32,271 bases of DNA, taken from positions 1 to 32,271 of the forward strand of contig SXTU01000287.1 of the NCBI GenBank assembly GCA_005791875.1. Reading direction: 5' to 3'. Each line of letters opens with the position of its first letter. The first letter of the stretch is position 1. This document shows positions 1-32,271 of this stretch, in pieces. The notes beneath the pieces are model-generated. The model had not been told where the DNA came from, made no database searches, and worked only from the letters and a program-made list of their open reading frames with translations. The position numbers were made by a program, and so were the translations under genes. This stretch comes from Verrucomicrobiales bacterium. Lineage in GTDB: Bacteria; Verrucomicrobiota; Verrucomicrobiia; Limisphaerales; SXTU01.

Positions 1-1394
1 AGCTTCAAGTCCAAGCCTTGGAAGCGGACGGAGAGGCGTTCGTGGTCGAGGCCGAGCTGGTGGAGGATGGTGGCTTGCAGGTCGCGGACGTGGACGGGGT
101 TTTCGACAATGTGAAAGCCCAGCTCGTCGGTCTGGCCGTAGGTGAGGCCGGGTTTCACACCGCCGCCGGCCAGCCACATCGTGAACGCCTGCGGATGATG
201 GTCGCGACCGAGGCTGCGGCCCAGCGCGGCGTTGGACTCCACCATCGGTGTGCGGCCGAACTCGCCGCCCCAGATGACCAGCGTGTCGTCGAGCAGGCCG
301 CGCTGCTTCAGGTCCGTCACGAGCGCGGCGCTGGCTTGGTCGGTGGTCTTGCAGTTGTTGCGGACGTTGCCCTCGACGTTCGAGTGCGCGTCCCAGCCTT
401 CGTTGTAAATGTTGATGAAGCGCACGCCGCGTTCGACCATCCGCCGCGCCAGCAGACACGAGCGCGCGAAGGACGGCTTGGCTGGGTCGCACCCGTAGAG
501 GGCGAGCGTGGCCTTGCTTTCCCCGCGCAAGTCCATGAGCTCCGGCGCGCTGGTCTGGAGGCGAAAGGCCATTTCATAAGCGGCGATGCGTGTGGCGATG
601 TCGGGGTCTCCGTCGAGCGCGAGGCGGCGCTGGTTCAGGCTGCCAATCAAGTCCAGCGAGTCGCGCTGCAACTGCGCGTCTGCGCCCGGCGGGCTGGAGA
701 CGTTGAGAATCGGGTCGCCCTGATTGCGGAAGCGCACGCCGGTGTAAACGCCCGGCAACGCGCCGCTGCTCCAGCACGCCGAGCCGCCGCTGATGCCGCT
801 GCCCGTGCTCATCACGACGAAGGCCGGCAGGTCGCTCGTCTCCGCGCCGAGGCCGTAGAGCACCCACGAGCCGATGCTGGGCCGGCCCGGCTGGCCGAAG
901 CCGGTGTTGAAGAAAATCTGCGCGGGCGCGTGGTTGAACTGGTCCGTGCGCATGGACTTCACGATGGCGATGTCGTCCACAATCTTCGCGAGGTGCGGCA
1001 GCGTCTCGCCGAGTTCCGCGCCGCACTGGCCGTGCTTGGCGAACTTGAAGCGCGGCCCCAGCACGGCCGCATCCGACCGGATGAACGCGTAGCGCTGCCC
1101 ACCGATGACCTCGGGCGGGATGGGCTTGCCCTCGAGTTCGGCTAGCTTCGGCTTGTAATCGAACAGCTCCAACTGGCTCGGCGCACCCGCCATGAAGAGG
1201 TGAATCACGCGCTTGGCTTTCGGGGCGAAGTGCGGCGGCTTGATGGGAAAGGGATTCACCGGCGCAGCACTGGCGCGGCGGGCGAAGGCATCTGTGAGCA
1301 GTCCGGCGAGCGCGACTTTGCCGAGGCCGACGCCGCAGTTGTGAAAGAAATGCCGGCGGGTGACGGCGAGGCAGCGTTGTTGGAGCGGAGTCAT
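1..1394 (-). CDS. DUF1501 family Tat-exported protein, C-terminus beyond window
   Basis: The frame is open from the ATG at 1394 to the window edge (about 464 codons), so the 3' end is missing. The N-terminus (MTPLQQRCLAVTRRHFFHNC) carries a twin-arginine motif RRHFF followed by a hydrophobic stretch, indicating Tat export. Further on are RVIHLFMAGAPSQLELFDYK, HAPAQIFFNTGFGQPGRPS, VVMSTGSGISGG and VIWGGEFGRTPMVE, which are hallmarks of DUF1501, a family in the sulfatase/alkaline-phosphatase-like fold. These proteins are abundant in Planctomycetes and Verrucomicrobia and are nearly always paired with a PSD1 protein; biochemical function is unproven, although roles in polysaccharide use are often proposed. 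The start lies 3 bp after the PSD1 stop codon, so the two are almost certainly co-transcribed and translationally coupled. The family is certain; the function is not. Confidence 0.93.
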   Translation of the reverse strand, partial: MTPLQQRCLAVTRRHFFHNCGVGLGKVALAGLLTDAFARRASAAPVNPFPIKPPHFAPKAKRVIHLFMAGAPSQLELFDYKPKLAELEGKPIPPEVIGGQRYAFIRSDAAVLGPRFKFAKHGQCGAELGETLPHLAKIVDDIAIVKSMRTDQFNHAPAQIFFNTGFGQPGRPSIGSWVLYGLGAETSDLPAFVVMSTGSGISGGSACWSSGALPGVYTGVRFRNQGDPILNVSSPPGADAQLQRDSLDLIGSLNQRRLALDGDPDIATRIAAYEMAFRLQTSAPELMDLRGESKATLALYGCDPAKPSFARSCLLARRMVERGVRFINIYNEGWDAHSNVEGNVRNNCKTTDQASAALVTDLKQRGLLDDTLVIWGGEFGRTPMVESNAALGRSLGRDHHPQAFTMWLAGGGVKPGLTYGQTDELGFHIVENPVHVRDLQATILHQLGLDHERLSVRFQGLDLK

Positions 1395-1397
1395 GAT

Positions 1398-4300
1398 TCA
1401 GCCTTTGGAAATTATCTCGTCAAGGTTCAGGAGCGCGCGGGCGAGGGCGGTCCAGGCGGCGCGTTCGGTGGCATCGCCATCGCCGGGGCCGGCGAAGGCG
1501 GCGGGTTTTAACTCGCCGCTGGCGAAGCGGGCGCGTTGGTTCTCGAAGAACTTCACGAGCTGCGCGCGCTCGTCGGCGGAGGGCGGGCGGGTGACGCAGC
1601 GGCGGAAGAGCTTTTCCACGCGGCTCTCGATGGTGCCGGCCTGCGCGGTAAACTGGCGGCCGAGGGCTTGTGCGGCTTCGATGATGACGGTGTCGTTGAG
1701 CAGCGTGAGAGCTTGGAGCGGAGTGTTCGAGACATCGCGGCGGGCGACGCAGGCTTCGCCGCTGGGGCCGTCGAAGGTGTTGAACATCGCGTAGGGGGCC
1801 GAGCGTTTCGCGAAGGTGTAGAGGCCGCGTCGGTAGCGGTCCTCGCCTTTGCTCTCGTCCCACGACTTGCCGCCATAGACGCCTTCGGACGTGACGCTCG
1901 CGGGCTGAGGCGGGAAGACGCTCGGCCCACCGACTTTCGCCGAGAGCTGGCCGCTGGCGCGGAGGACGGAGTCGCGGATCATCTCGGCGTCGAGGCGGGA
2001 GCGGGGGAAGCGGGAGAGGAGGCGATTGTCCGGGTCGAGAGTCGAGGGGCGGGTGCCAAGGGCTTGCGACTGACGATCTTCGACTCTCGACGATTGCTGA
2101 TATGTCGCGCTGGTCACGATGAGCTTGTGCAACTGCTTCAGCGACCAGCCCTGCTTCACAAAATCTACCGCCAGCCAGTCGAGCAACTCTGGGTGCGTGG
2201 GCGCGTCCGCCTGCAGGCCGAAGTCCTCGGTGGTCCGCACGAGGCCGAGGCCGAAGAACGCAGCCCACTGACGGTTCACGGTGACGCGCGCGGTGAGCGG
2301 GTTCTCCGGCGAGACGAGCCATTGCGCGAAGCCGAGACGGTTCACGGGCGCGCCGGGCGGGAGCGGATTCAGCACGCCGAGCACTGCGGGCGCGACGGTT
2401 TCCTTCGGCGACAGGAACTCGCCGCGATGATGGCGGTGCGTGGGGCGCGGGTTCTCTGGTGGACGCTCGCGCAGGACGAGCGTGGTCTGGTGTGCGGGTG
2501 GCTTGCGGAGCTTCTCGATTTCAGCGCGGGCGTCCTTCAACTCCGGCGCGGCGAGCAGGAAATGGTCGCGGAGCTTCGCGCGCTCGGCGGCGGTGAGTTG
2601 CGCGTCGGGGTGGAGCAGCAACTGCTGCGCTTCGAGCGGCAAGGTGCTCGCGCTCGCGCCGCGTGGGTCAGTGGTGTAGGCAATGCGGAAGCGGCCGAGC
2701 GACGCGGCGTAGTGGCGACCGAACAGCATCTTCACGCGCAAGTCACCCCCGACGCGGAGCGGTTCGGCGAGGTTGAAGACCGCCTCGTGGCGCTCGCCTT
2801 CGCGTGTGGCGGTGGACCAGCCGGTTTCCGGGTTGCCATCCGTGGCGAGCGCAGCGGTGACGGGGGCACCACCGAAGTTGTTTTTGCTAAAACTCTCGGT
2901 GGCGCGGACGAGTTTCAACTGGCTGCTTGCGGCAAAGACCTTGAACTCGCCCATGAAAAAATCCCCCTTGCGGCCCTCGTAGTAAGTCATGCCCGGCCCG
3001 TGCGCGGGCAGGCGGTCATCGGGCAACGCTTCGAGGCGCAGGGCGGTGACGCCGGCGGGGACATTCCGGAAGGTGAGTTCGTAAGTATCCGCCTTCGTGA
3101 TGTCGCCGCTGGCGAAGACGGAATCGTCTGGCTGCACCGTGAGGAGTGGGAGACTGGACTTCGCCTCGGCGGGGCGAAGCGGCGTCCACTTCACACCGCG
3201 GGCGCGTTCGGTGGCGAGCCATTCCGAGAAGCGAGAGGCGAGGTGTTCGGGGCCGGTGAGTGCGGGCGTGGCCTTTGAGTTCGCTGGGAACTTGCTCGGC
3301 AACTCGGCGAGCAACTCAGCAGCACGCGCGAAATTCTTCCGATGCTGCTCCGCCAGCGCGGGGTCGGGCAGGTCTTGGTCGGGCTCGTCGGCGTTGTTGA
3401 GGAAGGCCATCAGCGCGTAGAAGTCGGTGTGCGGGATGGGGTCGAACTTGTGCGTGTGGCATTGCGCGCAGCCAACGGTGAGGCCGAGCCACGTGGTGCT
3501 CGTGGTGGCGACGCGATCCACCATCGCGTAGAAGCGGAACTCCAGTGGGTCAATGCCGCCTTCCTCGTTGAGCATCGTATTGCGATGGAAGCCGGTGGCG
3601 ATGAGCGGGTCGAGTTTCTTGGGTTTGAGATCTGAGATTTGAGATGCGGGGAGGAGGTCGCCGGCGAGTTGGTGAATCGTGAACTGGTCGAAGGGGAGGT
3701 TTTCGTTCAGCGCGCGGATGACCCAGTCGCGCCACGGCCAGATGTTGCGCGGGCGGTCCTTCTCGTAGCCGTTGGTGTCGGCGTAGCGGGCGAGGTCGAG
3801 CCACTTGCGCGCCCAACGCTCGCCGTAGTGCGGTGAGGCGAGGAGTTTGTCGGCGAGATTGCCGATGGCCGATGGCCGATGGCCGATTTGAACAGACTTC
3901 ACGAACGCGTCGGCCTCCTCGGGTGTTGGCGGCAGGCCGATTAAATCCAAGTAAAGTCGGCGCACGAGCGTGTAGTCATCGGCGGGCGCAGAGGGCTTCA
4001 AGCCCCCCTTCTCCAAGCGCGTGAGGATGAAGTGGTCAATCGCATTCTGCGGCCAAGCTGTCTGCTTCACCTTCGGCAGCGGCGCCTGCTTCGGCTTGAT
4101 GAACGCCCAGTGCGGCTCGTAGTCCGCTCCCGCGGCAATCCAGCGGCGCAGCGTGTCCACCTCGGCGGCCGTGAGCTCCTTCTTGGTCTCGGGGGGCGGC
4201 ATGACCTTGTTGTGGTCCGTGCTCGTGATGCGGCGGACGAGTTCGCTGGCGTCGGGCTTGCCGGGGACGAGGGCGCGCTTGCCGGACTTGGCGGGTGCGA

Positions 4301-4496
4301 GCGCGGAGTCGCGGAGGTCAAGGCGGAGTTTCCCCTTACGGCTGTGTTCATCCGGCCCGTGGCAGGCGAAGCACTGGCGAGAGAGAATGGGGCGAACTTC
4401 GCGCTGGAAGTCCGGCGCCGCGGGCTCAGCAAGTAATTGAATCGCACCCAGCACGGCGGCAAACGCGGTGGCAAAAAGTTTCACACGACTCGTCAC
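1398..4496 (-). CDS. PSD1 / planctomycete cytochrome c domain protein (PSCyt1-DUF1549-DUF1553)
   Basis: This 1032-residue secreted protein starts with GTG (an in-frame GTG four codons later is an alternative) and a signal-peptide-like segment (about 5-24). Domains in order: a PSCyt1 c-type heme module with CFACH at 42-46 and VMPPPE before an AGADY motif; DUF1549 (about 135-390) with GLPPTPEE, SPHYGERWARKWLDLARY, ATGFHRNTMLNEEGG and a second heme-type motif CAQCHTHKFDP near 350; a beta-rich middle region; and DUF1553 (about 690-980) with NRQWAAFFGLGLV, LDWLAVDF and GGPSVFPPQP. It sits directly upstream of DUF1501. The two CxxCH motifs suggest covalent heme and a periplasmic redox or sensing role, but the family has no proven activity. 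Three surface loops contain short tandem-repeat-derived peptides (see repeat entries), which lengthen linkers without breaking the frame. Confidence 0.95.
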   Translation of the reverse strand: MTSRVKLFATAFAAVLGAIQLLAEPAAPDFQREVRPILSRQCFACHGPDEHSRKGKLRLDLRDSALAPAKSGKRALVPGKPDASELVRRITSTDHNKVMPPPETKKELTAAEVDTLRRWIAAGADYEPHWAFIKPKQAPLPKVKQTAWPQNAIDHFILTRLEKGGLKPSAPADDYTLVRRLYLDLIGLPPTPEEADAFVKSVQIGHRPSAIGNLADKLLASPHYGERWARKWLDLARYADTNGYEKDRPRNIWPWRDWVIRALNENLPFDQFTIHQLAGDLLPASQISDLKPKKLDPLIATGFHRNTMLNEEGGIDPLEFRFYAMVDRVATTSTTWLGLTVGCAQCHTHKFDPIPHTDFYALMAFLNNADEPDQDLPDPALAEQHRKNFARAAELLAELPSKFPANSKATPALTGPEHLASRFSEWLATERARGVKWTPLRPAEAKSSLPLLTVQPDDSVFASGDITKADTYELTFRNVPAGVTALRLEALPDDRLPAHGPGMTYYEGRKGDFFMGEFKVFAASSQLKLVRATESFSKNNFGGAPVTAALATDGNPETGWSTATREGERHEAVFNLAEPLRVGGDLRVKMLFGRHYAASLGRFRIAYTTDPRGASASTLPLEAQQLLLHPDAQLTAAERAKLRDHFLLAAPELKDARAEIEKLRKPPAHQTTLVLRERPPENPRPTHRHHRGEFLSPKETVAPAVLGVLNPLPPGAPVNRLGFAQWLVSPENPLTARVTVNRQWAAFFGLGLVRTTEDFGLQADAPTHPELLDWLAVDFVKQGWSLKQLHKLIVTSATYQQSSRVEDRQSQALGTRPSTLDPDNRLLSRFPRSRLDAEMIRDSVLRASGQLSAKVGGPSVFPPQPASVTSEGVYGGKSWDESKGEDRYRRGLYTFAKRSAPYAMFNTFDGPSGEACVARRDVSNTPLQALTLLNDTVIIEAAQALGRQFTAQAGTIESRVEKLFRRCVTRPPSADERAQLVKFFENQRARFASGELKPAAFAGPGDGDATERAAWTALARALLNLDEIISKG
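2032..2090. repeat. Heptamer TCGNNNN array inside the PSD1 gene
   Basis: Read on the coding (-) strand, 7-bp units beginning TCG follow one another (TCGAGAG, TCGAAGA, TCGTCAG, TCGCAAG), then about 17 bp, then TCGACTC and TCGACCC. The outer units are mutually inverted (TCGAGAG against CTCTCGA). The array encodes the peptide RVEDRQSQALGTRPSTLDPD, between conserved TSATYQQSS and NRLLSRFPRSRLDAEMIRDS. From memory of the family this linker is normally about 11 residues, so the array adds roughly seven. Confidence 0.75.
3624..3644. repeat. Heptamer TTTGAGA array inside the PSD1 gene
   Basis: Three consecutive 7-bp units on the + strand: TTTGAGA, TCTGAGA, TTTGAGA. Translated on the - strand they give part of SQISDLKPKK, lying between QLAGDLLPA and LDPLIATGFHRNT, at a loop that is usually short (NPTPEQ-like) in this family. 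Confidence 0.75.
3861..3888. repeat. Heptamer GCCGATG array inside the PSD1 gene
   Basis: Four consecutive 7-bp units on the + strand: three exact GCCGATG and one GCCGATT. On the coding strand they produce IGHRPSAIGN, in the loop between ADAFVKS and LADKLLASPHYGERW of the DUF1549 domain. Confidence 0.85.
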
Positions 4497-4559
4497 GATG
4501 AAAAGATAGACGGCGAGCGACGGGTTTGGAAATGGCTGAATTTACGACAGTGCGTCTCG

Positions 4560-4581
4560 ATTATTCTGATCACTGAATAAT
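4560..4581. promoter_or_regulatory. AT-rich inverted repeat upstream of the PSD1-DUF1501 operon
   Basis: The arms ATTATTC and GAATAAT (7 bp, perfect) flank an 8-bp centre containing TGATCA. The element lies about 65 bp upstream of the PSD1 start and is far more AT-rich than its surroundings. An operator or promoter element is plausible; no consensus -35/-10 pair was convincing. The rest of the 4497-4631 gap shows nothing clear. Confidence 0.35.
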
Positions 4582-4631
4582 TCTGCTTGGGCGGGAAAGT
4601 TTGGGTGGAAGGGCAGACGGCACGCGCTGAC

Positions 4632-5705
4632 CTACTTTTCGATGAAGCGCGTGAAGCTCGGTGATTCCCGCATTTCTACTCGTTCGCCGGGTTTGCGGAC
4701 GATGCTAGCCACCGCGCCGGGTGTGGCTGCCACCAGGGCCAGTCCGCGCACCGGTCCTACCACGCAGGTCGTCGTCGAGAGGCTGTTCGCGGTGACGCAG
4801 TTTGGCGCGATGACGGTGACGAGGCTGTGGTCGGTCATGGCGAAGCCGGTGCGGGGGTCCACGATGTGCGAGTAGCGTTTGCCGTCCAACTCGACGTGCT
4901 GGAATAAGTCGCCGGAAGTGGCGAAACCACAGTTCTGAAGTGAAAGGAAGCGTGTGGGCGGAGCGCCGGGCGCGTCGAGCGGTGCGAGTTCGATGCGCCA
5001 TCCCGCGCGGCCCGGCGGCGGGTCGCCGATGGCCATGTCGCCGCTGCCGGTGACAAGGGCGCGCGGGATGCCGTGGGCGCGGAGGATCCGCAGCGCTTCG
5101 TCGAGCGCGTGGCCCTTCGCGATGGAGCCGAAGTCCAGGCGCATTCCGGGCACTAGCAATTGCGCGGTGCGGGCGCGGGGGTCGAGCACGACTTTCTCCC
5201 AGCCGACGCGCGCTTTCGCATCCGCCAAGACTTCTGGCGCAGGCAACTCGCGCTGTCTTCGCGCACGCCGCCAGACTTGCACGAGCGAGCCGACGGTGAT
5301 GTCGAACGCGCCGTCTGACTTCCGCGACATCGATTGCGCCACGTTCAGCAGCCGCCAGAGTTCGTCACTCACGGGCACAGCGCGTCCACTGCCGGATGTG
5401 CGTGAGAGCTTGGTCAACTCGCTGTCGTCCTCGTAGTCGCTGAAGACGCGGTTCAGCGCGGCGACGCGGGCAAAGGCGGCGCGTGCGGCGTCGTCGCCGC
5501 GGGCCTGGCTCTCCGCATAGAGGACGATGCGGAAGGGAAGCCCCATCTGGGGTTGCTCGAACTCGAAGCGCTGGAGGGCGGCGGGCTGGGGCGTGCGACA
5601 GCCGGAGGTGGCGAGGAGGACCAGCAGCCACGCGGCGAGGCCGGTGGCCAAGATTCCTCGTTGGCCCGGTGAGGGCGACTTGTTAGATTTTGCGCGTCGT
5701 GGCAT
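4632..5705 (-). CDS. apbE: ApbE-family FAD:protein FMN transferase
   Basis: ApbE enzymes attach FMN covalently to threonine residues of exported or membrane redox proteins such as NqrB/C and RnfG. The predicted product (357 residues from the ATG at 5705; a GTG at 5717 is possible) has an N-terminal hydrophobic segment ending LLATSGC, an imperfect lipobox that would place Cys36 for lipid anchoring. Family motifs are present: SDGAFDITVGSLVQVW, RLDFGSIAKGHALDEA, VTGSGDMAIG, GFATSGDLFQ and SHIVDPRTG. Near the C-terminus the segment normally read as ADALST is TANSLST, so the Asp known to coordinate Mg2+ in characterised ApbE/Ftp proteins appears to be Asn, while the Thr four residues later is kept. 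No obvious flavinylation substrate is encoded nearby. It diverges from the MscS gene with only 14 bp between the start codons. Confidence 0.9.
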   Translation of the reverse strand: MPRRAKSNKSPSPGQRGILATGLAAWLLVLLATSGCRTPQPAALQRFEFEQPQMGLPFRIVLYAESQARGDDAARAAFARVAALNRVFSDYEDDSELTKLSRTSGSGRAVPVSDELWRLLNVAQSMSRKSDGAFDITVGSLVQVWRRARRQRELPAPEVLADAKARVGWEKVVLDPRARTAQLLVPGMRLDFGSIAKGHALDEALRILRAHGIPRALVTGSGDMAIGDPPPGRAGWRIELAPLDAPGAPPTRFLSLQNCGFATSGDLFQHVELDGKRYSHIVDPRTGFAMTDHSLVTVIAPNCVTANSLSTTTCVVGPVRGLALVAATPGAVASIVRKPGERVEMRESPSFTRFIEK

Positions 5706-5719
5706 TTCCAAACACACTT

Positions 5720-6574
5720 ATGTTCGCCGTCATTAATACAGAGTTGCTCAACAAAATCACAGAGCAGGGAATCACGTTTCTGTTCGACTACGGTCCCAAG
5801 CTGCTCGGGGCCGCCTTCATTCTCGTCGTCGGCTTGATTGCCGCCATGCAGGTGGGCAAGGCGCTGCAGCGCTGGCTGGAAAAGAAGGATTTGGAGCCAC
5901 CGGTTCGCACTCTCATCGTGCGCGTCGCGCGGCTGATGGTGATGGGGCTGACGCTGATGCTCGTGCTGGAGAAGGTTGGGGTCGCCATCGCGCCCATCAT
6001 CGCGGGTCTCGGCGTGGCGGGCGTGGGCGTGGGCCTCGCGCTGCAAGGGGTGCTCGGGAACCTCATGGCCGGGCTGCTCATCATCTTCACCAAGCCGTTC
6101 CGGGTCGGCGAATACATCGAGATTCACGGCGTTCACGGGCAGGTCCATGCGATCGAGTTGTTCTCGGTCATTCTCATCCACGGAGACCGGTCGCGCAGCG
6201 TCATCCCGAACCGCAAGGTCATCGGCGAGATTCTCCACAACTACGGCTCCATCCGGCAGCTCGACCTCAGCGTGGGCGTGGCTTACTCGACCGACCTCAC
6301 CAAGGCGCTCAATGCGGTCAACGCCGTGCTAGCACGCATCCCGGCGGTGCTGAAAGACCCGGCTCCCGTCGTGGGGGTCGCGTCGTTCGGAGATTCCGCT
6401 GTGAACATCGCCATCCAGCCGTGGACGAAGGTGGCGGACTTCGGTCCGACGGCGGCAGGGGTGAACCAGGCCGTGCTGGAGGAGTTCCGCAAGCAAGGCA
6501 TCGAGATTCCTTTCCCGCAGCGGGAAATCCGCGTGCGGAATGCGGGCGAGCCACCGGCGACGCGCGTTGGCTGA
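5720..6574 (+). CDS. mscS: Small-conductance mechanosensitive channel, MscS family
   Basis: A 284-residue channel starting at the ATG at 5720 (an in-frame TTG lies at 5690). Three membrane segments are visible: residues 18-42 (PKLLGAAFILVVGLIAAMQV), about 65-85 (ARLMVMGLTLMLVLEKVGV) and the glycine/alanine-rich pore helix TM3 (GLGVAGVGVGLALQG), followed by LGNLMAGLLIIFTKPFRVGE, the classic MscS signature. The cytoplasmic beta domain has VIPNRKVIGEILHNYG and a C-terminal alpha/beta domain ending near REIRVRN. Length matches E. coli MscS (286 aa). Its role is release of solutes under hypo-osmotic shock. It is convergent with the downstream kinase gene. Confidence 0.95.
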   Translation: MFAVINTELLNKITEQGITFLFDYGPKLLGAAFILVVGLIAAMQVGKALQRWLEKKDLEPPVRTLIVRVARLMVMGLTLMLVLEKVGVAIAPIIAGLGVAGVGVGLALQGVLGNLMAGLLIIFTKPFRVGEYIEIHGVHGQVHAIELFSVILIHGDRSRSVIPNRKVIGEILHNYGSIRQLDLSVGVAYSTDLTKALNAVNAVLARIPAVLKDPAPVVGVASFGDSAVNIAIQPWTKVADFGPTAAGVNQAVLEEFRKQGIEIPFPQREIRVRNAGEPPATRVG

Positions 6575-6585
6575 GGTTGTTGCCG

Positions 6586-6600
6586 GCGACTGGAAGTCGC
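6586..6600. terminator. Short hairpin between convergent mscS and kinase genes
   Basis: A perfect 6-bp stem GCGACT/AGTCGC with a GGA loop lies in the 35-bp gap between two converging stop codons. No U-tract follows on either strand, so it may be a fragment of a dispersed repeat rather than an intrinsic terminator. Confidence 0.35.
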
Positions 6601-6609
6601 TGTCACGGG

Positions 6610-7629
6610 TCACGGCAGCAGCAGTTCGCGGATTTGCGCCACGCTGGCGGTGCCGGTGGTGCCGAGTTGGTGGATGACCACGGAGGCGGCGGCGTTCGCC
6701 AACTCGATGGACTCGCGCAACGTCGCGCCCGCGGCGAGTGCGGCGGTGAGGTTTGCGGTCACGGAATCGCCGGCCCCGACGATGTCTATCTCGCCGCGCA
6801 AGGGGTGGCAGGGGACGTGTTCGACTTCGCCGTTCGGAGCCGCGCCGAGGATGCCGCCTGCCGCCATCGTCACGAACACTTTGCGCTGCATGCTTTCGGC
6901 GAGTGCGGAGGCAGCTTGCTTGGCGGTCTCCAGAGACAATTCGCCTTCGGTGCCAATCAAGGCCGCGAACTCAGCTGCGTTCATCTTGAATGTGACGCGG
7001 GGATAGCCACGCAAGCCACGCCGACAGTCTGCGATGACGGGCGTCCCCGGATCGCCCATGGGAAACTCTCCCAGCAGCGGGAGGATGCGCGTGGTCACGA
7101 CCCCGGTCTCAGGAATGTCCACTTGGTCCATGACCGCGACGCCATCCACGTTCAAGCGTAGCGCACTGAGGGATTTCCAGATTTCGCCGGTGAGGACTGC
7201 GGGCGTTGGCTCCCAGTTCTTGGAATCAAGCCGGCTCAGTTCTTGCGGCGGTTGATTTGGGTGCATCAGCAGCGGCTTGCAGTAGGTGAAGGTCCGTCGC
7301 AGTGGCGTCCGGTGAAAGTGGTCGAGCCGCACACCCGGCATGGCTGCCAACGCGCGATGCAACTCGAAACCTTCGCCGTCATCGCCGCAGAAGCCCACCG
7401 GCCAGATCGTGCCCACGCCCAACGCACAAAGGTTATTGAGAATGGTCCCGGCCGCGCCCGGCTGCGAGCGGACGCGCACGACGTTGTGGACGGGCAGGCC
7501 AGTCTCGATGGAGGTCTCGGTGCGCACGGGGTCAATCTCCAGATAGCGGTCCAGGCAGAAGTCGCCCACGAGCGCGAGGCGCAGCGAGGCGTAGCACGAG
7601 GTGACTTCAGTGAAGCGGGCCGGGGTCAT
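6610..7629 (-). CDS. PfkB-family sugar kinase, HldE kinase-domain-like
   Basis: A 339-residue ribokinase-fold kinase. The N-terminus LALVGDFCLDRYLEID resembles the heptose-7-phosphate kinase domain of HldE/RfaE (VGDxMLDRY), followed by QPGAAGTILNNLCALG (sugar-binding PGG region, here PGA) and PVGFCGDDGEGFEL. The C-terminal signature IDIVGAGDSVTANLTAAL contains the GAGD anion hole with the catalytic Asp near residue 289. The substrate is not fixed by sequence; the HldE likeness suggests a heptose or similar sugar phosphate, but no nucleotidyltransferase domain follows. It is the last gene of a same-strand set (HAD phosphatase, deoxyhypusine-synthase-like protein, kinase), separated from the middle gene by a 110-bp gap holding an inverted repeat. 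Confidence 0.85.
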   Translation of the reverse strand: MTPARFTEVTSCYASLRLALVGDFCLDRYLEIDPVRTETSIETGLPVHNVVRVRSQPGAAGTILNNLCALGVGTIWPVGFCGDDGEGFELHRALAAMPGVRLDHFHRTPLRRTFTYCKPLLMHPNQPPQELSRLDSKNWEPTPAVLTGEIWKSLSALRLNVDGVAVMDQVDIPETGVVTTRILPLLGEFPMGDPGTPVIADCRRGLRGYPRVTFKMNAAEFAALIGTEGELSLETAKQAASALAESMQRKVFVTMAAGGILGAAPNGEVEHVPCHPLRGEIDIVGAGDSVTANLTAALAAGATLRESIELANAAASVVIHQLGTTGTASVAQIRELLLP

Positions 7630-7641
7630 GGGAAGAGGGGC

Positions 7642-7730
7642 TTAGCCGCGAAAGGGCGCAGAGGACACAGGGAAGAAGAAAAATTTTAGCGCGCCCCACT
7701 TTGCGCTCTCTGCGCCCTTTCGTGGCAAAG
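7642..7730. repeat. Inverted repeat around AAAGGGCGCAGAG
   Basis: A 15-bp word beginning CGAAAGGG (7649-7663) recurs as its exact reverse complement at 7708-7722; similarity extends outward (TTAGCCG against TTTGCCA). It fills most of the gap between the deoxyhypusine-synthase-like stop and the kinase start, so a transcript crossing it would fold into a stem with a loop of about 44 nt. It looks like a dispersed element, since similar words of the form CACGAAAGGGCACAGAG are familiar from other genomes (recollection). Confidence 0.7.
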
Positions 7731-7739
7731 AGGCATTTA

Positions 7740-8918
7740 TCACCACTGGTAGCGCGGTTCGGGGTTGGGGTCGCCGATGTCGGGAACGTCCTTCGTCGCG
7801 GTGCGACCGTGGAGGATTTCCAATTTGTGGAAGAGGTGGTGGAGGAATGTCACGTTGTCGCACTGGGCGTAGTGCATCGCGCCGCCCATGCGGGAGAAGC
7901 TCTTGCAGAAGCGCAGATAGTAAGCCGGGTTTTCCTTGGGTGGCTCGCCCTTGGTCCAGTCCCAGTTGCCGCCGTCCTGGAGGTCCACCACGTAGAGGTT
8001 GTGGCCGCTGACGATGGGCAGGCCAGCTTGGAGGCGGAGGTTGTTCACGCAACTGATGCTCTTCTCGAAGACCTGTGGCCCCATGATGGCCGAGCCGACG
8101 CTCAGGACCACGCCGCCGTCCAGCTTCTCCACCGAGCCGCCGAAGAGCGCGAAGTCCACGCCCGCCGCGCGCCCGATGACGCCGCCGTTGAACCACGGAT
8201 GATTCGCGATGATGTCGTAGCCGATGCCGGGATGCACGGTGAAGGGCACGTCGTGTCGCGCGGCCTGCGCGAGCACGCTGGAGTTGCGGTGCGGGTGCGG
8301 GACGATGTGCGGGCCGGGCTTGAGGCCGAAGCGTTGGATGGCTTGGAGCAAGTCCGCGCGCGCGGCGGTGAGCGGGTGGCCGGGTTCGGCTTGAATCTGC
8401 TTCGTCAGCTCGGCCTCGCTCGGGATGAACGTGCCATCTTCGTAGATGAACTTGCCGAGGGACTTGCCGTAGCCGAAGCCGCGCACGGCCCCGGCCAGCA
8501 ACGCGAGGTGGATGTAGCGCCCCGTCTCGTCCCAGGTGCCGAAGCTGCCGGTGGCGACGTTGTCGCGAACGCTCTCGGTCGAGCGGCCGAGCCAGGAGAA
8601 TTCCCAGTCGTGAATCGTCCCCGCGCCGTTCGTCGCGAGGTGCGAGAGGAAGCCGCGGTCGAGCATCTGGCCGAGGAGAAGCTGGCCGCCCTTCTTCACG
8701 AGGTGCGCGCCATAGATGAACATCACAGACGCGCCACGCTCCAGCGCGGCCTTGATGTCGCAGGCGCACCGCTCGATGAGCGCGGCGTTGAAGTCGCTGA
8801 CGGGCGGCGGCACGGCGGTTGGCTCGATGAGCACTTCGTCCACGGTGCTCAGGCTCTTGCGCTGCGCGAGCGGGAAGACGCGGATTTTGGAGAGGTCGAG
8901 AGGGGCGGGAGGTTGCAT
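7740..8918 (-). CDS. Deoxyhypusine-synthase-like protein (tentative)
   Basis: A 392-residue soluble protein starting at ATG 8918. Distinctive stretches are MFIYGAHLVKKGGQLLLG, HLATNGAGTIHDWEFSWLG, SVRDNVATGSFGTWDETGR, FTVHPGIGYDIIANHPWFNG, LFGGSVEKLDGGVVLSVGSA and IMGPQVFEKSISCVNNLR. I associate these with a bacterial family related to deoxyhypusine synthase (NAD-binding fold), occasionally found near heptose/LPS sugar genes; this is recollection, not a search. The many glycine-rich loops fit dinucleotide binding. Bacteria lack eIF5A, so the true substrate is unlikely to be hypusine-related. It follows the HAD phosphatase by 13 bp and precedes the PfkB kinase, suggesting a shared small-molecule pathway. 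Confidence 0.6.
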   Translation of the reverse strand: MQPPAPLDLSKIRVFPLAQRKSLSTVDEVLIEPTAVPPPVSDFNAALIERCACDIKAALERGASVMFIYGAHLVKKGGQLLLGQMLDRGFLSHLATNGAGTIHDWEFSWLGRSTESVRDNVATGSFGTWDETGRYIHLALLAGAVRGFGYGKSLGKFIYEDGTFIPSEAELTKQIQAEPGHPLTAARADLLQAIQRFGLKPGPHIVPHPHRNSSVLAQAARHDVPFTVHPGIGYDIIANHPWFNGGVIGRAAGVDFALFGGSVEKLDGGVVLSVGSAIMGPQVFEKSISCVNNLRLQAGLPIVSGHNLYVVDLQDGGNWDWTKGEPPKENPAYYLRFCKSFSRMGGAMHYAQCDNVTFLHHLFHKLEILHGRTATKDVPDIGDPNPEPRYQW

Positions 8919-8931
8919 CGGAGGTCGGAAA

Positions 8932-9762
8932 CTATTTGTCGCCCAGCAGCAGCTTTACCAGTTGCGCCTCGCACTGGTAATCAGGAATCACCAAATCCGC
9001 CCCCGCTGCGATGAGCTGTGTGCGCTTCTGCTCATGGATTTTTCCGGAGCCAATCTCCGTCTCGTCACTGGCCACGGCGACGGCGAGACCGCCGAGTTCC
9101 TTCGTGTGGTGCAGCTCGACGGGGCCGTCGCCGAAGGAGAGCAGTTGCGCGCCGGAGATGCCCTCCTCGCGAAGGATGCGGTCGAAGACTTTGCCTTTGG
9201 AGAAGGCCGGCGTTCGCTCGTGCCCGCCGTGGATGCGGCCATCGAAGTAGCGCGCCAAGTCCAGCAGAGCGGCCTCCTGTTTCACGAACGGTTCCAGCGT
9301 GGCGCTGAGGATGTAGAGCTTCACGCCGCGTGCTTGCAGGCGCTCGATGAGCGCCCGTCCACCCGGCACGACGAAGCCGTCCGGGCTGGCTCCTTCGCGG
9401 ATTTGCTGGCTGCGCCGTGCGATGTCGCGTTCGAGGCGCAGCGTGTAGTCGGCGAGGTAGCATTGCGGTTCGCGCGGCTCTCCGCCGCGAGTGCGCACGC
9501 GCTCCGCGAACGCGACCATCTGATGGATGGTTTGCTTGCCGTTGAACGACAGCATCTCGTGCATCAGCTCGGCGCGCAGTGTGGATGGGTCTTCGTCGGC
9601 GCGCGGCGGGAGCATCTCCAAGAACATCCCCAGCATGATGTCCGGCCAGCCGTGGCGGATGAGCGAGAGCGTGCCATCGAAGTCGAAGACCGCGTGGGTG
9701 ATGCCCGGGCGGGGTGCGAAGCTGGGGCAAATTTCTAGCGATGGGGTGTTGGTGGCGGTCAT
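8932..9762 (-). CDS. HAD-superfamily phosphatase
   Basis: A 276-residue protein from the ATG at 9762 (a GTG two codons upstream is possible). HAD motifs: VFDFDGTLS with nucleophile Asp27 and acid/base Asp29; motif II as ILSATLEPF; a lysine within AFSKGKVFDRIL as the likely motif III; motif IV as LLSFGDGPVELHHTKELGG. A helical cap of about 100 residues lies between motifs I and II. It probably hydrolyses a phosphorylated small molecule, and its place 13 bp upstream of the deoxyhypusine-synthase-like gene and in the same run as a PfkB kinase suggests a sugar phosphate. The gap 9769-9918 to the divergent + strand gene shows no clear promoter. Confidence 0.85.
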   Translation of the reverse strand: MTATNTPSLEICPSFAPRPGITHAVFDFDGTLSLIRHGWPDIMLGMFLEMLPPRADEDPSTLRAELMHEMLSFNGKQTIHQMVAFAERVRTRGGEPREPQCYLADYTLRLERDIARRSQQIREGASPDGFVVPGGRALIERLQARGVKLYILSATLEPFVKQEAALLDLARYFDGRIHGGHERTPAFSKGKVFDRILREEGISGAQLLSFGDGPVELHHTKELGGLAVAVASDETEIGSGKIHEQKRTQLIAAGADLVIPDYQCEAQLVKLLLGDK

Positions 9763-9918
9763 CGGCACGGCGGCGAGTTAAGGGCAGCGAAGCGAAATTG
9801 GCAACGATGCGTGCGGCGTGAATTTCATCTCGCAGCGGCCAGTCAGCCGAAGCACGCTGAAACCGTGGCGCGTGCGGAGCGGAGTTTCTGACCACGCAGC
9901 CCGTCCAATTGACCACTC

Positions 9919-11670
9919 GTGAACGGCGACGAACATCCCTTTGACCCGGCCCGCTGGCGCGCGGTGCGTTCAGCGCGACCGCAGCCAGCGGAGAAACCCC
10001 AGCTGGCGGGAGTGCCGCCGGCCCTCCAGCGGGTTGCATTCTTCGGCGTGCTTTCGGTCGCCCTCGTGCTGCTCGGCCCGTTGCTGCCGGCGAATTGGAA
10101 GTCAGTTCATCCCGCGTTGCTCGCGCGGGCAGGGCAGGGGACGCCGACTGCTTCGGGCCTCGGCCTCGCCGCCGTGACGGCGCAGCGGCCGGGCGTCGCC
10201 AACCTCGCGCTCTCCGCGGCGATGACGGTGAAGGACGAACAGGTCGCGAAGCTGACAGCGGAACTCGCGGCGCTCGAAGCCCAGCGCGGTTGGACCACAT
10301 GGGGCGGGCGCGACCCGTTCATCGAGTCGGTCTTCAAGGACAAGGACATCGCCCGCCCCGCCAGCGAGGCCATCCTGCCGTTCCTGCTATCCGAGACGAA
10401 CCGCGCGGTGCTGCGCGAGCATCTCGCCACGGCGCGTTCACCCGGTGTGCAGGCCATCCTCAAGACGCGCGAGCTGTCCAGCACGACGCAGTTCGTGCCG
10501 GTGGGCCGCCCCGCTGGACAGCCGTTCGAGGCGACCATTCTGCTGACGGCTTTGCTCTATCAGGGCGAACGCTTCTCCGCTCTGCTGGCGCAAGACATCC
10601 GCACGGTCGCCGAGCAGGCGAACGAGACGCGGCTCGCAGGCGAGTGGGAAAGCGTGTGCATGGACGTGCTCACGCTGGCGCGACGGATGGACTGGATTCA
10701 ACTCTCTGAACTGTTGCGTCACGTGCCGAGCGCGAAGGCGTTGAACGACTTCGCCCAGTTGGCCAAGGCCGCGCCGGACAATCTCGCGGTGCTCTACACC
10801 GCGTCGTTGCTCACGCGGGCGCCGGACAAGGTCGCTGGCTACCTGCTGCGCTTCGGGAAGACTGGGGCAGGCGACCTGACGAAAGCGCTCGCCCACGGCG
10901 AGGGCGCGCTGCGGTTGCTGGTGGAGCGGTCGCTGCCGGTCGGCCCTGCGCGCGCCGTGCCCGGCTTCCTCGCGGGCTGGACGCTGGCGGCTCCGCGCGG
11001 AATGCTCGCGGCGAAGGTGATTTGCTTTTTGCTGGCAGGATTGGGATTCTTTTTGGTGTGGCGCGAGTTGTCGCCCGTCCAAAACGGGGACTGCTCGACG
11101 GCGGGCGCGCGAGTGATTCACGGCCAGCGCGCTGTTGTGGCGGTGACGCTGGGATTGATGCTGTTGGCGACGAGCGAGCCGTTCCTGCTCAAACCGCTTG
11201 GCTCGCCTGAATTCCGAGCGCGACTGAAGCTGCCGGTGCTGATGAATTCACCTGTTCCGACTGACAAGACTGAAACCGCAACCAAAACGAAACCGCGTAT
11301 GGACCTCTCCACCATCCTGAGCATCGTGCTCTTCGCCGGGCTGCAAGTGGCCGTGTATGCCATCTGCATCATGAAGATCCGCGAAATCGAAATGTCCACC
11401 GCCGCGCCGCAGCTCAAGATGCGGCTCATGGAGAACGAGGAGAACCTCTTCGACTCCGGCCTCTACATCGGCATCGCCGGCACGGCCGCCGCGCTCGTGC
11501 TGCAAGTGCTGCAAGTAATTGAGGCCAACCTGCTCGCGGCCTACGCCTCGAACCTGTTCGGCATCGTGACGGTTGCCGTCGTGAAGATTCACCACGTCCG
11601 CGCCGCCAAGCGCCGACTCATCGTGGAATGCCAAGCGGAGGCGAACGAACGGGCAACGGCGGTAGCCTGA
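9919..11670 (+). CDS. Uncharacterised multi-pass membrane protein
   Basis: I do not recognise this 583-residue protein. It starts with GTG, has a cytoplasmic-looking proline/arginine-rich N-terminus, one membrane segment at about 37-56 (AFFGVLSVALVLLGPLLP), a long soluble section (about 90-360) with a short coiled-coil-like start (VKDEQVAKLTAELAALEAQ) and helical repeats, then segments near 365-385, 402-422, 464-486, 513-535 and 545-562. The part from Met461 onward (MDLSTILSIVLFAGLQVAVY) reads like a self-contained four-helix membrane unit and may have been a separate protein. The next gene starts 16 bp later on the same strand, so the two probably act together at the membrane. A phylum-restricted family is likely. 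Confidence 0.75.
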   Translation: MNGDEHPFDPARWRAVRSARPQPAEKPQLAGVPPALQRVAFFGVLSVALVLLGPLLPANWKSVHPALLARAGQGTPTASGLGLAAVTAQRPGVANLALSAAMTVKDEQVAKLTAELAALEAQRGWTTWGGRDPFIESVFKDKDIARPASEAILPFLLSETNRAVLREHLATARSPGVQAILKTRELSSTTQFVPVGRPAGQPFEATILLTALLYQGERFSALLAQDIRTVAEQANETRLAGEWESVCMDVLTLARRMDWIQLSELLRHVPSAKALNDFAQLAKAAPDNLAVLYTASLLTRAPDKVAGYLLRFGKTGAGDLTKALAHGEGALRLLVERSLPVGPARAVPGFLAGWTLAAPRGMLAAKVICFLLAGLGFFLVWRELSPVQNGDCSTAGARVIHGQRAVVAVTLGLMLLATSEPFLLKPLGSPEFRARLKLPVLMNSPVPTDKTETATKTKPRMDLSTILSIVLFAGLQVAVYAICIMKIREIEMSTAAPQLKMRLMENEENLFDSGLYIGIAGTAAALVLQVLQVIEANLLAAYASNLFGIVTVAVVKIHHVRAAKRRLIVECQAEANERATAVA

Positions 11671-11686
11671 GCCAGCTTTCGGAGCC

Positions 11687-13300
11687 ATGAACAAGACGCT
11701 GCTTCTCATCATCTGCGACTTCCTGCTCCTGAACTTGCTGGCGCTTACGGATTGGCGGCGTGCGGAACCGTCTCCGACCCGCAAGCCCCCCGTGCCCGAG
11801 GTCAGCGCCAACGCCGCGCGCCAGAACCCGGACCTCGTGGACATGATGAAGCTCGCGCTGGAGAACGAGCAGGCCACGCGCAGCCAACTCCAGCAGCGCC
11901 TGCAGTTTGCCGAGTCGGACTCGCAGAGCCGCGCGCAGACGCTCACGCAGTTGCAGGCGCAGAAGAGCCAGTTGGAGACAAACTTGAAGCAATCGCAGAC
12001 GGCAGCACAGGACTTGTCCCAGCGCTACGCGACGGTCGCGAAGCAGGCGGCGGACGCCAAGCAGCAGCAGGAGGCGCTCACCGCCGCAATCAAGAACGTC
12101 GAGGCCGAGAAGGCCCGGCTCACGCAGGAGATGCAGCAGACGGTCGCGGCCAAGCAGGCGGAAATCCAGAAGCAGCAGGTGGCCATTGCCGATTTTGGCA
12201 AACAACAGGCGGCCGCGACGCAGCAGGCTTCCAACCTCGCGACCACGGTGCGGGTCGTGCAGGCCGAGAAGGATTTGATTCGCGAGCAGTTGGAAAAGCA
12301 GATGCAGGCCGCGCTCGCCGCGAAGCAGGCGGAATTGGAGAAGCAGCAGGCCGCGCTCGTTGAGTTGGAGAAGCAGCGCCAAGCCGCTGCCGGGCAGGCC
12401 GCGCAGTTTGCCACCGCCGCCAAGGTCGCCGAGAGCGAGCGCAACATGCTCCGCGAAAACCTGACGGACTTGAAAAAGGAAGTCGCCGTCGTGCGGCAGG
12501 AGAAGGACCAACTTCAATCGCAGGCCGCACGCCTCTCCGAGGGCGTCGGTCAGCTCGCCGCGAAGTCCGGCGAGCTCGCGAAGGAAATCCGCGAGAACAC
12601 GCCGATCAACATGAACCTCATGTTCAGCGAGTTCCTCAGCAACCGCGTGGAAGTGGCGGTGTCCGCGCAGCAGAACGTTCTCATCGGTTCCGGCAGCCGC
12701 CTCAAGGAGGTTAAGAGTGTGCTCGTCCACGACGGGCGCACGGTCATGGCCATCTTGCATGTCACCGACACGCCGTTCTCCTTGAACACGCCGCTGGGCA
12801 TGGACCGCGTCATCGCGCGCGTGGCGAAGCAGTCGCAGGTCTTGGGGAGCGGCGCGCTGACTTTCATCACCGCCGACCCTCGTCTCGCCGTTATCCCAGT
12901 GAACGCGCAGCAGGCGCTGGCGATGGGGGTGAAGATGTATCCGGTGGCGAAGAACCCGTTCAAGTTCACCGAGGCCGTGCTGGTCAACCGCGGCGGTAAG
13001 CACTATGGCGAGGTCGAGTTCAAGCTCAACGCGGCTATGCCGGGCTACGTGAGGATGCGCAACCGCATCCTGAGCCGAGTGCTGCAAGGCGAGTTCTCCC
13101 CCTCGACCGGCGACATCGTCCTGAGCAAGACCGGCGAATTCCTCGGCGTGATGGTGAACTCCGATTACTGCGCGGTGCTGCAAACCTTCGAAACGCTGCC
13201 CGGCTACACCTTCGACGAGAAGACCACCACCGACATGGTGCGCAACCGGTTGGTGGAGCTGGGCACGCGGGTGGGGCGGCTGCCCTTCGCGTTGCAGTAG
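11687..13300 (+). CDS. Membrane-anchored coiled-coil protein with C-terminal globular domain
   Basis: A 537-residue protein. Residues 4-21 (TLLLIICDFLLLNLLAL) form a single N-terminal membrane anchor. About 50-295 is a long alanine/glutamine/lysine-rich heptad region (for example QLEKQMQAALAAKQAELEKQ), with internal similarity between 150-190 and 200-235. About 302-537 is globular: NMNLMFSEFLSNRVEVAVSA, LKEVKSVLVHDGRTVMAILH, RMRNRILSRVLQGEFSPSTG, DIVLSKTGEFLGVMVNSDYC. The alternating beta-strand pattern and a GDIVLSKTGEFLGVM segment faintly recall a trypsin-like fold, but no catalytic triad is evident. GGAG lies very close to the ATG. It is likely co-transcribed with the preceding membrane protein, and a structural or scaffolding role is an inference only. 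Confidence 0.8.
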   Translation: MNKTLLLIICDFLLLNLLALTDWRRAEPSPTRKPPVPEVSANAARQNPDLVDMMKLALENEQATRSQLQQRLQFAESDSQSRAQTLTQLQAQKSQLETNLKQSQTAAQDLSQRYATVAKQAADAKQQQEALTAAIKNVEAEKARLTQEMQQTVAAKQAEIQKQQVAIADFGKQQAAATQQASNLATTVRVVQAEKDLIREQLEKQMQAALAAKQAELEKQQAALVELEKQRQAAAGQAAQFATAAKVAESERNMLRENLTDLKKEVAVVRQEKDQLQSQAARLSEGVGQLAAKSGELAKEIRENTPINMNLMFSEFLSNRVEVAVSAQQNVLIGSGSRLKEVKSVLVHDGRTVMAILHVTDTPFSLNTPLGMDRVIARVAKQSQVLGSGALTFITADPRLAVIPVNAQQALAMGVKMYPVAKNPFKFTEAVLVNRGGKHYGEVEFKLNAAMPGYVRMRNRILSRVLQGEFSPSTGDIVLSKTGEFLGVMVNSDYCAVLQTFETLPGYTFDEKTTTDMVRNRLVELGTRVGRLPFALQ

Positions 13301-13466
13301 GCTTCCAGCCGAAGTGACCCGCAGCGCCGACTTTCAAGCCAGCTTAGGTCGGGACAATTCGGTTGCGAGTGTTGTTCCGTGGCTTTCGGAGCACAGGATG
13401 GTTGCTGTTCATTGCCGCTTGCCAGACTTGGCCCTCACTCCTCTCCACGCGCAAAGCCAGCTTGGA

Positions 13467-13482
13467 AGCCGGCGCTCCGGCT
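13467..13482. terminator. Hairpin AGCCGG/CCGGCT downstream of miaE
   Basis: A perfect 6-bp stem with a CGCT loop sits immediately downstream of the miaE stop and at the end of the convergent coiled-coil gene's trailer. No U-tract follows. The 184-bp gap also contains a 10-bp direct repeat AAGCCAGCTT (13336 and 13454). A terminator or repeat fragment are both possible. Confidence 0.35.
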
Positions 13483-13484
13483 GC

Positions 13485-14057
13485 TCAGTGTAGGATGGCC
13501 AGATCGTGCGGTTGGCGGATGAGTTCGGCGTCGAGGTCGAGGAAGAAGTCCAGCCGGCGCGTCGTCTCGGCCTCATCAATCTCCCGCGCCATGAGGAGGT
13601 AGGCGGCGTAGTGGTTGCCCTCGGACTCGACGAGGCTGGCGTAGAAGGCGGCGAGTTCGGGATCGAGCGGCTGGAGTTCGCGCCCGAGGATCTGGAACTT
13701 CTCGCAGCTCCGGCCTTCGATGAGCGCGCAGCAGATGAGGTGGTCAATGACCTGCATGCGCATGCCCTTGCGCATCGCGTGCATGAGGCCGGAGATCCAC
13801 GGGCTGGGATGCGGTTGGTCGAACGGGATGCCGCGGCGCTTGAGCAGTGCAAGCACAACCTGGAAGTGCTGCAGTTCCTCGATGGCGATGGCGTTGAGTT
13901 CCTCGACGCGCCCGAAGAGATCGCGGTAGCGCTCCAGCGTGATGGCCGTGGTGGCTGCCTTGCGCTCGAGATGTGCGTGGTCCACCAGCACGGCGGGCAG
14001 GTTCGCCAGTGTGCGCGGCAGCCAGTCATCGGGCACTTTGGCGCGGAGCATTTCCAT
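13485..14057 (-). CDS. miaE: tRNA-(ms2io6A)-hydroxylase, MiaE family
   Basis: MiaE is a ferritin-like non-heme diiron monooxygenase that hydroxylates the isopentenyl group of ms2i6A37 in tRNAs reading UNN codons. From the ATG at 14057 the product has 190 residues, close to the family norm. Diiron ligands in the expected arrangement: Glu31 (HAHLERKAA), Glu61-x2-His64 (EELQHF), Glu114 (ALIEGRSCEKF) and Glu146-x2-His149 (ESEGNHY). The in-frame ATG at 14051 would also give a plausible start, and a TTG at 14093 would add 12 residues. It is convergent with the coiled-coil gene. The substrate-making enzymes MiaA and MiaB are not in this window. Confidence 0.9.
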   Translation of the reverse strand: MEMLRAKVPDDWLPRTLANLPAVLVDHAHLERKAATTAITLERYRDLFGRVEELNAIAIEELQHFQVVLALLKRRGIPFDQPHPSPWISGLMHAMRKGMRMQVIDHLICCALIEGRSCEKFQILGRELQPLDPELAAFYASLVESEGNHYAAYLLMAREIDEAETTRRLDFFLDLDAELIRQPHDLAILH

Positions 14058-14209
14058 GCGGGGATTGTTCAAGCCCGTGCGCGGCGGGGGCAACTCGGAA
14101 GTTCACAGTGGGCTGGTGATCGCTTACGGTGACTTGGAAGAAGAATATGAATCAGTAGCCTGCACGGACCGGCGCTAAGGAGAAGAGCGTGGGGGAAGTA
14201 GTTTTCGGA

Positions 14210-14239
14210 TTAGTGCAGGTTAGTGCCGGTCAGTGGTTG
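14210..14239. repeat. Decamer TTAGTGNNNN array, copy 1
   Basis: Three consecutive 10-bp units: TTAGTGCAGG, TTAGTGCCGG, TCAGTGGTTG. It lies just upstream of the Trm112-like start. Related arrays occur at 30784-30814 (inverted) and 30864-30893. Confidence 0.7.
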
Positions 14240-14253
14240 AAAACTTTGTGCCT

Positions 14254-14502
14254 ATGAATTCTGAACTGCTCTCCATCCTCCGCTGCCCGGAGACGCGGCA
14301 GATGTTGGCTGTCGCGGAAACGGCAGTGGTGGATCGGCTCAATGTGCAGGTGGCCGCGGGTTCGTTGCGAAACGCAGCGGGGCAACCAGTCACGGTGAAA
14401 CTCGACGGCGGACTCTTGCGTGCGGATGGCAAGACGCTTTACCCCGTGCGCAACAAAGTGCCGCTGCTGCTCGTGGACGAGGCGATTATGCTGGTGCGGT
14501 AG
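14254..14502 (+). CDS. Trm112-like / UPF0434 small protein
   Basis: An 82-residue protein from the ATG at 14254 (MNSELLSILRCPETRQML). The opening LLSILRCPET and the closing LYPVRNKVPLLLVDEAIML match the Trm112p-like/UPF0434 (YcaR) family, small beta-rich proteins that in eukaryotes and archaea activate methyltransferases. Bacterial members often have a CPxC pair; only one Cys (residue 11) is visible, so zinc binding is unlikely. The middle is a little longer than in YcaR, which has about 60 residues. It stands alone on the + strand between miaE and the SGNH hydrolase, with a decamer repeat immediately upstream. Function in bacteria is unproven. Confidence 0.8.
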   Translation: MNSELLSILRCPETRQMLAVAETAVVDRLNVQVAAGSLRNAAGQPVTVKLDGGLLRADGKTLYPVRNKVPLLLVDEAIMLVR

Positions 14503-14572
14503 GGCTGACCTGTGGTCGGCATTGTTTCACCAATTAGAGGAGCGAGGCCGCGCACAGCGGGCCCCTCCCAAA

Positions 14573-15370
14573 TCACTTCGCCAGCTCGGCGAGCTTGGGC
14601 GTGATGGCGTCAGCCCAGATCTGGTAACCGGCCTTCGAGAGGTGGAGGAAGTCGGGCATGATGTCCTTGGTCAGCGTGCCGTCAGCCGTAAGAAACTTCG
14701 CGCCGATGTCGAGGTAGTGAACACTCTTGCCGTCGTGCAGCTTGGCGATGGTCGAATTGATCTTCGCGAGCTTCTCGCGCTGCGGGTTGGGCTTCTCCCC
14801 ACGCGGGAAGACGGCAAGGAGCAGAACTTTCGTCGCCGGCGATTTCGCGTGGACGGCAGTCACGATGGCGGTCACGCCCTTCGCGATGCCGTCGGCCTCG
14901 TCGGAGCCGGAGTTGTTGGTGCCGATCATGAGGACGACGACCTTGGGCTTGATGCCGTCCAGCTCGCCGTTGGTGATGCGCCAGAGAACGTGCTGGGTGC
15001 GGTCGCCGCCAATGCCGAAGTTCGCGGTCTTATAGCTGGAGAAGGTCTTTTCCCAAGCCTCCTTGCCATTACCTTTCCATCCAGCGGTGATTGAGTCGCC
15101 CAGGAAAAGGACGTCCACGCCGCCAGCCTTCGCGATGGCGACAAAATCTTCGTGGGACTTGAGGAAGCCCGCGCTCGGCTCGCCGTTTTGGAACTTCGGC
15201 GCGGCTACATCGGGGGCTTGGACGGGATTAGGTTTAGTCGGCTTGGCATCCTTCTTTGCATCTGGCTTCGGGTCTTTCTTGGCGTCGGACTTTGCTTGCG
15301 AGAAAAGCGGCAAGGGCGAGGCGAGCAGGGTGGCGAGGGCGAGGGTGTGAAGGAAGGTGATGCGTTTCAT
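14573..15370 (-). CDS. Secreted SGNH/GDSL hydrolase
   Basis: A 265-residue exported esterase-type enzyme resembling the PAF-acetylhydrolase beta/gamma-like SGNH group. A signal peptide covers about 1-24 (MKRITFLHTLALATLLASPL), followed by a lysine/aspartate/proline-rich linker (25-55). Catalytic blocks: block I LFLGDSITAGW with Ser93, block II FGIGGDRT, block III MIGTNN with Asn152, block V MPDFLHLS with Asp240 and His243. The active site is therefore complete. The natural substrate is probably an ester or acetylated polysaccharide, as for many secreted SGNH enzymes in this phylum, but this cannot be read from sequence. Confidence 0.93.
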   Translation of the reverse strand: MKRITFLHTLALATLLASPLPLFSQAKSDAKKDPKPDAKKDAKPTKPNPVQAPDVAAPKFQNGEPSAGFLKSHEDFVAIAKAGGVDVLFLGDSITAGWKGNGKEAWEKTFSSYKTANFGIGGDRTQHVLWRITNGELDGIKPKVVVLMIGTNNSGSDEADGIAKGVTAIVTAVHAKSPATKVLLLAVFPRGEKPNPQREKLAKINSTIAKLHDGKSVHYLDIGAKFLTADGTLTKDIMPDFLHLSKAGYQIWADAITPKLAELAK

Positions 15371-15440
15371 GGGTTGGTTAGGTAGTTCGGATAAATCGGA
15401 TTTTTGACGGCAAGCGGGGAAGGATGTTCAACCCCGTGTA

Positions 15441-15506
15441 AGGGGACACTCCAGTCCCCTCGTCGTTGTGTTCCCCGAAGCAATTCACGGCGGACAAGAG
15501 TGTCCG
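15441..15506. repeat. Two related GGAC/GTCC hairpins
   Basis: 15441-15460 forms a 7-bp stem AGGGGAC/GTCCCCT with a 6-nt loop. 15491-15506 forms CGGACA/TGTCCG with an AGAG loop. Both fill the 138-bp gap between the SGNH hydrolase start and the Rieske stop. They resemble each other and look like fragments of a dispersed repeat. Confidence 0.55.
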
Positions 15507-15508
15507 TC

Positions 15509-15859
15509 TTACGCTGGCTCCTCCGGCAGCACGACCCACAACTCGCCTTTTAGGTCCACCACCTGCATTGCCTTCAAGCTGAGCCCCCCGCACGGCCCGT
15601 GGATGCAGCGGCCGTTCAATGGCTCGTAAATTGCACCATGGGCGCGGCAGATGAAGAAGTTGCCGTCGGTGGTAAAAAAGTCGTTTTTATCGTCCAGCGG
15701 CATGGGGATGTGCCGACAGGCGTTCTCGTAGGCGACGAGGTGTCCACGCACGTTCGCCGCGAAGCCCTCGCGCCGGATGCCCTCGTGCGTGAAGACGAAC
15801 TTGAGCGTCGTGCCAGACGGTAGGTCGGCGATGGGGCAGAGAGGTTGGGAGCGGGTCAC
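15509..15859 (-). CDS. Rieske [2Fe-2S] protein
   Basis: A 116-residue soluble Rieske-type ferredoxin (GTG start). Cluster ligands are Cys48-x-His50 (NACRHIP) and Cys71-x2-His74 (FFICRAHGAIYEPLNG), with the expected GRCIHGPCGG segment after the second pair. No membrane anchor or oxygenase domain is present, so it resembles NirD-like or biphenyl-dioxygenase-type ferredoxin components that deliver electrons to a partner enzyme. The neighbours give no obvious partner. It is separated from PckG by a 108-bp gap containing a heptamer array. Confidence 0.92.
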   Translation of the reverse strand: MTRSQPLCPIADLPSGTTLKFVFTHEGIRREGFAANVRGHLVAYENACRHIPMPLDDKNDFFTTDGNFFICRAHGAIYEPLNGRCIHGPCGGLSLKAMQVVDLKGELWVVLPEEPA

Positions 15860-15869
15860 GACAGGGAGA

Positions 15870-15893
15870 AATTATTAGTAATTAATGATTAGT
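15870..15893. repeat. Intergenic heptamer array AATNATT-type
   Basis: On the + strand: AATTATT, AGTAATT, AATGATT, then AGT, each unit 7 bp. It lies in the pckG-Rieske gap. The period matches the arrays inside the PSD1 and Aas genes, although the word differs. Confidence 0.6.
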
Positions 15894-15967
15894 CGGCGGC
15901 TGTAACTTGAGTGCATCGCCCGGGAACTAATTTCGAATTACTGCTCGTTTTTCAACTCCGGATCCGT

Positions 15968-17743
15968 TCACAACCGCGCAATCAACAGCTCCCGCTGGAA
16001 AATAATTTCCTTCGGCAAATGCGAGTAGAGCTTGATGAACAGTTCGTCCTGCTGGAGCACTTCGCGCCGCCATTCCTCGATGTCCGTGCTCTGCGCCTGT
16101 TCCAGCCGCTCGGCGTTGAAGCCGTCGAGGCCGTCGAGGTCGAAATCGTGCGCGCTGGGCACCCAGCCGAGCAGCGCCTCGTTCGCGTTCGCGTCGCCCC
16201 GGCAGCGGTCCACAATCCACTTGAGCACGCGCATGTTCTCGCTGTAGCCGGGCCAGAGGAACTTGCCGGCGGCGTCTTGGCGAAACCAGTTCACGTTGAA
16301 GATGCGCGGCGGGTGCTTGATGACGCGCCGCATCTGAAGCCAGTGGCGGAAGTAGTCGCCCATGTTGTAGCCGCAGAAGGGCAGCATCGCCATCGGGTCG
16401 CGGCGCACCTGGCCCACCGCGCCCGTGGCAGCCGCGGTGGTCTCGGAGCCGATGGTCGCGCCGACATAGACGCCGTGGACCCAGTTAAAGGCTTGATAGA
16501 CGAGTGGCATCGTCGTGCTGCGGCGGCCCCCGAAAATGATGGCGCTAATGGGGACGCCAGCGGGGTCGTTGACCTCGGGCGCGAGCATGGGGTTGTTGGT
16601 CATAGGCGCGCAGAAACGGCTGTTCGGGTGCGCGGCCTTTTCCTTCGAGTCGGGCGTCCATCGCTGGCCGCGCCAGTCGAGGCACTCTGCGGGCGGCGGG
16701 TTGTCCTTGCCCTCCCACCACACGTCGCCATCGGCGGTGAGCGCCACGTTGGTGAAGATGCTGTCCTTGCGCATGCATTCCATCGCGTTGGGGTTGGACT
16801 TGTAGTTTGTGCCGGGCACGACTCCGAAGTAACCAGTCTCCGGGTTGATGGCGAAGAGTCGGCCGTCCGCGCCGGGCTTCATCCACGCAATGTCGTCGCC
16901 GACGGTCCAGACCTTCCAGCCCGCGAAGCGCGCGGGCGGCTGGAGCATGGCGAAGTTTGTCTTGCCGCACGCGCTGGGAAACGCCCCGGCCACGAAGGTT
17001 TTCTTCCCGTCCGGTGTCTCGACGCCCAGCACGAGCATGTGTTCGGCGAGCCAGCCTTCATCGCGGCCCCAGTGCGACGCGAGGCGAAGCGCCATGCACT
17101 TCTTGCCGAGGAGGACGTTTCCACCGTAGTTCGAGCCGACGGAGATGAGCGTGTTGTCCTTGGGGAAGTGGGCGATGTAGCGGCGCTCCGGATTCACATC
17201 GAGCATCGAGTGGATGCCGTGCGTGAAGGCGTCGCTCGCGCCGAGTTGCTGCCACGCGATGCGTCCCATGCGCGTCATGATGCCCATGCTCAGGACGACG
17301 TAGATGGAGTCGGTCAACTCCACACCCACGCGCGCGAGCGGCGAGCCCGGCGGTCCCATGAGGAACGGCACGACATACATGGTGCGGCCACGCATTGAAC
17401 CGGCGAGGAGGGCGTGGAGCTTCGCATACATCTCGGCGGGCGCGGCCCAATTGTTCGTCGGGCCGACTTCGTCCGCGGTGGGCGTGCAGATGAAAGTGCA
17501 TTGCTCCACGCGCGCCACGTCGTTCGGGTTCGAGCGGTGGTAATGGCAGCCCGGCCATTTCTTTTGGTCGAGCGGGATGAGAATGCCGCGCGCGACGGCC
17601 TCGGCGGTGAGTGTCTGTTTTTCCGTTGCCGAGCCATCGCACCAGTGAATTGCGTCAGGCTGGCAGTGCGCTGCCACCTCAGCGACCCAGCGAGTGACGT
17701 GGGGATTGTCCGTCTTGCAGGAGCCGGGCGGTTTAGTGTTCAT
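15968..17743 (-). CDS. pckG: Phosphoenolpyruvate carboxykinase (GTP)
   Basis: A full-length (591 aa) GTP-dependent PEP carboxykinase, which interconverts oxaloacetate and PEP with GTP/GDP and starts gluconeogenesis in the cytoplasm. Visible motifs: SMRGRTMYVVPFLMGPPGSP, HFPKDNTLISVGSNYGGNVL, the P-loop AGAFPSACGKTNFAML with its reactive cysteine, WTVGDDIAWMKPG (metal-binding Asp), GVVPGTNYKSNPNAM, IIFGGRRSTTMPLVYQAF and NWFRQDAAGKFLWPGYSENM. All are GTP-type rather than ATP-type signatures. ATG start at 17743. It stands alone on its strand, and no regulatory motif was found upstream. Confidence 0.97.
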   Translation of the reverse strand: MNTKPPGSCKTDNPHVTRWVAEVAAHCQPDAIHWCDGSATEKQTLTAEAVARGILIPLDQKKWPGCHYHRSNPNDVARVEQCTFICTPTADEVGPTNNWAAPAEMYAKLHALLAGSMRGRTMYVVPFLMGPPGSPLARVGVELTDSIYVVLSMGIMTRMGRIAWQQLGASDAFTHGIHSMLDVNPERRYIAHFPKDNTLISVGSNYGGNVLLGKKCMALRLASHWGRDEGWLAEHMLVLGVETPDGKKTFVAGAFPSACGKTNFAMLQPPARFAGWKVWTVGDDIAWMKPGADGRLFAINPETGYFGVVPGTNYKSNPNAMECMRKDSIFTNVALTADGDVWWEGKDNPPPAECLDWRGQRWTPDSKEKAAHPNSRFCAPMTNNPMLAPEVNDPAGVPISAIIFGGRRSTTMPLVYQAFNWVHGVYVGATIGSETTAAATGAVGQVRRDPMAMLPFCGYNMGDYFRHWLQMRRVIKHPPRIFNVNWFRQDAAGKFLWPGYSENMRVLKWIVDRCRGDANANEALLGWVPSAHDFDLDGLDGFNAERLEQAQSTDIEEWRREVLQQDELFIKLYSHLPKEIIFQRELLIARL

Positions 17744-17862
17744 GGGCGTTTAATCGGCAGTGCTTCCAAGTTGAGTCAATCTTAACGGAAGTCCTTCGCG
17801 GCTCGAAGCTAAAATCCGGCCGCTTCGGTTCGCGACCGTGCGGTTTCGGATGAACGCCGGTT

Positions 17863-17879
17863 CGGAGAACGGTGCTCCG
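17863..17879. repeat. Small inverted repeat CGGAG/CTCCG abutting a stop codon
   Basis: A 5-bp stem with a 7-nt loop begins directly after the dehydratase stop codon. It could stabilise the transcript end or be a fragment of a dispersed repeat. Confidence 0.3.
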
Positions 17880-18824
17880 CTACTGCCATGGAAGCTTGTC
17901 CAAGTCCACGTTGCCGCCGGTCAAGACGATGCCAACGCGCTTGCCGCGAAACTTCTCAAGTGCGGCGAGCACGGCGGCGAGCGGGACGACGCCGGACGGT
18001 TCCACCACGAGCTTCATCCGCTCCCACAACAGGCGCATGGCGGAAATGATTTGCTCCTCCGTGACGGTGACGATGCCGCGCACGTGTTCGCGGATGATGT
18101 CGAAGGTGCGCTGGCTCAACGACGCGCGCAGGCCATCGGCAATGGTCGTCGTGTCGGTGTTGGACAGAAGTTTGCCTTCGCGCAACGAGCGGAAGGCGTC
18201 GTCGGCCAGCGCAGGTTCAGCACCCCAGACTTCAACGCCCGGGGCTTGCGAGTGCGTCGCGAGACACAGGCCGCTCAGAAGCCCGCCGCCGCTGACGGGT
18301 GCGACGAGTGCGTCGAGCTGCGGCGCTTGCTCCAGCAGTTCGAGCGCGACGGTCGCCTGGCCAGCGATGACCGCTGGGTTGTTGTATGGATGGATGAACG
18401 TCGCGCCTGTCTCGCGTTGGATGCGGTCGGCCTCGGCTTGGCGCGCGGCGAGCGTCGGCTCGCAAAGGGTGAGCTGGCCACCGTAGGCAGCGATGGCGCG
18501 CTGCTTGATGAGTGGCGCGTTGCGCGGGACTACGATGTAAGCCGGGATGCCGCGAAGCCGCGCGGCAAGCGCTAGGCAGGTTGCGTGGTTGCCGGAGGAG
18601 TGCGTGACGACGCCGCGTGCGGATTGCTCGTCCGTGAGCTGGCGCACGGCGTTGAGCGCGCCACGGAACTTGTAAGCGCCGCCTTTCTGGAAGTTCTCGC
18701 ACTTGAAGAACAGCGTCGCGCCCGCGAGCGCGTCGAGGCTTGTGCACGTCAGGACGGGCGTGCGGTGAGCGGTGCCGATGAGGCGGGTGGCGGCGGCGTG
18801 GATGTCGAAGAGGGTGGGAGACAC
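17880..18824 (-). CDS. PLP-dependent threonine/serine dehydratase (or serine racemase)
   Basis: A 314-residue fold-type II PLP enzyme with a GTG start. Lys52 in FQKGGAYKFRGA is the Schiff-base lysine, HSSGNHATCLALAA holds the phosphate/asparagine loop, SGGGLLSGL is the glycine-rich phosphate-binding loop, and VLTGGNVDL closes the domain. There is no C-terminal ACT domain, so it is the short catabolic/racemase type rather than biosynthetic IlvA. It probably deaminates L-threonine or L-serine, or racemises serine; sequence alone cannot separate these. A hexamer repeat lies just upstream of its start. Confidence 0.9.
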   Translation of the reverse strand: MSPTLFDIHAAATRLIGTAHRTPVLTCTSLDALAGATLFFKCENFQKGGAYKFRGALNAVRQLTDEQSARGVVTHSSGNHATCLALAARLRGIPAYIVVPRNAPLIKQRAIAAYGGQLTLCEPTLAARQAEADRIQRETGATFIHPYNNPAVIAGQATVALELLEQAPQLDALVAPVSGGGLLSGLCLATHSQAPGVEVWGAEPALADDAFRSLREGKLLSNTDTTTIADGLRASLSQRTFDIIREHVRGIVTVTEEQIISAMRLLWERMKLVVEPSGVVPLAAVLAALEKFRGKRVGIVLTGGNVDLDKLPWQ

Positions 18825-18836
18825 GGGGGAATCGAG

Positions 18837-18864
18837 GAGCAGGATTTAAGGTTAGGGTTACGAG
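18837..18864. repeat. Hexamer-type element, copy 1
   Basis: GAGCAGGATTTAAGG runs into TTAGGGTTACGAG. It resembles the element at 27828-27866 (GAGCAGGATTATGATTACGAG) in word content and order. It lies between the dehydratase start and the next gene's stop. Confidence 0.5.
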
Positions 18865-18894
18865 CCGGATGGGGAGCCGGGCGGACGAGCCCGC

Positions 18895-20262
18895 TTACTC
18901 CGGCACGGTTGGGCAGACGGCGGTGGCGGTGACATCCAGCCTGCGGAAGTCGCCGCGAATCACGTCGAGCAGATCAAGCTTCTCCAGCACTTCCTTCGTG
19001 GCCAGCTTGGCGTCGGCGCTTTTGGAGTTGGCCTTCGTGGAATACTCGAAGCGCCGTTTCATGTATTGCAGCAACGCCTGCCGGTAGTCACCGGTAAGCC
19101 GCGCCAGCTCGACCGGCGCGGTGTGCTGCAACAACTGCAACTGAAACGTGGCCTGCGTCACGGCCTGCTGGTGCAGGGGGAACTCCGTGTTAGCGATGAC
19201 CTCGCGCAGGGGCAGGTCCTTGCGGCCGGGCACGGCGTTGGTGCCGAGCCGAACGGCGATGGGGGCGACGAGGATTTCCTCAAGCTGGCCGAGGCTGTGC
19301 GCCAGCGAGAGTCTCATGTGGCGGTCGCGAGAGGTGAAGTTCATCCAGACCACGGACCACCACTTCTCCGCGTCGAGCGGCGTGGGGAATGGCGTCGCGA
19401 ACCCGCGCAGGAAGGCGAGCTGTGGGTTGAGATACGCGGGCAACTGGCGGAGGAACTCCTGCAATGCCACGCGGCCCTCCGGCAGGTTCAGCAGCTCCGC
19501 CACGAGCAACTGCGCGGTGCGGCGGAAGACTTCCCATTGCTCGTCGGTGAACTGGTCGGCCTGTGTCTGGAACAAATCTGCGAACGCGACCAGCTCGCGG
19601 CCACGCAGGAGCCTGCGGGCTTCGAGGAAGACATCGGGGCTGGCGCTTTGGGTCAGGCTGATGCGGGTGCGGATTTCGGGAATCAGGTTGTCGCCGTTGA
19701 GCGCGAGCAGATGTGTGGCGAGGCCTTCCTCGAGCCAGAGCGGAATCTCGGCGGGGCGCTGCGAACGGTTGCCACGGTTGGCGATCTCGAGCAGCAGCGC
19801 GCGAGTCAGCGCGCGCACGAGCCGCGTGCGTTCAAGCTGGCCGGGCACGACCATGCGATACCGCCAGCCGGTTGCGAACCACTGCGATTCCAGAACCACC
19901 GCCGTGGTCGGGCGCAGGTCGCCTTGCACGATGATCTGGATGCGGCCGGACCAGGCGTCGCCCAGCCCGAGTTCCTTGAGCAGCTCCGTCCGCACGCGTT
20001 CGCAGGTGAGCACCAGCATCGTCGGCTCCATCTGCATGTGATTGGTTTCGAGCAGCGAGATCGAGGGTGGCCCCATCGCGGTGCCGGCTGGCGAGCCGAA
20101 CACGATGAACTGCTGCGAACGGCTCTCCAGCCGCATCGGCCCGGGAAACGGGTTGCGCAGTTGACCGAGCGCAGCGCCGGCGCACGCGAGCCACGCCAGC
20201 AACCCGATCACAGCGAAGCCCGGACGGGCGACGCGGACGCGGATGGCGGCGGAGGGATGCAT
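18895..20262 (-). CDS. Secreted protein resembling an inactivated gluzincin (peptidase-MA-like)
   Basis: The product (455 aa from the ATG at 20262; a TTG at 20271 would overlap the FmdB stop) begins with a signal peptide (FAVIGLLAWLACAGAALGQ). The middle reads LVRALTRALLLEIANRGNRS, then IPLWLEEGLATHLLAL. The second element (PxWLxEGLA) is the downstream glutamate motif of gluzincin peptidases, but the helix where HExxH should stand has no HExxH. It is therefore probably a non-catalytic relative, with an all-helical C-terminus. It follows fmdB almost without a gap. The function is unknown, and the peptidase relationship is an inference from motif order only. Confidence 0.75.
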   Translation of the reverse strand: MHPSAAIRVRVARPGFAVIGLLAWLACAGAALGQLRNPFPGPMRLESRSQQFIVFGSPAGTAMGPPSISLLETNHMQMEPTMLVLTCERVRTELLKELGLGDAWSGRIQIIVQGDLRPTTAVVLESQWFATGWRYRMVVPGQLERTRLVRALTRALLLEIANRGNRSQRPAEIPLWLEEGLATHLLALNGDNLIPEIRTRISLTQSASPDVFLEARRLLRGRELVAFADLFQTQADQFTDEQWEVFRRTAQLLVAELLNLPEGRVALQEFLRQLPAYLNPQLAFLRGFATPFPTPLDAEKWWSVVWMNFTSRDRHMRLSLAHSLGQLEEILVAPIAVRLGTNAVPGRKDLPLREVIANTEFPLHQQAVTQATFQLQLLQHTAPVELARLTGDYRQALLQYMKRRFEYSTKANSKSADAKLATKEVLEKLDLLDVIRGDFRRLDVTATAVCPTVPE

Positions 20263-20267
20263 CGGCT

Positions 20268-20639
20268 TCAACGCGCCGAACGTTTGGGCTTGGCGGGCTT
20301 GCTCTCGGACTTGGCGGGAGCGGCGGGAGCCGCAGCGGGAGTCGCGGCGGCGGGCTTGCTGTCGGCGGCACCCTTGGTCTCACTGGCGGCGGCCGTGGGA
20401 GCCGTGTCCTTCTTGGCCCCCTGCTTGTAATTCTCGCTGCGGTAGTCGGTGATGTAGAAGCCGCTGCCCTTGAAGATCAGGCCCGCGCCCGTGCCGAGGA
20501 CGCGGCGCACCTTGCCCTTGCCCCAGCGCTTCTGGCCGCACACATCCTTGGGGCACGCGGTGAGCCGCGCGTCGTTCATGGACTGGAATTTCTCGAACTG
20601 GAGACCGCACTTCTCGCAAACGTAGTCGTAAGTAGGCAT
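20268..20639 (-). CDS. FmdB-family zinc-ribbon protein
   Basis: A 123-residue protein. The true start is the ATG at 20639, giving MPTYDYVCEKCGLQFEKFQS, the invariant FmdB opening; the frame runs open further upstream, but that part does not look coding. Cys8-x2-Cys11 and Cys29-x4-Cys34 form the zinc ribbon, and GKVRRVLGTGAGLIFKGSGFY is the conserved core. After residue 75 the tail is low complexity (alanine, proline, lysine, serine), common in bacterial FmdB proteins. The family is a putative regulator first noted near formamidase/amidase genes; its role is undefined. Confidence 0.93.
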   Translation of the reverse strand: MPTYDYVCEKCGLQFEKFQSMNDARLTACPKDVCGQKRWGKGKVRRVLGTGAGLIFKGSGFYITDYRSENYKQGAKKDTAPTAAASETKGAADSKPAAATPAAAPAAPAKSESKPAKPKRSAR

Positions 20640-20737
20640 AGCTGTTGGAGCCGAAAACCGCGCCGTGGATAATGGCACCCGGCGGCGAAGCGTCAAGGCA
20701 TGGGGCCAAACTTCGCGCCAGTCGGTCGCAGCAAAGG

Positions 20738-21502
20738 TTACTTCGCCCTGGCTGGCACGAACTCCGCCGCACGCTTCCGGCCCTCGGCCATCTGCGCCAC
20801 GGACAACTTCTGCGCCACCAGTCCGCGATTCTTCGCCGCCTCCTGGTCGCCCTTTTGCGCGGCGAGATGCAGCCACTTGTAAGCCTCGACCGGATCCTTG
20901 GCCACGCCCTGGCCGAGGAAGTAATACGCGCCGAGGTTCGCCTGCGCGCGCACCAAGCCCTGCTCGGCGGCGAGGCGATACCACTTGGCCGCCTCGGTGA
21001 GGTCTTTAGGCACGCCCTCGCCGGTGCCGTAGATCGAGGCGAGCACGCCTTGCGATCGCGCATCGCCCCGCTCGGCGGCGGCCCGGAACCACCGCACGGT
21101 CTCCTCCGAATTCTTCGGCACGCCAGCACCGATGCGATACGCCCCGGCGAGGTAGGCCTGCGCGTCCACATTTCCCTGCTCCGCTGCCAGGGTGAAGAGC
21201 CTCACGGCTTCCGCCGCGTCTTTCGTCACTCCCTTGCCATCCCAGAAGCCCAGCCCTTCCTGAAACAACTCGGTCGGGGTGCGAACGGGCAGCTTTGTCT
21301 TCGGGGGCGCGTTTGTCGGGGTGGGCGGGGTCGGCAGCGGACGCGCCTCGGCCTTTGGAGCGGGTGCGTTGGTTTCGGCGGGCCTGGGAGAAGTCTGCTT
21401 GGTCTTGTCACAACCCACGCAGCCCAGCACCACGATGGCCGCGCCACCTGCGGCCAGCGCGTAGGCGAATCGCAGCGAGTGGCAGGACACAAATGGCTTC
21501 AT
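20738..21502 (-). CDS. Sel1-repeat lipoprotein
   Basis: 254 residues from the ATG at 21502 (MKPFVSCHSLRFAYALAAGG); the open frame extends upstream, but this start directly precedes the lipoprotein signal. The hydrophobic stretch ends VVLGCVGC, a usable lipobox. A proline/alanine-rich spacer (about 30-75) leads into four Sel1-type TPR-like repeats (for example AAEAVRLFTLAAEQGNVDAQ and EAAKWYRLAAEQGLVRAQAN), solenoid modules that bind proteins. It is probably anchored to the outer or inner membrane facing the periplasm. Confidence 0.9.
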   Translation of the reverse strand: MKPFVSCHSLRFAYALAAGGAAIVVLGCVGCDKTKQTSPRPAETNAPAPKAEARPLPTPPTPTNAPPKTKLPVRTPTELFQEGLGFWDGKGVTKDAAEAVRLFTLAAEQGNVDAQAYLAGAYRIGAGVPKNSEETVRWFRAAAERGDARSQGVLASIYGTGEGVPKDLTEAAKWYRLAAEQGLVRAQANLGAYYFLGQGVAKDPVEAYKWLHLAAQKGDQEAAKNRGLVAQKLSVAQMAEGRKRAAEFVPARAK

Positions 21503-21608
21503 GCCTCGGCAGTCTGTCGGGTTTCTTTGCGCCTGTGAGGTGGCGTGCCGGTCACTCGCAACTGGGCGCAAGTTGATCGCTGCCGCAGTCGATTCGAGTC
21601 CGGCCGCT

Positions 21609-22025
21609 CTATTCCAAGATCACCACCTGCATCCGGTTCCGATCCACGGCGAAGCGTTTTCCCGGCGGCGGCTTAGGCATGGCCTTGATGTATTTTCCCT
21701 TCACGAGCGACTCGAAATCCGCCGGCATCTTCTGGTGGTCCATCAAGTAGAGATGAATCGCCCCGGTGAGTTCCTGCTGAATCGGAAAGCGCAGGGAGGA
21801 ATCATTCGGAGCCGTTGGAAGCCTGTCTGGCGTGGGCTGTTCGGCTACCGGTTTTGCGGCCGGCGTGCCTGGGGCAGGCGTGGTCACATCAGCCGGTTTG
21901 GGTGTTAATACGGAGGCATCCTCGGGTGGAGGAGCGGCGGATGGAGCTGGTTGCCTGCGCCGACAGCCCGTAAAAACCAGTAGACCTGCCATGACCACCA
22001 ACAGGGCTATTCGTGACGATTTCAT
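21609..22025 (-). CDS. Small lipoprotein with pseudopilin-like C-terminus
   Basis: 138 residues from the ATG at 22025, preceded by GGAG at good spacing, which favours this start over the GTG at 22049. MKSSRIALLVVMAGLLVFTGC is a lipoprotein signal (lipobox FTGC). A proline/alanine/threonine-rich linker (30-80) leads to IQQELTGAIHLYLMDHQKMP, then DFESLVKGKYIKAMPKPPPG and FAVDRNRMQVVIL. This C-terminal block resembles the globular part of type II secretion G-like pseudopilins, here carried on a lipid anchor instead of a prepilin helix. It lies 30 bp after the pseudopilin gene on the same strand, so co-expression is likely. Confidence 0.75.
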   Translation of the reverse strand: MKSSRIALLVVMAGLLVFTGCRRRQPAPSAAPPPEDASVLTPKPADVTTPAPGTPAAKPVAEQPTPDRLPTAPNDSSLRFPIQQELTGAIHLYLMDHQKMPADFESLVKGKYIKAMPKPPPGKRFAVDRNRMQVVILE

Positions 22026-22055
22026 CACTCCAGGTCTTGGTTTATCCACGGGAAC

Positions 22056-22856
22056 CTAGAAGGCGGCAGTGTAGGAGGCACCGAATGGCGCGGCCACGGT
22101 GTCAGTGCCCTGCCCGGCGGTGTTTAGCAAACCAAAGTCCGCGCTGGTAAGCTTGGTGTGGTGTTTCCACTCCACATGGCCGTCCATGTAATTAAGGTTC
22201 CCGCCGCCGCCGTGGAGGGAGGAATACCACTCGTTGCCGAAGGGATAGGCAGGAACCGCCGGGTAAAAGTTGGCCGGACGCGTCAGGTGCCAGTTGGTGT
22301 AGATGCGCGGATTTGCGGTGTTGCCCGAAGGGCGGAGCCAAGCGACGTGAGTCTTGGCCGAGCTTTCTTGCATGGCAACAATGGCGCTCGGATTGGGCGC
22401 GTTCACAAGGCGGCGCGTGAAATTATTGGCCCCCATGATTACCGCGTTACCAATAATGATGGCCTCGTTGTTCGCGTCGGCGTAATTAGCCGTGCTCTGC
22501 CACTCAAGCCGCGCCGCAGCGCAGGAAAAGGTCTTGCTGTTGGTGCCGATGCTCGGCTGCAGCAGGCCGAGGAAGTTGGGAGTCGCGCTGGTGGCGAAGA
22601 AATTCACTTGGCCTCCGTTCTGGAAGGTGGTCCGGTCATCCTGGTCCGAGGCGTAAAGCATGAAGGCCACGCTGACCTGCTTCTGATTGGACAGGCACTG
22701 GGTCCGCTTGGCCTTCTCCTTCGCCTTGGCGAGCGCTGGCAGAAGCATCCCTGCCAAGATCGCTATGATAGCGATGACGACTAGTAGTTCAATGAGTGTG
22801 AAACCTCTGGACATCGGGGCAGAAGACGGCCTGCAGTGTGAGCGCAGAGTTTTCAT
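22056..22856 (-). CDS. Prepilin-type pseudopilin with H-X9-DG domain
   Basis: 266 residues, ATG at 22856. The class III prepilin signal is [21 protein letters not shown] with Glu5, cleaved by prepilin peptidase, followed by [20 protein letters not shown], the form typical of Verrucomicrobiota, Lentisphaerota and Planctomycetota. The C-terminus contains [12 protein letters not shown], an exact H-X9-DG motif, so it belongs to the SBP_bac_10/DUF1559-like processing-associated group. These proteins occur in large numbers per genome in the phylum; their assembly and cargo are poorly known. It is likely transcribed with the small lipoprotein downstream. Confidence 0.95.
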
Positions 22857-22958
22857 GGTTGTTATAGGACTTCTGGAGAAAAAATGCGTCCGCCCTCCAC
22901 ACTTGGCAAGGGAAGATTTGCATCCGCGGGGTCAGTGGGAAAGGGGGATCAAGAGCGG

Positions 22959-23044
22959 TGGTGGTAGGACCTGGATTCGAACCAGGGAAGGCGTGAGCCA
23001 GCAGATTTACAGTCTGCCCCCGTTGGCCACTTGGGTATCCTACC
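22959..23044 (-). tRNA. tRNA-Tyr (GUA)
   Basis: On the - strand the acceptor arms GGTAGGA and TCCTACC pair over 7 bp, followed by discriminator A and an encoded CCA. The anticodon stem-loop CAGACTGTAAATCTG has GTA at 23008-23010. The T arm is CCTGG-TTCGAATC-CAGG, and a long variable arm (about 14 nt, type II) is present as expected for bacterial tRNA-Tyr. Total length is 86 nt including CCA. Confidence 0.97.
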
Positions 23045-23107
23045 ACTCAGCCGGGCGCTTTCGCGCGGGAGGGCGGATTAAGCCAAACGAACTCGCACGG
23101 CTCAAGT

Positions 23108-23896
23108 TCAATCTTGGTTTCGCCGGCCTTCCGCGTCCGCCTGCATCCACTGCAACACCTGCGCCGCCGCCGAAGCCGTGCCCGTGCCCAGCACATTGTG
23201 ATCCGCCGTCCACACCACGCGGTTCGCGCGCCAGCCGGGACACTCGCGCCGAAGCCACCGTTGCACCGGCGGCCAGGGCACCACCGGGTCCAGCACGCCC
23301 GTGAGGGAAAAGACCGGCAGCCGAGCCGACCGTGCGAGCGGACGCGGGTCGTTGTTCGCCACCAAGTGCGTGCGATGCGCCGCCGCAGCGCGAAGCGGTT
23401 CTCCCCATCGTGCTCGAAACTCCCGCAGCGCGGCCATGACCTCCGGGTCCTGCTTAAACCGCCACCGCGCCACGAACGCATAGCCCGTCACCACCGCCGT
23501 CAACCACGCCAACGGCGCGCGGCGCAACAGCCACTCCGTCGCCCGCACCGCCACCGGCCACGGATGCTTCACGAAACCTCCTGCCAAGATCAGCCCCTCC
23601 GCCCGGAACCCCTCCGCCTGCAACAGTGGCCACGCCACCTGTGACCCAAACGACTCCGCCAGCACCCACCCCTGCGCGATCCCGTGCTCGCGCAGCTTCC
23701 CCGCCACCGCCGCCGCGAAATCATCGAGCGACCACGTCACCGAGTTCGGATACGTGAACTCCACGAAGCGCACGCGCCCGGCCAAGGCCAGCCGGAACCG
23801 CGTCACCAGCAGCCAGTCCCCGTGCAGGCCAGGCAGGTAGATCAGCGTCGGCAGCGCGGCCTCGCCGTGGACGCGGATTTGGAGGGCATCACTCAT
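23108..23896 (-). CDS. Alpha/beta-fold hydrolase
   Basis: 262 residues, ATG at 23896. TLIYLPGLHGDW provides the oxyanion region, VLAESFGSQVA is the nucleophile elbow with Ser82 (A-E-S-F-G rather than strict GxSxG), FSLTGVLDPVVPW carries the likely acid Asp, and WTADHNVLGTG carries the likely His. A helical cap lies at about 105-175. There is no signal peptide, so it is cytoplasmic. The substrate is unknown; an esterase-like or C-C hydrolase activity is equally possible. It lies downstream of the amidohydrolase on the same strand, with an inverted repeat between them. Confidence 0.85.
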   Translation of the reverse strand: MSDALQIRVHGEAALPTLIYLPGLHGDWLLVTRFRLALAGRVRFVEFTYPNSVTWSLDDFAAAVAGKLREHGIAQGWVLAESFGSQVAWPLLQAEGFRAEGLILAGGFVKHPWPVAVRATEWLLRRAPLAWLTAVVTGYAFVARWRFKQDPEVMAALREFRARWGEPLRAAAAHRTHLVANNDPRPLARSARLPVFSLTGVLDPVVPWPPVQRWLRRECPGWRANRVVWTADHNVLGTGTASAAAQVLQWMQADAEGRRNQD

Positions 23897-23930
23897 GCGC
23901 GGGAGGCGCTGGCGGAACCCTGCAAAGGGA

Positions 23931-23998
23931 TGGCAAACGAATGGGGGCAGGCGAATAAATCCCTTGGAAACTCATTCGTTTGCCCCCATTCGCCTGCC
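23931..23998. repeat. Imperfect inverted repeat in the 133-bp intergenic gap
   Basis: Arms 23932-23956 and 23974-23998 pair at 21 of 25 positions with a 17-nt loop. Each arm holds the words CGAATGGGGGCA (or its complement), with a CAGG/CAAA swap at the ends. The hairpin would form in transcripts leaving the amidohydrolase gene. Confidence 0.7.
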
Positions 23999-24029
23999 AA
24001 CTTTGGACAGGTTGCAATCGGCGCATCGG

Positions 24030-25154
24030 TCATTGGAACATCTGTCTTGAGCGGGTGAAGACTTCCTTCGGCACCCCCAGCGCCTGCTTGAGTTCCACAT
24101 CCCGGTCCCACGGATTCTCAATCGCGCTGAGTCGGCGGCGCTCTGCCCCGGTCAGTTGCAGGGGGTAGAAGTGCGGGGAGCAGAGCGCCGTGTTGATGAG
24201 CGGGTAGTCGGAGCCGTGGAGAAGGCGTCCCTGCCACTCGGGACGGGTGAGGGCTTCCTTGAGATAGCCCAGCTTGTTGACTTGTGTGAGGGAGGAGATT
24301 TCGGAGAAGAGGTTGGGGTATTGCGCCATCATCGGGGCCAGGCGGTCGGTGTCCCGCTGCCCGGCATTCGCGCCGGTGGAGGCGATGTGGGCGACGATCA
24401 CCGTCACGCCTAGCTTCAGGGGGAGGTGGAGACGCTGCGGGTCGCACAGCTCATCGCGCGCGTGGGTGAAGGAGCGCTCCTGCCCGGCGTGCGTGAGGAG
24501 CGGGAGCTTGAGTGCCACCAGCTTCCGATAGAAGGGCGTGAGCCGCTCATCGGCGGGGTCAAACTGCATGATGCTGGGAATCCACTTTACCAGGCGCGCC
24601 CCTTTGGCCTTGGCCCAATCAAGCTGCGCGAGGGCGTCCTTGCGCAGCGGGTTGATGCTCGCGCCGAAGAGGAGGTTGGTGGTCTTCGCCGTCTCCTGGG
24701 CGATGAAGGCATTGGGCACATATATCTCCGTCCGTGACTTGTCTAGTTCACCATTGGCATCCACAACACCATCCATGGCAAGGAGGATGGCCTGTCCGAC
24801 ATGTTTGCTGCCCGCGAGCTGACGGGAGATATGTTGCACCACGTATGCATCACCCTTCTGCTGCACTTCCTCCCGCGTGGTGCCGAAGCTCTTGAGATAG
24901 ATGTTTAGTTTCCAGCTCGATTCCATCTGCTTGGAGATGAAGCAGCCACTGTCCCCCGCGCCTATGCCAGCCGTGTGGACGTGCATGTCCAGTAGCTTGA
25001 CCTCCGGGAGAGGCTCCGGAGTGCGATAGGGACCGGAGTGAAAGACCCGGCAAGCCACGCAACCACCGAGGCTGACGCACAGGAGCGTGAGGGCGAGGAT
25101 GCGCGGCCAGCGGCGCTTGGGTGGGGCGGTGCGAGAAGGAATGGCAGGAGTCAT
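24030..25154 (-). CDS. Amidohydrolase-2-type lipoprotein
   Basis: 374 residues, ATG at 25154. A lipoprotein signal ends SLGGC (Cys32). The TIM-barrel metal motifs are LLDMHVHTAG (His58, His60), LLTHAGQ, VTVIVAHIAST and LLHGSDYPL with the catalytic Asp, the pattern of the amidohydrolase-2 group (decarboxylases and lactonases). It is unusual that such an enzyme carries a lipid anchor, which places it in the periplasm or at the outer membrane. The substrate is unknown. A 30-bp dispersed repeat sits 15 bp upstream of the start, where promoter or leader sequence would be. Confidence 0.9.
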   Translation of the reverse strand: MTPAIPSRTAPPKRRWPRILALTLLCVSLGGCVACRVFHSGPYRTPEPLPEVKLLDMHVHTAGIGAGDSGCFISKQMESSWKLNIYLKSFGTTREEVQQKGDAYVVQHISRQLAGSKHVGQAILLAMDGVVDANGELDKSRTEIYVPNAFIAQETAKTTNLLFGASINPLRKDALAQLDWAKAKGARLVKWIPSIMQFDPADERLTPFYRKLVALKLPLLTHAGQERSFTHARDELCDPQRLHLPLKLGVTVIVAHIASTGANAGQRDTDRLAPMMAQYPNLFSEISSLTQVNKLGYLKEALTRPEWQGRLLHGSDYPLINTALCSPHFYPLQLTGAERRRLSAIENPWDRDVELKQALGVPKEVFTRSRQMFQ

Positions 25155-25169
25155 GGGTAAAGAGAGATG

Positions 25170-25199
25170 GCCCGCGAATCACGCGAATTGACGCGAATG
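25170..25199 (-). repeat. ATTCGCG triple-word element, copy A
   Basis: On the - strand it reads CATTCGCGTC, AATTCGCGTG, ATTCGCGGGC. All 30 bp are identical to copy C at 28895-28924, in the opposite orientation. It lies just upstream of the amidohydrolase start. Confidence 0.85.
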
Positions 25200-25258
25200 G
25201 GAAAGGCGCAAGCTACCGGCAATGCGGCCGGCCAAACACCAAGACGGACGGCGTTATG

Positions 25259-25455
25259 CCCTCTCCCAGCGGGAGAGGGTGAGGGTGAGGGAGAATGGCC
25301 ACGGAGTCTAAGGGCGTAAGTATGCACCAAGACCTCGCACGTTTTCTCCCTCACCCCAGCCCTCTCCCGCCGGGAGAGGGAGCAAAGGGGAAGCGTGCTT
25401 AACTCCGCCATGTCAGCCCACACGCCCTCTCCCCTCATCCGATGAAGGGAGAGGG
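25259..25455. repeat. Cluster of three CCCTCTCCC/GGGAGAGGG hairpins
   Basis: The gap 25155-25550 has no gene; most of it is repeat. Hairpin 1 (25259-25279) and hairpin 2 (25360-25380) are 9-bp stems CCCTCTCCC/GGGAGAGGG with short loops, arranged as an inverted pair because their flanks are complementary (GGTGAGGGAGAA near 25284, its complement near 25345). Hairpin 3 (25425-25455) has the same 9-bp stem, one mismatch, then a 5-bp inner stem TCATC/GATGA. They resemble REP-type palindromes and could act as transcript-end structures. Confidence 0.85.
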
Positions 25456-25515
25456 AGCAGGCAGGGCCATCCTCGGGCGCTCTGCGGGCGGCGGCGTAGG
25501 CGGCCAGAGGTTTTC

Positions 25516-25545
25516 CATTCGCGTGCATTCGCGGGATTCGCGGGC
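25516..25545 (+). repeat. ATTCGCG triple-word element, copy B
   Basis: CATTCGCGTG, CATTCGCGGG, ATTCGCGGGC: a diverged copy of the 30-bp element, immediately downstream of the aas stop codon, in the same position relative to the stop as copy C has to lplT. Confidence 0.8.
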
Positions 25546-25550
25546 AGACC

Positions 25551-27794
25551 TCACTTCTTGCTCTGCACCATCGTCTGCAGCTCCCGGTGGTTCGTCTTGC
25601 CCGTGCCGAGTTTGGGGATTTCCTTCACGACGACTATCTCGCGCGGCACGCAGAGGTTCGAGAGGCCTTTGGACTTGATGGCATCGCGTATCTCAGCGGA
25701 GGTGAGTCTCGGCTCGTTCGTGCAGCAGATGAGGGCCTCGCCCTTGTCCTCGTCGGGACGCGTGACGACGGCGGTGGCCATGCGGAGGCCGTAGTGCGGG
25801 AACGCGCCAGCCAAGGCGTCCTCGACCGCCGTGAGGCTGACCATCTCGCCGCTGATTTTGGCAAAGCGCTTGAGGCGTCCGCGAATGGTGACGAAGCCAT
25901 CGGCATCCACGCTGACGATGTCGCCAGTGTCATACCAGCCGCCGTGAGCTTGGAACTTGGCGTTGGCATCCAGGTTGAGGTAGCCCTTCATGATGTTGGG
26001 GCCGCGGACGAAGAGGCGGCCGGTGGGCACCGCTGGGGTCTGGGGTCTGGGGTCTGGGGTCTGGGGATTAGCGTTGGGAGAATGGGGGGCCGTGGGTTGG
26101 TGGGGCGGTGGTTGAGGGGGGGCTTCGCCAATCCCTTCCACGGATTCCAATCGCCACTCGACGCCGGGCATGAAGCGGCCTACGGAGCCGTAGCTTGGCT
26201 CGAGCGGAGTGTTGACGCTGAGGCAGGGGGCGCATTCCGTTGCGCCGTAGCCTTCCAGCACCCTCACGCCGAAACGTTGTGACCACGTCTGGGCAGTGGC
26301 TTCCTGTAGTTTCTCCGCCGCCGCAAAGAGATAGCGCATCGAGCGGAAGTCGTAGGTGTGGGCCTTCCGGCCGTAGCCGTTGAGGAAGGTGTTGGTGCTC
26401 AGAAGCACGGTGCAGTCGCGGTCGTAGAGCACGCTGGGGATGACCCGGTAATGCAGCGGCGAGGGATAAATAAAGCAATACATCCCCCGCACCAGCGGCA
26501 CGAGGAGCCCGACGGTGAGGCCGAAGCTGTGGAAGAGCGGCAGGCAGTTGAAGAGCCGGTCCTGGTCCGTCAGGTCCGTGACGGCCATCATCTGGCGGAT
26601 GTTGGCAAGGATGTTGCGGTGCGTCAGCTCGACGCCCTTGGGGACGCCTTCGGAGCCGCTGGTGAAGAGGATGACGGCGGTGTCGCTTGGTTGAGAGTTG
26701 AAAGTTGAGAGTTGAAAGTTGAAGAGGGTGCTGAGGAATGCTGTGGCCTTGTCCCAGCTAGTGATGAGTTTGCGGAGGTCTTCGAGGTAGAGGAGTTGCA
26801 CGCCGGCTTGCTCGAAGGGCGCGGCGTCGAGCTTCGCCCGCGCGAGGAAGGTGCGGGAGGTGACGACTTGCTTCAGACCGGCCAGCTCGATGCACGCGAG
26901 CATCGTGGCCGTTCCGGTGGAGTAGTTCAAGACGGCGGGGACTTTGCCCTGTTGCCACAGGGCGAGGAGGACGACGGGGGTGGCGTTGACGTTCGGGAGC
27001 AGCACGCCGATGTGGGATGGGCTGGAGGCCGAGGCTGCACCCGCCGCTGCGATGCGCTCGCCCATGAGCCGCGCGCCGAGGAGGAGTTTCCGATAAGTGA
27101 GGGCCGAGAGCGTGGCGTCCTCGAGGATAACTTTGCCCGGCATGTCCGCCGCCGCTTCCGCGATGGCGGCGGGGAGGGTCGCGGGGCCAAAATCCATCTC
27201 GGTGCGGAACTGCTGGCCGACCATCGCATCGCGCAGCCAGCGGGTGAAGAGGGCGCGGCTCTGCGAGGTGCTCAGGTGCTCTGCATGGGGTGCGGAGAGG
27301 GCGTCGCTGAAGTGCGCGGTGACGGTGGGGAAGCAGCGTTTCCATCCGGGATTAGGCGAGTAAGGAAGTCTGCTCGCGCCGCGCAGGTAGGCGGTGATGA
27401 CCTTCGCGTGGGTCTTGTGGATGAGGAAGCCGGTGCCATCAAAGAGCTTCATCAGGGTGCCGGTCTTCGAGAGCCGGCCCTCGGCGAAGAGGACGAGCTT
27501 GCCGCCTTTCAAGAGAAACTCCGCCATGTGCTTCACGGCGTAGGGGGAGGCGTTGTCTATCGGGAAGGTGCGGTCGTTGACCATGACGAACTTGTGCAGC
27601 CAGGACTTCTTGGCGGTGGTGCTGGAGGTGACGAACTTCCAGTCGTCCTCGAGGCACACGCCGAGGAAGAGCCAGTCGAACCACGAGGTGTGGTTGGGGA
27701 TGAGGAGGACGGGGCCGGGGGTGCGGAGGGCGGCCTCGTTGAAGGCGCGGAAGCGGAAGAGGAGGCGGACGAGGAGGCGGAGGAGGGTTTTCAT
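25551..27794 (-). CDS. aas: Bifunctional acyltransferase / acyl-ACP synthetase (Aas-like)
   Basis: Aas re-acylates 2-acyl-lysophospholipid using acyl-ACP that it makes itself. The 747-residue product has an N-terminal PlsC-type acyltransferase (about 1-190) with H-X4-D (NHTSWFDW, His35/Asp40), DRTFPIDN and LVLFAEGRLS, then an AMP-forming domain with FTSGSEGVPKGVELTH near 370, EGYGATECAP, GWYDTGDIVSVDADGFV and KRFAKISGEMVSL, ending with the catalytic Lys region LGTGKTNHREL. E. coli Aas is 719 aa; the excess is explained by two low-complexity insertions near residues 357-367 and 565-592 derived from heptamer repeats. It is the last gene after lplT and an Lnt-like gene, a coherent lysophospholipid recycling set at the inner membrane. 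Confidence 0.93.
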   Translation of the reverse strand: MKTLLRLLVRLLFRFRAFNEAALRTPGPVLLIPNHTSWFDWLFLGVCLEDDWKFVTSSTTAKKSWLHKFVMVNDRTFPIDNASPYAVKHMAEFLLKGGKLVLFAEGRLSKTGTLMKLFDGTGFLIHKTHAKVITAYLRGASRLPYSPNPGWKRCFPTVTAHFSDALSAPHAEHLSTSQSRALFTRWLRDAMVGQQFRTEMDFGPATLPAAIAEAAADMPGKVILEDATLSALTYRKLLLGARLMGERIAAAGAASASSPSHIGVLLPNVNATPVVLLALWQQGKVPAVLNYSTGTATMLACIELAGLKQVVTSRTFLARAKLDAAPFEQAGVQLLYLEDLRKLITSWDKATAFLSTLFNFQLSTFNSQPSDTAVILFTSGSEGVPKGVELTHRNILANIRQMMAVTDLTDQDRLFNCLPLFHSFGLTVGLLVPLVRGMYCFIYPSPLHYRVIPSVLYDRDCTVLLSTNTFLNGYGRKAHTYDFRSMRYLFAAAEKLQEATAQTWSQRFGVRVLEGYGATECAPCLSVNTPLEPSYGSVGRFMPGVEWRLESVEGIGEAPPQPPPHQPTAPHSPNANPQTPDPRPQTPAVPTGRLFVRGPNIMKGYLNLDANAKFQAHGGWYDTGDIVSVDADGFVTIRGRLKRFAKISGEMVSLTAVEDALAGAFPHYGLRMATAVVTRPDEDKGEALICCTNEPRLTSAEIRDAIKSKGLSNLCVPREIVVVKEIPKLGTGKTNHRELQTMVQSKK
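26033..26067. repeat. Heptamer CTGGGGT array inside aas
   Basis: Four exact CTGGGGT units and one CTGGGGA, consecutive on the + strand. On the coding strand they encode PQTPDPRPQTPA, part of a roughly 30-residue proline-rich insertion between RLESVEGIGEA and TGRLFVRGPNIMKGYL, where homologues have only a few residues. Confidence 0.9.
26689..26723. repeat. Heptamer AGTTGAR array inside aas
   Basis: Five consecutive 7-bp units on the + strand: GGTTGAG, AGTTGAA, AGTTGAG, AGTTGAA, AGTTGAA. On the coding strand they encode FNFQLSTFNSQP, inserted directly before DTAVILFTSGSEG, the adenylation P-loop. Confidence 0.9.
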
Positions 27795-27827
27795 GGTGGA
27801 GGGGGATTAGGAGAGGATGAAGCGCGG

Positions 27828-27866
27828 GAGCAGGATTAAGATTAGGAGCAGGATTATGATTACGAG
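27828..27866. repeat. Hexamer GATTAN-type element, copy 2
   Basis: GATTAA, GATTAG, GAGCAG, GATTAT, GATTAC follow at 6-bp spacing. It fills most of the gap between the lnt-like stop and the aas start; the lnt-like stop codon itself (27860-27862) lies inside it. It is similar to 18837-18864. Confidence 0.7.
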
Positions 27867-28897
27867 GCGGCGGGGTAAGGCTGTTTCTTGCCCCGAATCG
27901 CGTTGAAAGCAAGCCAGCCGAGCAACCCAAAACTCGCCCAAGCGCACAGTCTGCCGAGTAGGCGGTCGGGTGGAATCCGTCCCGGCTCACCGAGCCGGAG
28001 CGTGCCGCTGAGGAGTGCGAGGTCGCCTGGATAGGGAGCCGTGCCGTCGAAGGCCAGTTCGCTCAATGCGAGCACTTCGGCTTCAGGATGCTTCGCGCGG
28101 AGGAGTTTCAGGGCTTCGAGGACTTCAAGGTCGTGCTTGTGCTCGATTTGCACGGCGGCGATGCGGAGGGGCTTGGCATCCGCTGGTGTCGCCGGTGAAG
28201 AGCCAAAGGGAAAGATACACAGCCACGCGATAGCTGGAATGAGCCAACCGGTGGCTGGTTTCCACCCCGAGTTTCTCAAGAGCGACGGCCAAGTGGCGAC
28301 GGCCATGACGAGGAAACCGACGCCATACACCCCCGGCCAGTAAATCACCGCGAGGTTCGGCCCCTCGGCAAACGCATAGCCCGCACCCAGCCAAGTGAAG
28401 CGCAGGAAGTAGAGTTCGCTGCGGAAGAACTCGAAGCCAAGCCACAGCACGGGGGCCAGCCATATCGCCGTCCTCACGCCAAAGCGGGCACGGAGGAGGT
28501 GCTGTGTCATCACATACATCCCCAGCCAGAACGCCAACACCGCCCATAGCGCCGCTGCTGACATTCCGAAGATGGTGTAGAAGAACCCAAGTTGCGGCCC
28601 GAAGCAGAGTAATCCGACGGTCACGCCTGCCCACATCGCAGCGCGCGGAGTGGCGACTTCGGACAGATGGAAGCCGGCGAGGAGATAGAATGCGATGAGG
28701 AACGCCAGTGGGGGAAAGAGAAACGCGAGGTGGAAGCTCGCCACGGCAACCGCGCCCCAGCCAACGGTCGCGCGCCAGCCAAGGACCGCTGCTTCAGGAG
28801 CGCGGACGCCCACGTTCGCAGCGGGTTCGGCTTGGGCAGCGGCGGCTGCGGACGTGGGCGTCCGCGCTCCAGTGGGTTCGGGGTCGTTGGTTTTCAT
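27860..28897 (-). CDS. Lnt-like apolipoprotein N-acyltransferase with nitrilase core mostly missing
   Basis: Lnt transfers an acyl chain from phospholipid to the N-terminus of lipoproteins at the periplasmic face of the inner membrane. The 345-residue product has several N-terminal membrane segments, an Lnt-like FEFFRSELYFLRFTWLGAGY, and the start of the CN-hydrolase domain (LRIAAVQIEH, then VLALSELAFDG, where the Glu would be the catalytic one). The frame then passes directly to a C-terminal segment (LSGTLRLGEPGRIPPDRLLG) and the last membrane helix. Lnt is normally about 500 residues; the stretch that should hold the catalytic Lys and Cys is absent, so it is probably inactive. The ATG at 28897 lies inside a dispersed repeat; codons 10-34 come from an inverted repeat. 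GTG codons further in are alternative starts. Confidence 0.75.
   Translation of the reverse strand: MKTNDPEPTGARTPTSAAAAAQAEPAANVGVRAPEAAVLGWRATVGWGAVAVASFHLAFLFPPLAFLIAFYLLAGFHLSEVATPRAAMWAGVTVGLLCFGPQLGFFYTIFGMSAAALWAVLAFWLGMYVMTQHLLRARFGVRTAIWLAPVLWLGFEFFRSELYFLRFTWLGAGYAFAEGPNLAVIYWPGVYGVGFLVMAVATWPSLLRNSGWKPATGWLIPAIAWLCIFPFGSSPATPADAKPLRIAAVQIEHKHDLEVLEALKLLRAKHPEAEVLALSELAFDGTAPYPGDLALLSGTLRLGEPGRIPPDRLLGRLCAWASFGLLGWLAFNAIRGKKQPYPAAS
28797..28870. repeat. 26-bp inverted repeat inside the lnt-like N-terminus
   Basis: Arms 28797-28822 and 28845-28870 are reverse complements at 25 of 26 positions (GGAGCGCGGACGCCCACG ... CGTGGGCGTCCGCGCTCC), with a 22-nt loop. It encodes the alanine-rich peptide GARTPTSAAAAAQAEPAANV and following residues, which has no counterpart in Lnt proteins. 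Confidence 0.85.
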
Positions 28898-28924
28898 TCG
28901 CGTCAATTCGCGTGATTCGCGGGC
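28895..28924 (+). repeat. ATTCGCG triple-word element, copy C
   Basis: CATTCGCGTC, AATTCGCGTG, ATTCGCGGGC: identical over 30 bp to copy A (inverted). It spans the gap between the lplT stop and the lnt-like ATG, and contains that ATG. Confidence 0.85.
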
Positions 28925-28930
28925 AGGCCA

Positions 28931-30226
28931 TCAGCTCGCCGCCTTCGCCTCACCCTTCACCAGCACGGGGAATTTCAGCCAAGCGATGACGGCGACGACC
29001 AGCACGGCCAGGGCGATGAAGACGTGCGAGGCGGAGAGGTGCACCTTCACACACACGAAGACCAGCAGGCCTGCGAGCATCATGCCGAGGTTGTCGAAGA
29101 GGTTCTGCACGGCGATGGTTTTGCCCAGCTTGGTGGGGTCGGACTCGGCTTGGAGCGAGGCGTTGAGCGGGATGAGGAAGAGGCCGGCGGCGAGGCCCGC
29201 GCCCACGAGCAGCGCCATCACGACGGGCAGGACGGCGAGCACGGTGACGGTCGTGCCGTCGGGCTTGAGCTGGGTGATCATGTGCTGGCCGATGTGTTGC
29301 AAGCCCAGCGGCTCGATGGCAAACACGGCGAGCAACATCCCCGCTAACAATAGCCCGAAACCGCGCGTGTGACGCAGGTCGCTGACGGGGTAGAACTTCC
29401 CGGCGGCCAGACTGCCGAGCATGACGCCGACGCTTAACCACAGGCCGAGCAGGGCGATTTGCGTGTTGTCCGGGAGCTTGAGGGCTTCGAGGCCCCAGGC
29501 TTGGAAGTTGATTTTCATGGTGGCTCCGCAGACCCAGAAGAGCGCGGTGCCGATGAGGACTTTGCCCAGGCGCGGCCCGGCGAAGAGGGCGGTCAAGTGG
29601 GTGAAGAACTCGCCGACACTTGCCGAGAGCCGCACCGCTGCGTCGGAGGGCGTGCGGTCCATGACGAGGTTGAGGGCGAGCGAGGCGATGAAGATTCCAG
29701 CCAGCGCGATGTAGCAGATGCCGACGGGGAGCTGGTCCACCATGACCGAGCCGCCGATGGCGCCGGTGAGGATGGCCAGCAGCGTGAGCAGTTCGACCAT
29801 GCCGTTGGCCTTGACGAGGCGGTCGGTGGGTAGAATCTCCGGAAGGATGCCATACTTGGCTGGGCCATAGAACGCGGAGCCAATGCCGACGATGAAGTAG
29901 CCAAGCGCCTGCCACGCGTAGCCGAACCAGATGCTCAATGCGCAGATGGCGGTGCCGAGGAGCTTGAGAAGGTTGCCGCCGGCGAGCCAACTGGTCTTGG
30001 CGTAGCGGTCGTTGAGGTAGCCCGCGAGCGGCGCGAGCAGGATGTAGGGGATGAACAGGATGCTGGTGTAGAGGGTGCCACGCGTGCGGAGTTCGTCGGA
30101 GGTGATCGCGCCGGCCTTCTGAAGCAGCGTGAGCTGGCCGACGATGACGGCGAGGATGGCGTTGTCGCCGAACGCGCCGAGGAACTGGCTGGCGAGGAGA
30201 AGGGGGTAGTTGCGAGGGGAGTTCAT
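28931..30226 (-). CDS. lplT: LplT-like lysophospholipid transporter (MFS)
   Basis: LplT moves lysophosphatidylethanolamine and lysophosphatidylglycerol from the outer to the inner leaflet of the inner membrane for Aas. The 431-residue product has about 12 membrane segments and LplT-type signatures: NYPLLLASQFLGAFGDNAIL, ILLAPLAGYLNDRYAKT, GSAFYGPAKYGILPEILP, and GKTIAVQNLFDNLGMMLAGL. ATG at 30226. It starts 9 bp after the MarR stop and is followed by the lnt-like and aas genes. In some bacteria LplT, PlsC and Aas domains are fused in one protein; here they are separate. The pairing with aas strongly supports the assignment. Confidence 0.92.
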   Translation of the reverse strand: MNSPRNYPLLLASQFLGAFGDNAILAVIVGQLTLLQKAGAITSDELRTRGTLYTSILFIPYILLAPLAGYLNDRYAKTSWLAGGNLLKLLGTAICALSIWFGYAWQALGYFIVGIGSAFYGPAKYGILPEILPTDRLVKANGMVELLTLLAILTGAIGGSVMVDQLPVGICYIALAGIFIASLALNLVMDRTPSDAAVRLSASVGEFFTHLTALFAGPRLGKVLIGTALFWVCGATMKINFQAWGLEALKLPDNTQIALLGLWLSVGVMLGSLAAGKFYPVSDLRHTRGFGLLLAGMLLAVFAIEPLGLQHIGQHMITQLKPDGTTVTVLAVLPVVMALLVGAGLAAGLFLIPLNASLQAESDPTKLGKTIAVQNLFDNLGMMLAGLLVFVCVKVHLSASHVFIALAVLVVAVIAWLKFPVLVKGEAKAAS

Positions 30227-30235
30227 GGCGGCGGG

Positions 30236-30739
30236 TCAGGCGTTGGTGCTGGCGATGCGGGTGGCGTTCTCGCTGATGGTGGTGAGTTCGGCGACGAGCT
30301 TGTCAGCGCGGGCGGCGGGGAGCTTGCCCCAGACCTGTTCGGCGGCGGCGTGGTAGTGCGGGTAAATTTCGGCCAGCAGCTTGCGGGCGGGAGGTGTGAG
30401 CACCACCAGCCAGGCGCGGCGGTCGGTGGCGTTCTCCTGGCGCGTGACCAGGCCACGCTCTGCGAGGCGGTCCACGAGGCCGGTGACGTTCGAGCGGTGC
30501 ATGATGAGCTGGCGGCTGAGGTCCGACTGCGTGCAGCCGGCGGGGAAGTCGTTGAGGACGTTGAGGAGGTTGAACTGGCTGGGGCTGAGGTCCCAGCGGG
30601 CGAAGAAGACGCGGCTGGCGTTCCACAGCTCCTCGGCGGTGCGGAGCAACTGGATGAGGGCCTGATAGCGCGGGCCGGGCGAGGTGCGGTTTCGTTTCAC
30701 GGCGGATGGTTTACCAAGAGACTGTTGACATGTCACCAT
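30236..30739 (-). CDS. MarR-family transcriptional regulator
   Basis: A winged-helix regulator. Core: FFARWDLSPSQFNLLNVL, CTQSDLSRQLIMHRSNVTGL (recognition helix), VDRLAERGLVTRQENATDRR (wing with the D-R-R signature) and AWLVVLTPPARKLLAEIYP. The start is uncertain: ATG at 30739 (167 aa), ATG at 30760, or GTG at 30700 (154 aa, the usual MarR length). It lies 9 bp upstream of lplT on the same strand, so it probably controls the lysophospholipid operon and itself, perhaps in response to a lipid or toxic amphiphile (inference). The 10-bp palindrome at 30726-30735 lies near its start. Confidence 0.88.
   Translation of the reverse strand: MVTCQQSLGKPSAVKRNRTSPGPRYQALIQLLRTAEELWNASRVFFARWDLSPSQFNLLNVLNDFPAGCTQSDLSRQLIMHRSNVTGLVDRLAERGLVTRQENATDRRAWLVVLTPPARKLLAEIYPHYHAAAEQVWGKLPAARADKLVAELTTISENATRIASTNA
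30726..30735. promoter_or_regulatory. TGACATGTCA palindrome near the marR start
   Basis: A perfect 10-bp palindrome. If the GTG at 30700 is the real start, it lies 26 bp upstream of it, a usual place for a MarR operator. If the ATG at 30739 is used, it is inside the coding region. Confidence 0.3.
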
Positions 30740-30783
30740 TGAGAAATCTGGGCGGGCCATCGGGGAAAGCGGCCGCACTTCAC

Positions 30784-30893
30784 GAACCACTCACCTGCGC
30801 TGACTGGCACTAATGGGAGTGGGCATCGAGACGAGGCCATTGCTTTGCTGGCTCCGTTCCGGATTGGTGGTGGTCAGTGCAGGTCAGTGGATT
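30784..30893. repeat. Decamer TTAGTGNNNN arrays, copies 2 (inverted) and 3
   Basis: On the - strand 30784-30814 reads TTAGTGCCAG, TCAGCGCAGG, TGAGTGGTTC. On the + strand 30864-30893 reads TTGGTGGTGG, TCAGTGCAGG, TCAGTGGATT. Both match the array at 14210-14239 and face each other across the gap between marR and the LemA-type gene. Confidence 0.65.
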
Positions 30894-30966
30894 TGAGTCT
30901 TCCCTCCACTCCCGCCCGGTTTCTGTAGTGTTCTTCACCCGCCCGGCTTTGCTATAGCCAAGGCCC

Positions 30967-32271
30967 ATGAACGATTTCGCCCCGTGGCTGCCAGTAATTG
31001 GCTGCGTGCTGGGCTTCCTGTGCCTGCTCGGCGCGATGCGCGCGGGCAGGCGGCGTCGGCTCGTGGACAACCTGCCCACGTCGAAGACAACGGGCGTGTT
31101 CATTGGTCTCGTCGAGCTGAAAGGCACGGCGGAGGTGGATGCGCCGCTCACCAGTTTTCTGGCGACGTGCCGGTGCGTCCATTACTCATGGAGCGTCGAG
31201 GAGGAATGGCGGCGCGTCGTCACCGAGACTTACACCGACAGCGACGGCAAGTCGCAGACGCGCACGCGAGTGGAGAGCGGTTGGACCACTGTGGCCAGCG
31301 GCGGCGAGATGATTTCCTTCTACCTCAACGACGACTGCGGCGCGGTCCTGGTGCAACCCGAGGGCGCAGATGTCGAGGCGCTCGAAGTGTTCGACCAGAC
31401 CTGCACGCGCTGGGACCCGCTCTACTATGGCAAAGGCCCGCCCGGCGGCATCATGGACTCGACGGGGCACCGCCGTTTCCACGAGCGAGCCCTTCCACTG
31501 CACACACCCATCTACGTGATGGGCCAGTCACGCGAGCGGGTGGACGTCGTCGCGCCGGAAATCGCGGCGGACAAGAGCGCGCCGATGTTTCTCATCTCCA
31601 CCCGCAGCGAGCAGCAGATCAGCTCGGGTTTTGCGTGGGCTTTTTGGGGCTGGCTCAGCTTCGGCCTCGTGCTGGTGGTGGGCGGCTTCGTTTGGCGGGA
31701 CGGGGCACAGAACAAGAACCTTGAGCAGCTTTGGCCGTTCTACCTGCTGCCCGCGTTCGGGTTCGGACTCACGGTCGTGCTCGGCTGGGTGTGGATGGTG
31801 TTCAACAGCATGGTGGACCTGCGCCAGCGTGTGCGGCAGGGCTGGGCGCAGGTGGACGTGCAGCTCAAGCGGCGCTTCGACCTCATTCCCAATCTCGTCG
31901 CCACCGTGACCGGCCTGCGTGACCACGAAGCGAAGCTGCAGGAGCACATCGCGTTGCTGCGCGCACAGCAGACCGCCACGCCGCCAGGTGTCGCCGGGCC
32001 GGACTACGAGGCTTGCACGAGAGTGCTCATCGCCGTGCGCGAGGCCTACCCGGAACTCACCGCGCAGCCGCTGTTCCTCGAACTGCAAAAATCCCTCGTG
32101 GACACCGAGCACCGCATCGCGCTGGCGCGGGGTTACTTCAACGAGATCGCCACCTACTACAACACGCGCCTGGAGCAGATCCCCGACCGCTTCATCGCCC
32201 CGCTGGGCGGGCTGAAGGCGCAGCCGCTCATGTCGGCGAATGACTTCGAGCGCGAGGCTGTGGCGGTGAAG
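30967..32271 (+). CDS. GIDE-LemA membrane protein, C-terminus beyond window
   Basis: Open from the ATG at 30967 to the window edge (435 codons). An N-terminal membrane segment (about 7-25) precedes a GIDE domain (about 40-200; TGVFIGLVELKGTAEVDAPL and TCRCVHYSWSVEEEWRR), the domain first described in mitochondrial E3 ligase MUL1/MAPL but here without a RING finger. Two membrane helices (about 220-238 and 257-275) lead to a LemA domain: WAQVDVQLKRRFDLIPNLVA, LQKSLVDTEHRIALARGYFN and YYNTRLEQIPDRF. LemA domains are helical bundles at the inner membrane of unknown role. Only the last few residues seem to be missing. Confidence 0.9.
   Translation, partial: MNDFAPWLPVIGCVLGFLCLLGAMRAGRRRRLVDNLPTSKTTGVFIGLVELKGTAEVDAPLTSFLATCRCVHYSWSVEEEWRRVVTETYTDSDGKSQTRTRVESGWTTVASGGEMISFYLNDDCGAVLVQPEGADVEALEVFDQTCTRWDPLYYGKGPPGGIMDSTGHRRFHERALPLHTPIYVMGQSRERVDVVAPEIAADKSAPMFLISTRSEQQISSGFAWAFWGWLSFGLVLVVGGFVWRDGAQNKNLEQLWPFYLLPAFGFGLTVVLGWVWMVFNSMVDLRQRVRQGWAQVDVQLKRRFDLIPNLVATVTGLRDHEAKLQEHIALLRAQQTATPPGVAGPDYEACTRVLIAVREAYPELTAQPLFLELQKSLVDTEHRIALARGYFNEIATYYNTRLEQIPDRFIAPLGGLKAQPLMSANDFEREAVAVK

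Follow-up and report, generated by a model that had tools for sequence, protein, structure and literature searches.

Heptamer arrays in open genes of a Limisphaerales-type genus: an array in a PSD1 gene and its counterparts

Genes are expected to lose repeats whose unit length is not divisible by three. An earlier survey, recounted in PMC4679880, found units that are a multiple of three to be the likeliest ones in coding regions. Heptamers are the commonest long class of simple sequence repeat in many bacteria (PMC4692102, PMC4679880), and a bacterial preference for period 7 was reported in Mrazek's survey, as cited in both of these papers. The single-word cases that they describe are mostly intergenic, like GGGAATC in Xanthomonas and GGGGA(C/T)T in Nostoc (PMC4692102), or TAACTGA in Beggiatoaceae (PMC4679880).

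The arrays described here resemble the cyanobacterial STRR of Calothrix and other bacterial heptamers in having a 7-bp unit in few copies, dispersed and dense between genes. The 7-bp period is over-represented here too, and the few dispersed copies are near-perfect. Unlike the STRR-type heptamers described in these papers, which centre on one or few words and are mostly intergenic, the present set has 28 words in 51 arrays and is about half genic. Neither a mostly intergenic placement nor one or few fixed words per genome is found here. A further difference is that the words here differ at orthologous coding sites. One class of words, AATGACC, is what we take to be the Calothrix STRR word TTGGTCA.

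Rickettsia palindromic elements (RPE) offer another comparison, as these too are short repeated DNA tolerated in frame within genes (PMC10969869). As described there, RPE are palindromic units of around 150 bp, whereas the arrays here are direct repeats of some 21-35 bp, and 22 of 24 coding arrays have no bracketing inverted repeat. A palindromic carrier element was rejected on the same count, with only 2 of the 24 bracketed. In the control for inverted repeats some scores were maximal, which is ascribed to runs of N; its quantiles are usable up to 95%.

The preliminary description of this DNA supposed that heptamer inserts in coding sequence were undescribed in Verrucomicrobiota. This agrees with the open-access literature, where none was found among the matches listed. 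Nor did any of those matches report words that change at a coding site between orthologues.

The window is the whole stretch of DNA that was analysed, 32,271 nucleotides from a Verrucomicrobiales bacterium. One of its genes has three main array sites, counting arrays found in related genomes:

1398..4496, minus strand: host gene, a 1032-aa protein with PSCyt1, PSCyt2 (DUF1549) and PSD1 (DUF1553) domains (Pfam PF07635, PF07583 and PF07587, above cut-offs)
3861..3888, minus strand: perfect heptamer array, (ATCGGCC)n on the coding strand, encoding IGHRPSAIGN; site 1, in DUF1549
3621..3650, minus strand: site 2, around residues 283-292, a weak heptamer tract (TRF 3626-3645)
2028..2084, minus strand: site 3, around residues 805-823, with (CCCAGAC)n in G003, G005, G006 and G007

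The array at site 1 is an uninterrupted period-7 run at 3861-3887, GCCGATG three times plus GCCGAT, with 20 lag-7 matches in succession. It is read in frame in the minus-strand gene, and TRF calls it as 3857-3887 with a score of 55. It was initially given as GCCGATG x3 plus GCCGATT, which stands through 3887, but the period is first broken at base 3888 (T). The array was correctly placed within the DUF1549 domain, as the PF07583 match covers residues 153-370 with the array inside. It was also placed at a loop. The AlphaFold model, with a mean pLDDT of 85.9, instead predicts an ordered helix junction and no floppy loop: residues 203-212 connect helices 192-204 and 207-219, and the region is well ordered. 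Sites 2 and 3 coincide with segments of pLDDT below 50 in that model (287-292 and 808-818).

The array had further been described as adding IGHRPSAIGN to the protein, an insertion that an alignment of homologues should reveal. The peptide is encoded, but relative to congeners it is not an added segment. From the invariant P190 to G225 there are 35 residues in the window protein and 34, 34, 35, 35, 35, 35 and 54 in the other seven rows of the genus, and this near-equal length rules out a recent 10-residue insertion. More distant homologues are mostly 4 residues shorter, with 31 residues over this stretch in 39 out of 53, for a net +4 in the window protein. The same codons hold decayed heptamers in four congeners, at 18 (L087), 16 (L094), 15 (L086) and 14 (L090) lag-7 matches of 21, and a more distant bin (L123) reaches 18 of 21. 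At this site G001 and G009 (L089, L115) reach 8 of 21 matches, which is no periodicity, and the insert in G002 is a different one. The 3861-3887 array occupies an old site and is no fresh insertion. Three of the window's units read GGCCATC where G010 has GGCAATC or GCCAATC, and the window array looks to have been rewritten as a block compared to G010.

In a groundwater Verrucomicrobiota bin this DUF1549 site is occupied by an array with an 8-bp unit, (AAAGCGGG)n (L148:10538-10570). This means that the site accepts a second frame-breaking period too. Elsewhere in the protein, near residue 407, some 24 residues are inserted in G001, G009 and G004 (orthologues L089, L092 and L094). This insert contains PPGERGG-like peptides and, in our view, resembles a translated dispersed palindrome.

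At site 2 arrays of other words are found in G002 (GTTCAAG), G009 (CCAAACC) and G006 (AGACGCC). At site 3 the window itself has no array.

Six 7-bp loci had initially been counted in the window. Three pass a threshold of 16 out of 21 lag-7 matches (3853-3892, 26028-26075 and 26687-26726), where shuffles give a mean of 0.23 and a maximum of 1, and site 2 provides a further, weaker TRF row. The other two passing loci lie in one gene:

25551..27794, minus strand: acyltransferase plus AMP-binding protein, 747 aa (PF01553, PF00501, PF13193), host of the two arrays below
26033..26066, minus strand: perfect heptamer array (CCCAGAC)n, 4.9 copies, with a lag-7 run of 27
26690..26723, minus strand: nested 14-bp array, alternating TCTCAAC and TTTCAAC on the coding strand, around residues 358-369

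Arrays related to the nested one are found at the same site in G003, G005 and G008. At the site of the (CCCAGAC)n array in this gene, G008 has an 8-mer-like tract, and the alignment gave no counterpart in G003 and G006.

G000, the genome of the window, was covered for 1.187 of its 4.716 Mb. The pieces were picked by contig number or known length, and some (C95, C146, C241, C211 and others) for a known PSD1 match or array, making this a non-random sample. Genes were called with our own hexamer caller, and only perfect tracts with at least 14 lag-7 matches were counted. The 1.187 Mb contain 51 perfect period-7 tracts; of the remaining periods from 2 to 21, none reaches more than 7. The first 864 kb have 38 of them, versus 0.0 in triplet shuffles (20 shuffles). 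In called genes of the 1.187 Mb there are 27, versus 0.0 with synonymous-codon resampling and 0.0 with codon-order shuffling (20 rounds each). A genome-wide count against shuffled codons was what the preliminary description had proposed, and it yields an excess. The coding over-representation is real, and the argument from a net in-frame state to selection is also upheld.

Protein-level selection would be a different matter. Here the peptides would be chosen as linkers or helix caps, with the DNA periodicity secondary. Several congeners and paralogues do share the peptide N-R-x-S-A-I at the window site, which the AlphaFold model shows as ordered. But resampling that preserves the protein leaves none of the 27 period-7 tracts, some identical words are also present in intergenic arrays, and peptides at one site can differ widely by species, as they do in the glutaminyl-tRNA synthetase (GlnRS) discussed below. 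This explanation is very unlikely, and for the array class as a whole it is already contradicted.

Of the 51 tracts, 24 are well within genes and 21 intergenic, with the remaining 6 at the edges of genes. The density is one array per 6.1 kb between genes versus one per 44 kb in genes, as expected if coding arrays are purged. Coding arrays are longer, with 11 of 24 reaching at least 21 lag-7 matches versus 1 of 21 intergenic ones (p 0.002); this difference is absent in the congener G002 (5 versus 5 arrays). Perfect tracts in G000 have about 3 to 5 copies, and the most frequent word, AACACGC, occurs 11 times.

G002 has 11 tracts in 400 kb. Outside the genus arrays are far sparser, with 2 in the loci labelled Verrucomicrobiota (518 kb) and 1 in those labelled Planctomycete (665 kb). 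All loci are PSD1-centred; the labels come from record titles, and the last loci were labelled Planctomycete by default. Two loci with no label assigned (18 kb) have 0 arrays. Genus-like loci, 111 kb in all, have 4, every one in the query PSD1 gene and 0 in the flanks.

Five array-bearing genes were compared among congeners: the window PSD1, a second PSD1, GlnRS (PF00749), the acyltransferase/AMP-binding protein and a GKRP/SIS-domain protein. This set has 45 ORFs, with an array defined as at least 11 matches. L115-L121 are row for row equal to loci of G009, G003, G010, G002, G001, G006 and G004, and were taken to be the same genomes. One of each duplicate locus was used, and G007 is present as two fragments in the window PSD1 set. 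The 45 ORFs hold 39 arrays at 15 sites, compared to 0.38 expected from synonymous resampling. Eleven of the 15 sites recur in more than one species; in 8 of these 11 the words differ at 2 or more of 7 positions.

The GlnRS site, at around residues 131-142, is an example. Its word is AAATCCG in G000 and G001, CTCAACT in G007 and G009, and CTCAACG in G008, while G005 has an interrupted CTCAACT array. No 11-match run is present in G002, G003 and G006, and the G010 piece stops short of the site. The resulting peptides diverge between species, for example STLNSQL versus KSEIRNP. In an alignment with the solved GlnRS 5bnz, the 42-residue stretch containing the site (102-143) finds a single counterpart residue. 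The gene, at L006:5001-6806 with orthologues L247-L254, can also be noted for this otherwise unmatched stretch, where several species have heptamer arrays of their own.

In glnS of G001 versus G009 the word is wholly different, while the adjacent 60 bp downstream are identical. This contrast counts against slippage with homogenisation inside the array, though it could stem from recombination with a G000-like lineage. At residue 712 of the second PSD1 the words are AACACGC (G000), AATCGGC (G002) and AACTCAG (G009), with no such run in the remaining species that have the region. Words can also change as a block: G005 has CAACCGG in three neighbouring units versus CAATCGG in four species.

Different words at the same site are on average 2.24 of 7 positions apart (21 pairs), compared to 3.29 for different sites, and 0 of 20,000 permutations were as low. 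For these tests words were gathered by hand, and the within-site test collapsed identical words per site and A820 rotations. The closeness supports common descent of the array with drift of its word. A shared peptide constraint could contribute in part to this similarity. In 8 of the 21 within-site pairs the words differ at 3-4 of 7 positions, which is no closer than random. Of the lag-14 tracts in G000 and G002, 7 out of 8 have a lag-7 identity of at least 0.71, making them nested ABAB 14-bp repeats. Such repeats, including the one at 26690..26723, are a signature of multi-unit duplication.

It is reasonably likely that the window array is a member of a genus-wide, STRR-like set of heptamers that are born by slippage, filtered by reading frame and homogenised within the array while the word drifts. 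Replication slippage or misaligned exchange would duplicate and multiply 7-bp units. In genes, the survivors would be net in-frame and stop-free outcomes at tolerated protein sites, a filter suggested by the arrays being in frame inside open genes. An array would then outlast speciation, which the sites common to several species support, and unit variants would spread along it, making its word drift as a block. This copying is probably a transient misalignment onto a neighbouring unit that leaves length unchanged; the pattern is seen, the mechanism presumed. In the window PSD1, an old (GGCAATC/GCCAATC)n would have become (GGCCATC)3 GGCAATC, with the peptide altered to match. No function of the arrays themselves would be required. 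The specific insertion mechanism that had been suggested earlier is unneeded for most of the evidence, as the relatedness of words within sites and the nested 14-bp repeats point to slippage and homogenisation inside the array.

What slippage from a local seed does not predict is the recurrence of words at unrelated loci, nor the spread of CAATCGG. G000 has 76 identical-word pairs across loci versus 2.6 expected (maximum 13 in 2,000 simulations). Leaving out AACACGC, this is 21 versus 1.6, and PSD1 paralogues are part of the recurrence. Three further PSD1-like genes of G000 (C262, C221 and C146) contain CAATCGG, apparently at the same DUF1549 site (flanking PPTP...L-V-D motif). Identity with the window protein over the listed stretches is 43% for C146 and 53% for C221.

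CAATCGG x3 is present in each of the 11 genomes of the genus and in 29 of the order's remaining 282 (40 of 293 in all), with a very uneven distribution. G008 has 42 overlapping matches, G002 has 35 and G189 has 21, while 253 of the 293 genomes have zero. As a control, the reversed word matched 1 of 293 genomes. G035 has 16 matches for CTCAACT and none for CAATCGG; the CTCAACT search across the order is without a valid control, since this word mirrors itself. In the order's other families, CAATCGG is found inside QueG-family (L288) and MutS-family (L286) genes. It is also carried by a gene in L289 that is, by its local sequence, presumably an aminotransferase, and the KsgA-family gene of L289 has a different heptamer, AATCCAC. 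Eight IMG/VR contigs (L295-L302) contain CAATCGG x3 as well.

These recurrences, the shared DUF1549 site in paralogues, the single-word bursts in particular genomes and the unlike words at one site between species would all suit a process of dispersal. Ectopic conversion, template switching or a mobile process would then carry copies of arrays or words from locus to locus, overwriting existing arrays or variable protein segments. In the orthologue set, however, words from the same genome are no closer across different sites than words from different genomes (3.25 versus 3.27, permutation p 0.53), which argues against copying between loci. A genome-specific lexicon was rejected for this set, as its signal is absent. 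Word sharing between G000 and G002 is not significant either, at 3 of 10 G002 words versus 1.0 expected and up to 6 by chance. Words within one site are related, inverted repeats bracket few coding arrays, as noted above, and around CAATCGG arrays no common flank was seen by eye beyond the PSD1 context. Dispersal of this kind is doubtful. It is likewise unlikely that an active genus-wide process overwrites short protein segments with in-frame heptamer arrays from a limited, partly shared word list. If it did, a repeat length expected to disrupt reading frames would be a standing source of in-frame diversification of protein segments, and orthologous proteins, GlnRS included, would bear different frame-compatible words at fixed sites.

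Bacterial enzymes of the telomerase-like or DRT10 type produce short-unit tandem DNA (PMC12632851), and in this the arrays are alike. Such a reverse transcriptase might add heptamers at breaks by templated synthesis. Unlike in DRT10 systems, a cognate RVT_1 is without a match in 10 of 11 genus genomes: it is present in G002 only, though CAATCGG arrays are in all 11. The 28 words in the G000 sample would also require 28 templates. This route is hardly credible, and RVT_1 enzymes as a source are largely refuted among these genomes, which are 71-95% complete. Ku was found in 0 of the same 11 genomes (71-95% complete), which speaks against Ku-dependent end joining as a general source.

A 7-bp unit change would frameshift any coding array, and the arrays could on that ground be phase-variable contingency loci, where gain or loss of a unit toggles genes off and on. 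The hosts, however, include GlnRS, along with MutS-, QueG- and KsgA-family genes in the order's other families, and are not surface antigens, and perfect tracts are short at about 3-5 copies. Phase variation is highly improbable.

In this Limisphaerales-type genus, a frame-breaking repeat length somehow stays in frame and gets rewritten over time. This genus-wide pattern is more interesting than the 3861-3887 locus. Heptamer arrays in open genes, at shared sites and with block word change, form a natural test of length-neutral homogenisation of tandem repeats. The block change also suggests a route for rewriting short protein segments. In addition, this one genus, with its many informative sites, makes the reason for the bacterial preference for period 7 testable.

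The AACACGC-class arrays (11 of 51 in G000) and related CACGC words are often preceded by a GC-rich TCCGGCG-type motif, as seen by eye. Examples in G000 are L071:3459-3484, L024:6913-6937, L054:17643-17663, L022:10868-10947 and L076:6898-6982. Inverted array pairs, a GCGTG-type followed by a CACGC-type, occur twice at 27-28 bp apart. From these arrangements the class looks like a separate dispersed element.

A 24-bp imperfect palindrome (about GTAGSAGCCGACGTSAGGAGGCTC plus its inverse) is found in frame in two large genes, at L212 around 8814-8840 and at L015 around 7680-7706. Between its arms, both L212, a PSD1 paralogue, and L015 have a heptamer array, each with a different word.
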